From: Salinibaculum litoreum
Lineage (GTDB): Archaea; Halobacteriota; Halobacteria; Halobacteriales; Haloarculaceae
Reading direction: 5' to 3'
Length of the DNA stretch: 64,000 nt
Assembly: GCA_009789175.1 (NCBI GenBank)
Contig: CP046866.1
Location: 930,001 to 994,000, forward strand
The first letter of the stretch is position 1. Every line of letters begins with the position of its first letter. The position numbers were made by a program, and so were the translations under genes. The notes beneath the pieces were generated by a model. It had not been told where the DNA came from, made no database searches, and was given only the letters and a program-made list of their open reading frames with translations. Below, one piece after another: positions 1-64,000 of the stretch.

Positions 1-105
1 ATCGTGTAAGCCCGGTAATACCTTTGACGGGGACTGCCGGGCCGGATATTCCACTTTCACTCTGGCAGGCAACTACTTATCAATCTCGCATACAACAGGC
101 TATGT

Positions 106-1359
106 ATGGCGGATCAGGTCACGCGCACCTACGTTGCGTCCATTCGCAATCACCAGCAGGTGCGTGACGACCTCGATTCGCTCGGGTTCGCTGCCTCGAA
201 ACTCTGGAACGTCGCCCGGTGGACGTGTGACCGTATCTGGCACGAAACCGGCACGATTCCAGACCACGGCACGCTCAAAGCGTACCTCAAGAGTCACGAA
301 CGCTACGCGGATTTGAACGCACAATCCAGTCAGGCAATTCTCGAAGAGTTGACTGAAGCGTTCGACTCGTGGTACGCTCACCGCGAAAACGGAAACGGGG
401 AGGCGAACCCACCCGGCTACCGCAAGCATAGCGACGACCACCCGCGCTCAACAGTCACATTCAAAGAGGACGGTTTCAAGCACGAATCCGACCACAACCG
501 GATTCGGCTCTCGAAGGGGCGAAACCTGAAAGATGGGCGGAGCGACTTCGTTCTCTGTGAGTATGCCGTTGATCCCGAAGTAATCGTCCAGAACGTCCAG
601 CAGGTCCGGGCGGTCTGGACCGGCGACAAGTGGGAATTGCACATCGTCTGTCGCGTCAAAACTGGCGACCCGGACCCACCCGGCGACCGGGTGGCAGGCA
701 TCGACCTTGGCATCTGTAATTTCGCCGCCGTTGCAGTCGGTGACGAGGCTTTGCTTTACCCTGGTGGGGCACTCAAAGAGGACGACTACTACTTCCAGAA
801 AAAGCGAGCGAAGTGCGACGACAGCGACTCCGATAAATCACAACGACTGGATCACAAGCGTCGGGGTAGACGTGACCACTTCCTACACGCTGTCTCGAAA
901 AACGTGGTGGCCGAGTGCGCCGCCCGCAACGTCGGGACGATTGCCGTAGGCTACCTGTCGGGCATTCGTGAGGACGCCGACTGGGGCGACCACGGCAACC
1001 TCGATTTGCACGGATGGGCGTTTGACCGCTTCATCAAGATGCTGGAATACAAAGCCGCCGAACGAGGTATCAACGTCGAGAAAGTGGACGAACGCGATAC
1101 GTCCAAATCGTGCGCCTCTTGCGGGACAACCGACGATAGCCAGCGCGTCGAGCGTGGTCTGTACGTCTGCGACGAGTGTGGGCTGGTCGCCAACGCCGAC
1201 GTGAACGGAGCCGCGAACATCCGACAGAAGGTACTCCCGAGTCTCGCCTGTGACGGGGGAGATAGGGATAACGGCTGGATGGCACAGCCAGCGGTGCGCC
1301 TGTTCGACAAATCCACGGGGCGAGTAACCCCACAAGAGCAGGCGAACCGCGAACCATAA
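106..1359 (+). CDS. tnpB: RNA-guided endonuclease TnpB family protein (IS1341-type OrfB)
   Basis: 417 residues, normal length for a haloarchaeal TnpB. The N-terminal helix-turn-helix/wedge part is followed by a RuvC-like domain: Asp200 in GIDLGICN, the strand IAVGYLSGIRED (279-290), and Asp365 in NADVNGAANI. A zinc ribbon, Cys336/Cys339 and Cys355/Cys358, is inserted before the last motif. In the family TnpB is a nuclease guided by an RNA made from the element's right end. Here the glutamate usually found in the second RuvC strand (IxxEDL-type) is Gly282-Tyr283, so cleavage activity is doubtful. The frame is intact and an ATG at 106 gives the expected N-terminus. It converges on mrp. Confidence 0.9.
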   Translation: MADQVTRTYVASIRNHQQVRDDLDSLGFAASKLWNVARWTCDRIWHETGTIPDHGTLKAYLKSHERYADLNAQSSQAILEELTEAFDSWYAHRENGNGEANPPGYRKHSDDHPRSTVTFKEDGFKHESDHNRIRLSKGRNLKDGRSDFVLCEYAVDPEVIVQNVQQVRAVWTGDKWELHIVCRVKTGDPDPPGDRVAGIDLGICNFAAVAVGDEALLYPGGALKEDDYYFQKKRAKCDDSDSDKSQRLDHKRRGRRDHFLHAVSKNVVAECAARNVGTIAVGYLSGIREDADWGDHGNLDLHGWAFDRFIKMLEYKAAERGINVEKVDERDTSKSCASCGTTDDSQRVERGLYVCDECGLVANADVNGAANIRQKVLPSLACDGGDRDNGWMAQPAVRLFDKSTGRVTPQEQANREP

Positions 1360-1407
1360 TATCCCAAAGCTTGGGAAACCGCGCCGTTTACGGCGCGGAG
1401 GATGTCA
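1240..1407 (+). ncRNA. candidate TnpB guide RNA (omega/reRNA) scaffold
   Basis: In IS200/IS605 elements the guide RNA overlaps the 3' end of tnpB and stops at the right end, with the next roughly 16 bases acting as guide. Here two stems lie in the right place: CCCAA (1363-1367) / TTGGG (1371-1375) and the GC-only 8-bp stem at 1379-1398. The guide would begin at 1408 and would match the antisense of the mrp 3' end. The 5' limit is arbitrary, and no promoter or processing site was identified. Confidence 0.4.
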
Positions 1408-2469
1408 TTCGTTCTGTCGTGCCACGCGCTGTCTGTGGACCAGTCCTTGCATGTCCGCCGTCTCGTTGGCGAACTCCCGCAGGGCATCGCTGGTCTCGCC
1501 GTCGTCCAGCACCATCGGTTCGCCGCGGTCGCCACCTTCCCGAATCGAGGGGTCGAGCGGTATCTCGCCGAGGAAGGGCATCTCGACTTCGTCGGCCAAC
1601 TGCTGACCGCCGCCTTCGCCGAAGATAGCGTGGTCGCCACCACAGTCCGGACACCGGAACGAGGACATGTTCTCGACGATGCCCAGCACTGGCGTGTCGT
1701 GGCGACCGAACATCTTGAGTCCCTTTCGGGCGTCGTCGAGGGCCACGCCCTGGGGTGTCGTGACGATAACTGCACCGGAGACCGGAACACTCTGGAGCAG
1801 GGTCAACTGGGTGTCACCCGTTCCGGGCGGCAGGTCGACGACCATGTAATCGAGACGCCCCCACTCGACGTTCTCCAGAAACTCCGTCAGCAGGTTGTGG
1901 ACCATCGGGCCCCGCCAGATGACAGGGTCGTCCTCGCCAGCGAGGAAGTCCATGCTCATCAGCTTCATCCCGAACTTCTCGGGTGGGATTATCTCCTCGT
2001 CATCGGTGGCCTGTGGGGGTTCGTCGGCGTCGACCATCCGCGGGACGTTCGGCCCGTACACGTCAGCATCGAATAGTCCCACGCGTGCGCCCATGTCCGC
2101 GAGGCCGGCCGCAAGGTTGACCGCGATGGTGGATTTGCCGACGCCACCTTTCCCCGAGGCAACGGCGATGACGTTCTCGACGCCCGGGAGCACCTCGTCC
2201 TCGGGGTCGAGTCCCCGGTCGACAGATGCCGAGAGGTCCAGTTCCCAGTCGAGGTCTGCCAGTACCTCCCGTACGTCGCCGGCCATCTCGGTCTCGGTCG
2301 GCGAGTACGGCGCGCCGAGTGCGAGGTCTACGGAGACCGTCTCGGCCGCTTCGTCTATCTCGATATCGTTGACCAGTCCCAGCGAGACGATGTCGTCGCC
2401 GAGGTCCGTGTCCTCGACGCCGCGAAGACGCTCGCGGATGGATTCCTCCGTGGGGGGCGTGGCTGTCAT
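1405..2469 (-). CDS. mrp: Mrp/NBP35-family Fe-S cluster carrier ATPase
   Basis: 354 residues. An N-terminal MIP18/DUF59-like domain (about 8-85) is followed by a deviant Walker A, GKGGVGKST (106-114), and the Mrp/ApbC ATPase fold. A Cys273-x2-Cys276 pair (CPDCGG) in this family binds a bridging Fe-S cluster at the dimer interface. Likely role: ATP-dependent Fe-S cluster delivery to apoproteins in the cytosol. I chose the ATG at 2469 because it starts MTATPPTEESIRERL, directly at the DUF59 domain. An in-frame start at 2643 would add 58 non-conserved-looking residues and run into the upstream promoter region. The stop codon lies at the end of the IS element. Confidence 0.93.
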   Translation of the reverse strand: MTATPPTEESIRERLRGVEDTDLGDDIVSLGLVNDIEIDEAAETVSVDLALGAPYSPTETEMAGDVREVLADLDWELDLSASVDRGLDPEDEVLPGVENVIAVASGKGGVGKSTIAVNLAAGLADMGARVGLFDADVYGPNVPRMVDADEPPQATDDEEIIPPEKFGMKLMSMDFLAGEDDPVIWRGPMVHNLLTEFLENVEWGRLDYMVVDLPPGTGDTQLTLLQSVPVSGAVIVTTPQGVALDDARKGLKMFGRHDTPVLGIVENMSSFRCPDCGGDHAIFGEGGGQQLADEVEMPFLGEIPLDPSIREGGDRGEPMVLDDGETSDALREFANETADMQGLVHRQRVARQNE

Positions 2470-2608
2470 GCCTGTCTGTAGGCCAGGGACGAGCGAAAAG
2501 GGTTGTGTCCTGTGTACTCGCCCACAACCGCTGGTGTTCGACACCCGACCGGGAATCCGTGATTCAGTGTCGTGTGACTGGCCACCACGGCGAGCGGCTT
2601 CCGTTGCG

Positions 2609-2617
2609 TTTTTATAT
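2609..2617 (+). promoter_or_regulatory. TATA-like box upstream of the tRNA-Ser/rpsM unit
   Basis: TTTTTATAT about 125 bases before tRNA-Ser. With the usual archaeal spacing, transcription would start near 2636-2642, well before the tRNA, giving a leader of roughly 95 bases that holds two hairpins. Confidence 0.5.
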
Positions 2618-2639
2618 GCCGGGTGGGGAAGATTGGAGT

Positions 2640-2730
2640 ACAACTCGTGTAGGGGCGTCGCGCCCCGAGTCCACGCAGGTGGGCGCGAGTATCAGAGCGT
2701 ACGGCCGTCATCGGCCGCAAAATAAGGCAC
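2640..2730 (+). other. hairpin-rich leader or small RNA candidate before tRNA-Ser
   Basis: No reading frame of interest. Two perfect short stems are visible: GGGGCG (2652-2657) / CGCCCC (2661-2666) with loop TCG, and GGCCG (2703-2707) / CGGCC (2712-2716) followed by AAAATAA. They lie between a TATA-like box and the tRNA gene, so they could be the 5' part of a tRNA-rpsM precursor, or a separate small RNA. Confidence 0.35.
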
Positions 2731-2734
2731 GCGT

Positions 2735-2819
2735 GTCGTGGTAGCCAAGCCTGGCCCAAGGCGCAGGGTTGCTAACTCTGTGGCGTACAGCCTCCGGGGT
2801 TCGAATCCCCGCCACGACG
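2735..2819 (+). tRNA. tRNA-Ser (anticodon GCT)
   Basis: An 85-base class II tRNA. The acceptor stem GTCGTGG (2735-2741) pairs with CCACGAC (2812-2818), and the discriminator is G. The anticodon stem CAGGG/CTCTG holds loop TTGCTAA, anticodon GCT (reads AGC/AGU). A long variable arm precedes the T arm GGGG-TTCGAAT-CCCC. CCA is not encoded and there is no intron. The gene lies 19 bases before rpsM on the same strand, suggesting co-transcription and release of the mRNA by tRNA processing. Confidence 0.97.
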
Positions 2820-2838
2820 TGCACACACATCCATACAC

Positions 2839-3354
2839 ATGAGTGCAGAAGAACCCGACAACGCGGACGAGGAAGACGAGGACATTCGTTACTTCGTCCG
2901 CATCGGCCAGACCGACCTCGACGGCACCAAGTCCGTCGAGCGGTCGCTGACGGAGATGAAAGGTATTGGGCGGCGGACAGCACGAATCATCGCCGACAAG
3001 GCGGGCGTCGACCGTCGGGCCACCTTCGGTGCGCTCGAAGACGACGATATCGACGCAGTCGTCGAACTCGTCGAGGGGTACGCCGACGAAGTCCCCGAGT
3101 GGCTTGCAAACCACCGGAACGACTTCTTCGAGGGAGAGACTTCCCACGAAATCGGCAACGACCTCGAGTTGACCCGCCGGCAGGACATCAACCGGATGAA
3201 GATGATCGACTCCTACAAGGGCGTCCGCCACAAGCGCGGGCAGAAAGTGCGCGGACAGCGCACCAAGTCCACGGGCCGGACAGAGGGCACCATCGGTGTC
3301 AACGTCGAGGCCATCAAGGAGGAGCAGGCTGAGGAAGGAGGTGACGAAGAGTAA
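2839..3354 (+). CDS. rpsM: 30S ribosomal protein S13 (uS13)
   Basis: 171 residues. The archaeal/eukaryotic S18e-type uS13: a short acidic N-terminal tail, then [13 protein letters not shown], the helix-two-turn-helix [16 protein letters not shown], and a basic C-terminal half with [19 protein letters not shown], which binds the head of the small subunit next to the P-site tRNA. It is the first protein gene of a packed ribosomal/RNA polymerase operon. Its TAA overlaps the rpsD ATG by one base. Leader of only 19 bases after the tRNA, with no Shine-Dalgarno sequence. Confidence 0.97.
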
Positions 3355-3878
3355 TGCCACTTGGAACCAACACCAAACGCTACGAGACGCCGAATCACCC
3401 GTACCAGGGCGAGCGTATCGCCGAGGAGTCCGGTCTCATCGGCAAGTACGGTCTCAAGAACAAAGAAGAACTGTGGCGCGCACAGTCCGAACTGCGCAAC
3501 TACCGCCGTGAAGCCCGGAAACTGCTGGGCCGTGCCGGCGGCGACGCAGACGTAGCCGAGACCGAAGCGACCGAGTTCCTCGCCAAGCTCAAGCGAATCG
3601 GCGTCCTCGGCGAGCAGGACCGTCTCGACGACGTTCTGTCCCTGGACGTGACCGACGTGCTGGAACGACGACTCCAGACGGTCGTCTACCGGAAAGGGCT
3701 GGCAAACACCACCCAGCAAGCACGACAGTTCATCAGTCACGGCCACATCACCGTCGAGGGCAGCCGCGTCCAGACGCCCTCCTACAAGGTCGACGTGGCC
3801 GAGGAGGACACCGTCGCGTTCGACGAGCGGTCGCCGCTGACGGACGAACTCCACCCCGAACGAGCGGAGGAGAACTAA
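3354..3878 (+). CDS. rpsD: 30S ribosomal protein S4 (uS4)
   Basis: 174 residues. Begins [22 protein letters not shown] as archaeal uS4 does. An S4 RNA-binding motif is visible around residues 105-150 ([20 protein letters not shown], then [13 protein letters not shown]). The protein is an early 16S rRNA binder that nucleates 30S assembly. The start overlaps the rpsM stop (TAATG), implying coupled translation. The gene ends one base before rpsK. Confidence 0.97.
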
Positions 3879-3879
3879 C

Positions 3880-4260
3880 ATGGCAGACGAGAAATGGGGC
3901 ATCGCCCACGTGCACGCATCGTTCAACAACACCATCATCACCATCACGGACCAGACCGGCGCCGAAACCCTCGCCAAATCCAGCGGCGGGACGGTCGTCA
4001 AGCAAAACCGTGACGAGGCATCGCCGTACGCGGCGATGCAGATGGCCGAGGAAGTCGCCGAGGACGTACAGGCACAGGGCATCGAAGGTGTCCACGTCCG
4101 CGTCCGTGGCCCCGGCGGGAACCAGCAGACCAACCCCGGGCCGGGCGCGCAGGCGACGATTCGTGCGCTGGCCCGCGCCGGCCTCGAAATCGGTCGCATC
4201 GAGGACGTGACGCCTATCCCCCACGACGGTACCCGCGGTCCCAAGAACGCAGGATTCTAA
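3880..4260 (+). CDS. rpsK: 30S ribosomal protein S11 (uS11)
   Basis: 126 residues with the family's conserved [20 protein letters not shown] start and the basic, glycine-rich [20 protein letters not shown] segment, ending in the typical [18 protein letters not shown]. It lies in the 30S platform near the E/P-site mRNA. It is two bases from rpoD downstream, so the S13-S4-S11-RpoD order of archaeal genomes is kept exactly. Confidence 0.97.
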
Positions 4261-4262
4261 CG

Positions 4263-5045
4263 ATGACAGAAGAGTACGAGGTTGAGTTCGTCGACCTGGG
4301 TGAGCGCGAGGCCACGTTCCTCGTCCGCCCCATCACGCCAGCGTTTGCCAACGGCATCCGCCGGGCGATGATTGCGGACGTGCCGACATTCAGTATCGAC
4401 ACGGTCCGGTTCATCGAGAACTCCAGCGTGATGTTCGACGAGCAGCTGGGACTCCGGCTGGGGCTGGTTCCGCTTTCCACCCCGCCCGGCGAGTTCGAGG
4501 AGGGTGAAGAAGTGACTCTCTCGCTGGATGTCGAGGGGCCGGAGACCGCGTACTCCGGTGACCTCGTCGCCAGTGACCCGATGGTCGAACCCGCCGACGA
4601 CAACATCCCAATCATCGACCTCAAGGACGGACAGCGTCTGGAACTGGAGGCCGATGCGGTCCTCGACAGCGGTCGGGAACACGCCAAACACCAGGGCGGC
4701 GTCGCGGTCAGTTACCGCCACCTCCAGACGGTCGAAGTGGTCGGCGAACGCGGCGAGTTCGCTGCAGATGACCCCCACGTCCTGCGTGGCGTCATCGAGG
4801 AGCAGGAAGCCGATGCCGCGGCCGATGCCGACGCGCAAAACGGCGACCTCGTGCCCACCGACGCCTTCGACAACGACCTCACGAACCGCTACCCGGAGAA
4901 AGAACTCGACGTCCACGACATCGAGGACGCCTTCGTGTTCAACGTCGAGACGGACGGCTCCTTCGACGTCGAGACGCTGGTTCTGGAAGCGGTCGGGTCG
5001 CTGGAGACGCGCGCGGACGAACTCAAAGAAGCAGTCCAGCTGTAA
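4263..5045 (+). CDS. rpoD: DNA-directed RNA polymerase subunit D (Rpo3)
   Basis: 260 residues, homologous to bacterial alpha N-terminal domain and eukaryotic Rpb3. The dimerisation domain begins [17 protein letters not shown] and contains [16 protein letters not shown], the helix that contacts subunit L. The middle insertion domain, which in many archaea carries an Fe-S cluster, has no cysteine here; the whole protein is cysteine-free. The insertion instead carries an acidic alanine/aspartate stretch (about 178-188). It assembles the D-L-N-P platform for the large subunits. Follows rpsK with a two-base gap. Confidence 0.96.
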
Positions 5046-5193
5046 TCACAGCCAATGACACCAACTCCCCTCACCACGGTTTCCACCCGGTCGGACAGTC
5101 TTGTCGCCGGGACGCCAACCCCCCGACTGGAGAGCGGTCGGGCGGTCACAATCGAAAACCGTTTGAGGGGGCACCCAGTAACAGACAGTGCGA

Positions 5194-5278
5194 GCAGGGA
5201 TAGCCAAGTCTGGCCAACGGCGCAGCGTTCAGGGCGCTGTCCCGTAGGGGTCCGCAGGTTCAAATCCTGCTCCCTGCA
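5194..5278 (+). tRNA. tRNA-Leu (anticodon CAG)
   Basis: An 85-base class II tRNA. Acceptor GCAGGGA (5194-5200) pairs with TCCCTGC (5271-5277), discriminator A. The anticodon stem CAGCG/CGCTG encloses TTCAGGG, anticodon CAG for the CUG codon. The variable arm is long and the T arm is CAGG-TTCAAAT-CCTG. No intron, CCA not encoded. It lies 21 bases before rpl18e, repeating the tRNA-then-ribosomal-gene arrangement seen at rpsM. Confidence 0.97.
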
Positions 5279-5299
5279 CTTTTTCACAGGAGGTAGGTC

Positions 5300-5650
5300 A
5301 TGAGTAAAACGAACCCGAGACTCAGTAGTCTCATCGCAGACCTGAAGTCGGCTGCCCGGAACTCGGGCGGCGATGTCTGGAGCGACGTGGCCGAGCGCTT
5401 GGAGAAGCCTCGGCGCACGCACGCCGAAGTCAACCTGGGCCGCATCGAGCGGTACGCACAGGAAGACGAGACAGTCGTCGTTCCCGGGAAAGTCCTCGGC
5501 AGCGGGGTCCTCCAGAAGGAGGTCACCGTTGCCGCCGTGGACTTTTCGGGCACCGCGGAGCAGAAAATCGACCAGGTCGGCGAAACCATGAAACTCGAAC
5601 AGGCACTCGAAGACAATCCCGAAGGTAGCAACGTACGGGTGATTCGATGA
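5300..5650 (+). CDS. rpl18e: 50S ribosomal protein L18e (eL18)
   Basis: 116 residues. Starts [20 protein letters not shown] and contains [20 protein letters not shown] and the [20 protein letters not shown] core of the L15e/L18e fold. A 50S protein shared by archaea and eukaryotes. A strong Shine-Dalgarno-like GGAGGT lies about 10 bases before the ATG, unusual beside its leaderless neighbours and consistent with a processed leader created by excision of the upstream tRNA. Overlaps rplM by four bases. Confidence 0.96.
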
Positions 5651-6084
5651 GCGTCGCAGAATTCGACGCCGACCTCGTCGTTGACGCCCGCGACTGTATC
5701 ATGGGCCGCGTGGCCTCGAAGGTCGCCGCACGCGCGATGAACGGCGAGTCGGTCGCCGTCGTCAACGCCGAGCAGGCGGTCGTCACCGGCCGCGAAGACG
5801 CCGTGCTGGAGAAGTTCAAGGCCCGGCGCGAGAAAGGCTCGGACCGTGGGCCGATGTATCCCAAACGGCCCGACCGCATCTTCAAGCGGTCCATCCGCGG
5901 TATGCTCCCCTACAAGGAGGAGCGCGGCCGCGAGGCCTTCGAGAGTGTCCGCGTCTACGTTGGCAACCCCAACGCCCAGGACGCGGAGATTCTGGACGGC
6001 ACCTCGCTGGATCGGCTTTCGAACATCAAGTTCGTCTCGCTTGGAGACGTCAGCGACACACTCGGAGCGAACGTCACATGGTAA
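5647..6084 (+). CDS. rplM: 50S ribosomal protein L13 (uL13)
   Basis: 145 residues in the archaeal L13a form: [17 protein letters not shown] at the start, then the nucleotide-binding-like [24 protein letters not shown] segment and the [14 protein letters not shown] helix. Assembles early with 23S rRNA. Starts inside the rpl18e stop (ATGA overlap) and overlaps rpsI by seven bases, so the three genes are probably translationally coupled. Confidence 0.97.
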
Positions 6085-6476
6085 CGAACACCTCAGGCAA
6101 AAAGAAGACAGCCATCGCACGGGCAACGGTCCGGGACGGCGACGGCAAGGTTCGCATCAACTCCCAGCCGGTAGAACTCGTCGAGCCGGAGATGGCACAG
6201 CTGAAGATGCTGGAACCGTTCCGCATCGCCGCCGACGAGCTTCGTGACGATGTCGACATCGATGTCAGCATCGAAGGCGGCGGCGTGATGGGACAGGCAG
6301 ACGCCGCACGCACGGCAATCGCGCGCGGACTCGTCCAGCACACGAACGACGCCGAACTCAGAGACGCCTACATGGAGTTCGACCGGTCGCTGCTGGTCAA
6401 CGACGTGCGCCAGAGCGAGGCCAAGAAATGGGGCGGCCCCGGTGCGCGGGCCCGCTACCAGAAGTCCTACCGGTGA
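6078..6476 (+). CDS. rpsI: 30S ribosomal protein S9 (uS9)
   Basis: 132 residues. Conserved [19 protein letters not shown] start, [20 protein letters not shown] centre, and the C-terminal tail ending [17 protein letters not shown], whose last Arg reaches the P-site tRNA. The order L18e-L13-S9-RpoN is the standard archaeal one. Only seven bases separate it from rpoN. Confidence 0.97.
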
Positions 6477-6483
6477 TACACCC

Positions 6484-6684
6484 ATGATGGTCCCAGTCCG
6501 GTGTTTCACGTGCGGTACGGTCGTCGGCGAACACTGGGAAGAGTTCAAGGCCCGCACGCGCGAGGCTGAGGAACCCGAGGACCCGGAGAAAGTGCTCGAC
6601 GAACTCGGTGTTGAGCGGCACTGTTGTCGCCGGATGCTCGTCTCGCACAAGGACCTGGTCGACATCGTCGCACCCTATCAATAA
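6484..6684 (+). CDS. rpoN: DNA-directed RNA polymerase subunit N (Rpo10)
   Basis: 66 residues, normal for Rpo10. The atypical zinc-binding site is clear: VRCFTCG near the N-terminus and the adjacent pair CCRRML near residues 45-50. It tethers subunit D/L to the large subunits. I use the first ATG of the tandem ATGATG at 6484-6489; three bases later is equally possible. An in-frame start at 6442 would run back into rpsI and is not supported. Stop overlaps rpoK by one base. Confidence 0.95.
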
Positions 6685-6863
6685 TGTCACAGACAGACAA
6701 CCGCTACGAGAAGGCACGCATCATCGGCGCGCGGGCACTACAGGTGGCCTACGGGGCACCTGTTCTGGTCGATACCGACCAGACCCAGCCCATCCTTATC
6801 GCAGCCGAGGAGTTCGATTCCGGTGTGTTGCCCTTTACTGTGCGGCGAGGTGACGAGGAGTGA
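6684..6863 (+). CDS. rpoK: DNA-directed RNA polymerase subunit K (Rpo6)
   Basis: 59 residues, only the omega/Rpb6 core: [24 protein letters not shown], then the [20 protein letters not shown] strand pair. It clamps the largest subunit and helps assembly. The start codon shares a base with the rpoN stop and its stop overlaps the GTG start of enolase. The acidic N-terminal tail found in many Rpb6 proteins is missing. Confidence 0.95.
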
Positions 6864-8062
6864 CACTCGTCACGGATGTCAGTCTGCGACGGGTGCTTGA
6901 CTCCCGTGGCAACGAGACTGTCGAGGCAGATGTCCAGACCGAAAGCGGCGGGTTCGGCCGCGCGAAAGCACCATCCGGTGCGAGTACCGGCGAGTACGAG
7001 GCCATCGAACTGCCCGTCAGTGAGGCTATCGCCGCCGCCCGGGAGACTGCAATTCCCCGGCTGGTCGGCGAAGTGTTCGCAGGGGACCAGCGCGAGGTCG
7101 ATGCCGCCTTGCACGCGGCCGACGGGACCGACGACTTCTCGGACATCGGGGCCAACAGCGCCGTTGCCATCTCGATGGCGGCGGCCAAGGCCGGTGCCGA
7201 CGTGGCCGGACTCCCGCTGTTCCAGCACCTCGGTGGCACCTTCCGTGGCGATACGTTCCCGGTGCCGCTCGGTAACGTCATCGGCGGCGGCGAACACGCT
7301 GCGGACGCAACGCACATCCAGGAGTTCCTCGCCGCACCCGTTGGTGCACCCTCTGTCGAGGAGGCCGTCTTTGCGAACGCGGCCGTCCATCAGGAGGTCG
7401 GGGAGATTCTCGAAGAACGGGGCGTCCCGAGCGCCAAAGGGGACGAGGGCGCGTGGGCACCCTCTATCGACGACAGCGAGGCCTTCGAGATTATGGCCGA
7501 GGCCGTCGAGACGGTGGCCGACGATGTCGGCTTCGACATCCGCTTTGGCCTGGACATGGCCGGGGCAGAACTGTACGATGCCGACGCCGGGGGCTACGTC
7601 TACGGCGACAAGGTTCGTGACACTGACGAGCAGGTCGACTACGTCGCCGACCTGGTCGAGGAGTACGACCTCGTCTACGTGGAGGACCCGCTCGACGAGG
7701 ACGACTTCGAGGCGTTCGCGGAACTGACCGACCGTGTCGGTGACCGGACACTCGTCTGTGGTGACGACCTCTTTGTCACCAACGTCGAGCGTCTGGAGCG
7801 CGGTATCGAGCAGGGTGCGGCCAACAGCATCCTGGTCAAACCCAACCAGATTGGCACGCTTTCGGATGCCGTCGATGCGGTCGAGCGGGCCATCGAGAGC
7901 GGCTACGACCCGGTCATCTCCCACCGGAGTGGTGAGACCGAGGACGCGACGATTGCACACCTCGCCGTTGCGACCGATGCTCCCTACATCAAGACGGGGA
8001 CGGTCGGCGGCGAGCGCACGGCGAAGCTGAACGAACTCATCAGAATCGAGCAAAACGCATGA
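6860..8062 (+). CDS. eno: enolase (phosphopyruvate hydratase)
   Basis: 400 residues. N-terminal [17 protein letters not shown], substrate loop GASTGEYEA, metal ligands in [12 protein letters not shown] and [13 protein letters not shown], catalytic lysine in [14 protein letters not shown], and [17 protein letters not shown] near the end. Converts 2-phosphoglycerate to phosphoenolpyruvate. Starts with GTG overlapping the rpoK stop and ends overlapping rpsB by four bases. Enolase inside the ribosomal/RNA polymerase operon is the usual archaeal arrangement and links glycolytic flux to growth genes. Confidence 0.97.
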
Positions 8063-8844
8063 GTGGAAACGACAACGAAGGCCTCGACGCGTCCGAATCG
8101 GACGTCGACCCCGAGCCCGCCGACGACGGCGAGCCCGAGGAGACGCCCGACGCGGGCGCGGAGGCCGAGACAGTAGAAGAACCGCCCGCCGAGGCCGACG
8201 CGGCCGAGGCCGAAGAAGAAGACGCCGGACCGGACTTCGACGAGGACGTCATGCCCGACGACGAGGCAGACCTCCTCATCCCGGTCGAGGACTACCTCGC
8301 AGCCGGTGCACACATCGGGACCCAGCAGAAGACCCAGGACATGGAGCGGTTCATCCACCGCGTCCGGACCGACGGGCTGTACGTGCTGGATGTCTCGATG
8401 ACCGACCAGCGCATCCGGACGGCCGCGAACTTCCTGGCAAACTACGAGCCAGAACAGATTCTCGTGGCGTCCTCCCGGCAGTACGGTCGGTTCCCGGCCG
8501 AGAAGTTCGCCGACGCCGTCGGCGCACGCGCCCGGACGGGCCGTTTCATCCCGGGGACGCTGACGAATCCGAAATACGACGGTTACATCGAGCCGGATGT
8601 CATCGTCGTGACCGACCCCATCGGTGACTCCCAGGCAGTCAAGGAGGCCATCACCGTCGGGATTCCGGTCATCGCGATGTGTGACTCCAACAACACCACG
8701 AGCAACGTCGACCTCGTCGTCCCGACGAACAACAAGGGTCGAAAGGCGCTGTCGGTCGTCTACTGGCTGCTGGCCAACGAGACGCTCGACCGCCGCGGTG
8801 CGGAGCCGGCCTACGCTCTCGAGGACTTCGAGAGCGATATCTGA
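8059..8844 (+). CDS. rpsB: 30S ribosomal protein S2 (uS2) with acidic N-terminal extension
   Basis: 261 residues. The uS2 core starts near residue 72 ([18 protein letters not shown]) and continues through [22 protein letters not shown] and [17 protein letters not shown]. In front is a stretch of about 70 residues made almost only of Asp, Glu, Ala and Pro. Such extensions occur on haloarchaeal S2 proteins, but this is a long one. It is the last gene of the operon; a 67-base gap follows. Confidence 0.95.
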
Positions 8845-8911
8845 GTTTTCGGGATTCGTTTCTCGGGTGGCGACCGAATTACTAAGATGACGGGTCGCGA
8901 GAGCTATCTTT

Positions 8912-9295
8912 ATGGGCGAGGGAGAGACCTGGCTGAACGCCGTTCTCGGTGCTGTCGTCTGCGTCGTCGCCGGCTCTATAGTACCATTTGGGACCGTTTT
9001 CGGCGGGGCCGTCGCTGGTTACCTGCAGGGCGGCGACCGCCGCGCGGGTGTCAGGGTTGGAGCCATCGCTGGATTGCTCGCGTTCCTGCCGTTCTTGCTG
9101 GTGGCGTTTTTCCTCGTGAACGTTCTGTTTGGTGTCTTCCTCGGTGGCTTCGGTATCCCGCGGTTGTTCAGCGGACTCGGCGCACTCTTCGTCGGTATTG
9201 CGCTTGTGTTTGCGATTTTTTACACCGTGGTAGCCAGCGCCGTCGGCGGGTGGCTCGGCAACTACGTGCGATACGATACGGAGTTCGAACTGTAG
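8912..9295 (+). CDS. DUF5518-like small membrane protein
   Basis: 127 residues with about four hydrophobic segments: 9-30, 44-70, 76-100 and 101-117. Two short glycine-rich loops (GGAVAGYLQGGDRRAGVRVGAIAG) match the pattern of the haloarchaeal DUF5518 family as I remember it. No catalytic motif, and function unknown. It stands alone between rpsB and the isoprenoid genes, with a TATA-like GAATTACTAAG about 30 bases ahead of the ATG. Confidence 0.75.
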   Translation: MGEGETWLNAVLGAVVCVVAGSIVPFGTVFGGAVAGYLQGGDRRAGVRVGAIAGLLAFLPFLLVAFFLVNVLFGVFLGGFGIPRLFSGLGALFVGIALVFAIFYTVVASAVGGWLGNYVRYDTEFEL

Positions 9296-9349
9296 TGGGC
9301 GAGCGGCCAAACCGTCATTTAGAACACTATCGTCCGGCAAGGGGTGGGT

Positions 9350-10330
9350 ATGGTAACCGCAAGCGCCCCGGGGAAAGTGTATCTGTTCGGGGAACACGCG
9401 GTCGTCTACGGCGAGCCGGCGGTTCCCTGTGCCATCGAACTGCGGGCACGGGTCACGACCGAACGCCGCGAGGAGGGGATGCGTGTCCACGCCGGAGACC
9501 TCAGCCTCGACGGCTTCACCGTCGAGTACGAGGGGGCGGCGGATGGCCGTCCGGATGTCGATGTCTCCGATTCGCTCGTAGACGCCGCGATGGGCTACAT
9601 CAACGAAGCGATAGCACAGGCGAAAGATGCTGCCGGCGTCGACGAGGCTGGGTTCGATATCACCATCGAGAGCGATATCCCGCTGGGTGCCGGCCTCGGG
9701 TCGTCGGCCGCCGTCGCCGTTGCGACAATCAAGGCGGCGACGACCGAACTCGGAGTTGACCTGACGACGGCGGACATCGCCGACCGTGCCTATCAGGTCG
9801 AAAAAGTGGTACAAGACGGCGAGGCCTCGCGTGCGGACACGTTCTGCTCAGCGATGGGCGGGGCCGTCCGCGTCGAGGGAGAGGATTGCCGCACCATCGA
9901 GGCACCGGACCTGCCTTTCGTTATCGGCTACGACGGCGGAGCGGGCGACACTGGGGCGCTCGTTGCCGGCGTCCGACAACTGCGCGAGGACTACGACTTT
10001 GCCGCCGATACGGTTTCGGCTATCGGCGATGTCGTGCGACGGGGTGAGGAAGCGCTCGCCGACGGTGATGTGGCTGAACTCGGGCGACTAATGAACTTCA
10101 ATCATGGCCTGCTGGAGGCGCTGGGTGTCTCCTCGCGGTCGCTCGATGCGATGGTCTGGGCTGCCCGTGATGCAGGTTCAGAAGGTGCGAAGCTGACTGG
10201 CGCTGGCGGCGGTGGCTGTATCGTTGCACTGGATGACACTGCTGAGACGACGACTGCGCTGGAGTATACGCCCGGCTGTGCGGACGCCTTCCGCGCGGAA
10301 CTGGCGACCGAGGGTGTCCGGATAGAATGA
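9350..10330 (+). CDS. mvk: mevalonate kinase
   Basis: 326 residues, GHMP kinase family. ASAPGKVYLFGEHAVVYGEPAV at the N-terminus, the phosphate loop PLGAGLGSSAAVAVATI, and the C-terminal KLTGAGGGGCIVAL loop. Phosphorylates mevalonate on the way to isoprenoid lipids. I use the ATG at 9350; an in-frame GTG six bases earlier is possible. Overlaps ipk by four bases. Together they supply an archaeal mevalonate route in which phosphomevalonate is decarboxylated before the second phosphorylation. Confidence 0.95.
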   Translation: MVTASAPGKVYLFGEHAVVYGEPAVPCAIELRARVTTERREEGMRVHAGDLSLDGFTVEYEGAADGRPDVDVSDSLVDAAMGYINEAIAQAKDAAGVDEAGFDITIESDIPLGAGLGSSAAVAVATIKAATTELGVDLTTADIADRAYQVEKVVQDGEASRADTFCSAMGGAVRVEGEDCRTIEAPDLPFVIGYDGGAGDTGALVAGVRQLREDYDFAADTVSAIGDVVRRGEEALADGDVAELGRLMNFNHGLLEALGVSSRSLDAMVWAARDAGSEGAKLTGAGGGGCIVALDDTAETTTALEYTPGCADAFRAELATEGVRIE

Positions 10331-11067
10331 CGACAATCCTCAAACTCGGTGGCAGCGTCATCACCGAGAAAGACCAGCCCGAAACAGTCGACGAAGCGAC
10401 ACTCGAACAGGTCGTCGACGCCGTCGTCGACGCCTACGAACCCGGCAAGTTCGTCGTGGTCCACGGCGGCGGCAGTTTCGGGCATCACCACGCCGCCAAA
10501 CATGGCTACTCGAAAACTGACGGGACCCGAAACGCGACGGCCGTGACCGACGTACACCGTGCGATGAGCGTTCTCAACGACGCCGTCGTCGATGCGTTCC
10601 AGGCACGCGACGTGGCTGCCGTTCCGGTCAGCCCGCTTTCAGTCGCCCGCCGTGATGCAGCGGCGACGCTTTCGTTCCCGGCCGATGGGGTCGAAACCGC
10701 TCTCGATGAGGGCTTCCTCCCGGTCGTCCAGGCCGACCCGATTGTTCAGGAGGGTGCGGGCGCCACTATTCTCAGCGGCGACGAAATCGTGGTCACACTC
10801 GGCGAATCCCTTGGTGCAAACAGAGTCGGGCTTTGCTCGACGGTGCCGGGCGTTCTCGACGCGGAGGGGAACGTCATCCCCGAAATCGACGACTTCGATG
10901 AAGTCGCAAGCGTACTGGGTGAGAGTGATTCGACTGATGTCACCGGTGGGATGGCCGGCAAGGTCCAGTCGTTGCTCGCCCTCTCGGCACCGGCCGCAAT
11001 CTTCGACCCAGCGGCACTGGGGCCGTTCCTGCGCGGTGAGGATGTCGGGACCGTCGTTGATGGGTAG
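10327..11067 (+). CDS. ipk: isopentenyl phosphate kinase
   Basis: 246 residues, amino-acid kinase fold. ILKLGGSVITEK binds ATP. FVVVHGGGSFGHHHAAKHGY contains the His characteristic of isopentenyl phosphate kinases and absent from glutamate kinases. STDVTGGMAGKVQSLL is the C-terminal nucleotide loop. Converts isopentenyl phosphate to isopentenyl diphosphate. Translationally coupled to mvk (ATGA overlap). The downstream gap of 114 bases has its own promoter for the next gene. Confidence 0.94.
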   Translation: MTTILKLGGSVITEKDQPETVDEATLEQVVDAVVDAYEPGKFVVVHGGGSFGHHHAAKHGYSKTDGTRNATAVTDVHRAMSVLNDAVVDAFQARDVAAVPVSPLSVARRDAAATLSFPADGVETALDEGFLPVVQADPIVQEGAGATILSGDEIVVTLGESLGANRVGLCSTVPGVLDAEGNVIPEIDDFDEVASVLGESDSTDVTGGMAGKVQSLLALSAPAAIFDPAALGPFLRGEDVGTVVDG

Positions 11068-11146
11068 GTCGTCGAACCGGTCGTCCGCCGTTAGGATGGC
11101 CTTACCTGCCAATCGACGGACGGTAGGGGGATATTAGGTCGCGCCG

Positions 11147-11156
11147 AAATATATTA
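11147..11156 (+). promoter_or_regulatory. TATA box of the 11182 gene
   Basis: AAATATATTA centred 30 bases before the ATG at 11182. This spacing fits a leaderless or near-leaderless haloarchaeal transcript. Confidence 0.6.
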
Positions 11157-11181
11157 GTGTGTCGTTGGCGATTGGACCGCT

Positions 11182-12297
11182 ATGATAGCAGTCAGGTCAG
11201 TAGACAGTTTCAAATACGCTACGCGGCTGTTCGCGTATCTGTTTGTCGTCCTTCTCGTTGGGGGAGGACTCGTCGGTCTCGGGGGGTCTATTGGGTACAG
11301 TGACGTTCGTAACCTTATCGGAAGCGGAACCTACAGCACGAGCGAGCTCGCGGGGGCTGTCGTCCTCGCAACACTCGGTGTGTTCGTCCTCCTGACGGGA
11401 CTGTTCGGTATCCTGTATAAACTCGTCGGGGATGCTGTCGCAACGGGGACGGCCTACGCGGTCGACGCCGAGACAGCCATCGCGAGTGCGAGTGCGACTC
11501 AGGAAGCGGACTCCTCACAGGGACAGGAGACATCGAGCAGTCAGGCCGAGCAGTCCTCGCCTTCAAGTGGTACGTCCCCGGTCGCCGGAGAGGAGCAGAC
11601 CGAACCCACGACGGACCGAACCGAGCCCCAGCGTACGCCGGACGCCGCCGACCCGGGGCCTGCGGACCGTGAGACAGCGGACGCCACCGCAGCGGCCGAT
11701 AGCAACGCGGCCCCTGGCGAGACAGCCCAAACCGGGGCTGCCAGAAGGGGTGCCGTGGCGAACGACGATGCCAGCGAGACGAGCGACAGCACCGAGCAGT
11801 CCGCTGTGTCAGCCGGTGCAGGTGATGGCAGGCCCGACGACCCCATCACCAGCCAATCGGAGGGGACGGCCGATACCGGTGGGGTCGATGAGTCCCATAC
11901 GGACCAGCGACATATCACCGAAACGGCAGAGACAGAAGAGAGTAGCTGGGAGTCCGCCACACGGACGCCCGAAGAAGCCACTGATGGACATGACACCACA
12001 ACGGGGACAGCCAGCGAGGCAACGACGAGTGAGGCGGGCTCGGAGCCCACGATGGGTGCGCCGCCGGACTCGGCGGGGTCTGTCGACGAGGACACGGACC
12101 TGCAAGGGGAGTCCGAGTCCCCGCCGGAGCCGAGTCCGGAGGAGATCGCTTTCGGGTCGACGGAGGACGAGGAGGAACCAGCAGAGGACTCCAGCGAAGA
12201 GTCGATTCCCGACGAACCGGCCGACACCGAATCGGTCGAGCCTGCGGGTGACCCCTCGGCTGGTGACCCGCTCGCGGACCCGACTGACGACGAGTAG
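11182..12297 (+). CDS. two-helix membrane protein with long acidic disordered tail
   Basis: 371 residues, family not recognised. Two transmembrane segments (about 14-36 and 54-78, the latter LAGAVVLATLGVFVLLTGLF) are followed by about 270 residues that are mostly Asp, Glu, Ser, Thr, Ala and Pro, with many SE/TE/EE repeats, probably disordered. The tail may be cytosolic or extracellular; topology is not clear. It sits between the isoprenoid genes and RNase J, is preceded by its own TATA box, and is followed by the hairpin-rich gap. No function can be assigned. Confidence 0.8.
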   Translation: MIAVRSVDSFKYATRLFAYLFVVLLVGGGLVGLGGSIGYSDVRNLIGSGTYSTSELAGAVVLATLGVFVLLTGLFGILYKLVGDAVATGTAYAVDAETAIASASATQEADSSQGQETSSSQAEQSSPSSGTSPVAGEEQTEPTTDRTEPQRTPDAADPGPADRETADATAAADSNAAPGETAQTGAARRGAVANDDASETSDSTEQSAVSAGAGDGRPDDPITSQSEGTADTGGVDESHTDQRHITETAETEESSWESATRTPEEATDGHDTTTGTASEATTSEAGSEPTMGAPPDSAGSVDEDTDLQGESESPPEPSPEEIAFGSTEDEEEPAEDSSEESIPDEPADTESVEPAGDPSAGDPLADPTDDE

Positions 12298-12313
12298 TCG
12301 GACCGAACCCAAC

Positions 12314-12470
12314 AGTTTTTACCACGTCGACTTGTACGACTGGATAACCGAGCGTACGGCCGTCCGAGGTAGCGGTGTGACGGCCGGCACACGCGTCCGT
12401 CGGGACCCTCACGGAGGGTGCCCCGACAGCCACAGCGCGTGCGAGAACGGAAACCGGGACGCGCGGTAGT
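12314..12470 (+). ncRNA. candidate structured RNA between the 11182 gene and RNase J
   Basis: A gene-free stretch of 267 bases with three consecutive stems. A: CGGCCGTC (12357-12364) / GACGGCCG (12379-12386), 8 bp, 14-base loop. B: GTCGGG-ACCCTC (12399-12410) / GAGGGT-GC-CCCGAC (12414-12427), 12 bp with a 2-base bulge and loop ACG. C: GCGCGT (12435-12440) / ACGCGC (12459-12464) enclosing CGG-AAA-CCG. A TATA-like CAGTTTTTA ends at 12321, right distance for a start near 12343. I could not match it to RNase P, SRP, C/D or H/ACA RNAs. It may alternatively be the RNase J leader. Confidence 0.45.
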
Positions 12471-12564
12471 CGTCCGGATTGCGGAGCCGACTGCCCCGTT
12501 TCGGTAGTTTCGCGACCATTGCCGGCCGCTCGCCCCCATCGGATGGCTTCCTCGGCGTGATACC

Positions 12565-13911
12565 ATGGAAGTCGAAATTGCAACGATAGGCGGTTACGAA
12601 GAGGTCGGCCGACAGATGACGGCGGTTCGCGCAGGCGACGACGTCGTCGTCTTCGACATGGGCCTGAACCTCTCGAAGGTACTGATTCACGACAACGTCG
12701 AAACCGAGCGGATGCACTCACTGGACCTCATTGACATGGGTGCCATCCCTGACGACCGGGTCATGTCCGACCTGGAAGGTGACGTGAAAGCCATCGTGCC
12801 CACGCACGGGCACCTCGACCACATCGGGGCAATCTCGAAGCTCGCCCACCGCTATGACGCCCCCATCGTCGCGACGCCGTTTACCATCGAACTGGTCAAA
12901 CAGCAGATTCAAAGCGAGGAGAAGTTCGGCGTCCAGAACGACCTCGTCAAGATGGAAGCCGGCGAGACGATGTCCATCGGCGACCACAACGAACTGGAGT
13001 TCGTCAACGTCACACACTCCATCATCGACGCCATCAACCCCGTTTTGCACACGCCTGAGGGGTCTGTCGTCTACGGACTGGACAAGCGGATGGACCACAC
13101 GCCGGTTATCGGGGACCCAATCGACATGGAGCGTTTCCGGGAAATCGGTCGTGAAGGCGAGGGCGTCCTGTGTTACATCGAGGATTGTACCAACGCCGGC
13201 AAGAAGGGTCGAACACCCTCGGAGTCGGTCGCGCGCAAGCACCTCAAAGACGTGATGTACAGTTTGGAGGACTACGACGGCGGTATCGTCGCGACTACGT
13301 TCTCCAGCCACATCGCACGCGTGAAAAGCCTCGTCGAGTTCGCCGACGATATCGGCCGCCAGCCAGTCCTGCTGGGTCGCTCGATGGAGAAATATTCCGG
13401 TACTGCGGAACGGCTCGATTTTGTTGACTTTCCCGACGACCTTGGGATGTACGGCCACCGCAAGTCCGTCGACCGCACGTTCAAGCGAATCATGAACGAG
13501 GGCAAGGAGAACTTCCTGCCCATCGTGACCGGTCACCAGGGTGAGCCGCGTGCGATGCTCACTCGGATGGGCCGTGGCGAGACGCCATACGAACTGGACA
13601 GCGGCGATAAAGTCATCTTCTCGGCACGGGTCATCCCGGAGCCGACCAACGAGGGCCAGCGCTATCAGTCCGAGAAACTGCTTGGTATGCAGGGTGCGCG
13701 AATCTACGACGACATCCACGTCTCGGGCCACCTCAACCGCGAGGGCCACTACGAGATGCTGGACGCGCTCCAGCCACAGAACGTCATCCCCGCCCACCAG
13801 GACATGAAAGGCTTCGCTCCCTACGTCGACCTGTGTGAGAGCATGGGCTACAAGATGGGTCGGGACCTGCACGTCACCCGTAACGGAAACATGATTACGC
13901 TGGTCGAGTGA
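12565..13911 (+). CDS. rnj: RNase J family 5'-3' exoribonuclease
   Basis: 448 residues, metallo-beta-lactamase/beta-CASP fold. [14 protein letters not shown] start, metal motif [12 protein letters not shown] (about 75-86), and later [16 protein letters not shown] and [30 protein letters not shown] with the C-terminal His motifs. Archaeal aRNase J proteins of this type degrade RNA 5' to 3' and act in rRNA/mRNA turnover. Shares bases with idsA downstream. RNase J next to the isoprenoid genes is a conserved archaeal neighbourhood. Confidence 0.94.
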
Positions 13912-13916
13912 GACCG

Positions 13917-14951
13917 ATGTCAGGACAGCAGGCGGTCGAGGAGGCGATTACGGCCCGGCGCAGCGTCGTCAACGATGCCATCGACACGCGACTGCCGATG
14001 GCCGAACCCGAGGAACTCTACGAGGCCTCGCGGTACCTGCTGGAGGCCGGCGGCAAGCGACTCCGGCCGACGATGTTGCTGCTGGCCGCGGAGTCGCTGG
14101 CAAACGCGGCGCCGACAGACCCCGACTACGGAGCCATCCCGACTGCAGAGGGCGATGCCATCGACGTGATGGCTGCGGCAGTCAGCGTCGAAATCATCCA
14201 GTCGTTTACGCTGATTCACGACGACATCATGGACGACGACGATGTCCGCCGCGGCGTTCCGGCAGTCCATCAGGAGTATGGCCTCTCGACGGCCATTCTC
14301 GCCGGGGATACCCTCTATGCGAAGGCCTTCGAGGAGATGCTCGAAACGGGGGCGAAATCCGCACGCTCCGTCGAAGCGCTGTCGGAACTGGCACAGACCT
14401 GCACGCAGATCTGCGAGGGGCAGTCGCTGGATATCGGCTTCGAGCAACGCGGTGCGGTCTCCACTGATGAGTATCTGGAGATGGTCGAACTGAAAACGGC
14501 TGTGCTGTACGCGGCATCTGCATCGATTCCCGCAACGCTGATGGGATACGAGGGCGCCGCTGAGGCGCTGTACGGCTACGGGCTTGATGTTGGGCGTGCC
14601 TTCCAGATTCAGGACGACCTGCTCGATTTGACGACGCCGACCGAACAGCTCGGCAAGCAACGCGGCAGCGACCTCGTCGAGAACAAGCAGACGCTGATTA
14701 CCGTCCACGCCCGGCAACAGGGTGTCGACGTGGACAACCTGGTCGACGCCGACACTGTCGAAGCGGTCACCGAGGCCGACATCGACGAGGCCGTCGGGAC
14801 GCTCGAAGAAGCAGGCAGCATCGAGTTCGCCCGCGAGCGCGCTCGCGAACTCGTCACAAGCGGCAAGGAGAACCTGCAGGTTCTCCCCGACAACGAGCAA
14901 CGCGACCTGCTTGAAGGTATCGCGGATTACCTCATCGAGCGGACCTACTGA
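13917..14951 (+). CDS. idsA: geranylgeranyl/farnesyl diphosphate synthase (polyprenyl synthetase)
   Basis: 344 residues. GGKRLRPTMLLLAAE, the first aspartate-rich motif LIHDDIMDDDDVRRG, and the second QIQDDLLDLT mark a trans-prenyltransferase that condenses IPP to allylic diphosphates for archaeal lipid chains. Chain length cannot be read with confidence. A GTG at 13908 overlapping the rnj stop would give three more residues; I prefer the ATG at 13917. Substrate comes from the mvk/ipk route encoded just upstream. Confidence 0.92.
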   Translation: MSGQQAVEEAITARRSVVNDAIDTRLPMAEPEELYEASRYLLEAGGKRLRPTMLLLAAESLANAAPTDPDYGAIPTAEGDAIDVMAAAVSVEIIQSFTLIHDDIMDDDDVRRGVPAVHQEYGLSTAILAGDTLYAKAFEEMLETGAKSARSVEALSELAQTCTQICEGQSLDIGFEQRGAVSTDEYLEMVELKTAVLYAASASIPATLMGYEGAAEALYGYGLDVGRAFQIQDDLLDLTTPTEQLGKQRGSDLVENKQTLITVHARQQGVDVDNLVDADTVEAVTEADIDEAVGTLEEAGSIEFARERARELVTSGKENLQVLPDNEQRDLLEGIADYLIERTY

Positions 14952-15005
14952 GCGGCCGGCCCGGTTCGACGGTGGCTTTTTCCACGCTCTGGCCAACGCT
15001 TAGGT

Positions 15006-15944
15006 ATGCCTGACGTGGTCCTCTACGGTGGGAAAGGAGGGGTCGGGAAGACGACCTGCGCTGCCGCGACCGGCCTCGGCTACGCTGACGCCGGCTACGA
15101 GACGCTGGTCGTTTCGACGGACCCTGCACACTCCCTGTCGGATGTCTATGACACAACCATCGCCAGCGCCCCGACCGAGGTGACGGCGGGGCTGTCGGCC
15201 GTCGAAGTCGACCCGAGCGAGGAGACCGGCCGCTACGAGGCGCTGTTTGAGGCACTGGTCGAGGACCTCGACGGTGTTGGCGTCGACCTGGATGAGGCGG
15301 GGATGCGCGACCTCTTCCGGTCCGGGCTGCTTCCCGGGAGTGACCAGTTGGCTGCCCTGACGACGCTCGATAGCTACGCTCGGGAGGAGCGCTTCGACCG
15401 GGTGGTCTTCGATACTGCACCCACGGGCCACACGTTGCGACTGCTGGATTTGCCGGATGCTGTCGGAACCGGCGTCGAGACGGCGCTCTCGCTTCGTGAG
15501 CAGGTCTCACGGAAGAAAGACGCCGCGAAGACGCTGGTTTTCGGCCCCTACGCGACGATGGGCAGCGACGAGGATACAGACCGTCCCTTCGCTGCAGTGC
15601 TAGAAGAGATGGAGCGGGTCGCCGCCCTGTTGCGTGACCCCGACCGGACGGCGTTCCGGGTTGTCTCCCAGCCGGAACGGCTCGTCCTTGCCGAAACCGA
15701 GCGGCTGGTCGCACAGCTACGCGAGGCAGACGTGCCGGTCGACACGCTCGTTTTCAATCGCGTCCTCGCGGAGGGGAACGAAGACTGTGACCGGTGTCGC
15801 ACACAGCGAGCGGACCAGCAGTCTGTACTCGACGAGGTGCGGACAACGTTCCCTGACCTGCCAGTCCGGGAACTGCCGGACCTGACTGGACGGGAAAGCG
15901 GTCGGGCCGTCCTCGAAACCATCGCACCGGAACTTGCGGGCTGA
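15006..15944 (+). CDS. ArsA/Get3 family ATPase
   Basis: 312 residues. Deviant Walker A YGGKGGVGKTTCAAA (7-21), switch DPAHSLSDVYDT, and the A-loop VVFDTAPTGHTLRLL. A CxxC pair in NEDCDRCRTQ is the zinc-binding, dimer-forming pair of Get3-type proteins. Only one ATPase half is present, unlike bacterial ArsA. The likely role is targeting of tail-anchored membrane proteins or metalloid efflux; no ars gene is nearby, so the Get3-like role is a weak preference. Transcribed alone after idsA. Confidence 0.88.
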   Translation: MPDVVLYGGKGGVGKTTCAAATGLGYADAGYETLVVSTDPAHSLSDVYDTTIASAPTEVTAGLSAVEVDPSEETGRYEALFEALVEDLDGVGVDLDEAGMRDLFRSGLLPGSDQLAALTTLDSYAREERFDRVVFDTAPTGHTLRLLDLPDAVGTGVETALSLREQVSRKKDAAKTLVFGPYATMGSDEDTDRPFAAVLEEMERVAALLRDPDRTAFRVVSQPERLVLAETERLVAQLREADVPVDTLVFNRVLAEGNEDCDRCRTQRADQQSVLDEVRTTFPDLPVRELPDLTGRESGRAVLETIAPELAG

Positions 15945-15986
15945 TTTGCCCGGAGACTTATCGGGCTGGTGGGCATCTCTGGGGGT

Positions 15987-16778
15987 ATGAGCGAGCACAT
16001 CACAGTCGACACGACAGGTGAGACGGCGACGATTACGTTACACGACCCCGACGTTCGCAACGCACTCTCCGCCGAGATGGCCGAGGAGCTGCAATCGGCA
16101 GTCGACTCCGCTGTCGATGGGGAGAGTCGCTGTCTCGTTGTCCAGGGCTCGGGCGGGTATTTCTGTGCCGGCGGTGACGTGAAAGCGATGGTCGAAGGCG
16201 TCGCCAGTGATGTGCCTATCGACCAGCGCATCGAGGAGTACGCCCTGCCGGTCAACCGCGCGGTCCAGGCTGTCGCCGAGTGTCCGTTGCCGACCATCGC
16301 GAAGGTGGACGGGCCGGCCTTCGGCGCTGGCGCGGCGCTTGCCATCGCCTGTGATCTCGTGCTGGCAAGCGAGCGAGCGAAGCTCTCTTTTGGCTTCCGG
16401 CAGGTCGGTCTCTCGGTCGACTCGGGCACTTCCGCACTGCTTGCGCGCACTGTCGGCGTCAATGTCGCCAAGGAACTGGTCTTCACCGGGGAACTGATAG
16501 ACAGTGACCGGGCAGCGGAGCTGGGCCTGTTCAATCGCGTCTACCCGACCGACGAGTTCGAACAGCGCACGCAGGAACTGGTCACACGTGTCGCGACCGG
16601 ACCGACTGTCGCGTTACAGGCCTCGAAACGGCTCATCGAAGACGGTCGTCGTCGGACCGTCGGAGAGGCCGTCGAGGCAGAGATAGAGGCTCTGCGGGAG
16701 ACGGTGGCCAGTGCCGACCACGCCGAGGGTGCGACAGCGTTTATCGAACAGCGCGATCCCGAATTCGAGGGGGAGTGA
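15987..16778 (+). CDS. enoyl-CoA hydratase/isomerase family protein
   Basis: 263 residues, crotonase fold. DPDVRNALSAEMAEELQSAV, the oxyanion-hole segment GYFCAGGDVKAMV, and the core KVDGPAFGAGAALAIACD are all in place. LSFGFRQVGLSVDSG resembles PaaG-like isomerases rather than MenB. Start at 15987 (MSEHITVDTTGETATITL) chosen; an ATG-like start 18 bases earlier only adds unconserved residues. Substrate unknown. Confidence 0.88.
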   Translation: MSEHITVDTTGETATITLHDPDVRNALSAEMAEELQSAVDSAVDGESRCLVVQGSGGYFCAGGDVKAMVEGVASDVPIDQRIEEYALPVNRAVQAVAECPLPTIAKVDGPAFGAGAALAIACDLVLASERAKLSFGFRQVGLSVDSGTSALLARTVGVNVAKELVFTGELIDSDRAAELGLFNRVYPTDEFEQRTQELVTRVATGPTVALQASKRLIEDGRRRTVGEAVEAEIEALRETVASADHAEGATAFIEQRDPEFEGE

Positions 16779-16944
16779 TTGCCCGATACATCCCGTCGAC
16801 CGACTGACCGGCCACGCCTTTGCCGTTGCTGCCCTCACGGTGGTCGACGAAATAGTGGACACTCGATGGTATCTCCAGGTGTAGCGATGCCGACGCGGTG
16901 GGGTATCTCTAGTTGTCAAAGATGATAGTTCTCCGTAAACCACA

Positions 16945-16949
16945 TTTAA
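16945..16949 (+). promoter_or_regulatory. TATA box of the 16977 regulator
   Basis: TTTAA within CACATTTAACACC, about 30 bases before the ATG, preceded by a purine-rich BRE-like CGTAAACC. The rest of the 198-base gap holds nothing I can identify. Confidence 0.5.
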
Positions 16950-16976
16950 CACCGCCATGAACAGTCGGGAACACTC

Positions 16977-17486
16977 ATGGCCGATGCTCCAGATTGGGAG
17001 TTTAGCGACCGAGATATCGCTATCCTCAAGGAACTCTCCCAGGACCCCCAACTCTCCTCCCGGAAGCTTGCGGACCGACTCGAAGAGAGGTACGATATCA
17101 ACGTCTCCCACGTGACCGTCAGTGAATCAGTGCGCGAGATGCGCGAGGAGGGGGTGTTCAGGGACGCAATTCTAATCAATGAAGCCTACTTCAACTTCAC
17201 GCTACTGGAGTTCAAGTTCGACACGACCCATTTTGCGGACGAATGGCGTGAGACGATGGAGTTCATCAGAGACGACGAACACACCCTGTTTTACTCGCTG
17301 TCGACGGGCACGTACCAGTGGAAAGCTATCATGATGTTCCCCGGGCGTGAAGCGGAATCACGGTGGGTACACGAGTTCTACAAGGAACACGGCGATGTCG
17401 TCGACAACGTGCGCAATCACGCGTTACACAACGTGTTAAAGTTCCAGACGGACCCCGGAATACTCGACGCACTGGAGACGGAGTAG
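16977..17486 (+). CDS. Lrp/AsnC-like winged-helix regulator
   Basis: 169 residues. An N-terminal winged helix: DRDIAILKELSQDPQLSSRKLADRLEE, then INVSHVTVSESVREMREEGVF as recognition helix and wing. The C-terminal part (about 60-160) has the length of an Lrp ligand domain but not its usual motif, and includes YSLSTGTYQWKAIMMF. Likely a transcription regulator with its own TATA box; target unknown. Nothing downstream on the same strand seems co-transcribed. Confidence 0.8.
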   Translation: MADAPDWEFSDRDIAILKELSQDPQLSSRKLADRLEERYDINVSHVTVSESVREMREEGVFRDAILINEAYFNFTLLEFKFDTTHFADEWRETMEFIRDDEHTLFYSLSTGTYQWKAIMMFPGREAESRWVHEFYKEHGDVVDNVRNHALHNVLKFQTDPGILDALETE

Positions 17487-17510
17487 CGTCCACTCTCACT
17501 TGGGCATCAA

Positions 17511-17789
17511 CTACAGTTTGCGCTCTGCGTCCTCGGCGAGTTCCTGCATCCGCTTGCCGACGCGGCCGGCATCCGAAAACTCGTCTTCGCTCATCGCCGT
17601 TGCGAGTGCGTTCCCGAGGACGAACACGGCGTGTTTGTGCTCGCTTTTGGACATGTGGACGTCCGACGGTGTCACATCGAGTTCGTCGTAGGCCTCGAAC
17701 AGCGTGCTGTCGACGTGTTCGAGGTCCTTGAAGTACTCCATGATAGTGACCATTTGCTCGTGTAGCTCCAGTAGCTCGTCTTTGTGCAT
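17511..17789 (-). CDS. UPF0058 family protein
   Basis: 92 residues, mostly helical: HKDELLELHEQMVTIMEYF, then DVTPSDVHMSKSEHKHAVFVLGNALATAM. This matches the UPF0058 family of archaeal small helical proteins. Function unknown. I use the ATG at 17789 (MHKDELLEL); a GTG two codons earlier is also possible. Separated from the Lrp-like gene by a 24-base convergent gap. Confidence 0.82.
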   Translation of the reverse strand: MHKDELLELHEQMVTIMEYFKDLEHVDSTLFEAYDELDVTPSDVHMSKSEHKHAVFVLGNALATAMSEDEFSDAGRVGKRMQELAEDAERKL

Positions 17790-17946
17790 ACACACCTATT
17801 CATGAGGCCAGCAGTTAAGAATTGTTTGGGAGGGACTACCAGTTCCGACAGCCGTCGCGAGCAGCACGCTTCGCCGGAGGGGACCGACGCCACGTCGGTA
17901 CTCAACAGACGGATTCGTCACGCTCGCGCCCGGCCGCGGGGACCCG

Positions 17947-18165
17947 TCAGAAGACGTATTCGTCGTCGTGTCCCATCATACCGTCGTCTTCGAGTCCCCC
18001 GGGCTCTTCCTCGTCGTCGGTCGGCCCGCTCGTCTTATACGCCTTCAACCCGGTCGAAAGGAGGTCCTCGATCGCTTCCTCGCGGTTGAGGAACTCGCCC
18101 TGCTCGACTAGCTGGGCGATCTGCATCTCAAGATGTTCCGGGATTGTGATCTCTACCTTGGGCAT
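17947..18165 (-). CDS. ribbon-helix-helix (CopG/Arc-like) DNA-binding protein
   Basis: 72 residues. MPKVEITIPEHLEMQIAQLVEQGEFLNREEAIEDLLSTGL fits the RHH pattern: a beta strand, helix, and the FxNREEAI turn-helix. The tail is acidic and glycine-rich. I start at 18165 because the strand begins there; the longer frame to 18195 would include the TATA box. It is likely a dimeric repressor and may bind its own promoter palindrome. Confidence 0.85.
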   Translation of the reverse strand: MPKVEITIPEHLEMQIAQLVEQGEFLNREEAIEDLLSTGLKAYKTSGPTDDEEEPGGLEDDGMMGHDDEYVF

Positions 18166-18170
18166 CTCAA

Positions 18171-18198
18171 CACCGGTGCTTCGACTGAGGGGCATTTA
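18171..18198 (-). promoter_or_regulatory. TATA box plus palindrome before the RHH gene
   Basis: Read on the minus strand, GTTTAAAT (18191-18198) lies 26-33 bases upstream of the ATG, and an 8-bp palindrome CACCGGTG (18171-18178) lies between, close to the expected transcription start. A palindrome at this site beside an RHH gene suggests an autoregulatory operator. Confidence 0.45.
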
Positions 18199-18405
18199 AA
18201 CCTGACGGGGGTACTTACATCTTTCGCTAATATCTCCTTCTCAATCCCAAACAAAAGTTCTCTACCCGAAAGCCAATATTCGAGTTACCGGTAGAATAGT
18301 CCGGGGCTCGACAGCGAGACAGGGTCGGAACGACGGTGCTGTGGCATCTCTGATGACCGTCAGGGATAGTTAGGCTCAAAGGCTGGGAACCCCTAGAGGC
18401 TGTAG

Positions 18406-19743
18406 ATGGAGTCAGTCCGAGCCGACGGTCAGGCGGTGCCAGTGTCGGAGGTCACGGGCGTCGTCCGGTCATGTGCTGTCGACCGGCCGTCCGTGCGGTC
18501 GTTTCTCCACGCCGTTGACCGGCCGCGTCTCGGGTGGGGGAATGCAACCCGGACCGTCGTCGCCGGCGGTGCTGCGGCGCTTATACAGGCGGACGGTCCG
18601 GACCGGTTCGATACCGTCCGGGCCGCTGCCGACGGTCTCTTTGATGGCCTGCAGACGCCCGATAGCATCCCGGAGGATGCCCGGCCGCGCCTCTTTGGCG
18701 GCTTCGCATTCCACGAAGACCACACCGACGGTGAGGAGTGGCAGGGCTTCCCGGCTGCCCAGTTCGTCCTGCCGTCGATACAACTGACGGTCACGTCCGG
18801 TGGGGCGTGGCTGACGGCGGCCGCGACGGATGTCGACGCCGCTGAAACGGCGGATAACACGCTCGAACGCTGGCAGCAGCGGCTCGACTCGCTGCCCGAA
18901 TTCGACCAGACGGACCCACCGGGAATCCGCGAGAAGCGACCGACCCCGTCCCGTGAGGGCTGGCGACAGCAGGTCGAGGACGCGATAGAACAGGTCTCCC
19001 GTGGCGACCTGCAGAAAGTCGTTCTCGCCCAGTCGCTGGCCGTCGACCTCGACGGTAGCGTGAACGTCGCCGACGCGCTTGCCAGCCTCAGTGAGACATA
19101 CCCCGGCTGTTATCGGTTCCTCTTCGAGCCGTCTCTCGGGAGTACCTTCTTCGGTGCAACACCGGAACGGCTCGTCAGGCTGGACGGCCGGACAGTCAGG
19201 ACGGAGGCACTCGCCGGTTCGACCGGTCGGGGTGAGACGCCGTCCGAAGACGAGTGGCTCGCTGCACAACTGCGCGAAAGCGAGAAAGATGTCCACGAAC
19301 ACCAGCTCGTCGTCGAGACAATACAGGACCAACTCGAACCGCTGGCTGCGGATGTCACCGCCGGCACCCGGACGATTCGCCGGCTCGACACGGTCCAGCA
19401 CCTCCAGACGCCGATTCGTGCCGAACTGGCACAGGACAGGCACGTCCTCTCGCTCGTCGAGGCGTTGCATCCGACGCCGGCGGTCGGTGGTCTCCCACCC
19501 AAAACCGCCCTGCGCACGATACGCGAGACCGAGGCCTTCGACCGCGGGTGGTATGCCGCCCCCATCGGTTGGCTCGACGCCGAGGGCAACGGGACCTTCG
19601 CGGTGGCGATTCGGTCGGCGCTGGCCGCCGACAGCTCCGCGTCGCTGTTTGCCGGGGCCGGCATCGTCGCCGACAGCGACCCTGACGAGGAGTGGGACGA
19701 ACTGCAACTGAAGTACGGTCCCATGCTCGACGAGCTCGAATGA
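18406..19743 (+). CDS. menF: isochorismate synthase
   Basis: 445 residues, chorismate-binding family. The C-terminal 250 residues carry the conserved REGWRQQVEDAIEQVSRGDLQKVVLAQS, the GATPERLVRLDGRTVRTEALAGSTGRG signature, SEKDVHEHQLVVETI, and ALHPTPAVGGLPPKTAL. Converts chorismate to isochorismate for menaquinone. Seventeen bases separate it from menD, so they probably form one transcript. The N-terminal 130 residues are poorly conserved. Confidence 0.95.
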   Translation: MESVRADGQAVPVSEVTGVVRSCAVDRPSVRSFLHAVDRPRLGWGNATRTVVAGGAAALIQADGPDRFDTVRAAADGLFDGLQTPDSIPEDARPRLFGGFAFHEDHTDGEEWQGFPAAQFVLPSIQLTVTSGGAWLTAAATDVDAAETADNTLERWQQRLDSLPEFDQTDPPGIREKRPTPSREGWRQQVEDAIEQVSRGDLQKVVLAQSLAVDLDGSVNVADALASLSETYPGCYRFLFEPSLGSTFFGATPERLVRLDGRTVRTEALAGSTGRGETPSEDEWLAAQLRESEKDVHEHQLVVETIQDQLEPLAADVTAGTRTIRRLDTVQHLQTPIRAELAQDRHVLSLVEALHPTPAVGGLPPKTALRTIRETEAFDRGWYAAPIGWLDAEGNGTFAVAIRSALAADSSASLFAGAGIVADSDPDEEWDELQLKYGPMLDELE

Positions 19744-19760
19744 GACGCAGGAGATAGGAT

Positions 19761-21515
19761 ATGACTGCACCCAACCGCAACGTACTCTGGGCCGAGACGC
19801 TCGTCTCCGAACTGGTCGCGGCCGGTCTCGACAGCGTCTGCATCTCGCCGGGCAGCCGGTCGACGCCGCTGACCGTCGCTTTCGCCGAGCATCCTGACGT
19901 ACGTGTCTTCTCACATCTCGACGAGCGTTCGAGTGCGTTTTTCGCACTGGGCCGAGCCCGTCGCACTGGCACTCCGACAGCAGTCGTCTGCACGTCGGGG
20001 ACTGCAGCGGCGAACTTCCATCCCGCGGTGCTCGAAGCCAGCGAGAGCCGCGTTCCCCTGCTTTTGTTGACCGCAGACAGGCCGCCGGAACTGCAAGACA
20101 GCGGGGCAAATCAGACGACCGACCAGCAGAAACTCTATGGCGATGCCGTCCGGTCGTATCGCACACTCCCCGAACCCGAGCCCGAGGACCGCAAGCTCCG
20201 CTCGCTCCGCGTTACCGCAGCGCGTGCGATGCGTAACACCGGCGGCCCGCCGGCCGGCCCGGTCCATCTCAACGTCCCGTTCCGGAAGCCACTGGAGCCT
20301 CTCGACGTGCCCGAGGACGTGCCGGAAGACATCGAGACGACTGCTCCGCTGGGCGCTGGAGGCCGAAACGGGCCGTTCGTCTCGACGACCACAGGCCGAA
20401 CGCGACTTGACTCGGTGGACACCGAGCGTCTCGCGTCCGCGATAGACGACGCAGACCGCCCACTCATCGTCTGCGGGCCAGCCGACGGGCCGACCCCCAC
20501 GCGCGAATCGGTCCGGCAGCTAGCCGCGGCGACCGATGCACCCGTACTGGCTGACCCGCTGTCGGACCAGCGGTTCGGCCCCGATGTGGAGACGCTCCCG
20601 GTTTGTGGCGGCTACGACTCCTATCTGGACGCCGCCGAGGACTGGCCGGAACCCGATTTCGTCCTCCGGACTGGTGCTTCGCCTACCTCGAAGGTCCTGC
20701 GCAAGTACCTCCGAGATGTGGACACGCAGCAGGTGGTCGTCGACCCCGCCGGCCAGTGGCGTGAGGCGGAGTTCACTGCCACGGACCTCGTGGTCGCGGA
20801 CCCGACGGCGCTGTTTTCGGACCTGGCCGATGCCGTTGCCTCGCCGGGCAGCGACGGATGGCGCGAGCGCCTCGCGGCCGCCGAACGCACCCACTGGGAG
20901 GCGGTCGATGAGACCTTCGCCGAAGAGTACATCGAGGGTGCAATCTGCCGGGACGTGGTGGCGGCCGCGCCCGACCCGGCGACACTGTTCGTCTCCAACA
21001 GCATGCCCGTCAGGGACATCGACCGCTTCGGCCAGCCCCGCGAGGCAGACCTGACAGTACTGGGCAATCGTGGCGTCAGCGGCATCGACGGCATCACGTC
21101 GACGGCGCTTGGTGCCGGCAGCGCAACCGATGACCCGCTTGTGGTTGTCACCGGCGACCTCGCCTACTACCACGACATGAACGGCCTGCTCGCGCTCTCG
21201 CGGTGTGGCGTCGATGCGACCATCGTACTCGTCAACAACGACGGCGGTGGCATCTTCCATAAACTCCCCATCGAGGACTTCGACCCGCCGTTCACCGAGC
21301 AGTTCAAGACGCCACACGGACTCGATTTCGAGCCGACTGGCGATCTCTACGGGCTGGAGTTCAAGCGCGCTGACGACCGCGCGACGTTCCTCTCGCTGTT
21401 CGAGGAGTCGGTCGGTAGCGACGGTGCAACCGTCATCGAATTCCGGACGGATGCCGAGGGGAGTCATCGCGTCCGGGACAGGCTCCACGAGCGTGTCTGT
21501 GAAACAGTCCAGTAG
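19761..21515 (+). CDS. menD: 2-succinyl-5-enolpyruvyl-6-hydroxy-3-cyclohexene-1-carboxylate synthase
   Basis: 584 residues, thiamine-diphosphate enzyme. SPGSRSTPLTVAFAEH at the N-terminus, the middle segment ADRPPELQDSGANQTTDQQKLYG, and the C-terminal ThDP region NRGVSGIDGITSTALGAG ... VTGDLAYYHDMNGL with VNNDGGGIFHKLP. Adds 2-oxoglutarate to isochorismate, the second menaquinone step. Following menF directly supports the assignment; the later men genes are not in the window. Confidence 0.96.
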   Translation: MTAPNRNVLWAETLVSELVAAGLDSVCISPGSRSTPLTVAFAEHPDVRVFSHLDERSSAFFALGRARRTGTPTAVVCTSGTAAANFHPAVLEASESRVPLLLLTADRPPELQDSGANQTTDQQKLYGDAVRSYRTLPEPEPEDRKLRSLRVTAARAMRNTGGPPAGPVHLNVPFRKPLEPLDVPEDVPEDIETTAPLGAGGRNGPFVSTTTGRTRLDSVDTERLASAIDDADRPLIVCGPADGPTPTRESVRQLAAATDAPVLADPLSDQRFGPDVETLPVCGGYDSYLDAAEDWPEPDFVLRTGASPTSKVLRKYLRDVDTQQVVVDPAGQWREAEFTATDLVVADPTALFSDLADAVASPGSDGWRERLAAAERTHWEAVDETFAEEYIEGAICRDVVAAAPDPATLFVSNSMPVRDIDRFGQPREADLTVLGNRGVSGIDGITSTALGAGSATDDPLVVVTGDLAYYHDMNGLLALSRCGVDATIVLVNNDGGGIFHKLPIEDFDPPFTEQFKTPHGLDFEPTGDLYGLEFKRADDRATFLSLFEESVGSDGATVIEFRTDAEGSHRVRDRLHERVCETVQ

Positions 21516-21583
21516 CTACAACCGGGTCTCATTTCGTCACGGTGACCCAATCCCTCGAAACCGACAGAGTCGTCGCACCCATC

Positions 21584-22513
21584 TCAGGGTCGAATCACGA
21601 CCTTCGTCAACAGCGAGAGCCCAAGCGCGAAGACGGTTCCGCCGAGCGCCGTGAGTCCGAACGGCGAGAAAAGCGGCAGCCCCACCGCGGAGAAGAGCAC
21701 CGGCGTCAGCAGTGACCACGAGCCAAAGACGACGATACCGACCGTCGGCATACTCTGGAGATAGGCGACGACTAGCAGGACACAGCCCCCAACGACCACG
21801 TTGACAAACAGCGGAAAGCCCTGGAACAGCGCCGACCCAAGCAAGAGCGGATAGAACAAAAATGTGAGACAGAGGACGACAAGCGTCTGTCCCGTTGGCA
21901 CCGTGTAGCCACCCTGCCCCGAAGCGTTCCGGACTGAAAAGGCACCGCCCGTGTTCCAGGCCCGCCAGTCAGCGTCCTGGCCTGCGGTGGACGCTGTCTC
22001 CGTTGCTTCGGTCTGTCCCGTTTGGCCGCTGTCGCTCCACGAGTCGCGTGGGGCGCGCTGGTTGTCGCGTGCTGTCGACGTACCCGTGTCGCCCGTTTCC
22101 TCGGTCCAGGACCACGCTTCCTGGCTGGCCTCACTCCAGCCCGTTCCCGTCGTGGTATCGCCGGAACCGGTGTCGGAGGACTGGCTACCGTTTGTCCCAC
22201 TCGTGCTGAAATCGAAGTCCGGGTCGGCGGTCTCCCAGCCGCCGGCGTCCTCGTCACTGGATTGTGTCTGGGTGGTTTCTGGACCGCCGGCTGTCTCGAC
22301 GTACTGCTCGTGTCCAAGCCTGTCGTAGCGGGCCCGTTCCTCGTCGTCGGTCAGTACGTCCCTGGCTTCGATGAGGAGCTTCGTCCGGTCGCTGGCGTCG
22401 TCGTCGTCGCTCACGTCGGGGTGAGTCGTCTTCAGTCGCTCCCGGTATGCAGCCTCGATGTCGTCCGTCGAGGCGTCTTCCGGGACGCCAAGCACGTCGT
22501 AGTAGGTCTCCAT
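21584..22513 (-). CDS. J-domain membrane protein
   Basis: 309 residues. An N-terminal J domain (1-68): YYDVLGVPEDASTDDIEAAYRERLKTTHPDV with an intact HPD motif. A long Ser/Thr/Gly/Asp-rich linker (about 75-205) follows, and the C-terminal third has three or four hydrophobic segments (TLVVLCLTFLFYPLLLGSALF and others). It would recruit DnaK-type chaperone to the membrane. Start at 22513 begins METYYDVLG; the longer frame to 22549 adds twelve residues out of pattern. Convergent with menD. Confidence 0.86.
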   Translation of the reverse strand: METYYDVLGVPEDASTDDIEAAYRERLKTTHPDVSDDDDASDRTKLLIEARDVLTDDEERARYDRLGHEQYVETAGGPETTQTQSSDEDAGGWETADPDFDFSTSGTNGSQSSDTGSGDTTTGTGWSEASQEAWSWTEETGDTGTSTARDNQRAPRDSWSDSGQTGQTEATETASTAGQDADWRAWNTGGAFSVRNASGQGGYTVPTGQTLVVLCLTFLFYPLLLGSALFQGFPLFVNVVVGGCVLLVVAYLQSMPTVGIVVFGSWSLLTPVLFSAVGLPLFSPFGLTALGGTVFALGLSLLTKVVIRP

Positions 22514-22573
22514 GGAGGGACTAACTCGGGTTATCGTAGCCAAGCCCACCCCTTAAATCCGTGGCGCTTGGCC

Positions 22574-22945
22574 TTACTCCGATTCGTTCCCGTCGAGCGC
22601 GTCGTCGCCGGCTTCCACATCGACGACAGTGTCCTCGTCGGGGTCGATGAGCAACCACACCTCGTCGTCGGCCATCTCAGCGCTCGCGCGAGCGCGGAAC
22701 TCGTCTTCGACGGTTGCCAGCGGGGTCCGCACATCCTCGCTCGAAAGGCGTTTCTCGATGCGCAGGACGTATTCGCGTTCCTCGGGCTGGGGGACCCGTG
22801 CTTCGAAGTCGTCCCTTTCGGAGGCGAGATAGCCACACTCGGGACAGGTCCACCCCGAGACAACCTGTTCCAGCTCCGTCACGTAAATGACCTGCAAGGA
22901 GTGACCGCAATCCGGACAGGGCAGGTCACTTTGCTGAATCGTCAT
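22574..22945 (-). CDS. zinc-ribbon protein, function unknown
   Basis: 123 residues. A zinc ribbon sits in the first 40 residues (PCPDCGHSL ... WTCPECGYLA). Then a charged helical part with EEREYVLRIEKRLSSEDVR and a final acidic region with VWLLIDPDEDTVVDVEAGD. It lies directly upstream of the J-domain protein on the same strand with a 60-base gap and may be co-transcribed. No known family recognised. Confidence 0.72.
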   Translation of the reverse strand: MTIQQSDLPCPDCGHSLQVIYVTELEQVVSGWTCPECGYLASERDDFEARVPQPEEREYVLRIEKRLSSEDVRTPLATVEDEFRARASAEMADDEVWLLIDPDEDTVVDVEAGDDALDGNESE

Positions 22946-23099
22946 CTGGTGATTCCGAGGCGTCCCACCGTCTCGAAACTATCGCCTCAGTCGCCTGGCA
23001 CGGTCCTGTCCCCAGTGGGCGTCAGACCGTCGTCTGACGCATCTCTAAGTGGTGATAGAGCGTACGCTCGCACTATCACAGCGTGTGACGGGAGTACAC

Positions 23100-23336
23100 A
23101 TGGGAGTCCACAATAGCGCACACCTCGGTCAGCGACTGGCCGAAAAGCGGCGGGACGCATCGATGTCGACCGACCGGCAGTGTGGCTTTTGCGGTGGGAG
23201 CATCTCCAAGGCAGACGCAAACGAGCGCGTCGAGCACGTCTTGCCTGCCGACGGCGGACGGGATACGCGCACGGAACTGTACTGTAGTCCCGGCTGTTTC
23301 GTCCAGCAGATGGAGCGCGTGGCCCACTTCGACTGA
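23100..23336 (+). CDS. small zinc-finger protein (DUF7576-like)
   Basis: 78 residues if begun at 23100; a second ATG at 23163 (MSTDRQCGFCGG) would give 57 residues. CGFCGGSI and, 35 residues later, YCSPGCFVQQM make a C-x2-C / C-x3-C site of the kind in haloarchaeal DUF7576/TRASH-like proteins. Likely binds one zinc ion; role unknown. It is followed by the hairpin-rich gap upstream of dinB. Confidence 0.7.
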   Translation: MGVHNSAHLGQRLAEKRRDASMSTDRQCGFCGGSISKADANERVEHVLPADGGRDTRTELYCSPGCFVQQMERVAHFD

Positions 23337-23370
23337 ATTCTCCGTTTCCTGGGCAGCCGTTACCGGCAGG

Positions 23371-23533
23371 GAAACAATTAAGTGCGATAGACATTAACAT
23401 ACACATGAAGCCCTGGTGAGCGGGGCTTCCGGCGGGAACGACCGCCGAATCGTTCCGGTCAATTGGCACCGCAGTCCAGGAAACGCGCCCGGTGTCGACC
23501 CGGCCGGCGACACCGCGGCATTCTTGCGGTTTT
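23371..23533 (+). ncRNA. candidate structured RNA or leader upstream of dinB
   Basis: A TATA-like AACAATTAAGT (23371-23381) would start transcription near 23400. Stems: GAAGCCC (23407-23413) / GGGCTTC (23423-23429); CGGCGG (23430-23435) / CCGCCG (23442-23447), which competes with GGAACGA (23435-23441) / TCGTTCC (23450-23456); CGGTGTCG (23490-23497) / CGACACCG (23508-23515); and CCGC (23513-23516) / GCGG (23526-23529) followed by TTTT. A five-codon frame encoding MKPW (23405-23419) sits in the first stem. It may be a small RNA or a regulatory leader of dinB; unassigned. Confidence 0.45.
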
Positions 23534-23587
23534 CGACATCTCTCAGCGACGGCACCGCTTAAGCCGCGCCGGTTCCTGCTATCGCGT

Positions 23588-24826
23588 ATGCCCCGGGACG
23601 GGACGTTGCCCGGCGTCAGCGACGATGCCGAGCGTGTCGTCTGTCACGTCGATATGGACTGTTTCTATGCCGCCTGCGAGCGGTTGCGCGAGCCCGCACT
23701 GCGAGGTGAGCCGCTGGTCGTCGGGATGGGCTACGAGCCCGGCGAGTCCCACGGCGCGGTGGCGACGGCCAGCTACGAGGCCCGCGAGTTTGGCGTCGAG
23801 TCCGCCGAGGCCATCTCGGAGGCCCTGAAAGTCCTGCCCCGGAAGGTGGAGGCAGCAAAAGACCCCGACCTCGACGTGACCGAAGCCGGCTTCTATCGGC
23901 CGGTCGACCTCGACTACTACGAGTCCGTCGCCGCCGAGGTAAAGGAGATTCTCCACAGTGAGGCCGACACCGTCCGCGAGGTAAGCATCGACGAGGCCTA
24001 TCTGGATGTGACAGACCGCCTCTCCTGGGACAGTGACCTTCGAACCTTCGGCCAGCGGCTCAGAACGCGCATCGACGAGGAGGTCGGTGTCACCGCAAGC
24101 GTCGGCATCGCTCCCTCGATGAGTGCCGCGAAAATCGCCAGCGACCACGACAAACCCGATGGGCTGGTCGTGGTCGAACCCGACGACGTGCGGGAATTCA
24201 TGGCCCCACTGGCTGTCGAGGAGGTCCACGGTGTCGGTCCGGTGACCGCAAGCGAGTTCCGGGAGATGGGCATCGAGACGGCCGGAGACCTCGCGGGCGC
24301 AGATCCAACAGAACTTCGCGAGCGCTTCGGCGAGCGCGGTCTGGAGGTCCATCGCTACGCCCGCGGCGAGGACGACCGCCCCGTCGAACCGAAAGGCAAG
24401 CCCAAGAGTCTCAACCGCGAGTCAGCCTTTACCGAGGCGACGGCAGACGCCGAACAGAAACGCGAGCGGGTCACCGCGCTGGCAGCCGACGTGGCAGAGC
24501 GAGCAAGCCGGGAGGGCGCACTCTACCAGACCATCGGCATCAAGGTCGTGACCCCTCCCTTCGATGTCCATACTCGTGCGCGGTCGCTGCCCGGTCCCGT
24601 CGAGGACGCCGACCTCGTCGAGGAGGTGGCGCTCGACCTGCTGAAAGAGTTTGCCGACGAACGCGTCAGAAAGCTGGGCGTCCGGGTCTCGAAGTTGCAA
24701 TTTACCGATGGCCAGCAGGCCAGCCTCGATGGGTTCGACGAGACAGCCCCCACGACAACCGACGAGGACTCCGAGTCGACGCGGTCAGACTCCGACGGGC
24801 AGCAGTCACTCGGTGACTTTACGTGA
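23588..24826 (+). CDS. dinB: DNA polymerase IV (Y-family)
   Basis: 412 residues. Catalytic HVDMDCFYAACERLREP (metal Asp pair) and EVSIDEAYLDVT, then the SMSAAKIASDHDKPDGLVVV and GVGPVTASEFREMGIETAGDL HhH regions, and a little-finger domain from about 240. The tail ends QQSLGDFT, a consensus PCNA-interacting (PIP) motif. Translesion polymerase with low fidelity. I use the ATG at 23588; a frame from 23492 has 32 extra unconserved residues lying inside the hairpin region. Confidence 0.94.
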   Translation: MPRDGTLPGVSDDAERVVCHVDMDCFYAACERLREPALRGEPLVVGMGYEPGESHGAVATASYEAREFGVESAEAISEALKVLPRKVEAAKDPDLDVTEAGFYRPVDLDYYESVAAEVKEILHSEADTVREVSIDEAYLDVTDRLSWDSDLRTFGQRLRTRIDEEVGVTASVGIAPSMSAAKIASDHDKPDGLVVVEPDDVREFMAPLAVEEVHGVGPVTASEFREMGIETAGDLAGADPTELRERFGERGLEVHRYARGEDDRPVEPKGKPKSLNRESAFTEATADAEQKRERVTALAADVAERASREGALYQTIGIKVVTPPFDVHTRARSLPGPVEDADLVEEVALDLLKEFADERVRKLGVRVSKLQFTDGQQASLDGFDETAPTTTDEDSESTRSDSDGQQSLGDFT

Positions 24827-25002
24827 TACTGCCGGCCGTACTCTTAGCCCACTCCGGCGTCGTCCCCGTATTCCCATGACGCCACGGTAGTAGCCCTCTG
24901 TCTTCCCCTTACGGGTCTACAGCTGACAGTCTGGTGGACACCTGCAGTCACCGCTTGAGAATACGGCACGACTGGGAGCCCTCGCGGGTCCGAATCTGGT
25001 CG

Positions 25003-25356
25003 TCAGTCGACGCCGCTTTCCAGGTTCTCCAGTAGCTTTCCCACGAACAGGCCGAGCCGGGGTGATACGTCGTCTGTGCCGTCATCGGGGGGTTCGGATG
25101 GCTGTGCAGCCAGCGTCTCGACGAAGCGCTCGGAGTGGGTCATCGCCCGCATCATATCGACCACATCCACGGTGAGCCCCTCATCGGAGGTGTCCATGTG
25201 GGGGTGGCGCTGTTTCTCCTCGTCGGAGTAGGAAATCGTCCAGGAAGGCCCGCCGACGACTGCGAGCGCGTCTTCTACGGCACCCACTTCCAGTGGTCCG
25301 TCCGCTGTGCCGACGTAGATTGTCCCATCCTCGACAGTCGTCTGGTAGCGGGGCAT
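25003..25356 (-). CDS. conserved haloarchaeal hypothetical protein
   Basis: 117 residues. Starts MPRYQTTVEDGTIYVGTADG, contains VEDALAVVGGPSWTISYSDEEK, a middle HPHMDTSDEGLTVDVVDMMRAM, and ends with an amphipathic helix LGLFVGKLLENLESGVD. No domain I can name. Start set by the ATG at 25356; the longer in-frame extension upstream is Arg-rich and shadows the region opposite, so it is not real. Confidence 0.65.
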   Translation of the reverse strand: MPRYQTTVEDGTIYVGTADGPLEVGAVEDALAVVGGPSWTISYSDEEKQRHPHMDTSDEGLTVDVVDMMRAMTHSERFVETLAAQPSEPPDDGTDDVSPRLGLFVGKLLENLESGVD

Positions 25357-25445
25357 ATAGGGGACGAACCGTCTCTGTCCGGGGGTTCGACGCCGAGGAA
25401 CAAAACTGCGGGGGCTTCTCGGACTACCCCGCCTTCGTAACTGTG

Positions 25446-27431
25446 TCACCGCGGGAGTTCGATGCGGACGACGTTCCCCCGAGGGTCGTTCTCCTCGAAG
25501 GTGAGCGTCCCACCGGACCGTCGCACAATCCAGTAGACGAGCCACAGTCCGAGTCCGCTGCCGTGGTACAGCGGCCCGACTGCCTCTTCGCCGCCGAGTA
25601 CCTGGCGCTCCATTTCCGGGATTCGCGGTCCGTCGTCCGCGATCTCGATAGCGAGCCAGTCCGCATCCATCTCGACACGGACGCCGACATCGGGGTTTTC
25701 CCGGTCGCTGTGTGTGATTGCGTTCGTCAGCAGTTCCTCGACCGCCTGCTCGATACGCCTCGTCGCGGTCACCTCGGCGTCGTCCGGGCATTCGACTGTC
25801 ACCGACGCATCCGGGTACTCCGCCTGTATCTGCTCTGTGACCTGCTGGAGAAGCGAGCAGACGTCGATAGAGCGACTGTCCGGCGATTCGAGCAGTGTCT
25901 CGATAATGTCCCGTTGCTTGTCGGCGACTGCCAGGAAATCCTCGCTCTTCGCGACGATACTGTCAGCGCTCTCGGCGGTGGTCCCGTCAGTCTCCGCTCG
26001 AATCTTCTCGGCCCGGCCACGGATGACGCTCATGTCGTTGCGGAGGTTGTGTCGCAATGCCCGTGCGAGAACCTGCAACTGCTTTTCCCGCTCTTTGCGT
26101 TCGGTGATATCCGTCTGGATGGCGACGAACGCGTCGACCTCCCCGTCGGTCATGATGGGCGCGACGGTCTGATTTGCGTGGTAGAGTTCGCCGTCTTTCC
26201 GGCGGTTGACGATGCTTTCGTCCCAGATGTCCCCCGCAAGTATCGTCTCCCAGAGGTCTTCATAGAAGGCCTGGTCGTGTTTGCCCGAGCTGAGAATGCG
26301 TGGTGTCCGACCGATTGCCTCCGCTGGCGTATAGCCGGTGATGTCCTCGAACGCGGGGTTTGCGTATTCGATGGTCCCTCTCGCATCGGTCAGGAAGACG
26401 GCGTGTCCCGCCGCTTCGACACCCCGACGGAACTGCCTGAGTTCCTGCTCGCGTTCCTCCCGTTCTGTGATATACCGGTCCAGTGTGTGGCTCAGTTCGT
26501 TGAACGTCGTGCCGATTCGCTCCCACTCCTCGGTGCCTCCAACAGATATCTCGGTCCCGTAGTTCTGGTTCCCCAGCGTCTCGAATCCGTCGAGCAGGTG
26601 CTCGACCTGCGTGAGATTGCGCCGGTAGTTCCACCAGCCAAAGCCCGCGACGGCGAAGAGAACGGTGAGGAGCATCCCGAACTGGAGATACGTCGTCTGC
26701 TGCATCGCCGGCTGGATGACCGACTGACTCTCGCTGACTGTCACCGACCAGTTCGTCTCTGTCAACGTGGCGTTGCCGAGAACGAGGTCGGACGACGGGT
26801 CCGGGTCGGTCGTGTAGATACTGTTGCCGGCCGCTGACTGCACGGTCAGACCCTTCGAGTCGTCCATCGAATCGGCGGTCTGGCCGAAAAACGACGTATT
26901 TCCGAGATGGAAGGCAGCGTTGAACGTGCCGACGATTGTGCCGTTCTGTCGAATCGGCGTGCTTATCGTGACGATGTAGTTCCCCGACTCGGCCTTGACG
27001 GGAGCACTCACGTAGGTGTCGCCCTGGCTCGCCTGCTGGAAGTACTCGCGGTCACTGAAATCCTGCCCCGTGAGATTGCGCCGCTGCGCTGCCGAGAGGT
27101 CGGATTCGATACTCGTCATCGTGCCGTTTGCTGCGATGACTGACGCACCTGAAAAGTCCGTCTCGTTTACGAACGACTGGATACTCTCCTGCTGTGCCGG
27201 AGTCCCGTGGGTCCCGATATCGGGGTTTCGCGCCCACAGTGTCACCGTCGTCTGATGGTCTCTGAGACGGGTATCGAGTTCCGACTGGACGAAGGCCGCG
27301 GTCTGGGTTACCTCCGTCTCGTGTTGGTCCTCGACTGTCCCTCTGTAGAGCTGAAAGCCGACCAGAATCGATGCGGAGAGAACAATCGCGACAGTTATCA
27401 ATCCCAGAAAGAATATCCGGCGAGATTTCAT
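25446..27431 (-). CDS. membrane sensor histidine kinase (Cache-HAMP-PAS-HisKA-HATPase)
   Basis: 661 residues. TM1 at about 5-28 and TM2 near 254-276 flank an extracellular sensor of about 220 residues that looks like a double-Cache domain. A HAMP segment (about 277-330) and a PAS domain (about 350-460; GRTPRILSSGKHDQAFYEDLWE) follow. The H-box LARALRHNLRNDMSVIRG carries the phosphorylatable His, and the ATPase has GLGLWLVYWIVRRSGG. No response regulator gene is adjacent, so its partner is elsewhere. Stimulus unknown. Confidence 0.93.
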   Translation of the reverse strand: MKSRRIFFLGLITVAIVLSASILVGFQLYRGTVEDQHETEVTQTAAFVQSELDTRLRDHQTTVTLWARNPDIGTHGTPAQQESIQSFVNETDFSGASVIAANGTMTSIESDLSAAQRRNLTGQDFSDREYFQQASQGDTYVSAPVKAESGNYIVTISTPIRQNGTIVGTFNAAFHLGNTSFFGQTADSMDDSKGLTVQSAAGNSIYTTDPDPSSDLVLGNATLTETNWSVTVSESQSVIQPAMQQTTYLQFGMLLTVLFAVAGFGWWNYRRNLTQVEHLLDGFETLGNQNYGTEISVGGTEEWERIGTTFNELSHTLDRYITEREEREQELRQFRRGVEAAGHAVFLTDARGTIEYANPAFEDITGYTPAEAIGRTPRILSSGKHDQAFYEDLWETILAGDIWDESIVNRRKDGELYHANQTVAPIMTDGEVDAFVAIQTDITERKEREKQLQVLARALRHNLRNDMSVIRGRAEKIRAETDGTTAESADSIVAKSEDFLAVADKQRDIIETLLESPDSRSIDVCSLLQQVTEQIQAEYPDASVTVECPDDAEVTATRRIEQAVEELLTNAITHSDRENPDVGVRVEMDADWLAIEIADDGPRIPEMERQVLGGEEAVGPLYHGSGLGLWLVYWIVRRSGGTLTFEENDPRGNVVRIELPR

Positions 27432-27562
27432 CTATGATTCCGCAGACACCGGACCGAACGGACACCGGCTAGGCTGTCCTTACCTGACCGCACTGTTCCC
27501 ATATGCTATGTACCCAGACGAGGCCTATTTACAGGTCTGTCGGTTGCCGAGTCATCCTTTCA

Positions 27563-28141
27563 TCACCCGTCAGTGGCCCGCCAGAGGTACAACGAGGCAT
27601 GTGACCGGTAGGGTGCCCACTGCTCGGCATGGGCCCGCATCTCAGCGCGGGTCAACTCCGAACCGACAACCTCCTGGATCCCCTTGCGAATACCGAGGTC
27701 TTCCACGGGGAACACGTCCGGCCGGCCCAGACAGAACAGCAAAAACATCTTGGCGGTCCACGGGCCAACGCCGTGTATCCCGGTTAGTTCCGCCATCACC
27801 GCCTCGTCGCTTTTGTCAGCGAAATACGTGTGGTCGTAGTCCCGAGTCTCGAAGCGCTCGGCAGCGGCTCTGACGTACTCCACTTTGGCCGCGGAGAGCC
27901 CGATGTTCCGAAGCATTTCGGGGTCCGCTGCCAGCATCGACCGGGGCGTCACCTCGAAGCGCTCGAAGAGGCGCTCCCGGATGGCTGCCGCGGCGTCCAT
28001 CGAGACCTGCTGGCGCAGGATAGAGACGACAAAGCGGGGAAACAACTGGTCGGCAGCGGCGACTTCCACCGGGCCGTGCGCGTCGACGAGCGGGCCAAGG
28101 TCCGGGTCGCCAGCGAGGACCTCCCGTGCCTCCGGGTCCAT
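27563..28141 (-). CDS. alkA: DNA-3-methyladenine glycosylase II (AlkA-type)
   Basis: 192 residues, HhH-GPD superfamily. [25 protein letters not shown], then [21 protein letters not shown], and [37 protein letters not shown], where the HhH and following catalytic Asp (EDLGI) are intact. Removes alkylated bases from DNA. No Fe-S cysteines, unlike MutY or Nth. Start at 28141 ([11 protein letters not shown]) rather than the longer frame at 28255, which crosses the pelA promoter. Divergent from pelA. Confidence 0.92.
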
Positions 28142-28253
28142 ACCCGGGCGTTCGTGCCAGTACAGTTCAAAGGCTCGGCTCGTCGTCTGCGGGACTGGCA
28201 AACCCCGGGCCGGTACCAGCACGCACTTATCCCACTGGCTCGGAGACCCGGGC

Positions 28254-29321
28254 ATGCGAATCGCCGACCGCTATACCGTCGAGGGCGGCCGGGAGCGCCT
28301 GACGCTGGTCCCCGAAAGTCTCGACGACCTGTGGCATCTCTCACACGTCATCGAGCCCGGGGACCGCGTCGCCGGCGACACCACGCGGCGCATCCAGCGC
28401 GACGACGAGCAACTCCGCGATACCGGCGGCGAGCGCGAACACCTCTGGCTGGAAATCGCCGTCGAGACGGTGGAGTTCGCCAAGTTCGCCAACCGTCTCC
28501 GCGTCGGCGGCGAAATCGCTGACTGCTCCCGTGAGGACCAGCTCGGCCATCACCACACCATCAACGTCGAGGAACGCGACGAAATCGAGGTCGAGAAGGT
28601 GTGGAAACCCGACCAAGAGGAGCGCATCGAGGAAGCCGTCGAGGCCACGGAGAACGCCGACGTAGCCATCGCGACCGTCGAGGAGGGCGAGGCACACGTT
28701 CACACCGTTGCCCAGTACGGCGTCGAGGAACGGGCGACCATCACTGCACCCACGGGCAAAGGCGAGTACGCCCGCCCGCGATCGGAGTTGTTCTCGGAAC
28801 TGACCGACGTACTGGCTCGACTGGATGTAGACGCTATCATCCTCGCCGGCCCCGGGTTCACCAAGCAAGACACACTGGATTACATCGAGGAGGAGACACA
28901 GAACCTCGCAGAGAAGATTACGACCGTGGATACAAGCGCCGTCGGTGACCGCGGCGTCCACGAAGTCCTCAAGCGAGGCGCAGTCGACGAGGTACAACGC
29001 GAGACGCGTATCGCCGAGGAGTCGGCACTCATCGACGAACTGACCGAACGAATCGCCGAGGGGGCGAAAGTCGCCTACGGACCGGACCAGGTTGCCACAG
29101 CCGCAGATTACGGTGCAATCGAGGACCTGCTGGTACTGGACGACCGACTGCGCGAGGAGCGCAGCGGGGATGGCGAGTGGGCTATCGATGTCGATACCGT
29201 TATCGAGACGACAGAGCAGAAGGGTGGCGACGTGACAGTATTCTCCGGGGAGTTCGCCCCGGGGCAGCAACTGCGCAACCTCGGTGGTATCGCAGCCCTA
29301 CTCAGATACCGCCTGGAGTGA
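28254..29321 (+). CDS. pelA: mRNA surveillance protein Pelota
   Basis: 355 residues. [33 protein letters not shown] begins the Sm-like domain, followed by eRF1-like domains 2 and 3: [41 protein letters not shown], and the end [29 protein letters not shown]. Dissociates stalled ribosomes with ABCE1 in no-go decay and lacks the GGQ of eRF1. ATG 28254 fits the family's usual start; the longer upstream frame is the shadow of alkA. Confidence 0.95.
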
Positions 29322-29400
29322 GTATCGAAATCCGAAGCCGGCGAAACGATTTTTTGTGTGGCCTGCGTCGTAACACCAGTTAGTATCCGCTGGGTCTATA

Positions 29401-30642
29401 ATGACATCTGAAGAACAGTCTGAGGGGGGCCAGGACAATCCCAAGACGGCCAGGACGGTCGGGCAACTCGTCAAGTACAGCCGGGAGGTCAACCAGAGCA
29501 ACACGGTCGGTGAGGTGGGGACGTACGCACTCGAAGCCACGTTTCACGTGATGGACGGGCATCCATCGCCGACGGTCACCGAGGTCTACCAGGGTGACCT
29601 CCGGGTCCTTGAGAGTATGTCGCCCACCCTGAGTCCGGGTGACGACCCGTCACCGCTGGAGCGCCACGTCTACGAGACGGGGAAGACGGTCATCCTCCCC
29701 GCTGCCGGTACCGAGGTGGGCTACACCACGGAGGACACGGTGGTCGTCACGCCCGCGGACCTCGGCATCGAGGAACCGGATGCGGCGCTCACCATCGCGA
29801 CGCCGAGCATCTACAGCGACGAGATGGGCGAACTCGGCGTCATCATGACCGTCGAGTGGACGACTATCGACCACGTCGAGGAACACCACGTCAAGCCACT
29901 GGAGTATCTGGCCGACCACGTGGCGACCGCTATCAACAACATCCGCTCGCGGGAGCGACTGGAGCGGGCCCGCAACGACCTCGAAAAGCGAAAGGAGATG
30001 ATAGAGGTCTACGACCGCCTGCTGCGCCACGACCTGGGCAACGACCTGCAGGTCATCGCCGGCTTTTCCGATGCCATGGTCGGTCTCGTCGAGGACGACA
30101 AGACGACCGAGTACGCTGAGAAAATCCAGCGCACTGCGGGCGAGGCGGCCGACCTCATCGACCGCGTCGGCGACCTCGTGAAGACGCTCGAAAACGAGGG
30201 CGAACCCGAATCCCGCGCCGTCGAACCGATTCTGACGGGTGTGGTCGAGAATGTCGACACCAAATTCGAGCGGCTCACCGTCGATTACGACCCCGAGGAG
30301 TTCGACTATCAGGTCTTCGCAGGCGATTTGCTCGACTCTATCTTTCAGAACATCCTCTCGAACGCTGCCGTCCACAACGACGGCGAGGTTGCCGTCGATG
30401 TCTACGCCGCAGAACCCAGTCCCGACACGGTCGTCATCGGCTTTGCAGACGACGGGGCCGGCGTCGCCGAGGCGGTCCGCGGCGAAATCTTCGAGATGGG
30501 CAAAAAAGGTCCAGAAAGCGAGGGAACGGGGCTCGGCATGGGGCTTGCCCGTGCGCTCACGGAATCCTACGGCGGCACCGTCGAGGTGCGGGACAGCGAG
30601 TACGGTGGCGCGGACTTCCGCGTGACGCTCGACCGTGCCTGA
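29401..30642 (+). CDS. cytosolic sensor histidine kinase (GAF-HisKA-HATPase)
   Basis: 413 residues, no membrane segment. A GAF-like domain (about 25-190) is followed by a coiled coil NIRSRERLERARNDLEKRK and the H-box YDRLLRHDLGNDLQVIAGFSD. ATPase boxes: NILSNAAVHNDGEV (N), FADDGAGVAEAVRG (G1), and GTGLGMGLARALTESYGG (G2). Haloarchaeal kinases of this kind often respond to small molecules or redox state; here nothing indicates the signal. No response regulator is adjacent. Confidence 0.9.
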   Translation: MTSEEQSEGGQDNPKTARTVGQLVKYSREVNQSNTVGEVGTYALEATFHVMDGHPSPTVTEVYQGDLRVLESMSPTLSPGDDPSPLERHVYETGKTVILPAAGTEVGYTTEDTVVVTPADLGIEEPDAALTIATPSIYSDEMGELGVIMTVEWTTIDHVEEHHVKPLEYLADHVATAINNIRSRERLERARNDLEKRKEMIEVYDRLLRHDLGNDLQVIAGFSDAMVGLVEDDKTTEYAEKIQRTAGEAADLIDRVGDLVKTLENEGEPESRAVEPILTGVVENVDTKFERLTVDYDPEEFDYQVFAGDLLDSIFQNILSNAAVHNDGEVAVDVYAAEPSPDTVVIGFADDGAGVAEAVRGEIFEMGKKGPESEGTGLGMGLARALTESYGGTVEVRDSEYGGADFRVTLDRA

Positions 30643-30652
30643 CCGTCTGCAA

Positions 30653-31426
30653 TCAGTTCTCCGATACCTCGATTGAGAGGCCATCGCGTGCCATCCGAAC
30701 GTCGCCGTCGTACTGTTTCCCCACTGACGCCAGCATCTCCTCGTGGTTGCCCTCCATATGTGGATAGAGATGGGTGAGATAGACCCGTCCGATGTCCGCG
30801 TCGGCCTCGGCGAGCGCCCCTCCGAGTGTCGACGGCGTCGGGTGGTTGGAGACATCGACTTCGTCGGGGAACGAGCAGTCGTGAACGAGGACCGCGGACC
30901 CGTCGGCAAAGTCGACGAGGTCGGGGAACGCCTCGCTGTCGCCGCTGAACGTGATCGGACCGGCCTCGTCGGTGGCCTCGAAGCGGTAGGCCAGACAGTC
31001 CATCGAGTGTCGGGTCTCCATCGCCGCCACCTCGAAGCCGGCTATCTCGTGTGGGTCCGATCGGGAGGTCGGCCCCACTTCGCGCATCGTGAGGTCGAGT
31101 CTGTCCTGCATGTACTCGTGGGCGTCGAGCAGGCCCTCGACCAGGCTCTCAGTCCCCTCGGGACCGACGACGGTCAGTGACTCCTCGCCGGCGAGCCAGC
31201 GGGCTTTCATAAGTGGCATGATATCGGAGATATGGTCGAGGTGGTGATGGGTGAGAAGGAGCGTGTCGACGCCCTCGTAGCCGACGCCGGTGCGCGCGAG
31301 GCCGTGGAGCGCGCCGCTCCCGCAGTCGACCATGAGGGTGTTCTCGCCCGCTTCCAGAAGCAACCCGGTCTGAAAGCGGTCGCCGGTGGGCATGGCGCTG
31401 CCGGTGCCGAGAAAGGTCAGGCGCAT
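30653..31426 (-). CDS. MBL-fold metallo-hydrolase (RNase Z-like)
   Basis: 257 residues. LTFLGTGSAMPTGDRFQTGLLLEAGENTLMVDCG at the start, the zinc motif LLTHHHLDHISDIMPL, then SGDSEAFPDLVDFADGSAVLVHDCS and the late His in YLTHLYPHM. Related to RNase Z/elaC proteins, but the flexible exosite arm is short, so a role in tRNA 3' processing is not certain. Start at 31426 chosen over 31453. The 280-base gap downstream, to 31708, contains only short frames that I do not support as genes. Confidence 0.85.
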   Translation of the reverse strand: MRLTFLGTGSAMPTGDRFQTGLLLEAGENTLMVDCGSGALHGLARTGVGYEGVDTLLLTHHHLDHISDIMPLMKARWLAGEESLTVVGPEGTESLVEGLLDAHEYMQDRLDLTMREVGPTSRSDPHEIAGFEVAAMETRHSMDCLAYRFEATDEAGPITFSGDSEAFPDLVDFADGSAVLVHDCSFPDEVDVSNHPTPSTLGGALAEADADIGRVYLTHLYPHMEGNHEEMLASVGKQYDGDVRMARDGLSIEVSEN

Positions 31427-31708
31427 ACCTGCTGTGTGGAGAGCCCTGCCCAAAGGTCTGGCCTCCTCTGGCCCCGGATGTCTCGGGTGGCATCTCGATG
31501 AGTATGACAGCCTCGTCGGTCGAGGGATACCAGCTCGATATCTTGCCGCAACCTACGAGCGTCGGTCGTCGGATTTCCAGCGACTAGACCACTACTGTCG
31601 GCTGTGAGCGGGTGGTTCGGCGACGAGTCCGTTGTCGGGGGTCGACTCAGTTATAGCCGGGGCCGTGTCGGGAAAGACCATTCAGAGCCTGTAGACACGT
31701 GGTGAGTA

Positions 31709-32632
31709 ATGAGCTCCGAGCATCCGAACGGTAACGCCGCACAGTTCGTCGCGAACCTCCGTACACTCCAGTACAGGGAGGTCGTGATGGCTGCTGCGAC
31801 GCTGGCCGTCCTCGCAGGGTCTATCGTCTTTTTCCCCGGCATCGATAACGTCACTGCAGGGTTACAATCCGAAGTTTCAGCGCCTCTGTTGGGGCTTTTC
31901 GTGCTCGTGGCGGTTGTCGCCGGGGTGGTCAAAGGGATGATCGGATTCGGGTATGCACTCATCACGACGCCGATTTTCGCGTCGGTCATCGACCCGACAC
32001 TCGCGGTTGTCGTCCTCGCTATCCCGCCGTGGATGATAAACATGTTTCAGGTCGGGGAGACAGACACCGGACTCGCGTTCATCAGAGAGGAGTGGGTCCT
32101 GCTGGCGCTCGCAGTTGTCGGCTCCGTCATCGGCGTGACCTTCCTCGCCGAGTACCGGACTGGCCCTATCGTGCCCTTTCTTATTGGCCTCGTCTTGCTC
32201 GGATACGTCGCATTCCAACTCGCACAGAGCTTTGTCACGGTTGAGCGGGCCCACCACCCCCTTGGCCTGAGCGTGGCCGGGTTCCTGGAAGGGTTTTTGC
32301 TCGCTGTCGCCAACCTTGGCCCGCTACTTCCGGCCTATTTCCACACGTTCGAGCGTGATGTCGACCGGTACATCGGCGGGCTCTCGATGGTCCTGGGGGC
32401 GATTTTCACAGCCCGAATCCTCCAGATGGTCTTTTTCACCGACCTGATGACGACCTACCGCCTCTGGCTGGGCTCTGTCATCGCGCTCGTGACCGTCGTC
32501 GGACTCGTCATCGGTACCTACCTCCGCCGACTGGAGGTCGACGAGCAGAAGTTCAACTGGTTCGTCGTCGCCCTGTTGTTCGTCATCGCAGTCAACATCT
32601 TTCGGAACACGGTCCCTGCCCTGTTCTTCTGA
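31709..32632 (+). CDS. TauE/SafE family sulfite/anion permease
   Basis: 307 residues with about eight transmembrane segments. GVVKGMIGFGYALITTPIFASVIDPTLAVVVLAIPPWMINMFQ is the family signature, and GLSVAGFLEGFLLAVANLGPLLPAYF is the second repeat. Likely exports sulfite or a related anion, or takes up an organic acid. Stands alone between the MBL protein and leuS; no sulfur genes nearby. Confidence 0.85.
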   Translation: MSSEHPNGNAAQFVANLRTLQYREVVMAAATLAVLAGSIVFFPGIDNVTAGLQSEVSAPLLGLFVLVAVVAGVVKGMIGFGYALITTPIFASVIDPTLAVVVLAIPPWMINMFQVGETDTGLAFIREEWVLLALAVVGSVIGVTFLAEYRTGPIVPFLIGLVLLGYVAFQLAQSFVTVERAHHPLGLSVAGFLEGFLLAVANLGPLLPAYFHTFERDVDRYIGGLSMVLGAIFTARILQMVFFTDLMTTYRLWLGSVIALVTVVGLVIGTYLRRLEVDEQKFNWFVVALLFVIAVNIFRNTVPALFF

Positions 32633-32785
32633 TACTGTCTGCGATAAGAGAGCGGTGGGACACTCCCCTATAGCGGCAGAGAGACGCCAAGAATACGTCT
32701 GGAGCGAGTGAAAGAGAGACAGCCATCAGTATGAGAGCGGACCGAACAATGATATGCTCGCGGGTCGCACTCTCTTGCAACTTCA

Positions 32786-35428
32786 ATGTCTGAGCGGAGC
32801 TACAACCACGCGCGAGTCCAGGAGTACTGGCAATACGTCTGGGACCGCGAGAACGCATACGAATTTCCCGCCAACGCAACCGACCCGACCTACGTCCTGG
32901 GGATGTTTCCCTACACCTCCGGGAATCTCCACATGGGCCACGTCCGTAACTACGCTATCACCGACGCCTACGCCCGGTACCGCCGGATGGCAGGTGACGA
33001 CGTCCTCCACCCGATGGGCTGGGACGCCTTCGGGTTGCCCGCCGAGAACGCCGCCTACGAGCGATACACCGACCCCCAGTCCTGGACTGACGCCTGCATC
33101 GCCCAGATGCGCGAGGAGATGGAAGACATGGGCTTTGGCTACGACTGGTCCCGAGAGATAACCACCTGTCGCCCGGACTACTATCGCTGGAATCAGTACT
33201 TCTTCCGGCAGTTCTACGAAGAGGGACTCGTCGAATATCGGGGCGCGACAGTCAACTGGTGTCCGGACTGTGAGACGGTGCTCGCCGACGCACAGGTCGA
33301 CGAACGCGAGGAGGGGGACCACACCGACTCCGTCTGCTGGCGGTGTGAGACACCGGTCAGCCAGCGCGAACTCGACCAGTGGTTTTTCACGATTACGGAC
33401 TACGCCGACGAACTGCTGGAGGGCCTCGACGACCTGGAGGGCTGGCCCGACAGCGTCCGGGAGATACAGCGCAACTGGATCGGTAAACGCGAGGGCACAA
33501 CGGTCTCGTTCGATGTCCCCGACTACGGGGACGTGGAGGTGTTCACCACGCGGCTGGACACCATCTGTGGCGCGACTTACGTCGCGCTCGCGCCCGGTCA
33601 CGACCTCGTCGATGACCTCGCGAGCGAGGACGACGACGTGGCGGCGTACGTCGAGATGGTGCGTGGCGAACGGGACCACGGCGGGATGTCCGGCGTCGAG
33701 ACGGCAGCGACAGCGGTCAACCCCGTGACCGGCGAGGACGTACCCGTCTACGTCGCCGAGTACGTTCTGGACGACGTGGGGACGGGGGCGGTCATGGGCG
33801 TGCCTGCCCACAACGAACAGGACCACGCCTTCGCGATGGAACAGGACCTGCCCATCGAGCAGGTGGTCGAACCCGTCGACGGCTCCGCCGACCAGTTGCC
33901 CGGCGAACCCTTCACCGAGGAGGGGATGGTCACCGACAGCGGCGCGTACGACGGGCTGGCGAGTTCCGCAGCCCGCGAACACATGCTTGAGGACCTCGCC
34001 GAAGCCGAAGAAGACGTGACCTACCGGCTCCGGGACTGGCTCATTTCCCGGCAACGCTACTGGGGGACGCCGATTCCCATCGTCCACTGTGAGGACTGTG
34101 GCCCGGTGCCCGTCCCCGAAGAGGACTTGCCCGTCGAACTGCCGGAGTTCGTCCAGACAACGGGGAACCCCCTGGAGAGTATCGACTCCTTCGTCGAGAC
34201 GGAGTGTCCGGAGTGTGGCGGGCCGGCAAAGCGCGAGACGGACACGATGGACACCTTCGTCGACTCCTCGTGGTACTTCCTGCGGTATCTCTCGCCGGAA
34301 CTGGCAACGGCACCGTTCGACAGCGACCGGGCCGACGACTGGCTCCCGGTCGATGTCTACGTCGGCGGTGAGGAACACGCGGTCCTCCATCTCCTGTATA
34401 TCCGCTTTTTCACGCGGGCACTGGCGGACATCGGGCTACTCGACTTCCGAGAGCCAGTCCAGCAACTGCTCAATCAGGGGACCGTGCTGTACGACGGCGA
34501 GAAGATGTCGAAGACGAAAGGGAACGTCGTCAACCCTCACGAATACGGTGCCGAGACGACGCGGCTGTTCGTCCTCTCGGCGGCCCATCCCGAGCAGGAC
34601 TTCGAGTGGACTGCCCGCGAGGTCAGCAGTTCCTACGACTTACAGCAGACGCTGTTCCGGATGGTCCATACGTTCACCGACGGCATCGAGACACGCGAAA
34701 ACAGGGAGTCACACGACGAGTACGTCGCCCGCGAGATCGACCGCACTATTGCCGCGACGACCGACGACTACGACCGCTTTCGCTTTCACCAGGCCGTCAC
34801 CGAGATTCGCACCCTCGCCCAGTTGCTGCGCCAGTACCGCGAATACGGGACGCCTAACGAGGCCGTTTACCGCCGCGGTCTCCGGGCACTGACCCGACTC
34901 GTGGCCCCGCTTACACCCTATCTGGGTGAGGAGATGTGGAATCTGCTCCGCGGTGACGGCCTCGTTGCCCACGCAGACTGGCCGACTCCCGAGTCCTCGG
35001 TCGCAAACTACGACGTCCAGCGCAGTCTCGTCCGCAACCTCCGGGCTGACGTGCGTGACATCTTCGACGTGGCGAACATCGAGGACGCCGACAACATCGA
35101 GGTCATCGTCGCACCCGACTGGAAGTACGACGCCTACGAACTCGCTCGTGATGCCGACGAGAGCGATGCCGTTGTGGGCAAGATTATGACCGACGATGAG
35201 ATACAGCAGTACGGGTCGACCGCGCAGTCCTACGCCGAGGAGCTGAACGAACAGCAGGCCCAACTGGAGCCGGTGCTCGGCCGCGACGAGGAGTACAACC
35301 TGCTGGAGCGGGCTGCCTGGCTGCTACGCGATGAGTTCGATACGGACGTGACGGTGCGGAAAGCCGAACCGGACGAAGACCGGGCGAGCAAAGCCGCACC
35401 CGGAAAGCCGGCCGTCCACATCACCTGA
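32786..35428 (+). CDS. leuS: leucyl-tRNA synthetase
   Basis: 880 residues, class I aminoacyl-tRNA synthetase. HMGH (49-52) is the HIGH motif and KMSKT (573-577) the KMSKS motif. The editing domain lies between them; LDTICGATYVALAPGHDLV is its threonine-rich region. Cysteine clusters WCPDCETVLADAQ and CWRCETP, and CEDCGP with CPECGGP, suggest zinc ribbons. The layout is bacterial-like (editing domain after the zinc part) as in other haloarchaeal LeuS. Charges tRNA-Leu, whose CAG gene is at 5194. Confidence 0.95.
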   Translation: MSERSYNHARVQEYWQYVWDRENAYEFPANATDPTYVLGMFPYTSGNLHMGHVRNYAITDAYARYRRMAGDDVLHPMGWDAFGLPAENAAYERYTDPQSWTDACIAQMREEMEDMGFGYDWSREITTCRPDYYRWNQYFFRQFYEEGLVEYRGATVNWCPDCETVLADAQVDEREEGDHTDSVCWRCETPVSQRELDQWFFTITDYADELLEGLDDLEGWPDSVREIQRNWIGKREGTTVSFDVPDYGDVEVFTTRLDTICGATYVALAPGHDLVDDLASEDDDVAAYVEMVRGERDHGGMSGVETAATAVNPVTGEDVPVYVAEYVLDDVGTGAVMGVPAHNEQDHAFAMEQDLPIEQVVEPVDGSADQLPGEPFTEEGMVTDSGAYDGLASSAAREHMLEDLAEAEEDVTYRLRDWLISRQRYWGTPIPIVHCEDCGPVPVPEEDLPVELPEFVQTTGNPLESIDSFVETECPECGGPAKRETDTMDTFVDSSWYFLRYLSPELATAPFDSDRADDWLPVDVYVGGEEHAVLHLLYIRFFTRALADIGLLDFREPVQQLLNQGTVLYDGEKMSKTKGNVVNPHEYGAETTRLFVLSAAHPEQDFEWTAREVSSSYDLQQTLFRMVHTFTDGIETRENRESHDEYVAREIDRTIAATTDDYDRFRFHQAVTEIRTLAQLLRQYREYGTPNEAVYRRGLRALTRLVAPLTPYLGEEMWNLLRGDGLVAHADWPTPESSVANYDVQRSLVRNLRADVRDIFDVANIEDADNIEVIVAPDWKYDAYELARDADESDAVVGKIMTDDEIQQYGSTAQSYAEELNEQQAQLEPVLGRDEEYNLLERAAWLLRDEFDTDVTVRKAEPDEDRASKAAPGKPAVHIT

Positions 35429-35490
35429 GAGCCGAGTCCGACTGATTCGGGGCCGGCCTTTTTGTACTGGCGGGAGAAGTGACCTGTAGC

Positions 35491-36678
35491 ATGTCTGACC
35501 CACCTGCAGTTGGCGAACTCGTGCCACCGGACAGGACACTCATGGGGCCCGGTCCGAGCGACGTACATCCGCGTGTGCTGCGTGCGATGGCGACGCCGCT
35601 CGTCGGCTATCTCGACGACTACTACGTCGAGGTGATGGACGACCTCCAGACGTTGCTCAGGTACGCCTTCCAGACCGAGAACGAACACACCTTCGCGGTG
35701 AGCGGGACGGGAACGGCCGCGATGGAGACGGCCCTCTCGAATCTCGTCGAACCCGGAGAGACAGTTCTCGTTCCGACCAACGGTTACTTCGGGAACCGAC
35801 TGGGGCAGGTCGCCGAGCGTGCCGGCGGCGAGGTGGTCACCGTCGACGCCCCGTGGGGCGAGCCGCTGTCCCCGGGAGCCGTCGAGCGGGCCGTCGAGCG
35901 CCACGAGCCGACCGTCTTCGCGTTCGTTCACGGCGAGACATCGACCGGCGTTCGACAGCCCGATGTCGACACGCTCGCCGATATCGCACACGACCACGAT
36001 GCCTACGTCGTCGCCGATACCGTCGCCTCACTGGGTGGCAACGAGTTCCGTACCGACGACTGGGGACTCGATGTCGTCTACACAGGCTCCCAGAAGTGTC
36101 TCTCGGCGCCGCCCGGTGTCGCGCCGATTACCTTCAGCGACCGTGCCGTCGAGAAGATTCGGAACCGCGATACACAGCCCCGGTCGTGGTATCTCGACCT
36201 CACCGGCGTCTGGGAGTACTGGGGCGAGGAGCGCAATTACCACCACACCGGCCCGATTTCGACCAACTACGCGCTCCGCGAGGCGCTCAGACTCCTCGCC
36301 GAGGAGGGCATCGAGAACGTCTGGGACAGACACCGACACGTCGCCGGTGCAATCAAAGCTGGCGTCGAGGCGATGGGCGCGCCCCTTGCCGTCGACGACG
36401 ACTACTGGCTTCCCTCGCTCAATGCCGTTACTGTCCCCGACGGCGTGGACGACGGCCGCGTCATCGACCGACTCATGGCCGAGTACGGCATCGAAATCGT
36501 CGGCGGACTCGGTGCGCTCGACGGCGATATCTTCCGGGTCGGCTGTATGGGCCAGTCCGCGAAACCCGCGAAGGCGTTGCAGTTCGTGACTGCGTTCGGA
36601 GAGGTTCTCGACGACGAAGGTGGAGATGTCGACCCCGACGCCGGCATCTCGGCAGCACGCGACGCTCTGTCCCACTGA
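35491..36678 (+). CDS. class V aminotransferase (alanine-glyoxylate type)
   Basis: 395 residues, PLP-dependent fold type [21 protein letters not shown] at the start, [19 protein letters not shown], and [14 protein letters not shown]. The PLP-binding Lys is in [17 protein letters not shown]. Related to serine/alanine:glyoxylate and purine-catabolic aminotransferases. Substrate cannot be told from sequence. The ATG at 35491 gives [10 protein letters not shown]; a start 12 bases upstream is possible. Confidence 0.9.
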
Positions 36679-36753
36679 AGTCTCTGCTTTGTTACCTATC
36701 CGAACATTTTTCGACGTGTGGTAACGATACACACTCTTGCGAGGGGGACACAG

Positions 36754-36924
36754 ATGCTACTCAAACGGACATGCACCGTCTGCGGGGAGCGGGTCGACGA
36801 GGGCCGGATGGTGGAGTGTGACTCCTGCGGTCGGGGACTTCACGACTCCTGTGTCGAGTTCGAACAGCAATTCGATTGCCCAGACTGCGGCGACGAGGTC
36901 TGGATCGGCGCTGTCGAGTTCTGA
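36754..36924 (+). CDS. 56-residue PHD/RING-like zinc protein
   Basis: 56 residues. Cys7-x2-Cys10, Cys22-x2-Cys25, His30 and Cys33, then Cys42-x2-Cys45. The order is C4-H-C3, with Cys25-x4-His30-x2-Cys33, which is the spacing of eukaryotic PHD fingers apart from the short final loop. Haloarchaea have several small zinc proteins of uncertain role, and this may simply be two adjacent zinc ribbons. Start 36754 (MLLKRTCTVCG) is preferred. TAA region and Lhr gene follow 157 bases later. Confidence 0.72.
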   Translation: MLLKRTCTVCGERVDEGRMVECDSCGRGLHDSCVEFEQQFDCPDCGDEVWIGAVEF

Positions 36925-36945
36925 TGCTGTCGGCTATACGCCCAT

Positions 36946-36981
36946 GAAGAATGTCGGCACTTCGGGGTGCCGAATATCTTC
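36946..36981 (+). promoter_or_regulatory. stem-loop in the 5' region of the Lhr helicase gene
   Basis: GAAGA (36946-36950) / TCTTC (36977-36981) encloses an internal loop and the stem CGGCAC (36955-36960) / GTGCCG (36967-36972) with loop TTCGGG. No U-run follows, so it is not a clear terminator. It could stabilise or regulate the lhr transcript. Confidence 0.4.
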
Positions 36982-37080
36982 ACGAAGGGATAGCCAACAT
37001 ATGCGCAGCCCCGGTCAGACCACTTTCACTCCGGGCTCCAAACCACCAAGAGGATGCAGTCCTGAGGGGCCGATAAGTCC

Positions 37081-40000
37081 ATGGGAGGACGGGAGCTACT
37101 CGCCCAGCAGGACGTAGCGTTCGACCCGGAGGGGGTCGAGGTAGACGACGGCGAGGTGCTCGACCTGCTGGAACCCGCCGTACAGGAGTGGTGGGTCGAA
37201 GAGTTCGGTGCGTTCGTTCCCGACAACGGCGGCTTCTTTACGCCGCCACAGAAAGAGGCGATTCCACTCATCCACGAGGGTGAGAATGCGCTCATCTGTG
37301 CGCCGACTGGCAGCGGAAAATGCGTGAAACCTGATACGCCGCTCGTAATCCAGCAGAACGGGGCTGCAGAGGTTATTCGAGCCGAGGACTTACTGGAGAG
37401 ACGCGGAGAAAAATTGGCAGATGTAGACGAAAACGGGGAACTACACGCGAGTGATATCAAGTCATACTCGCTCAATAGCGGTGAAATCGAACAGCGAACC
37501 TCCCACATCTATTCCGAACCCTACGAGGGAGATCTCCGGCGAATAGAGACGCAGTATGGTCGAACCGTCGAAGTGACACCGGACCACCCCCTTCTCGTCG
37601 AAACAACTGGCGGACCCGAGTGGAGACGAGCGGGGTCGATAAGTGAGGGCGACTACATCGGGGTTCCGAGAGAGATCGACCTGCCTGAATCACCGGTGGA
37701 ACTGGATGTTCGGGGCGCTATAGATAGTCTTGAGTCGGAATTCGAGACCGTGCTCACCGTCGCCGACTCTGAGCGACTCGTCTACCGACTCGAAACCGTC
37801 GAAACTCCGAATGCGTTGAGTGAACTGGAACGCCGGGAACTCATGGCACTCGGGGATGTCAGCTTCGGGGACCTCGCAGAGCAATTAGATGTCTCTCTTA
37901 ATACAATTCACCGTCTGGTGACGGGGAAAACCAGCCGTTTCGGCGACGAGTTCCGATCAACGCTGGAATCCGAGATCGATCCGTTAGACGAGGGCGAAAT
38001 CCTGGTCAAGACAGGGAACGGTCGGATATCCCGATTTACGTATCCCAGGATGGTCGACGAGGATGTCGCAATGCTTGCTGCGTTCGTCCTCGCGGAAGGA
38101 TTCGTGGGTGAGTACGACAAAAATGGGATGATCTCTATCTCACAGAAGAACAGGGTGGAACTCCTTGAGCGCGTGCTCAAAGTTATGCGTACCCAATTTG
38201 CGGTTTCGTTCGACCAGAAAAACGAAGTCGATTACGTCATCAGCGACAGCGCATTCGCGAGGTTCTTTTCGGAACTCCTCGAAATCGATTCCGGGAAGGG
38301 CCGGTCGGTTCCGTTTCCCGATTGGGTACTGAACGCACCCGAACGAGTCAAGCGTTCGTTCGTTTCGACGTTCCTCTCACTCGAAGGCGAAATCAGAGAG
38401 AACGAAGTTCGGGTCATGCAGGCGAACGAACTGAAGATTGAGCAACTGAACTACGTCCTGCTTTCGTTCGGCGTGTTCTCTGCCCGAGGGAAACGAACGA
38501 AGTGCGCCACCAACACCGAGTCACAAACGGAACGGGTATACTACGAACTGACTGTTCGCGGGAAAGACGACTTGGAGACCCTCGTCTCGGAATTCGACGT
38601 AGATCACCCGAACGCAGACGCACTGGACGAGTACGTGACCGGACATGCTAGCGGGAATCACGTTGATAGGTACCGGTTCGATTACGAGTCAATCCGTGAA
38701 CTATCGACGTACTACGAAGACGACGAGGAATTTCGGGCACGGGTCGGCAACATCTACGAAGTTGTCCGCCGCAGTGGACGCATCACGAGTCGGTCGCTCT
38801 CGAAACTGGAAACTGAACTCCAGACGCTTCCCGATGGGGGAGTCGCCGATTCCCTCGGGGACAAAATAGAGCGGATTCGTGACCGGAACATCACGTGGCT
38901 CAAAGTCACGAAAACGGAGACTATCTCCCACGACGGCGAAATAATCGACTTGACAGTCCCTGAAACCCACAATTTCGTCGGGGGACGGGGCGGGATGTAT
39001 CTCCACAACACGCTCGCCTCGTTTTCCGGCATCATCAACGAACTCTTCCGCCGTGACCAGCAGGGCGCAGACGAGGACGCCGGCCTCGAGAACAGCGTCT
39101 ACTGTCTGTACGTCTCCCCGTTGAAATCCCTGGCAAACGACATTCACCGCAATCTGGAGGTCCCACTGCAGGGCATCACGGAAACACTCGCCGAGCGTGG
39201 CGAAGATGTCGAGATTCGCCACGCCATCCGGCATGGCGACACCTCCGACAGCGACCGACAGGCCATGTTAGAGGAGACGCCACACATCCTCAACACCACT
39301 CCGGAGACGCTTGCCATCCTGTTGAACTCCCCGAAGTTCAGGGAGAAACTCCGAACCGTCGAGTACGTCGTCGTCGACGAGATACACTCCCTCGCAGAGA
39401 ACAAACGCGGTACCCATCTCTCTGTCTCGCTCGAGCGACTGGAAGCACTCGCCGACACCTCACCGACCCGTATCGGCTGTTCGGCGACGGTCGAGCCACT
39501 GGAGACGATGGCCGAGTTCCTCGTCGGGCGCGAGCATGCAGGCGGTCCACCCCGCGAGTACGAACTCGTCGATACCCGGTTCGTCAGGGAGTTCGATATG
39601 GAACTCACCTGCCCGACTGACGACCTGATTCATACGCCAGCCGACATCGTCAACGACCGCTTCTACACCCAATTGCACGACCTCGTACAGGAGCATACGA
39701 ACACGCTTGTCTTTACCAACACCCGTTCGGGTGCCGAGCGGGTCCTGCACAATCTCCGGGAGCGCTACGACGATTACGACGAGGAAAACTCCGGCTGTCA
39801 CCACGGCTCACTCTCGAAGGAGCGCCGGCAGGAAATCGAGGAGCAACTCAAAGCCGGCGAACTCGACGTGGTGACGACCTCGACATCGCTTGAGCTGGGT
39901 ATCGACATGCCCTACATCGACCTCGTGGTACAGGTGGGCTCGCCCAAATCCGTCGCGGCGTTGCTCCAGCGGGTCGGGCGGGCCGGCCACCAGCTGGGTG

Positions 40001-41535
40001 AAACCGTCACTGGCCGCGTCGTGGCGCTCGACCGTGACGAACTCGTCGAGTGTGCGGTCATGCTCAAAAAGGCCGAGGAGGGCTTCGTCGACCGGGTGTT
40101 CATCCCCGAAAACGCACAGGACGTGGCCGCTCAGCACGTCTACGGCATGGCAATCAACGGCCCGCGACCTGAAGCCGAAATCGTCGGGATTCTGCGCCGT
40201 GCCTACCCCTACCGGGACTACGGCGACGACGACCTCGATTCGCTGTTCCGGTATTTGACCGCCGACTATCCCGGTATGGAGGACAAGAACGTCTACGCCA
40301 AAATCTGGCGGGACGACAACGACCCGCCCGACGGCGAGTATCACTACGAGGAGTATCCGGTCGGAAAGCCCCTCATCGGCAAGCGAGGCCGACTCGCGCG
40401 GGTCATCTACATGACCAACATCGGCACTATCCCCGACTCCTTTACCTGTGACGTGTTCACGCGCAGCGGCGACGAGTGGGTCGGCCAGTTGGACGAGGCG
40501 TATCTCGACACGCTGGAGCAGGGTGATGTGTTCGTGCTGGGCGGGGACCGCTTCGAGTTTCGCTACCGTCGCGGGTCGAAAGTCTACGTCGACCGGACGA
40601 GTGCGCGCCCGACAGTTCCCTCGTGGTTCTCCGAACGCCTCCCGCTTTCATACGACCTTGGCAGGGAGATACTCCAGTTCCAGCGCGAGTTGCTCGACCA
40701 CCTCCAGCGCGGCGGCCGTTCGGAGGTTCGGGTGTGGCTCCGGGAGTATCCACTCGACGAGAACAGTATCCGCGCAATCACGCGAACCTTCGACCAGCAG
40801 GTCCGCTATGCGGGGGCCGACAGCATCGCTACGGATTCCCGCCTCGTCATCGAGGAGGAACTCGACCACGACGAGTACGAGCGCCACTACTACGTCCACT
40901 CCAACTACGGCCGGCGGTTCAACGACGGATTCTCCCGCCTGCTGGCCTATCGATGTGCACAGCAGGCCAACGCAAACGTCAAAGTCGCAGTCGCCGACCA
41001 CGGGTTCACCCTCTCGTTGCCGTTGAACCGGAAAGTCGACCTCTCGGGACTCCTCGCCGACCTCGACCCCGGGGACGTACGCGGGGACTTGCGGGCGAGT
41101 CTGGACGGGACGGACCTGCTCCAGCGCTATTTCCGCATCAACGCGACCCGTTCGCTGATGATACTCAAACGCTACAAGGGCTACGAGAAGTCGGCAAGCG
41201 AACAGCAGGTCAACAGCGAGATGTTGCTGGGCTTCGCCGAGGACTTGGAGGAGTTTGCCGTCATCGAGGAGACCTACCGGGAGATACTCGAAGACAAACT
41301 CAACGTCGCCGGTATCGAGTCGGTCCTCGCGGATGTCGTCGCTGGCGACATCGAAGTCGTCACAAAACGGGTCGACTCGCCGACACCGCGAGCGTTTGGC
41401 CTGGCGACGCTGATGGCGTCGGACGTGGTGCTGGCAGAAGACGAATCCGCCGTCCTACAGGAGTTCCACGAGCGCGTCCTCACGGAGATTGAAACCGGGA
41501 CCGAGAGCGACGACGAAGTACAGGTGACTGACTGA
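37081..41535 (+). CDS. lhr: Lhr-type ATP-dependent helicase precursor with intein
   Basis: 1484 residues as encoded, 921 after splicing. Extein: FFTPPQKEAIPLIHEGENALICAPTGSGK is the Q-motif and Walker A, split after Lys80. Then SPLKSLANDIHRNLE (Ia), VDEIHSLAENKRGTH (II, DEIH), RIGCSATVEPLETM (III), and VGRAGHQLGETVTGRVVAL (VI), followed by the winged-helix and Lhr core domains and a C-terminal extension. Lhr proteins unwind nucleic acid 3' to 5' in DNA repair. The intein reading frame is continuous, so no frameshift is needed. The mature motif would read GSGKT. Confidence 0.93.
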   Translation: MGGRELLAQQDVAFDPEGVEVDDGEVLDLLEPAVQEWWVEEFGAFVPDNGGFFTPPQKEAIPLIHEGENALICAPTGSGKCVKPDTPLVIQQNGAAEVIRAEDLLERRGEKLADVDENGELHASDIKSYSLNSGEIEQRTSHIYSEPYEGDLRRIETQYGRTVEVTPDHPLLVETTGGPEWRRAGSISEGDYIGVPREIDLPESPVELDVRGAIDSLESEFETVLTVADSERLVYRLETVETPNALSELERRELMALGDVSFGDLAEQLDVSLNTIHRLVTGKTSRFGDEFRSTLESEIDPLDEGEILVKTGNGRISRFTYPRMVDEDVAMLAAFVLAEGFVGEYDKNGMISISQKNRVELLERVLKVMRTQFAVSFDQKNEVDYVISDSAFARFFSELLEIDSGKGRSVPFPDWVLNAPERVKRSFVSTFLSLEGEIRENEVRVMQANELKIEQLNYVLLSFGVFSARGKRTKCATNTESQTERVYYELTVRGKDDLETLVSEFDVDHPNADALDEYVTGHASGNHVDRYRFDYESIRELSTYYEDDEEFRARVGNIYEVVRRSGRITSRSLSKLETELQTLPDGGVADSLGDKIERIRDRNITWLKVTKTETISHDGEIIDLTVPETHNFVGGRGGMYLHNTLASFSGIINELFRRDQQGADEDAGLENSVYCLYVSPLKSLANDIHRNLEVPLQGITETLAERGEDVEIRHAIRHGDTSDSDRQAMLEETPHILNTTPETLAILLNSPKFREKLRTVEYVVVDEIHSLAENKRGTHLSVSLERLEALADTSPTRIGCSATVEPLETMAEFLVGREHAGGPPREYELVDTRFVREFDMELTCPTDDLIHTPADIVNDRFYTQLHDLVQEHTNTLVFTNTRSGAERVLHNLRERYDDYDEENSGCHHGSLSKERRQEIEEQLKAGELDVVTTSTSLELGIDMPYIDLVVQVGSPKSVAALLQRVGRAGHQLGETVTGRVVALDRDELVECAVMLKKAEEGFVDRVFIPENAQDVAAQHVYGMAINGPRPEAEIVGILRRAYPYRDYGDDDLDSLFRYLTADYPGMEDKNVYAKIWRDDNDPPDGEYHYEEYPVGKPLIGKRGRLARVIYMTNIGTIPDSFTCDVFTRSGDEWVGQLDEAYLDTLEQGDVFVLGGDRFEFRYRRGSKVYVDRTSARPTVPSWFSERLPLSYDLGREILQFQRELLDHLQRGGRSEVRVWLREYPLDENSIRAITRTFDQQVRYAGADSIATDSRLVIEEELDHDEYERHYYVHSNYGRRFNDGFSRLLAYRCAQQANANVKVAVADHGFTLSLPLNRKVDLSGLLADLDPGDVRGDLRASLDGTDLLQRYFRINATRSLMILKRYKGYEKSASEQQVNSEMLLGFAEDLEEFAVIEETYREILEDKLNVAGIESVLADVVAGDIEVVTKRVDSPTPRAFGLATLMASDVVLAEDESAVLQEFHERVLTEIETGTESDDEVQVTD
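37321..39009 (+). other. intein with LAGLIDADG-type homing endonuclease, in the Lhr Walker A
   Basis: 563 residues (81-643 of the precursor). It begins Cys81, contains block B TPDHPLLVE with the TxxH motif, block F DLTVPETHNFVG, and ends HN before Thr644 as +1 residue. So splicing residues are intact. DOD motifs are near residues 331-342 (LAAFVLAEGFVG) and 427-438 (FVSTFLSLEGEI), and an HTH-like segment is near 246-280. By eye the base composition is AT-richer than the exteins. It is known that Pyrococcus Lhr also has an intein in the ATP-binding site. Confidence 0.93.
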
Positions 41536-41663
41536 ACTCGGTTTGTGGATGTGGGGCCGCAAGTCTCGAAATCCGTGCATTCCCCTCATCTCTCGCTGGT
41601 CCCGATAACCGACGCTCCGAGTCTTTCGACCGGCAGTTGGCTTCCGTCGCGTACCACGACGGT

Positions 41664-41670
41664 TTTATAT
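41664..41670 (+). promoter_or_regulatory. TATA box of the 41694 gene
   Basis: TTTATAT, about 25 bases before the ATG at 41694, inside the sequence ACGACGGTTTTATATCGG. Confidence 0.6.
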
Positions 41671-41693
41671 CGGCTCGAACTCGGTTGTGAGTG

Positions 41694-41939
41694 ATGGCGT
41701 CGTCGGATTTGCCCGATGTCGATGACATCTCACCCCGTGCCTGGCGACTCCTGCGGGTTGCTGCCGATTACGGACAGCGCGATGTCGAGCGTGAAATCGA
41801 GAGCGTCCAGCAAGCCCACGTGTCCATGCTCGAATCCGGTTCACGTGCCCTCTCTCCTGTCCGCCGGCAGCAACTCCTCTCACTCTACGTCGAAGAACTC
41901 GATGCCGAGCAAATCCGAGTCCTCATCGAGCATTTCTAA
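41694..41939 (+). CDS. small helical protein, possible HTH
   Basis: 81 residues. ISPRAWRLLRVAADYGQRDVEREI, then SVQQAHVSMLESGSRALSPVRRQQLLSLYVEELDAEQI. The regular helix lengths resemble an XRE-type HTH but without a clear recognition motif, so DNA binding is only a possibility. Start at ATG 41694; a GTG three bases earlier is also in frame. It lies 55 bases before the DASS transporter on the same strand, with a dyad between them. Confidence 0.6.
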   Translation: MASSDLPDVDDISPRAWRLLRVAADYGQRDVEREIESVQQAHVSMLESGSRALSPVRRQQLLSLYVEELDAEQIRVLIEHF

Positions 41940-41953
41940 CTGCGACCGGTATT

Positions 41954-41976
41954 CGAAGTATTAATCAATACATTCG
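41954..41976 (+). promoter_or_regulatory. dyad overlapping the promoter of the DASS transporter
   Basis: CGAAGTATT and its reverse complement AATAC-A-TTCG surround AATC, with one unpaired A. It spans a TATA-like TTAATCAATA about 25-35 bases before the ATG at 41995. A symmetric site over the TATA box suggests a repressor operator. Confidence 0.4.
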
Positions 41977-41994
41977 CTCAAGTGGCGTGTATAC

Positions 41995-43632
41995 ATGATA
42001 CAAGCCGTCAAATCGCCGTCTCGACGCCGTTTGATTGCGTTTGTCGTCGCGCTGGGTGGGGTTGCACTCATCGCTGCTGCGCCGACGCCGGACGGCCTCT
42101 CGACCCGTGGTCAGTACGCCTTCGCAACGATGTTTTTCGCCGGCTTTCTCTGGGTCACCGGAGCGTTACCGCTGGCCGTGACGGCGCTGTCGATACCCGT
42201 CATGCTCACTGCGCTCGGCGTCTATGCCGACCTCGACATCGCGTTGCGCGGATTCGCCGACCACATCATTTTCCTGTTCATCGCCGGCTTCATGCTGGCC
42301 AACGCACTCCAGAAATACGACATCGACCGCCGCATCGCGTTGCGCCTGCTGGTGTCGATGGGCACCTCCCCACGACGCATCGTGCTGGCAGTGATGCTGG
42401 CGACGGCGTTTCTCTCGATGTGGGTGTCGAACACTGCAACGGCGGCCATGATGCTCCCGATAGCGCTAGGCGTGCTCGCGCAGGTCGTCGGCCGCGAGGG
42501 GATTACCGCGCCCGATGCCGACCCGGGTGCGGAGATAGACGAAGTGGATTCTGGGCAAGCCGCTGCCGATGCGACGGGAACGACGAACTTCCAGCGGTCG
42601 TTGCTCCTCGGAACGGCCTACGCTGCGAGTGTCGGTGGCGTGGGCACGCTCATCGGAACGCCACCGAACGCGATTCTCGCCGGCCAGTTGAACTCGATTC
42701 TCGGCTACGAGATTAGCTTCGCCGACTGGCTGCTCATCGGACTGCCTATCGTCGCGGTGACGCTCCCGCTGGTCTGGGTCCTCCTGACGGTGGTGCTCTT
42801 TCCGCCCCGTATTAGCGATGTCTCCGGTGCGCGCCAGCAGGCCCGCGAGGAACTGCGCGAGCAGGGACCGCTCAGTGTGCGGGGCCGTCGCGTCGCAGTC
42901 ATCTTCGCCGCTACGGCCACGCTGTGGGTGGTTGGCGGTCTCGGTGACGGCGTCCAGTATCTTATGGACCAGGGCGTTCTCCCCCTGCCACAGACGTGGC
43001 ACAACACCCTCTATGGCACCACCGACGGACAGACCGTCTTCGGCGTCTCCGGCCACCAGGGACTGCTCTACTACGTCGTCGTCGGGATGGTGGCGATTCC
43101 CGCGCTCGTCCTTGCTGACACTGTCGACTGGGAGGACATCGTCGACATCGACTGGGGGACGATTCTGCTGTTCGGCGGCGGTATCTCGCTTGCCGACGCG
43201 CTCGCCGCCACGGGTGCGACCGAGTGGATAGCCGATGTCATCTTCACCTCGCTGACTGGCTCGCCAATCGTTCTCGTGGTGGCCGTCGTCGTGTTGCTGG
43301 TCATCTTCCTGACGGAGATGACCTCGAACACCGCAACGTCGACGATTATCGTCCCTATCCTCATCGGCATCGGCGGCGTCTTCGCCGGGACGCTCGGGCT
43401 CCCACAGGAGGCTGCCTCCATCTTCCTCGCCGTCTCCGGGGCCATTGCCGCGAGTTTCGCCTTCGCGCTACCGGTCGCGACTCCGCCCAACGCCATCGTC
43501 TTCGGCTCGGGCTATCTCGAACAGAAGGATATGATGAAAGCCGGCATCATCCTCAACATCATCATGACCGCCGTGCTGACGGGTCTCATCTGGCTGCTCT
43601 TCACGTTCGTCTGGCCCCACGTCCTGTGGTGA
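41995..43632 (+). CDS. SLC13/DASS family anion symporter
   Basis: 545 residues with about 11-12 transmembrane segments and a hydrophilic loop around 165-180. Two inverted repeats each have an SNT motif: SNTATAAMMLPIALG and TSNTATSTIIVPILIG, and two proline motifs: GTPPNAILAGQ and ATPPNAIVFGSG. These bind sodium and the anion (dicarboxylate, citrate or sulfate) in this family. Substrate not determined. It converges on the LarA-like gene, whose stop codon is immediately adjacent. Confidence 0.92.
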   Translation: MIQAVKSPSRRRLIAFVVALGGVALIAAAPTPDGLSTRGQYAFATMFFAGFLWVTGALPLAVTALSIPVMLTALGVYADLDIALRGFADHIIFLFIAGFMLANALQKYDIDRRIALRLLVSMGTSPRRIVLAVMLATAFLSMWVSNTATAAMMLPIALGVLAQVVGREGITAPDADPGAEIDEVDSGQAAADATGTTNFQRSLLLGTAYAASVGGVGTLIGTPPNAILAGQLNSILGYEISFADWLLIGLPIVAVTLPLVWVLLTVVLFPPRISDVSGARQQAREELREQGPLSVRGRRVAVIFAATATLWVVGGLGDGVQYLMDQGVLPLPQTWHNTLYGTTDGQTVFGVSGHQGLLYYVVVGMVAIPALVLADTVDWEDIVDIDWGTILLFGGGISLADALAATGATEWIADVIFTSLTGSPIVLVVAVVVLLVIFLTEMTSNTATSTIIVPILIGIGGVFAGTLGLPQEAASIFLAVSGAIAASFAFALPVATPPNAIVFGSGYLEQKDMMKAGIILNIIMTAVLTGLIWLLFTFVWPHVLW

Positions 43633-44856
43633 TTACACCAGTAGCGTATCCAGCGCGTCCGGGACGACCAGCACGTCACTCCCTGGGTCGATGGCTGTCT
43701 CGACGCTCTCGGCGGCGTGCATCAGGCAATCCTCGACGAGTGCGGGGTGGTCGCTGTTCGTGACCCACAGGTCGTACTCGTGCAGCACTCGTGCGACGAC
43801 AAAAGCCCGCTGTGCTCCGGGTTCGTAGCCCTGGGCCATCTCCTCGTAGAGACTCTCGGCACTCTCCGCTGTCGAGAGCCATTCGTAGAAGCGCTGTTCG
43901 CCGGTCCCCTCGCCAGCGCCCTCCGGTAGTTCGGCGGGAACGACTAGTCGACCACCATCCCGTAGCGGATTGTGTACCCCGAGCGCGACGTAGGTCGCCG
44001 CCCGTGTCGACTGGTAGAGGTTCGCGTCTTTGGGTGCGCCGACACCGGCGACAATGGCGTCGTAGCTCTCTTCGATATCGACAGAGAGCGCTTCGCGCGC
44101 GCTGCCCGCGAGGTCTGCGACGACCGCGCGGGAGTCGCCCGCGCTCGCGCCCACGATGCCTGCGGGCGTGTGTGTCACGTTCAGACAGAAATCGAGTCCG
44201 ACCATATCCCCCGCCTCGTCGACGAACTCCCGGAATGGGTTGTCCTCGATACGGCCGAGTCTGACTCCCTCGCGGCCGAGCATCGCCGGGCCGTGAGAAT
44301 AACGAATCTGGCTCTCGCCGCCGGCACCGATGACGACCGTCTTCGCACCGCCGGAGAAGCCGGCGTACTGGTGTGGTTCGACCATCCCCGTCGAGAGGAC
44401 GGTGTCGGCTGCGGCGACGGTCTCGTTGAGTTCGATGGGACAGCCTTCGACGGTACCAGCCTCGACAGTAGCGTCGGGGTCGTGGTTCTCGGCGAGGTCG
44501 GCGTGCTCGCCCAGTGCATCGGTGATCTCCTCGTCGCTCATCGGCCGGTGCAACCCCAGTCCGAGAATGACCGACACCTGCTCGCGAGCGACGCCGACCC
44601 GCTGGAGTTCAGCGAGCAGTACGTCGAGCAGTATGTCGTCCGGTGTCGCCCGGGTCACGTCGGTGACGACGATAGCCACCGTATCGTCGGGGTCGACACG
44701 CGTAGCGAGCCCCGGTCCGTGTGGGTCAGTGACGGCGTCACTGGCTGCAGCGCGTACGTCGACGGCCTCCCCGCCTGGCGGGGCTGCGACGGTCACGTCA
44801 CACGCCGACAGGTCGACGGAGACGTGCCCGCTCCCGAGTGGAAGGTCGATTGTCAT
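43633..44856 (-). CDS. LarA (nickel-dependent lactate racemase) family protein
   Basis: 407 residues, DUF2088/LarA fold. VILGLGLHRPMSDEEI has the first His of the active site, and VEPHQYAGFSGGAKTVVIGAGG has a second His and the Lys that in the lactobacillal enzyme carries the nickel-pincer cofactor. Many LarA homologues racemise or epimerise other 2-hydroxyacids, so lactate is a guess. larB/C/E cofactor genes are not in the window. Abuts the DASS transporter tail to tail. Confidence 0.88.
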   Translation of the reverse strand: MTIDLPLGSGHVSVDLSACDVTVAAPPGGEAVDVRAAASDAVTDPHGPGLATRVDPDDTVAIVVTDVTRATPDDILLDVLLAELQRVGVAREQVSVILGLGLHRPMSDEEITDALGEHADLAENHDPDATVEAGTVEGCPIELNETVAAADTVLSTGMVEPHQYAGFSGGAKTVVIGAGGESQIRYSHGPAMLGREGVRLGRIEDNPFREFVDEAGDMVGLDFCLNVTHTPAGIVGASAGDSRAVVADLAGSAREALSVDIEESYDAIVAGVGAPKDANLYQSTRAATYVALGVHNPLRDGGRLVVPAELPEGAGEGTGEQRFYEWLSTAESAESLYEEMAQGYEPGAQRAFVVARVLHEYDLWVTNSDHPALVEDCLMHAAESVETAIDPGSDVLVVPDALDTLLV

Positions 44857-44931
44857 ACCGGACGGTGCGGGCCATGTCGAAAAGAGCGTGTCGCCCTCAC
44901 CGCTACCGCGAGTGGCTGTCAGAACTGGGGG

Positions 44932-46524
44932 TCACTGCCCCGGTGCGTCGCCGTTGTTGCAGTCCTCGATGTACTCGCCGGCGTAGGGGTGGTTCGGTTG
45001 TTCGTCGAGGACGGCGTTCATACGGTCACGAACCGTCTCGCAGTTCCCACGCCAGTACGCGTCCAGCCCCTCCTTGAACGTCCGGTGGACCTCACTGGTC
45101 GAGTTGCTGACCCCGTAGGTGTTCATGAACTCAGTGGCGACATCGATAGGCAGGCCGAAGTTCACGTCATCGATACGCGGGTCCTGCTGTTTGAACGTCG
45201 CGATGCCGATGACTTCGCCGTCGCTATTGTACATCGGGCCGCCGCTGTTGCCGCCGTTGAGTGCCGCGTCAGTCTGGATGGAGTCGATACCGGACTTCAG
45301 CTGTCGGCGCTGGCTGACGATACCGGAGGTCAGCGTCGGCTCCAGTGTCACCGACCGGTCTTCGAAGATGTCGTCGGTACCGAGGGCCGGGTAGCCAATG
45401 ACGAATATCTCGTCACCGGTCGCCACACTGCTGGGGTCGCCAAGCGGAACCGTCGGCAGCCCTGTCTCGTCGACTTTCAGCAGTGCCACGTCCTTACCGA
45501 CGGTCTGTTCACCGTCGACAGTGGTCGAAAACTGGCCCGCGTCCACGACGCGTGCTTCCCAGCTCGCCACTTCGAGGTCGTCGGTGGGTGTCGCACGGCC
45601 GTACAGGGCGTTGACTTCGGTGTCCACGTCCGTAATCTGGCTGTGTTCCTCCACGTAGCTCCAGAACTCCTCGAATCCGTAGGACTCTATCTGGTCTTTC
45701 TCCTCTTCACTCAGGTCGTCTCGGTCGGCCAGGCTCTCCCGCAGGACGGTGAGCAGGTCGTTTGCGAAGGACACTTCGAGCGTCTCTGCCGGGTTCTCCT
45801 CGATGGCGACGTGTGAGTTGGTGATGATGTACCCGTCCGGCGAGACGACGAACCCGGAGCCCCGCGAGCGCGATTCGAGTTCGTCGCTGACCGTCGAATC
45901 GTCGTCGGGGTCTTCCCTGACGACCAGGTCACGCGCTTTCTTTACCGGGCCGCGTTCGTCTTCGAAGCGCTCGTCGATTGCATAGCCGATGATTTGCTCG
46001 CCATCCTGGAACAACTGGAGGTACTCCGTGCCGCTCTGTTGCTCGAAGCCGTACCGGTACCGACGCGTCGTGCCGTCGTCTGCCTCCAGTGCGAGAACGT
46101 TTCCGACTGCTGCCCAGACGCCGGTCGAGGTCTGACCGTTGACCTGCCAGGCGTACTTCCTGTCGGAATCAAACGTCAGTTGCTCGTTCTCGAACGACCA
46201 GACACCCAGCAGGTCAGTGTCAACGGCATCGTCGACGGTGTATGCCGGTGAGATCGCCCTCCCGGTAACGACCCGGGAGATGAACGTGACGGCAGCCCGG
46301 TCACGCTCGACTACCTGCCGCTCGATGTTCGGCGGGTCCGGTGGTTCCACTGTGGTTTCCGCCGGTGTCTCCGCAGTTGGCCCAGGAGTCCCCTGTTCTG
46401 TCGTCGGCGCAGTCGTCTCGTCGTCACCGGACTGTCCCCCACAGCCAGCGACCCCGGCCGTGACTGCGACGGGCACGGCTCTGAGAAACTGCCGACGAGT
46501 CGACCCGGATTCGGATGTGTCCAT
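44932..46524 (-). CDS. Tat-exported lipoprotein trypsin-like serine protease (HtrA-like)
   Basis: 530 residues. Twin arginines (Arg10-Arg11, STRRQFLRA) and a lipobox ending at Cys28 indicate a Tat-dependent lipoprotein anchored to the outside of the membrane. A low-complexity Thr/Pro/Glu linker and a 100-residue DUF-like domain follow. The triad is His238 (NSHVA), Asp345 (GKDVALLKVD), and Ser427 (GGNSGGP). No PDZ domain; a 60-residue insertion sits after His. Likely a surface protein quality protease. Start at ATG 46524. Confidence 0.9.
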   Translation of the reverse strand: MDTSESGSTRRQFLRAVPVAVTAGVAGCGGQSGDDETTAPTTEQGTPGPTAETPAETTVEPPDPPNIERQVVERDRAAVTFISRVVTGRAISPAYTVDDAVDTDLLGVWSFENEQLTFDSDRKYAWQVNGQTSTGVWAAVGNVLALEADDGTTRRYRYGFEQQSGTEYLQLFQDGEQIIGYAIDERFEDERGPVKKARDLVVREDPDDDSTVSDELESRSRGSGFVVSPDGYIITNSHVAIEENPAETLEVSFANDLLTVLRESLADRDDLSEEEKDQIESYGFEEFWSYVEEHSQITDVDTEVNALYGRATPTDDLEVASWEARVVDAGQFSTTVDGEQTVGKDVALLKVDETGLPTVPLGDPSSVATGDEIFVIGYPALGTDDIFEDRSVTLEPTLTSGIVSQRRQLKSGIDSIQTDAALNGGNSGGPMYNSDGEVIGIATFKQQDPRIDDVNFGLPIDVATEFMNTYGVSNSTSEVHRTFKEGLDAYWRGNCETVRDRMNAVLDEQPNHPYAGEYIEDCNNGDAPGQ

Positions 46525-46588
46525 TCTCTACCGATTAGAAGTGTCCACTTACCAGTGATATATCCATCGCACAGTGTGACAGCCGGCT

Positions 46589-47422
46589 CTAGCGCTGTGT
46601 GACCCCGTTACCGAGTTCCAGCACGCGCGGAAAGCAGACGATACCGCCGACCAGCACCGCGTTTGCGAGTACCGCCAGCGGCGCAATCGGGACCGTCCGC
46701 GCAAACAGAAAGACCCCGCCAGCCCCGGCAAGCCCCGCGAGCACGAAGCCACCAGCACGCAAGGGGTCGCTGGCGTGGGGCAGGGCCCGCCGGTCCGTCC
46801 ACCAGAATGCGACGGCACCGCCAAGACTCCCGCCGAGGCCGAGTAAGGCGTAGCTACCGCCACCGGTCACGACGATGCCGACGGCCGAAACTGCCGCGGC
46901 AGCCAGACACGCCAGGTGTGCCCGATGCCCGACAGTCACCCAGAGCCCGCCCAGGATGGCGAGGCCGACCGCGTAGCCGGCGAGGATGTCACCGAGGTAG
47001 TGGACGCCGATGACCACACGCGAGAGCCCGACGAGCCCGATGAGACCGACTGTCGGGATAGCAACGCGCCAGTCGCGCACTCGCCCGCGGGTCAGCAAGA
47101 GCCCGCCGTAGACGACCGTCGAGGCGATTGCGTGACCACTCGGGTAGCCGTGGGAGTCGGCGTCGACCGCGATGGCTCGAACGTCCGCCGGGGGCCGGGG
47201 AAGGCCGAAGGCAGCCTTCAGCGTCAACACGACGGCAAGCCCCACGAGCGTGTAGCTGATGACCGTCCCCGTACTCTCGCGGTCACCGACCCAGTAGAGC
47301 ACGGAGAGAAAGACGACGAGAAACGCTACCCCACCCAGTTCCGTGAGGAGTGCGAACACGTCCGTCAGAAGTGGTGGGGTCATTTCCCGTACCACTGCAC
47401 TGGCATCGCGGAGTCGGAACAC
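46589..47422 (-). CDS. PAP2-type membrane phosphatase
   Basis: 277 residues with about eight membrane segments. The three phosphatase motifs are KAAFGLPRPP, YPSGHAIAS, and SRVVIGVHYLGDILAG. Hydrolyses phosphate esters of lipids, such as polyprenyl diphosphates, at the membrane. I start at GTG 47422 (MFRLRDASAVVREMTPPLL), a common family start; an ATG 39 bases downstream is also possible. Confidence 0.9.
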   Translation of the reverse strand: MFRLRDASAVVREMTPPLLTDVFALLTELGGVAFLVVFLSVLYWVGDRESTGTVISYTLVGLAVVLTLKAAFGLPRPPADVRAIAVDADSHGYPSGHAIASTVVYGGLLLTRGRVRDWRVAIPTVGLIGLVGLSRVVIGVHYLGDILAGYAVGLAILGGLWVTVGHRAHLACLAAAAVSAVGIVVTGGGSYALLGLGGSLGGAVAFWWTDRRALPHASDPLRAGGFVLAGLAGAGGVFLFARTVPIAPLAVLANAVLVGGIVCFPRVLELGNGVTQR

Positions 47423-47464
47423 GGCCCGGTGGTTGCCGGCCGGCCGTTGTCAACCTGTCGACCG

Positions 47465-50158
47465 CTACTGTGCCCACTCGACCATCCGCCGGTAGCGCTC
47501 GTCCGTCGAGAGCGCGTCGGCGTCACCGACCAGCACGAGCGCCTTTTTCGCCCGCGTCAAGCCGACGTTTATCCGGCGATAGTCCTCGAAGATTGGACTG
47601 TCGAGGGTGCCCGTGGCGACAAACGAGATGATGACGACCTCCTTGCTGGAGCCCTGGAACCGGTCGACGGTGTCGACGGTCACCGGCTCGGGGACGTGCT
47701 TGTTGATTTCGGCCACCTGCGCACGGTAGGGTGCGATGACGCCAACGTCCGACAGCGAGACGCCGGCATCGAGATACGTCTCGACCACCGACGCGACAGT
47801 GCGTGCCTCCGTGGGATTGGTGTTGCCCTCGGTCGCTCCGTCGGGGTCGATAAACGCCACGCGGTCGTGCAGGTGGTCGGGGAGTGCATCGGTATCGACC
47901 CCTGGCAGGTCCCCGACCCGCTGGGCGGCCACCTCGCCGGTGGCCGGCCGCAGTTGGCCGTCGTAGAACTCCCGGGACGCAAAGGCCTGAATCCGCTGGG
48001 CCATGCGGTACTGCTGGTCCAGCATGACGCCAGCGTCCGGGTAGGTCTCGATGAGGCGCTGGAACAGGCTCGCGCCCAGGTCCGCACACCCCTCGTCGCC
48101 CGCAATCGCGTCCTCGGCCTGTACCACCGGTGGGAGCTGGTGGTGGTCTCCCACGAGGACGAACCGCTCTGCCAGCGTCGTCGCCGCCAGCGTCCCGGGT
48201 TCGGTCAACTGCCCGGCCTCGTCGACGATGGCCACGTCGAACGCCTGGTCGCGCATCACTCGCGAGCCACAGGAGGCCGTCGTCGCCGCGACGACGCTCG
48301 CAGACTGTAACTGTGCGGTACACGTCCCGGGGTCCCCGGCGGTCTGCAACCGATACTCCTGCATGTCCTCCCGGACGCCGCTTTCGGTGCCGACCCGCAC
48401 AACGTCAGTAAAGCCCTGCTCTTCGAGTGCTTCGATAGCGTTGTCCACGGCACGGTTGGTAAACGCCGACAGCAGCACACGGTCGCCGCGGTCGACGAGC
48501 GCGCGGACGATACGTGCCAGCGTGTAGGTCTTCCCCGTCCCTGGTGGTCCGTGGACGAGCGCGAAATCCGACGCCCCGACTGCCCGCCTGACGGCCTCGT
48601 TCTGTGCCGGGTTGTTGTCGATAAACGTCTCCGTCACGGCCTCGAATTCGGGCTCGCGGCGCTCGAAGAGGATGTCCTTCTCGGCGGCTGGCTGTTTGAG
48701 CAATGCGTCGTGCAGCGCCGTCAGCATCCTGTCGGCACCGATTTCCGAGGGATAGACATCCAGACGGCGCAGGTCGAGTGGTTCGTCGGCGGTCACGACT
48801 ATCTCCTCGTCTAACCGCTCGACGCGGGCGAGTTCTGCCTCCCCGCCAATCGGGTCGCCGTCGCTCGCCAGCACGAGGTCGCCTTCCCGTATCTTCGAGA
48901 CGGCCCCAGTCGCAGTGGCGCGCAACTCCCAGCGCCCGCCGTCGAGTTCCCGCCGGTCCGCCGGGTCGAGGTCGACCAGCGCGCGGTCGTTCGCCGCCCG
49001 CTGCTGGGGCGTTTGCTCCCAGAGTTTCGCGTACTCGCGGTGGACCGCCCGGCGCTCGGCCTCGATGGCCCGGTAGAACCGCTCGAAGTACGCACGCTCC
49101 GCCTCGGGGATGGGCGAGCCGACTTGCCCGGCCTTGGACTCCTGGCCGAGTCGGCCGGAGACGGCCATGCAGGTGTCCTGCTCGAAGCAGTACTCGCATT
49201 TGGCGTCGGCCTCATAGCCCGTCGGCACGCCGCTTTCGTGTTCCATCGCCGCGATGGCGTTTCGCTCCCGCAGGACGAACTCCAGCAGTCCCGAGCCGAT
49301 GGAAAAGTCCTTGGCCGGCGAGAGGTCACCGGACTCGTCGGTGCGCTCGACGGCGGCGTTTTTGGTGTACAGCAATGTTCCAGTATCGGGTGGCGTCCCG
49401 CGGCGTTCCCCGAGAATCAGGGCATAGCAGGCCGCCTGCACCTTGTCGTGAAACCGGGGGTCTCGACGGGTGTTCTTCCCGGTCTTCAACTCGACGGGCA
49501 TCCCTCGGCGGACGGCGTCGGCCCGCCCCTTGAGCCCGTAGCGTTCGCTGACCAGCGTCTGCTCTGAGCGCCAGTCGTCGCCGCCGGTCAGCGTCCCCTG
49601 CTGGAGCCATCCCTCGATGGCGCTTGCGTGCTGGCGGACTGTCTCCCGCATCGTGTCGGCGTCGGCACCGAGCAGACCCAGGTCCAGCCCGGCCTCCTCG
49701 ACGCGGGCGTCGACTGCCTCGTCCAAATCGCGGCCCCGCAGCAGGTCGCCGAACACCTCGTGGACGATGGTCCCTTTGACGACCGGTTCCGCCAGCGGCG
49801 TCCCGCCGAGTTTGTTCAGGTAGTACATCCGCGGGCACTGTACCCACTGGCGCACGTCGGTCACGTCCACGAGGAAATCCGGCTCGACCACGACTGTCGT
49901 CTCCTCGCCGGTCGTGTACTGCGTCTCGCCGCGGTACTCGCGTTTCTCGGCATCGTAGACGGCCAGTTCCATCCCCACGTCGAGATAGTCGGCGGTCTCG
50001 GCCCACTTGCCCCAGAGTGTCACCGTCGTCGCTTCGCCCCGGCCACGGTCGGGTCGGACCGACACCTCGACGAGGTCACGCTCGCCGTACTGGGTATCGA
50101 CCGTGCGTGGCTCGTCCACCTCGACGACGACGCCGCGTACGTTCACGCACTCAGGCAC
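47465..50158 (-). CDS. Dna2-like fused nuclease-helicase (Cas4/RecB-type nuclease + SF1 helicase)
   Basis: 897 residues from GTG 50158 (893 from a GTG 12 bases later). The nuclease part has Cys108 (WVQCPRMYY), His133, Asp214, and Glu223-x-Lys225 (VELKTGK), then Cys321-x2-Cys324-x5-Cys330, a Cas4/AddB-like Fe-S cluster. The helicase has GPPGTGKT (537-544), DEAGQ (646-650), and later VDTVDRFQGSSKEVVI and INVGLTRAKKAL. Order nuclease-then-helicase matches eukaryotic Dna2. Processes flaps or ends in replication and repair. The longer frame to 50581 overlaps an opposite gene and is rejected. Confidence 0.93.
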   Translation of the reverse strand: MPECVNVRGVVVEVDEPRTVDTQYGERDLVEVSVRPDRGRGEATTVTLWGKWAETADYLDVGMELAVYDAEKREYRGETQYTTGEETTVVVEPDFLVDVTDVRQWVQCPRMYYLNKLGGTPLAEPVVKGTIVHEVFGDLLRGRDLDEAVDARVEEAGLDLGLLGADADTMRETVRQHASAIEGWLQQGTLTGGDDWRSEQTLVSERYGLKGRADAVRRGMPVELKTGKNTRRDPRFHDKVQAACYALILGERRGTPPDTGTLLYTKNAAVERTDESGDLSPAKDFSIGSGLLEFVLRERNAIAAMEHESGVPTGYEADAKCEYCFEQDTCMAVSGRLGQESKAGQVGSPIPEAERAYFERFYRAIEAERRAVHREYAKLWEQTPQQRAANDRALVDLDPADRRELDGGRWELRATATGAVSKIREGDLVLASDGDPIGGEAELARVERLDEEIVVTADEPLDLRRLDVYPSEIGADRMLTALHDALLKQPAAEKDILFERREPEFEAVTETFIDNNPAQNEAVRRAVGASDFALVHGPPGTGKTYTLARIVRALVDRGDRVLLSAFTNRAVDNAIEALEEQGFTDVVRVGTESGVREDMQEYRLQTAGDPGTCTAQLQSASVVAATTASCGSRVMRDQAFDVAIVDEAGQLTEPGTLAATTLAERFVLVGDHHQLPPVVQAEDAIAGDEGCADLGASLFQRLIETYPDAGVMLDQQYRMAQRIQAFASREFYDGQLRPATGEVAAQRVGDLPGVDTDALPDHLHDRVAFIDPDGATEGNTNPTEARTVASVVETYLDAGVSLSDVGVIAPYRAQVAEINKHVPEPVTVDTVDRFQGSSKEVVIISFVATGTLDSPIFEDYRRINVGLTRAKKALVLVGDADALSTDERYRRMVEWAQ

Positions 50159-50236
50159 GGCCGGCGACGGAAAAACGCTGTCGGTCCCACCGTTCCGATG
50201 CCTATTTTCCCTCCCAGCCCCTGTCTCCGACCAACG

Positions 50237-50788
50237 ATGCGAGTTCGCGACTGGGACGACATACTGGCGGACGTGGTCGAGAGCAACGCCGACCCCGACG
50301 GCTGGCGGGCAGTCGGCGGCGACCGCGCGAACGGCATCGGCGAGGACATCTACATCGGTCACCCCGGTGTGGGTGTCTTCCAGCTGAAAACCTACGCGAA
50401 AAACCCATTCGAGGTCCAGGGCGTGGGCGCTCGGGTCGCCCGCTCTATCGACGACGAACTCGACCCGCTGTTCCCGGAAAACGAAGACGCGAGCGGTCTC
50501 TTCGGCGTCCAGCAGCCGCCCGATGACGAATCGGATGCCGAGAACAAGGCGAAAGACCTCGAAACCGTCATCGAGACCCACGCCGAGGCTCCGACGACGC
50601 CCGAGGCACTCTTCGAGGACGTGATGGACGCACTCGATAGCCCCGCCTACGGTCCGATGGAGTTTGACGACTACGACCGGCCAGAGTCGATGGACGACTT
50701 CACCGACACGTTCGAGGAAGCCGAGGAACTGCTCGACGCCGAATTCGAGGATGTCATCGACGAGGACGTGGAGCGAGGGTTCTACTGA
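50237..50788 (+). CDS. conserved haloarchaeal hypothetical protein
   Basis: 183 residues. MRVRDWDDILADVVESNADPDGWRAVGGDRANGIGEDIYIGHPGVGVFQLKTYAKNPF is the conserved part, then an acidic C-terminal third (DDFTDTFEEAEELLDAEFEDVIDEDVE). No known domain. Divergent from the Dna2-like gene with a 78-base gap and one base short of the next gene, so it is probably co-transcribed with the SnoaL-like protein. Confidence 0.78.
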   Translation: MRVRDWDDILADVVESNADPDGWRAVGGDRANGIGEDIYIGHPGVGVFQLKTYAKNPFEVQGVGARVARSIDDELDPLFPENEDASGLFGVQQPPDDESDAENKAKDLETVIETHAEAPTTPEALFEDVMDALDSPAYGPMEFDDYDRPESMDDFTDTFEEAEELLDAEFEDVIDEDVERGFY

Positions 50789-50789
50789 G

Positions 50790-51185
50790 ATGGGCGCGAC
50801 CCCTTCGCCGGACCGCGAGCCTGCGACTGTCGTCCGGGAGTACTACGATGCTCTCCGGAACGGTGAACCACTGGCTCCCTACTTCGCTGCGGATGAGACC
50901 ACTGTCAAATTTGGGGTCTCTGAGATGCTCACGGGCGGCGATACGGTGCGTGAGGGGCTTCGAGACCAGACAGCCACGACGACAGCATGGCACGTCGACA
51001 GCCGGAACCTCGTCGTCGACCGCACCGGGGACGCGGCGTGGTTCGCCGACGACGTGTTTCTGGCGTGGACGGACAGCGACCGCGGGACTCGCTTCGAGTT
51101 CGACACCCGCTGGAGTGGCACTCTCGTCGCCGATGCTGGCTGGCAGTTCGTCGGGATGCACGTCAGCACCGCGGAGGCGTTCTGA
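50790..51185 (+). CDS. SnoaL/NTF2-like domain protein
   Basis: 131 residues. TVVREYYDALRNGEPLAPYFAADETTVKFGVSEMLTGGDTVREGL is the cone-shaped helix-hairpin start of SnoaL_3/DUF4440 proteins, followed by AAWFADDVFLAWTD and FDTRWSGTLVADAGWQFVGMHVS. Such folds bind small molecules or act as hydrolases. No catalytic residues can be singled out. Shares a base with the next ATG. Confidence 0.82.
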   Translation: MGATPSPDREPATVVREYYDALRNGEPLAPYFAADETTVKFGVSEMLTGGDTVREGLRDQTATTTAWHVDSRNLVVDRTGDAAWFADDVFLAWTDSDRGTRFEFDTRWSGTLVADAGWQFVGMHVSTAEAF

Positions 51186-51400
51186 TGGTCGGCCCCATCT
51201 CCGATGAAGAGCGTGCGAGGTTCACCCGTCGGCTCAAACTCGCGTTCGTATCGCTCGTGGCGATGTCTGCCGTACTCATCACGCTGCAATCCGATGCCGG
51301 ACCGCTCGTGTTGCTCGCGGCCGGGGCCGGTGGCGCTGCTCTCGGCGTGTTCCTCCTCTGGGCAGCATTCCCGGCCGTTACGTCTCCGGGTCGGGACTGA
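51185..51400 (+). CDS. small two-helix membrane protein
   Basis: 71 residues. RARFTRRLKLAFVSLVAMSAVLITLQSDAG and VLLAAGAGGAALGVFLLWAAF are two transmembrane helices, with a positive N-terminus. It resembles the DUF7534-type haloarchaeal membrane proteins, but this is not certain. It overlaps the previous stop by one base (ATGA-type coupling) and converges on the histidine kinase at 51416. Confidence 0.7.
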   Translation: MVGPISDEERARFTRRLKLAFVSLVAMSAVLITLQSDAGPLVLLAAGAGGAALGVFLLWAAFPAVTSPGRD

Positions 51401-51415
51401 GAGACACCACTGCGT

Positions 51416-52489
51416 CTACTTGTCGACAGCCTGAAACCGCAGCGTGACAGTGTTGCCATCCCCGTCGTCCTCGAACGTCATCTCACCATCCGCAGCCCTG
51501 ACGACCCAGTAGACCAGCCAGAGGCCCACGCCTGCAGAATGTGTGAGTGCAGTCTCTTCCTCTTCGAGGATAACCCGTTTCTCGGAGTCGGGAATCGGCG
51601 GGCAGTTATCGGAGACGGAGGTGATGACCGTGTCGTCGTCCTCGTAAATCCGCACGTGGACGTGCGGGTCGCCCGCCCCCTCGTAGTGGTGAATCCCGTT
51701 CTCGATGAGCTCCGAGAGGGCCACCTCGTAGGATTCAGATACCCTCGCCCACAGTTCGTCGGGGGCATCGATAGTCACACTCGCATTCCGATAGTTGGCT
51801 CTGAACTGCTGGACGACTGCGTGGGCGAGACGCGCAACCTCCGCGTGTTCCTCTTCGTCTGGATTCGCGCGAATGCGCTCTTGAATCGTCCGGACCTTCT
51901 CACTCAGGTGGACCATCTCCTTTGCCGTCTCGGAGATGCTCTCGGTCATCGACAGAATCTCCTCGTCGGAGGCTTGCCGCTCGCCCTCGGCCGTTGCTCG
52001 CTCGCCCAGCAGGTCGGCTTTCCCCATCACGAGCCCCAGTTTGTTTCGGATGTTGTGCCGGAGCAGTCGGGTCGTCACCTGCAGTTTCTGTTCGCGGCGT
52101 TTGCGGTCCCGGATGTCCCGTGCCACGCCCGCGACACCGCTGTAGGTGTCGTCGCCGGGCGGTAACAGTTTGAACCGTAACTCACAGGGGATACGCTGGC
52201 CGTCTTTCGTGATAAGCGTCACCGTCCACGTGTCGCTCTCTCTGTCTTCGTCCTCCAGAAGCCGCTGAATCCTGTTTTCGCCTTTCTTCACATCCTCCTC
52301 AGCGAGCAACTTCGCCGGGGTATTCCCAATGATTTCCTCCTTATCGTAGCCGGTCAACTCCGCCATCGAGTCGTTGACGAGCACGTATCGACCGTCCTCG
52401 TTGAGGAGATACAGCATATCCTCGGCCTCCTCGACGAGATGCTGGTACCTGTCTTCCCACCCTTCGTCGAAATTATCGAGCTCTGACAT
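51416..52489 (-). CDS. PAS-domain sensor histidine kinase
   Basis: 357 residues, cytosolic. A PAS domain (about 15-130; YLLNEDGRYVLVNDSMAELTGYDKEEIIG) is followed by the H-box TTRLLRHNIRNKLGLVMGKADLL and the ATPase with LIENGIHHYEGAGDPHVHV, VSDNCPPIPDSEK, and GVGLWLVYWVVRAADGE. Its H-box class is the same as in the 661-residue kinase at 27431. No response regulator is adjacent. Minus-strand TATA-like AATATATAT is near 52545. Confidence 0.9.
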   Translation of the reverse strand: MSELDNFDEGWEDRYQHLVEEAEDMLYLLNEDGRYVLVNDSMAELTGYDKEEIIGNTPAKLLAEEDVKKGENRIQRLLEDEDRESDTWTVTLITKDGQRIPCELRFKLLPPGDDTYSGVAGVARDIRDRKRREQKLQVTTRLLRHNIRNKLGLVMGKADLLGERATAEGERQASDEEILSMTESISETAKEMVHLSEKVRTIQERIRANPDEEEHAEVARLAHAVVQQFRANYRNASVTIDAPDELWARVSESYEVALSELIENGIHHYEGAGDPHVHVRIYEDDDTVITSVSDNCPPIPDSEKRVILEEEETALTHSAGVGLWLVYWVVRAADGEMTFEDDGDGNTVTLRFQAVDK

Positions 52490-52601
52490 CGAATTCGTGC
52501 CTCGTCAATTTCGTTGCTGGATGGGTTCTACACAGTCCGATATATATTCACCGCTTCTCGTAAGCTAAAAATACGTCCGCGAATCGTCGTTTTGGGGCCG
52601 C

Positions 52602-54311
52602 TTACAGTCGCTTTGAGACGTACGGGCCGTCCTGACGGTAGCCGAGTTTCTCGCGGTAATACTCCCGGACGCCGATGCCCGAGAGAATCGCGAGTTTCTC
52701 GTAGCCGGCGTCGGCAGCGAGATTCTCTGCCTTCCGGACGAGTCGGCGGCCGTAGCCCTGGTGTTGGTGCTGGCCCACACCGGCGCTGCTCGGTCCGTCA
52801 CTGCTTGCAGTGTCCGCACCGCCAACCGACCCTCCTGCCTCACTGCCGACACCGACCTCGCTGCCATAGACGTGTAGTTCCCGGACGATAGCGGCCCCGT
52901 CGAGTTCGTGCCGGACGGGGTCGTTAGGGAACCGCAGTCGGCAGAAGCCGACCAGCAGGTCCTGCTCGCGGTCCTCGAAGCTGATGAACTGTTCCGTCCC
53001 GCCTGCGACTTCGTAACTGGTCACATCGAGGGTCACGTTCTCGGGCGTCTCGTCGCTGTGGCCCACCTCTCGACAGCGGATGCAGTCACACGTCCAGCCG
53101 TGTTCGTCCATCTTCTGCCGAGCGAGTTGGCGGAGGTTGGACTTCCAGACGCCACCCTCGATGAAGTCGGCGGGGATGTCCCGCTGGACGCGCTGGAGGC
53201 GGGTGTACTCGGGGATTATCGACTTGATTTCCGCGACCAGTTCGGCCGCTTCTTCGTTTTGCAGTGGCTCGAACTCGTCGTTGTGCCACCAGTCGTAGAC
53301 GGCGGTTCCCTCGACGACCAGCGTCGGATAGATTTTCAGGTAGTCCGGCCGCCACTCCGTCCGCTCGAAGATGCGTCGGAAGTCCTCCAGACACATCTCC
53401 TTCGACATCCCGGGCTGGCCGGGCATCATGTGGAATCCGACCTTGAACCCGGCATCGCGCAGGCGACGGTTGGCATCGATGGCATCCTGTGTGCCGTGGC
53501 CACGGTGCATCTCGCGGTTGATGCGCTCGAAGGTGGTTTGCACGCCCACCTCGACTTTCGTCCCGCCCAGGTCGAGCATCCGGTCTATCTGTTCGGGGTC
53601 ACACCAGTCCGGCTTGGTCTCGAAGGTGGTGGCGATGTTTCGTACGTCTCCGGTCTCGTTTTCCGCGATGACATCCTCCAGATAGGAGAATTCGTACTCC
53701 TCGCGTGGCTGGGCGAAGCTCTCGCCCTGTGCGGGCTGGGGGTCACAGTCGGGGTCGTAGTCGTTCATCGCCTCCAGTGCCCGCTTGACGAAATGCTCCT
53801 GATAGTCGTGGCTGCGGGCGGTCATCGTCCCGCCCATCAAGATGAGTTCCACCTTGTCGACGGGGTGGCCGATTTCCCGTAGCTGGTGGAGCCGCAGGGT
53901 GACCTGCCCGTAGGGGTCGTAGTCGTTTTGCTCCCCGCGGGCGGCCGCGGGCTCGTGACCGGTGTAACTCTGTGCGCTCGAAAACTCCGAGTCCGGCCCG
54001 CCGGGACAGTACAGACACTTCCCGTGGGGACACCGCTTCGGGGAGGTCATGATGGCGACCGGCGAAACCCCCGAGGCAGTCCGGACTGGCTTGCGTCGCA
54101 GGACTTCCTCCAGTTCATCGCGGCGCTCGTTGGGCGCGTAATCGAGTAGTTCGGAGTTTTTCGGCACTTTCGGCGAGGAGTATTTGCCACAGACCTCGGT
54201 CTTTGCGGATTCTAAGTTTTCCCGGTCTATCTCACCGTCGAGAATCCGCTGGACTAGCTCCTCACAGACCTGCTCGAACGCACTCGCTTCCTCCTGTGTG
54301 TCTGTACTCAT
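52602..54311 (-). CDS. elp3: tRNA uridine(34) modification radical SAM/acetyltransferase Elp3
   Basis: 569 residues. The radical SAM motif is Cys94-x4-Cys99-x2-Cys102 (CPHGKCLYC). YPTLVVEGTAVYDWW and the zinc-binding WTCDCIRCREVG region follow, and the C-terminal GNAT domain has GYGRRLVRKAENLA for acetyl-CoA. Elp3 makes the cm5-type modification on wobble uridine in archaeal tRNA. Between two strands of the GNAT domain is a low-complexity Gly/Ser/Ala/Asp insertion (near 490-515). Start at ATG 54311. Confidence 0.95.
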   Translation of the reverse strand: MSTDTQEEASAFEQVCEELVQRILDGEIDRENLESAKTEVCGKYSSPKVPKNSELLDYAPNERRDELEEVLRRKPVRTASGVSPVAIMTSPKRCPHGKCLYCPGGPDSEFSSAQSYTGHEPAAARGEQNDYDPYGQVTLRLHQLREIGHPVDKVELILMGGTMTARSHDYQEHFVKRALEAMNDYDPDCDPQPAQGESFAQPREEYEFSYLEDVIAENETGDVRNIATTFETKPDWCDPEQIDRMLDLGGTKVEVGVQTTFERINREMHRGHGTQDAIDANRRLRDAGFKVGFHMMPGQPGMSKEMCLEDFRRIFERTEWRPDYLKIYPTLVVEGTAVYDWWHNDEFEPLQNEEAAELVAEIKSIIPEYTRLQRVQRDIPADFIEGGVWKSNLRQLARQKMDEHGWTCDCIRCREVGHSDETPENVTLDVTSYEVAGGTEQFISFEDREQDLLVGFCRLRFPNDPVRHELDGAAIVRELHVYGSEVGVGSEAGGSVGGADTASSDGPSSAGVGQHQHQGYGRRLVRKAENLAADAGYEKLAILSGIGVREYYREKLGYRQDGPYVSKRL

Positions 54312-54376
54312 TGCTCGGGTTGTTGGGCTATATCGCCGCTTTGACCGATTAAGGCTGTCGCTTGTGAGACCCCGGG

Positions 54377-55708
54377 CTACTCATCCGAGAGACGTCCCGG
54401 GTTCCACTCGCCCTCGAACGCCTCGTGTGTAAACGGCGTAGCGTCCTCGCCGGCGTAGGTATCGACGAGTTGGCCGCTCCCTTCGAGGTAGTACTTGTAG
54501 GTCGTCAGCCCCTCCAGTCCGACCGGCCCCCGAGCGTGGGTCTTGCCAGTGCTGATGCCGACCTCCGCACCGAGACCGTACCGGTAGCCGTCGCTAAAGC
54601 GCGTCGAGGCGTTGTGGAAGACACTCGCCGAGTCCAACCCGCGCATGAATCGCCCAGCGCGGTCCGCATCCGCTGTCACGATGGACTCGGTGTGTTTCGA
54701 CCCGTAGGTCGTGATGTGCCCGACGGCGTCGGACAGCGAGTCGACGATTTTCACGGACAGAACCAAATCGCCGTACTCCGTCGACCAGTCCTCCTCGGTC
54801 GCCTCGTCCATCGCGACGATGTCCCGCACGCGCTCGTCGCCACGGAGTTCGACGCCGGCGTCCTGGTAGCGCTCCGCGATTGCCGGGAGGAACTGCTCGG
54901 CCACGTCCTCGTGGACCAGCAGTGTCTCGACGGCGTTACAGACCGCAGGGTACTGGACTTTCGCGTCGAAGGCGATGTCTTCGGCCATCGAGAGGTCCGC
55001 CTCGCTATCGACGTAGACGTGACAGACCCCCTCCGTGTGGCCCAGAACGGGGATGCTCGTGTTGTCCTGAACGTGGCGGACGAACGCCGAACTGCCCCGT
55101 GGCATGAGGAGGTCGACGGCGTCGTCCATCTCCAACAGGGTCTCGACATCCTGGCGCGCTTCGATGAGCTGTGCCCACCCATCGGGGCTGTCGGCTGTCG
55201 CCTCTTGGATAATCTCGAACAGCGCTCGGTTGGAGTGTTCCGCTTCGCTGCCACCTTTCAGGATGACGGCGTTGCCGGATTTGAGCGCGAGCGCGGCGAT
55301 CTGGACCAGCGCGTCCGGCCGGGACTCGAAGACCGTCCCGATGACGCCGATGGGGACCGATACCTTGTACAGTTCGAGCCCATCGTCGAGTTCCCGCGCT
55401 GACAGCGTCTTTCCGAGCGGGTCGTCCTGGCCGGCGACGCTGCGGACCATCTCGACGATGCTGTCGAGTTTCGACTCCGAGAGCTTGAGCCGGTCGACGA
55501 GTGCCTGGCTGTACTCGCCGTTGGCGAGCATCTCCTCGGCCTCGGTTACGTCTTTCTCGTTTGCCTCCAAGATTGCCTCCCGCTGGGCGTCGATAGCGTC
55601 GGCGATGTCGTGGAGTGCCTCGCGTCGCTTCTCGTCGGAGAGTGTCGCGAGCTGGAGCGCCGCGGACTCTGCCTCTGCAACCTTTGTTTCCGTATCTTGT
55701 TCAGTCAT
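54377..55708 (-). CDS. proA: glutamate-5-semialdehyde dehydrogenase (gamma-glutamyl phosphate reductase)
   Basis: 443 residues, aldehyde dehydrogenase fold. [61 protein letters not shown] with the catalytic Cys, and [33 protein letters not shown] are the family's motifs. Reduces glutamyl-5-phosphate to the semialdehyde for proline. Last gene of proC-proB-proA; overlaps proB by eight bases. Confidence 0.96.
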
Positions 55709-56534
55709 TGATGACCCCGTTCACGGGGACGAATATCGTCCCGACGGATTTGGCAGTAGCGATTTTTTCCAGTACGTCCGGCTCCGTCGACCGCGCGATA
55801 ATCGCGGGCGAACCGTGCTCGCTCACGTCACGGGCACCGCGTACCTTCGTCTGGATACCGCCGAACTCCTCGGTCGAACTGGCTTCGACGATTTCCTCGA
55901 TGTCGCCGTAGTTGCGGCCGACCGCCTCAATGAGCTCTGCGGACTCGTCTTCTTTCGGATTGCCCGTGTAGACGCCACCGACATCGGTCAGGGTGACCAG
56001 CAGGTCGGCGTCGACGCCGACGGCGACTGAAGCAGAGAGCATGTCGTTGTCGCCGATTCGAATCTCCTCGGTCGCGATGGCGTCGTTCTCGTTGATTATC
56101 GGGACCACGTCCCAATCCAGCAGCGTCTCGATGGTGTTTTTGAAATTCGTGAACCGCTCGGGGTTTTCGAGGTCGTGTTGCGTGAGCAGTGCCTGTGCGA
56201 TTTTCCGGTCGTACCGCTCGAAACTCTCGGTGTAGCGCCGCATCAGGTGGCTCTGGCCGATGGTCGACAGTGCCTGTGACTCCTCGACTGTCCCGCCTTC
56301 GTAGTCGATTCTGCCCTTTCCGGCACCGATGGCTCCCGAGGAGACGAGAATCACCTCCTTGCCGTGGTCGAGCAACGAGACGATGTCGTCGACGAGCTTT
56401 TCGAGTTTTCCGTCGTCGAGATTCGACTCCTCGTCAGTCAGCGAGTTCGTGCCCGCCTTGACGACGACTCTCTCCGCATTCGCCGCTAGCTCCCGTGCCT
56501 GTTCGATTTCGTCGGCGTGGACTGTTTCACTCAT
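55701..56534 (-). CDS. proB: glutamate 5-kinase
   Basis: 277 residues, amino-acid kinase fold. [46 protein letters not shown], and the nucleotide site [13 protein letters not shown] are in place. It lacks the C-terminal PUA domain of E. coli ProB, so it is the short form. Start [17 protein letters not shown] at 56534; the longer frame to 56603 overlaps proC by more than 70 bases. Its start overlaps the proC stop. Confidence 0.94.
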
Positions 56535-57300
56535 CGGTCGCGTCCTCTGCAAGTTCTTTCGAGCGCTCGGTCGCCGCGGCCAGTGCGTCGCCGACTGCAG
56601 CATCGGCGTCGCTGTCCCAGAGCACTTCCATCCCCTCTATGGTCGTTCCGTTCGGTGAACAGACCGCGTCGATTAGCTCGTCGACGCTTCGCTCGGAGGT
56701 GAGTACCGTCTCGGCTGCTCCCTTGAACGTCTGGGCAGCCAGCACTTCCGCTTGCTCGGGGCCAAGCCCTTCTTCGATTGCCCCCTCTTTCATCGCCTCC
56801 AGGAGGTAGAACACGAACGCCGGGCCGCTCCCGTTCAGGGCGGTGGCTGCGTCCATCAGTTCCTCGTCGATTTCGACGAATTTGCCGAGGTCGTCGAGCA
56901 TCGCACGAACGTCCTCGTCGACTTCCTCCCACGCGACGGCTGCGGCCATGTCGCCTGTCTCGGCCGCGAGGTTGGGCATGACGCGGACGACCGTCGCGTC
57001 GGTTCGCTCTGCGACGTAGTCGGTCGTGATGCCAGCAGCGATGGTGACCAGCGTCTGCTCGGCCTCCAACTCGAGTGAGTCGAGCACGTCGTCGATGTGT
57101 TTCGGTTTGACAGCAGCGACGACGACATCGGCCGCCGCGGCCTCCGTCAGGTCCGTCGTCGTCGAGCAATAGGCGTCGACACTCTCGAGCGCGTCCGGGT
57201 CGAGGTCGTACGCGAGTATCTCATAGCCGTCACACTCGGAGAGGCCCTTGATGAGGGCACTCCCCATATTGCCACAACCGATGACGCTGACAGTAGTCAT
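56527..57300 (-). CDS. proC: pyrroline-5-carboxylate reductase
   Basis: 257 residues. [19 protein letters not shown] is the NAD(P)H-binding loop. [35 protein letters not shown], and [45 protein letters not shown] complete the P5CR fold. Reduces P5C to proline. First gene of the three; a minus-strand TATA box lies 26-33 bases ahead, so the mRNA is probably leaderless. Confidence 0.95.
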
Positions 57301-57325
57301 TCGTGTCGTGGCTAAACCAAAGCGA

Positions 57326-57333
57326 GAATATAC
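57326..57333 (-). promoter_or_regulatory. TATA box of the proCBA operon
   Basis: On the minus strand GTATATTC lies 26-33 bases before the proC ATG at 57300, with no other promoter-like element in the 75-base gap to the upstream DHH gene. Confidence 0.6.
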
Positions 57334-57375
57334 GGCCTTTGATTGCCGGCCGGTGTAACGGGCGTCCGGAGCCAG

Positions 57376-59481
57376 TTATGCCGTCGGTGCCGTCGACAGT
57401 TCGTTGGCCAGCGCGGCCAGCACTGCGTTCTGGACGGCATCGCGCTCGCCAGCGAGGTACTCGATGCGACCTTCCCGTGCGCCGCGGGCGTCCAGACCCG
57501 CTTTGGGGGCGTCCTCGCTCGCCTGGTCGACGACGGCGCGGACATCGACATCGGCGTCACTGCGCACGTACGCCTCGTCGGTATCGAACCCGATCAGGGC
57601 GACCGCGTCGTCGCGGTGGCGGCGGAACAGCGTGTCGAGCAGGAGCTCCGTCGGCGGGAACTCGTAGGTGTGCGTGTACGCGCCCGTGTCGAGGACGAGC
57701 ATCGACTCGCCGTTGATGGTCTCCTCCGAGAGGTTCTCCTCGGCGGTCTCGATTTCCGTCTCCATCTTCTCGCGGAACTGCTCGCTGACGTGGCCGGCCA
57801 GCCCGGTGGCGTCGTCGGCGTGGTCCGCAAAGAGCAGGTCGATGATGAGTTCCCGTTTGTCCTCGTAGGACTGGTAGTACGCTTCCAGTGCGATGGCTTC
57901 CCGGATGTCGCGGACTTCCTCGTCGTCGTATCCGGCCTCGGTCGCGAGGTCGGCGTACGCCTGGGGGGTGTCCTCCCAGAAGCTCACGGCCGGCAGGTGT
58001 TCGAGGTCCCCGCGCACGTCCTCGTTGACGTGGGCTGCGACGTTCGCGGCGAGTGCCGTCGCCGTCGTCTCCGGCGTCTCCCCGTCCGTCGGGCCGACGA
58101 GCGCGTCGACTTCGTCGGCAATCTCATCGTCGACTGCGCGCTCGTCGACGACGACCCGGCGGGCACCGTAGACATCGAGCAGTTCCAGGCCGTCCAGCGA
58201 TTCGGTCGTCCCGGCGGCAGCGACGAAGACGAAGAGGGGCAGTTTCTCGTCGTGGCGCTCCTGATTCGAGAGCATGCCCGTCACGTCCGCCGTCGCGTCG
58301 TTCATGTCGTAGACCGAGCCCTCCAGCGGTCGCCGGTCGAAGTAGTGGTATTCGGCGTCCTCGTTGCCGTGCTGGTCACGGACGAGCGGCAGCGTCGCCC
58401 GCTCGACTGCGACGCCGGCGACGTAGCCGTCGGCGGTCGCGCTGTGGCGGACGACGACGGGCCGGTCCTCGAGTACTGCGCGGCGAATCGCGGTTGCGGC
58501 GTCGCGAAGCGGTTCGGTTACCGCATCGACGGCCGGGTCCTCGGCCAGGGGCTCGACGGCCTCGGGCCGTGCGCGCTGGACCATCGCGTCCTCCATGCGC
58601 TCGGTGACTGCTGCGCGTTCCTCGTCTTCGAGGACGACCAGCGCCTCGGTCTCGACCTGCAGTTCGCCACGACGCCGTTCGACCTCGCCGTCGATGCGGA
58701 CCACGTCGCCCTCGTCGACTTCCGGGTAGGCTCGCACGCCGGCCTCCTCGAAGGCGGCGCAGTCGACGGTGCCGGTCTCGTCGCGCAGGTCGAACACCGT
58801 CGGACCGCTGGTCTGGCGCGCGGTCACGATTTCGCCCTCGATACGGACCGGAGCGCCGACGTGGTCCTCCAGTTCGTTGATGGTCACCGATGCCGGGTCG
58901 ACGTAGCTGCCTGACTGCTCGTCGGTGTCTGCCTCCTGGCTTGCTTCCTCGCTGTCGTCGGCTGCCGGCTGTTCACTGGTCGCTGTCTGCTCTTCGTTTC
59001 CCGACTCCTCGGCCCCGCTGTCGGCCGCCGTGCTGTCCTCTCGCGGTTCCGGCTCACCGACATCGGACTCATCAGCGTCCTCTTCGGATTCCTCTTCGTC
59101 TTTGAGCATGGCCCCCTCCTTGTCGGGGTCGTCGATAAGGGTGCCACGGAACTCCGATTCGTCCTGACGAATCGACCAGCCGAGGTCGACGTTACCGTTG
59201 TCACGGACGTTCTGTACCTGTACGAAGACGGTGTCGCCTGCGTCCCAGTCGAGACTTTCGAGTCGCTGGTCGAGTTCGGACTTGTGCAGCAGTCCGGTGA
59301 CGCTGTCTCCGATGTCGACGAAGACACCGAACTCGGCGAAGCCGTCGACGGTCCCCCGGTAGTAGCGTCCGGAAGTCAACTCGTCGGGCCGGCGGCCCCG
59401 AAACTCGAACACGACGTCTTGCTGGTGTAGCTCGCAAATTCGACCGTCTACAGACGTACCGCAGATGATACACGAACCCAT
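57376..59481 (-). CDS. RecJ-like DHH family protein with zinc finger, S1 and OB domains; catalytic motifs degraded
   Basis: 701 residues. A short Cys/His cluster (Cys4, Cys7, Cys16, His19), an S1 RNA-binding domain (about 37-105), an acidic linker (110-195), an OB fold (about 198-285), and a DHH core. The first DHH motif is HSATADG (346-352) instead of HxDADG and the later DHH is Asp446-Glu447-Arg448, so catalytic Asp and His ligands are missing. The DHHA1 end (DARGAREGRIEYLAGERDA) also lacks the GGGH pattern. It is probably not a nuclease, perhaps a Cdc45/RecJ-like scaffold. Upstream of proCBA, same strand. Confidence 0.88.
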   Translation of the reverse strand: MGSCIICGTSVDGRICELHQQDVVFEFRGRRPDELTSGRYYRGTVDGFAEFGVFVDIGDSVTGLLHKSELDQRLESLDWDAGDTVFVQVQNVRDNGNVDLGWSIRQDESEFRGTLIDDPDKEGAMLKDEEESEEDADESDVGEPEPREDSTAADSGAEESGNEEQTATSEQPAADDSEEASQEADTDEQSGSYVDPASVTINELEDHVGAPVRIEGEIVTARQTSGPTVFDLRDETGTVDCAAFEEAGVRAYPEVDEGDVVRIDGEVERRRGELQVETEALVVLEDEERAAVTERMEDAMVQRARPEAVEPLAEDPAVDAVTEPLRDAATAIRRAVLEDRPVVVRHSATADGYVAGVAVERATLPLVRDQHGNEDAEYHYFDRRPLEGSVYDMNDATADVTGMLSNQERHDEKLPLFVFVAAAGTTESLDGLELLDVYGARRVVVDERAVDDEIADEVDALVGPTDGETPETTATALAANVAAHVNEDVRGDLEHLPAVSFWEDTPQAYADLATEAGYDDEEVRDIREAIALEAYYQSYEDKRELIIDLLFADHADDATGLAGHVSEQFREKMETEIETAEENLSEETINGESMLVLDTGAYTHTYEFPPTELLLDTLFRRHRDDAVALIGFDTDEAYVRSDADVDVRAVVDQASEDAPKAGLDARGAREGRIEYLAGERDAVQNAVLAALANELSTAPTA

Positions 59482-59537
59482 TGCCGTGTGAAAATAGCCC
59501 CGCCCTAAAACTGTTGTCGAATTGCGTCGCAGACCAC

Positions 59538-59798
59538 CTAGTCCGAGGCGCCGTCACTCTCGACCAGTTCCAGCCCACGAGCCACCTCGTGGGCTTCCTC
59601 CTCGAACAGCGCGACTTCGACGGCGTTGCCCTCGTCGTCCTCGAAAGCGAGTTTCACCCGGTCGTTGCCGAACTCGCGGACATCGACCGCAGACACGTCG
59701 TACAGTTTCACCGTCGCCGCCTTGTTCGAGGCTCCCGCGTTCTTGATGGCTCCGTCCTTGATTTCGAACAGTAGCTCGTCGACATCGAGTGTGAGCAT
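59538..59798 (-). CDS. conserved haloarchaeal hypothetical protein
   Basis: 86 residues. MLTLDVDELLFEIKDGAIKNAGASNKAATVKLYDVSAVDVREFGNDRVKLAFEDDEGNAVEVALFEEEAHEVARGLELV, apparently a small mixed alpha/beta domain. No family recognised. Begun at ATG 59798; the frame continues back to 59894 without a family-like start. Fifty-six bases lie between its stop and the DHH gene, so co-transcription is plausible. Confidence 0.68.
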   Translation of the reverse strand: MLTLDVDELLFEIKDGAIKNAGASNKAATVKLYDVSAVDVREFGNDRVKLAFEDDEGNAVEVALFEEEAHEVARGLELVESDGASD

Positions 59799-59865
59799 AC
59801 TCCTCTCTCGGGCCAGCGGCGTGTTAAGTCCACCCGGTCGCACACCGTGGTGCCGGCAGATTACC

Positions 59866-60486
59866 TCAGGCGAACAGGTCGGCGACGGCGTCATACAGCT
59901 GCTCGCCGACGGTCACGACTGCCCCGTTACCGCCAAAGCCATAGCCCACAAGCAGGAGGATGGGGAGCGCCGAGAGGACGGTCGCCCGCGGGTACGAGAA
60001 GTCGTGGACCGTCGCCATCCCGTAGACGAACAGGCCGGCCGCCCAGAGGACGACAGCGGCTTTCACCCACGGGCTTGGCACACCCAGGAAGGCAAGCGGG
60101 GCCAGCGCATAGCAGATGACTTGCACCGTCTCGCTGACGCCGGCGCGGTCATCGCTGCCGGCTATCAACACGAGCGTCTGGAGCGCTGCAGTCAGGTGAA
60201 TCCCGGCAGGCGTCACAAGCACCATCACTGCAAGCAGCCACAGCAACGCCGAGGCCGCGGGCTGGCCGGCGACGACCGGATACGCGTCCGTGACCGTCGC
60301 CATCCGTACCGACTCGGCGAAAAAGACCATCGTCGCCGCGAACGTGAGTCCGGGTGCCTGGTCACCGGGTGCGACCTTCGTGCGAAAGAACGTCGCTGGT
60401 CGGAGGAGTACATCGACCCACGCGCGGGCGAGCGCTGCCGGGCCGCGTCCGCGTCCGAGTCCACTGTCGTCGACCCACTGTGTCAC
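59866..60486 (-). CDS. Yip1-domain-like membrane protein
   Basis: 206 residues. VLLRPATFFRTKVAPGDQAPGL at the start, then about five hydrophobic segments (AALLWLLAVMVLVTPAG, VICYALAPLAFLGVP, AVVLWAAGLFVYGMATVHDF, TVLSALPILLLVGYGF). This is the YIP1 pattern as found in many archaea. Function unknown; membrane organisation or transport is only an inference. Starts with GTG. Confidence 0.78.
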   Translation of the reverse strand: MTQWVDDSGLGRGRGPAALARAWVDVLLRPATFFRTKVAPGDQAPGLTFAATMVFFAESVRMATVTDAYPVVAGQPAASALLWLLAVMVLVTPAGIHLTAALQTLVLIAGSDDRAGVSETVQVICYALAPLAFLGVPSPWVKAAVVLWAAGLFVYGMATVHDFSYPRATVLSALPILLLVGYGFGGNGAVVTVGEQLYDAVADLFA

Positions 60487-60555
60487 GGTCGACAGTTACG
60501 GCTGCTCGCGCATTACGATTTCGAGACAGGATGCCAGGGTACGCACTGCCGGCGT

Positions 60556-61140
60556 TCAGTCGTCGCCAGCGCCGACGTTCTGGTCGCTTTCGAAGCAGGG
60601 TGGGTCCGGCTGTATGTCGGCGTATTCGACGATGCGCTGGCCCAGTACCGCGACACGCTCAGCCGTGCCGTCGTCGACGAATTCCATGCCCTCGAACTGC
60701 TGGCTCGCGTTCGGAATCGCGGCCTGATAGGGGAGGACCCACGCGTTCAGCGACCGGCACACCGTGCGGAGATGTTCCAGGGCGAGCAGCGGGAACTGAC
60801 CGCCGGCGACGGCGAGCAGGCCGACCGTCTCGTTTTCGAACTCGTCGAATCCGCAGTAATCGAGGGCCGTTTTCAGCGTCGAGGAGTAGGAGCCGTGATA
60901 CATCGGCGTCCCCAGCAAAACGGCGTCGGCGTCACGCACGCGTTCGCGGAGCAATTCCGCATCCCCTGCATCGTTGTCGTCTGCATCGTATACCGGCAGG
61001 TCGAACTCCCGGAGGTCGAGCAGTTCGGTGCTGGCCCCGTGGTGTTCTGCCTCGGCGAGTGCGTATGCCAGTGCGGTCCGCGTGTAGCTCGCGTCCCTGT
61101 TGCTCCCGCTGATTGCGACTACGTGTGGTCCATCACTCAT
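60556..61140 (-). CDS. NADPH-dependent FMN reductase-like flavoprotein
   Basis: 194 residues. VVAISGSNRDASYTRTALAYALAEAEHHGA is the flavodoxin-like phosphate loop, and VLLGTPMYHGSYSSTLKTALDYC the FMN-binding turn, followed by VGLLAVAGGQFPLLALEHLRTVCRSLNAW. Family members reduce FMN, azo compounds or quinones with NAD(P)H. Physiological substrate unknown. A short gap separates it from the MutY fragment. Confidence 0.88.
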   Translation of the reverse strand: MSDGPHVVAISGSNRDASYTRTALAYALAEAEHHGASTELLDLREFDLPVYDADDNDAGDAELLRERVRDADAVLLGTPMYHGSYSSTLKTALDYCGFDEFENETVGLLAVAGGQFPLLALEHLRTVCRSLNAWVLPYQAAIPNASQQFEGMEFVDDGTAERVAVLGQRIVEYADIQPDPPCFESDQNVGAGDD

Positions 61141-61184
61141 GCCTCCCCAGTGGAGGCCTCCCTACAAGAAGCTGACCGACCGGC

Positions 61185-61655
61185 CTACTCCGGCGACAAT
61201 TTTGTCACCACGCTCTCGTCTGTCTCTTCGACGGCGACGAGTCCGTCGGCTTCGAGGTCTTCCAGCAGGTCACGGAGCCACTCCCTGCCGTAGGTGCCAT
61301 CGGGTGCGTAGTCTACGCGTACGCGCGGTCCGAGGTCGTCCAGTGTGAGCGGCCCGTGTTGCTGGAGCGTCCCGACGACCCGCCCACGGAACTGCCGACG
61401 GCTCCCCTCGAAGTCCGGTTGCTCGGGGACGTCCGGCGCGGTGAAATCACCCGTCTCGTAGGCGTGACACCAGCGCCGCCACGGACACTCGGCTGTGTCA
61501 CAGGCCGGCGTCCCCTCGCAGGCCACCCCGCCGAGTTCCATGAGAGCGTTGTTCCAGACTCGTGACTCGCCGTCGGGGAGCAACCGTGTCGCGGCCGACT
61601 CGAAGGCCGCGTCGTCGTCGGGAACGTCAAAGGCCCGGTGATAGGAGAAATCCAT
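61185..61655 (-). pseudogene. C-terminal fragment of an A/G-specific adenine glycosylase (MutY-like)
   Basis: 156 residues matching only the end of haloarchaeal MutY proteins. ESRVWNNALMELGGVACEGTPACDTAECPWRRWCHAY has the Fe-S ligands (Cys-x6-Cys-x4-Cys-x5-Cys), followed by the C-terminal recognition domain. The catalytic HhH-GPD half, with the essential Glu and Asp, is absent. Homology seems to stop near 61640, at HRAFDVPD where relatives read YRAFDVPD, and the sequence upstream turns AT-rich. It has an ATG and could in principle be translated, but a working glycosylase is unlikely. The 5' part is presumably beyond the inserted element. Confidence 0.8.
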
Positions 61656-61877
61656 TATACAGACCTCTTGTGTTGGTAAAACAATTGATACAAACCATCC
61701 AACTCTACTACTATCTGATTAGTTCGGCACTTCTAGGTCGAAGCACGCCAAGTGCGTGTAGTGCTAGTCGTAGAGGATGAAGACGTACAATCGGCTAAGG
61801 ACAACACATACCAGTCGAAGCTATAGTGCGCACGGATCTCTATTCCTTTTCCCCTACCGCTAATTCCTGCAGTGTCC
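61656..61877. other. gap between mutY fragment and integrase, candidate attachment region
   Basis: 222 bases without a gene, AT-rich at the left (runs such as TTGGTAAAACAATTGATAC). A small inverted repeat CACGC-CAAGT-GCGTG lies near 61744-61758. This is where the recombination site of the element should be, since it separates chromosomal and foreign sequence. I can see no direct repeat because the other end is outside the window. Confidence 0.4.
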
Positions 61878-62984
61878 TCAAATGTGGAATTTGTAGATGT
61901 CTCTCCGGAATTGGTCCTCGATTTTCTCGTATCGGGTGTGGATGTATGAGTCGATAGCTTCCTGCGTGGCATTGAGCTCACCACCACTTTGGATGTCTCC
62001 CCGGAGGTACTTGAGAAGATCTCGCTGCCACTTCTTATCGATACGAAACCAAGTGGTGAATCGGTGACGCCCGTAATGAGAGCTCACACCTCTGTACTGT
62101 TCTGTCGGTCCGTACTCGGGTCTGAAGTACTTCTTCCAGATGTCGTTGATGTTCGTATGGTCCATCTTCTTCCCGCCAGACTTCGACAAGAACAACCAAG
62201 GACGACCGTTATCTGGTCTGCAAAGCAAGTACTGGAGAAGCACTCGACGAAGTTCATCGTCAAGCGGGAGAACTCGGGGGCGCTCTGACTTGTTTCGATC
62301 ACGATCGTGGGGGATGTAGACCGCGTTCGGACGCCCATTCAGAGTTGGGTGGTTTCCGAGATCAGAATAATGATCCTGAAGTTCCGAGTTGGTAATATGG
62401 ATTTCACTGAGCTTGATATTCGATACTTCTGATGCTCGAAGCCCCAGCTTGAGTTGGATGAGGATCACTGCCCGATCCCGGATATGTTTCACTTCGGTCT
62501 CGATGAACTCCCTCAGTTCAACAAGCGGGATCGGGTATTGGTCTTTGGGTGGTTCCCCACTAAGATCGATTTTGTTTTTCGCCGCTTTGAACGGATTGAA
62601 GTCTTTAGGATGGGGAAATGCAGGTTCGACCTGGAAATATTCGTACGCCTGATCCAGAGATGATAGCTTCGCTGCGACGGTAGCACCGTTGTTATCTTGC
62701 TCGTCTAAGTAGTACTCAGCGAAGGCAGTCACATGTGATGTTGATGGGACTGCTGGGTGGCGGTCGTACTCTCCCCAGATGAAGTTACACCACTGCGTAA
62801 TTCGTCGTTCAATGGCAACTATGGTCTCGTCAACATAGCCTTTCGAATAGACAACGTCGTCTAGCCAGAGTTGAAACGGGTCTGAGTCTACTGTCTGGAA
62901 CTGTTCATTGTACTTGGCAAGCGGATCAGTTGTGCGATTGAAAGCCTCTGCAATCTCTTCGTGCCTCTCTTTGCTGTCGCTCAT
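61878..62984 (-). CDS. tyrosine recombinase/integrase
   Basis: 368 residues. Catalytic Arg183 (LKLGLRASEVSN), His303-x2-Arg306 (SSHYGRHRFTTW), and the nucleophile Tyr in YIHTRYEKI (Tyr347 or Tyr352). An N-terminal core-binding helical domain spans about 30-130. Catalyses site-specific integration and excision. The ATG at 62984 (MSDSKERHEEIAEAF) overlaps the upstream stop by four bases; the longer frame to 63116 is the shadow of the upstream gene. Last gene of the three and closest to the junction. Confidence 0.92.
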   Translation of the reverse strand: MSDSKERHEEIAEAFNRTTDPLAKYNEQFQTVDSDPFQLWLDDVVYSKGYVDETIVAIERRITQWCNFIWGEYDRHPAVPSTSHVTAFAEYYLDEQDNNGATVAAKLSSLDQAYEYFQVEPAFPHPKDFNPFKAAKNKIDLSGEPPKDQYPIPLVELREFIETEVKHIRDRAVILIQLKLGLRASEVSNIKLSEIHITNSELQDHYSDLGNHPTLNGRPNAVYIPHDRDRNKSERPRVLPLDDELRRVLLQYLLCRPDNGRPWLFLSKSGGKKMDHTNINDIWKKYFRPEYGPTEQYRGVSSHYGRHRFTTWFRIDKKWQRDLLKYLRGDIQSGGELNATQEAIDSYIHTRYEKIEDQFRRDIYKFHI

Positions 62985-63523
62985 TCGTTTCTCTCTGAGT
63001 ATTCTGGTTTGTAATCTGTCTGCCAGTACCACAACCGTCTGGTTATACCACCGCTGTGAGCCGCCATCAGAACAGGATTGTAGACGTGCGGGTAGTCTAC
63101 GTGGTGCACTAACCACTCAAAGAATGTTTTGAGGGGGGACAGGTGCTGGTAGTAGACTGTATTATCTGATCGCTCCGTGACTTTGATTGAGTATCCACCG
63201 TCCTTGATATGCTGAAGATACGACTCAATGTCATCTGGATACGGGAGAGCGTGGTGACGCCCTACTTCCTCTCCCATGTATTTTTTAAAACGATCACCAC
63301 AGGGATACCACGAATTCTCCTTTGTTGACTCCGCAAGATCGCCGTGCTTCTCTAGGTATGCGTTCCACGTATCTTCTTCTTGGAACTGAGATTTGAACGT
63401 GTTTAATCTGTAACGTGTCGGGACTTCTTCTATTGATTTATATACCCCAAGCCAATACTCGACATCTCGTCTACCGGGTGCCTCGTCAGATCGATCTGGA
63501 ACGCTTATGTCTGCACGTGGCAT
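62981..63523 (-). CDS. recombinase-associated protein with core-binding-like fold
   Basis: 180 residues. YWLGVYKSIEEVPTRYRLNTFKSQFQEEDTWNAYLEKHGDLAEST, then LPYPDDIESYLQHIKDGGYSIKVTERSDNTVYYQHLSPLKTFFEWLVHH. The second half has the spacing of an N-terminal SAM-like core-binding domain of tyrosine recombinases, but there is no catalytic domain. It could be an accessory DNA-binding factor. It overlaps the neighbours at both ends (one base upstream and four downstream), so its expression is tied to the integrase. Confidence 0.72.
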   Translation of the reverse strand: MPRADISVPDRSDEAPGRRDVEYWLGVYKSIEEVPTRYRLNTFKSQFQEEDTWNAYLEKHGDLAESTKENSWYPCGDRFKKYMGEEVGRHHALPYPDDIESYLQHIKDGGYSIKVTERSDNTVYYQHLSPLKTFFEWLVHHVDYPHVYNPVLMAAHSGGITRRLWYWQTDYKPEYSERNE

Positions 63524-63963
63524 TACGATTTGCCACCCCGATTGGTTGGATAGTACCGGTCATCGTCGAAGAGAAGTTCTTCGCCTTCTAGATCGTCCAG
63601 ATGAGCGGTTACTCGCTCAGGAACAGTCCGCATTACATGTCTGATTATCTCATCATACGGAGCACCAGGATTTGCCTTAACAAATTCCTTAATGGTCTGT
63701 CTTTCCCCATTATAGACGGCATCTTCTAGATCCTGGATGCGCTCTCGGGAACGATCGAGCTCTTGTTTCAGTTCGTCTCGTTGCTGTCGAAGCTCACGGT
63801 TCGTTTCATCCGGATTGGTTGAGGCGTCAAACTTCTTCAAGCCTGCTTCAACCATCGCCTCGATAAATTCTGATGTAGACATCCCGAACTCGTTAGCTTT
63901 GGCTGACCACCGATCGTACTGCTGATGTGTCGGATATGTTGCAGCGTGTTTGCTCTCAGCCAT
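63523..63963 (-). CDS. small protein with N-terminal MetJ/RHH-like helix and coiled coil
   Basis: 146 residues. HQQYDRWSAKANEFGMSTSEFIEAMVEAGLKKFD resembles RHH/relaxase-accessory proteins. A heptad-rich coiled coil follows (TNRELRQQRDELKQELDRSRERIQDLEDAVY), then a winged-helix-like end (GAPYDEIIRHVMRTVPERVTAHLDDLEGEELLFDDDRYY). First gene of the three; its stop shares one base with the next start codon. Possibly sequence-specific DNA binding in recombination or its control. The promoter would lie beyond 63963, at the edge of the window. Confidence 0.7.
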   Translation of the reverse strand: MAESKHAATYPTHQQYDRWSAKANEFGMSTSEFIEAMVEAGLKKFDASTNPDETNRELRQQRDELKQELDRSRERIQDLEDAVYNGERQTIKEFVKANPGAPYDEIIRHVMRTVPERVTAHLDDLEGEELLFDDDRYYPTNRGGKS

Positions 63964-64000
63964 AATTCCTTGGAGGGTTTGATTCGTTGTGAGAAGCTAT

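Follow-up and report, generated by a model that had tools for sequence, protein, structure and literature searches.

A putative small RNA gene upstream of dinB in Salinibaculum litoreum and its relatives among the Haloarculaceae

Intergenic, trans-encoded small RNAs are known from haloarchaea, and sRNA132 of Haloferax volcanii offers the closest comparison to the locus considered here. In the accessible portions of its description, sRNA132 is 138 nt long, has its own BRE and TATA box and two stems joined by a linker, and is followed by a gene with a separate promoter (PMC6560208). We analyzed a window of 64,000 nt from Salinibaculum litoreum (CP046866.1, positions 930,001 to 994,000); coordinates below are those of this window, and its features lie on the + strand. 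The hairpins at 23407-23515 are best read from their sequence as an independent small RNA gene of about 120-127 nt with its own promoter, similar to sRNA132 in length and layout and likewise intergenic. Compared by description, the two differ in range: homologues of sRNA132 are reported in Haloferax only (PMC6560208, in the portions available), whereas the present family occurs in Haloarculaceae and in a few genera of another family.

A second point of comparison comes from a halite community, for which the available text describes 22 intergenic ncRNAs that are conserved in several Halobacteria and have no assigned function (PMC7002113). One structured example is from Halapricum salinum, whose genus also carries the present RNA; the Halapricum RNA named there is 281 nt long, a difference that rests on description rather than on sequence, and the present RNA may already have been detected among the halite-community RNAs. 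It was not found named in the accessible portions of the literature searched for a prior description, including PMC6560208, PMC7002113 and PMC5867862, and the family appears to be undescribed.

Archaeal C/D-box and H/ACA guide RNAs are also small, stable and equipped with hairpins. However, a C box (RTGATGA) with a D box (CTGA) occurred in 0/76 members, and no H/ACA features (a pocketed hairpin, a K-turn or an ACA box 3' of a stem) were noticed in alignments judged by eye only. A guide RNA directed at rRNA was rejected, as complementarity to the genome's own 16S and 23S rRNA was no longer than in shuffles and a 12-nt match of hairpin P2 proved to be same-strand identity. Over those 12 nt, P2 of the window is identical to the genome's own 23S rRNA immediately 5' of the sarcin-ricin loop; P2 of 11/76 members reaches 15 nt of identity there, a length attained by 1/760 shuffled RNAs. 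Mimicry of 23S rRNA by P2 was likewise discarded: the rRNA segment varies in 10 other plasmid-derived 23S stretches (GACAAGAACGACCG in Haloarcula, GACGGGAACGTTCG in Natrialba and others), and its 3' part, inspected by eye, pairs across the sarcin-ricin loop and forms no P2-like hairpin.

Promoter and predicted structure

The distance between TATA box and transcription start is well established in archaea, and it places the start of the RNA at about G23407 and a leaderless start of dinB at about 23588. The putative sRNA promoter, at 23370-23383, comprises a BRE (GGAAAC) and a TATA-like box (AATTAAGT) that align in 42 relatives as CGnAAGATTTAAGTGTG, with the TATA centre about 26 nt 5' of G23407. 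The predicted start base is a purine in all 42 aligned relatives (39 G, 3 A), and hairpin P1 opens with G23407. The interval from TATA box to start contains a conserved imperfect dyad (GTGCG ... TAACATAC, 23382-23402; consensus GTRTG-N8-TAACAYAC), whose conserved 3' arm is TAACATAC at 23395-23402. This dyad is a possible regulator site and suggests that transcription may be regulated. Its pattern is rare elsewhere: 5/29 relatives have a match, 3 of those 5 sites are the sRNA gene itself, and the gene's own dyad in the window is one base off the pattern. A regulon built around the pattern as an operator was dropped, there being too few other sites in the own genome and the relatives searched. 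The own genome contains a single exact instance of the promoter pattern (L208; C1:259346, - strand), which is unrelated to the sRNA gene and stands 5' of a small frame adjoining one that resembles, by eye, the metal-binding lipoprotein of an ABC transporter. In the window, a 95-aa frame at 23049-23333 has CGFCGG and CSPGC motifs, looks zinc-ribbon-like by eye and is without a Pfam match.

The stems P1, P2 and P3 and the TTTT at 23530-23533 are present in the sequence as an earlier note on this DNA had described them, and comparison with relatives separates those stems that are conserved from one that is not. P1 (23407-23413 with 23423-23429) lies at the predicted 5' end and is followed by P2 (23430-23435 with 23442-23447), which reads CGGCGG-GAACGA-CCGCCG and is the most conserved element. 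On alignment A3, 91.0% of cells are paired in P1, with both-side changes in 5/7 pairs, and 99.6% in P2, where 3/6 pairs show both-side changes and 3/6 are invariant. For P1 and P2 combined, 95.0% of cells are paired, versus 86.8 in shuffles and 31-52% in slid controls; 8/13 pairs show both-side changes, and the covariation score is 0.332 versus 0.171 in shuffles. The P2 loop follows the form GAANNA (GAACGA, GAACCA, GAATCA, GAACTA and GAAGTA were seen), and conservation of P2 exceeds what pairing requires.

The stem that would exclude P2 by pairing GGAACGA (23435-23441) with TCGTTCC (23450-23456), the alternating partner proposed earlier, can form in the window's own minimum free energy fold. 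Among the aligned relatives, however, 40.5% of its cells are paired; shuffles reach 39.7% and a slide by -1 gives 40.8%, so that the claim of conserved stems holds for P1 and P2 and fails for the alternating pair. The mini-frame MKPW (ATG AAG CCC TGG TGA, 23405-23419) does lie within P1 as noted; an ATG occupies its position in 14/42 aligned relatives, the frames there are unrelated, and MKPW followed by a stop is seen in the window only. Neither the start codon nor the frame expected of a peptide-coding, leaderless mini-gene is conserved across the 42 relatives, and the mini-frame is most simply explained as a product of chance.

P2 is followed by a linker (23448-23489) with a conserved AUUGGCAYCG, of which AUUGGC lies at 23462-23467. 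Most Haloarculaceae keep the linker motif; genus g10 and Halolamina, in which P1 and P2 remain, have lost it. Next comes P3 (23490-23497 with 23508-23515), a hairpin with apical CCGGCCGG at 23500-23507 that includes GGCC at 23502-23505. Its stem varies in sequence, length and register, and what recurs is a hairpin whose loop contains GGCC. On alignment A1, 55.3% of P3 cells are paired, a weak count because stem length and register differ among sequences; the stems of single sequences are long and changed in sequence, as with CGGTGTCG/CGACACCG in the window and CGGTGTAG/CTACACCG in L022.

RNAalifold proposed, unprompted, a pairing between the linker's UGGC and the loop of P3, which in the window corresponds to a candidate pseudoknot of UUGGC (23463-23467) with GCCGG (23503-23507). 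A UUGGC-like motif and a GGCC loop are both present in 53/77 sequences and both absent in 12/77; the remaining 12/77 are discordant, with 5 having the motif only and 7 the loop only (Fisher p 4.9e-6, uncorrected for relatedness). Both motifs are missing from genus g10. Halovenus-type copies (L007, L105, L106) account for 3 of the 5 rows that have the motif only, with GCUGGCCAGC printed for 2 of the 3. Since relatedness is uncorrected, this evidence for a pseudoknot is suggestive only; the GGCC loop of P3 may also act as a kissing dimer.

The predicted 3' end region (23519-23533) contains the T-runs ATTCTT (23520-23525) and TTTT (23530-23533), and a T-run is found at the matching region in 36/76 relatives versus 7.8 expected from shuffles. 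Folding is modestly better than in dinucleotide shuffles (z of -1.94 for 23408-23540 and -2.58 for 23407-23533, versus -0.84 for the opposite strand) and similarly modest across ten family members (-0.95 to -3.30). These modest z-scores speak for hairpins that arose by chance in GC-rich intergenic DNA, a reading that is hardly credible given their conservation across genera and the covariation of P1 and P2.

Distribution of the RNA family

At the DNA level, matches turned up in 19 of the 146 family genomes searched, with loci L016, L018, L019 and L021 chance-like on inspection, and further copies of the RNA were found among 80 dinB loci from named genomes. Alignment A1 and covariance model R1 were built from 26 sequences, and alignment A3 and model R2 from 42, after a motif filter had removed 6/48 of the loci tried. 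With R1, 76/391 genomes of the class matched at E <= 0.01, the weakest matches being coding-like or partial and left out of membership; with R2, 64/391 genomes drawn from the class matched. Within Haloarculaceae, R2 found 75/146 genomes in 14/22 genera (61/96 among good genomes), and the homologues in these 75 comprise promoter, P1, P2 and linker. The 71/146 Haloarculaceae genomes with no R2 match indicate that the sRNA gene falls outside the core gene set of this family.

Outside Haloarculaceae, R2 matched 7/7 genomes of Halolamina (g41), a genus of another family. A draw of 40 genomes around it gave strong matches in 8 (the 7 of Halolamina and 1 of genus g85), with two more at E 0.11 and 0.42. 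Among the 29 genomes behind the named loci, 10 matched, namely Salinibaculum, Halosimplex, Haloarculaceae H-GB1-1, Halorientalis, Halapricum (two), two Halovenus, the MAG QS_4_69_31 and Halolamina; the other 19 had no match at E <= 0.5, including Halorussus, Haladaptatus, Natronomonas, Halococcus, Halorubrum, Halobellus, Haloquadratum and a third Halovenus MAG. Judged by these matches, the RNA family is widespread among Haloarculaceae and has a patchy distribution outside them.

The own genome holds a single copy, with the next match at E 0.5, and the Haloarculaceae genomes that match have one match each, two excepted. In genome G021, identical copies of the RNA region (L012 and L020) lie near both ends of one contig, perhaps an unresolved overlap of a circular contig; in genome G052 (genus g7), two weak and differing matches (L163 and L171, 56.0 and 42.4 bits) are possibly diverged paralogues. 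A mobile element was rejected as carrier: no plasmid match was found, and an exact-pattern search did not find the P2 consensus in viral contigs.

No Rfam 15 family scored above its gathering threshold at 23340-23600; radC (17 of 40 bits) and tfoR (16.5 of 70 bits) were set aside as chance-level matches far under their gathering scores. Elsewhere in the window, the sense overlapping transcript RNA sot0042 (RF02656) matches at 1229-1399 with 116.6 bits, and ARAGORN places a tRNA-Leu (cag) at 5194-5279 that is absent from the Rfam tRNA model list at gathering score. The RNA described here probably merits an Rfam family. Supported by covariation, with a stereotyped promoter and a presence in at least 14 Haloarculaceae genera plus Halolamina, it is a tractable case for studying the function of a broadly conserved archaeal sRNA, in contrast to the well-studied sRNA132, reported only in Haloferax in the available portions of PMC6560208.

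dinB and possible roles of the RNA

The neighbour 3' of the RNA gene, and outside it, is dinB (23588-24826; DNA polymerase IV; Pfam IMS 4.8e-40, IMS_C 5e-22). Its own TATA box, CTTAAG at 23558-23563, lies about 27 nt 5' of the ATG at 23588, so that a leaderless dinB mRNA would exclude the RNA. A TATA-like box at the leaderless distance occurs at 6/13 dinB loci with the RNA, 29/66 without it and 35/1580 control positions (one of the 80 loci, with no ATG in range, was left out). Downstream dinB on the same strand is found at 59/78 RNA loci, a set that includes some genomes fetched twice; the spacing runs from about 26 nt to over 1 kb. In genomes of Halorientalis and Halosimplex, about 1-2 kb and other genes separate the two. 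Among 12 wider regions, dinB lies at 1.8-2.3 kb in 3 and at 7 kb in 1, a short dinB-like match occurs in 1, and there is no dinB nearby in 7; in Halolamina, the RNA is located away from dinB. Its other neighbours include an FAD-linked oxidase, a PIN-ATPase with an amino-acid kinase, aconitase with MFS, a MoxR-type ATPase, SDR with a lactamase-fold protein, and an amidotransferase with TIM. Because dinB has its own TATA box, genes intervene and some regions lack dinB, the RNA gene appears to be separate from dinB, yet the neighbourhood is old.

This arrangement bears directly on the suggestion that the hairpins are a dinB 5' leader, an attenuator or riboswitch in which P2 and the alternative stem take turns. 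Such a leader would fit the ability of the alternative stem to form here and the fact that, both in the window and in many relatives, dinB follows closely on the RNA and shares its strand. It is nonetheless very unlikely: the alternative stem is not conserved, neighbours vary, and the RNA does not sit in the 5' leader of a regulated gene in all members. The earlier note's other suggestion, an independent small RNA ending at 23533, is favoured, since the start predicted from the conserved promoter falls at P1 and the RNA recurs beside unrelated genes. That the adjacency may nevertheless reflect a functional tie, such as a damage-inducible sRNA kept beside dinB since both serve the same response, would suit a promoter with a conserved dyad and a linkage that lasts over many genera while upstream neighbours change, and a link to DNA damage is directly testable. 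As an explanation of the adjacency it seems improbable, as the RNA is carried unlinked to dinB in 7/12 wider regions and no promoter motif common to the two was seen.

We therefore prefer, with a probability of roughly 0.8, to regard 23370-23533 as a stand-alone, trans-acting sRNA gene of a haloarchaeal RNA family absent from Rfam 15. That it is an independent ncRNA gene at all is very probable: a promoter at the right distance from P1, covariation of P1 and P2, enrichment of T-runs and varied neighbours argue for it, whereas the presence of a T-run in only 36/76 relatives, the modest folding scores, the weak pair count of P3, the 71/146 family genomes with no match and the frequency of dinB adjacency argue against it. 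According to this proposal, TBP and TFB would initiate at about G23407, the transcript would open with hairpin P1, guarding its 5' end, and transcription would stop at the U-run near 23533, yielding an RNA of about 127 nt that would work in trans and not on dinB in cis. A protein would dock at the nearly invariant P2 with its GAANNA loop, contact of UUGGC with the GCC of the P3 loop would fold P3 and the AUUGGC linker together, and the resulting RNP would regulate or serve a target.

Our best guess at the function follows from the location of conservation, which sits in P2 and the promoter more than in the linker and fits a structured RNA bound by protein better than an sRNA that pairs through a seed; protein docking at P2 has about an even chance of being the main activity. 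Pairing with mRNAs through a single-stranded AUUGGCAYCG, released or masked by contact with the P3 GGCC loop, is a more doubtful candidate for that activity. It would accord with conservation of the linker in most Haloarculaceae, with co-occurrence of GGCC and UUGGC, and with the trans-encoded haloarchaeal sRNAs with regulons known from the available text of PMC6560208; however, genus g10 and Halolamina have lost the linker and kept P1 and P2, the most conserved part is P2, and no target was found. A bolder and rather unlikely version of the protein-bound reading would make this a new class of stable archaeal RNP RNA, single-copy and pseudoknotted, with a dedicated protein docked at the P2 GAANNA loop and a dedicated regulator, standing beside a translesion polymerase gene through a role in a haloarchaeal stress or mutagenesis response. 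Far from the RNA gene, at 62001-64000, G+C drops from about 0.63 to 0.48-0.50, and the end of the window is perhaps part of an island.

Follow-up and report, generated by a model that had tools for sequence, protein, structure and literature searches.

The nearest described kind of system is the bacterial SE/GInt element of Proteobacteria (IntA-Tfp-IntB-Srap; GinABCD; PMC10214605), where a non-catalytic recombinase-fold protein (Tfp/GinC) and a coiled-coil auxiliary (Srap/GinD) are encoded beside tyrosine recombinase genes (PMC10214605). RIT elements, also bacterial, have three catalytic recombinases; in RitA, two core-binding domains follow one another (PMC8138268). In haloarchaea, the SNJ2-type operon of pleolipoviruses groups small coiled-coil and DNA-binding-type genes with an integrase. 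Characterised archaeal integrases are said to need no cofactors in vitro (PMC8371274), a picture that would change if a recombinase were almost invariably passed on together with a copy of its DNA-binding half that lacks catalytic function.

The locus analysed here, three genes (A, B and C) in a 64,000-nt stretch (the window; G000:C1:930001-994000) of a 3.7 Mb haloarchaeal genome, combines one recombinase with a bare core-binding partner and a ribbon-helix-helix (RHH)-winged-helix protein, and it is this combination, in archaea, that is new. SE/GInt elements differ in having two catalytic recombinases, a larger Tfp and no described RHH-winged-helix auxiliary; as one recombinase per operon, rather than two catalytic ones, was found across the loci inspected, A-B-C was rejected as a member of that class. 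Assignment to RIT elements was likewise rejected, the catalytic domain being confined to C, as opposed to three tandem catalytic recombinases, and the likeness of RitA to a fused B-C protein of another genome (G118) is probably an analogy of layout. The initial annotation had linked the operon to SNJ2, and this holds only for layout: in two SNJ2-type relatives (L260 in G336; L251 in G189) a coiled-coil-like gene of 112-114 aa overlaps the start of the integrase gene. The SNJ2-type integrase belongs to a different family, and its helpers are non-essential, often absent and do not include a core-binding-only protein. C is separate (BLASTP against the HHPV4 integrase, E 0.09; in the tree the HHPV4 integrase has a very long branch and falls outside the clade of C genes), and the A and B profiles gave no match in 30 SNJ2-type loci or in HHPV3/HHPV4.

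Three overlapping genes

Features of the locus, in window positions, are:

63523..63963, minus strand: gene A, 146 aa; RHH-like N-terminus, helix of ~45 residues (coiled coil), winged-helix-like C-terminus
62981..63523, minus strand: gene B, 180 aa; predicted core-binding (SAM-like) domain on its own, without catalytic domain
61878..62984, minus strand: gene C, 368 aa from ATG; predicted tyrosine recombinase, core-binding and catalytic domains
61641..61877, strand not assigned: putative attachment arm region on the element side, lying between C and mutY and containing TATAATGGATTTCTCCTAT
61659-61641: TATAATGGATTTCTCCTAT, arm conserved in four genera
61629..61640, minus strand: probable site of crossover, CACCGGGCCTTT, encoding H-R-A-F in mutY
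61185..61640 (gene to 61655), minus strand: displaced 3′ half of host mutY (A/G-specific adenine glycosylase)

A and B overlap by 1 base (TAATG) and B and C by 4 bases (ATGA), and the ORF coordinates bear out the three overlapping minus-strand genes of the initial annotation. Its other structural claims, an element boundary at this position, a core-binding protein lacking the catalytic half (B) and a coiled coil flanked by two DNA-binding-like ends (A), agree with the identity of the gene adjoining C (61185-61655, the displaced mutY 3′ part), with hhalign comparison of B and C, and with Pfam matches and the structural model of A, respectively. A longer, 412-aa form of C could start from an upstream GTG, although this start is unnecessary. 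Gene overlaps of 1-4 bases are commonplace in haloarchaeal operons; the A-B-C order with near-zero spacing is, however, repeated across many families and genera, which points to more than chance. The G+C content drops to 49% across 62001-64000, compared with about 63% in the surroundings, consistent with foreign origin of the segment.

C matches Phage_integrase (PF00589) above the Pfam cut-off (E 3.3e-11), as well as XerA/XerD/Cre profiles, and residues R183, K232, H303, R306 and Y347 are invariant in the alignment, as expected of what is predicted to be an intact member of the tyrosine recombinase superfamily. The C genes form a single clade (support 100/99; 63-row tree), and matches in phage and plasmid collections were to remote recombinases only.

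B is a free-standing homolog of the core-binding domain of C. The Pfam match of B itself is weak (Phage_int_SAM_1, E 0.078) and two relatives match Phage_int_SAM_4, while a profile of 25 B proteins aligns to C residues 21-138, the core-binding domain (hhalign probability 98.5, E 2.4e-15), with no part aligned to the catalytic domain of C. The AlphaFold2 model of B is all-helical (pLDDT 83.6) and is matched best, in Foldseek, by core-binding domains of recombinases, all with E > 0.001; the best, the N-terminal domain of a Haloarcula marismortui integrase (3nrw), has probability 0.98 but E 0.41. Residues G26, P35, H90, L93, P96 and W165 are invariant. Conservation at 150-200 aa in many families rules out a broken recombinase pseudogene.

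A is a DNA-binding-like protein composed of RHH, coiled coil and winged helix. Several members of its family have RHH_1, NikA-like and TraM plus HTH matches in Pfam, the NikA-like match of A being weak, and in the model two helix-turn units flank a long helix (53-97); Foldseek gave weak matches only, to proteins of the RHH and MarR/ArsR folds.

Insertion into mutY and the associated island

The mutY remnant (991.2-991.6 kb of G000:C1) lies 112 kb from an intact, 309-aa mutY (G000:C1:1102966-1103895), the C-terminal half of which has 61% identity to the displaced remnant. The element thus lies in its target gene, with the remnant at one end and a gene with a restored 3′ end at the other. The ordinary mutY sequence at the site is VLYRAFDVPDDD, while the restored genes of G000, G148, G124 and G136 read F-[AS]EI[HR]N[AT]DDP (the same DNA is found in G100). 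Together these sequences indicate entry at the R-A-F codons with a substitute 3′ half supplied by the element, and the intact mutY is a chimaera of a host 5′ part and this element-supplied 3′ half, by which the gene is restored. On these comparisons A-B-C is placed as the module that integrates a mobile island of ~112 kb, at the edge of which it lies, inside mutY.

In G000, G100, G375 and G148 (where C is decayed), mutY remnants adjoin C genes of one subclade, and the element-side arm TATWATNNATTTCKCC is common to all four; the C subclade of this genome goes with insertion inside mutY. Conservation of the attP arm spans about 19 nt, and each of the three attP sites open to assembly has an imperfect inverted arm 19 nt away. 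Shuffled sequences gave an equally good inverted arm in 1, 12 and 76 of 5000 cases for the three sites, the last value (G148) being modest. Such arms were not seen at the host site, attB, a search for an exact att direct repeat yielded an imperfect core only, and no tRNA gene lies directly beside the trios.

These arms also bear on the possibility that C is a recombinase-like mobilisation relaxase, with A as a NikA-type auxiliary and integration carried out by another enzyme. Recombinase-like relaxases (MobK, MpsA) reportedly exist and A has its weak NikA-like match, but in four genera one C subclade occurs next to displaced remnants of mutY, and the att arms there are conserved, which makes this explanation highly improbable.

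The island carries BREX genes (BrxA-like, BrxC, PglX, PglZ and BrxL) at about G000:C1:1028990-1044000 (L045), beyond the window, and a type I restriction gene; the module appears to mobilise defence genes (BREX) in haloarchaea. A second tyrosine recombinase gene within the island (G000:C1:997520-998707; L004:12520-13707), the product of which has a weak C-terminal zinc-ribbon match, suggests that the island may be composite.

The mutY genes of G124:C1 (L157) and G136:C14 (L158) have the element-type 3′ half with no trio detected alongside in the stretch examined, and are possibly former insertions. Other trios (L066 in G094, L048 in G031 and L062 in G095) adjoin, in turn, a MutS gene whose 3′ end overlaps C, a MutL gene and the gene of a SIS/glutamine amidotransferase protein, which are possible further insertion targets.

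Distribution and linkage of A, B and C

A survey of the order (392 haloarchaeal genomes) with C as the sole query, in which B status was assigned by comparison with B matches in the same genomes, identified 49 full-length C genes. B lies directly 5′ of 48 of these (47 complete; 1 short, in G237) and the remaining one (G338) is preceded by a B fragment, while every C match lacking B (G148, G288, G365, G157 and G285) is truncated or broken. A is present upstream of C in 33 of the 49 and interrupted by a contig end in one; the rest have no A and are scattered over the C tree (6 changes; 63-row tree). In G118, B and C form a single 578-aa ORF with an A gene ahead. The 48/49 linkage, the presence of A in 33/49 and the fusion in G118 point to B as near-obligatory and A as facultative: B looks like an indispensable partner of C, and A, apparently lost several times, would be a frequent but dispensable one.

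From the side of the small genes, B relatives were found in 23 of 146 genomes of the family, with C directly downstream at every intact B locus inspected. When 247 genomes sampled from the phylum were searched, all ten B matches fell inside Halobacteriales and none outside; B was not found in PLSDB plasmids, A was not found in the phage collection, and IMG/VR gave no confirmed relative. A scan of genome contigs gave one relative, in Halovenus rubra. The occurrence of small genes without the recombinase, which would have told against a joint machine, is largely limited to decayed copies in the case of B and the long form of A, although short relatives of A do occur beyond the trio.

Pairwise distances of B and C are correlated (r 0.68; 0/2000 permutations), as are those of A and C (r 0.72), compared with 0.79 for the two domains of C itself; the B-C correlation is owed partly to common ancestry.

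Operon linkage and the lack of intact C without B could also mean regulation rather than recombination, and B as an MrpR-like recombinase-fold regulator is the main rival explanation. B (and A) would then be regulators, B repressing the operon from sites near att while C recombines alone. MrpR/YopR, a known recombinase-fold repressor of phage SPbeta (PMC10516654), is among the weak Foldseek matches of B, and characterised archaeal integrases act alone in vitro (PMC8371274). A repressor, however, needs neither near-perfect linkage nor fusion to the enzyme, and the B-C fusion of G118 speaks for the two acting together where recombination takes place; we consider the regulatory explanation unlikely.

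The pattern of A and B also bears on whether both are dispensable helpers like Orf2/Orf3 of SNJ2, which would enhance or direct an integrase able to act by itself. Two small proteins of its operon boost IntSNJ2, which is active without them (PMC8371274), SNJ2-type relatives share a similar small-gene-then-integrase layout, and A, often missing, fits such a role. B, in contrast, is almost never absent from intact modules and, with neither A nor B profile finding a counterpart in the 30 SNJ2-type loci, this explanation appears rather improbable.

Proposed roles and the chromosomal A-type gene

The reading we favour, and regard as probable, is a three-component integrase, with B as a DNA-binding co-subunit that is obligatory but not catalytic, and A as a facultative enhancer. 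The three-part recombination module at an element edge proposed in the initial annotation is well supported by near-obligatory B, frequent A, the B-C fusion and the site found in mutY; A or B may also, as that annotation proposed for accessory factors, set direction or target choice. While linkage, homology, fusion and target come from comparison, we infer the activities of B and everything about the role of A. C would cut and join DNA, and B would grip DNA beside C, in contact with it, as the non-catalytic co-subunit. B may also extend the recognised half-site past the usual 11-13 bp, as suggested by the ~19-nt conservation of the attP arm. A would dimerise via its coil, bind arm DNA and stabilise or tune the complex; regulation of the operon may be a further function of A. 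Because its target site (mutY) is known and a fusion occurs in nature, A-B-C is a clean, testable system.

The A profile matches 380 of 392 genomes, mostly via the N-terminal part. In 20 of 20 genomes, picked from the list rather than at random (L134-L153), a short A-type gene lies directly upstream of a chromosomal Xer-like recombinase gene, indicating that the range of A-type proteins extends beyond the trio. The G000 pair, an RHH/winged-helix gene and an Xer-like recombinase gene, is at G000:C1:1201709-1203144 (L046), and a small RHH-like gene also precedes two further recombinase genes of this genome. The chromosomal pair is similar to the trio in having the A-type RHH/winged-helix gene directly 5′ of the recombinase, but B is lacking, the A-type protein is shorter and the recombinase belongs to a clade other than that of C. 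Neither this pair nor B was found described in the open-licence papers searched; the conserved pair hints that chromosome maintenance involves a partner so far overlooked.

The trio may derive from such an A-type/Xer-like pair plus a duplicated core-binding domain, although the tree does not show this descent. More tentatively, site recognition may be split with a separate, catalytically empty subunit, giving two core-binding domains per half-site, one from the catalytic subunit and one from the other, and in haloarchaea an RHH-winged-helix partner may, as a rule, assist Xer-like recombinases.

In L004 (8997-9263, just past the end of the window), L012, L013 and L022, a small gene 5′ of A shares a short motif (such as GVAIYLTADDLRRLGI); elsewhere, other small genes occupy the position upstream of A in trio loci.
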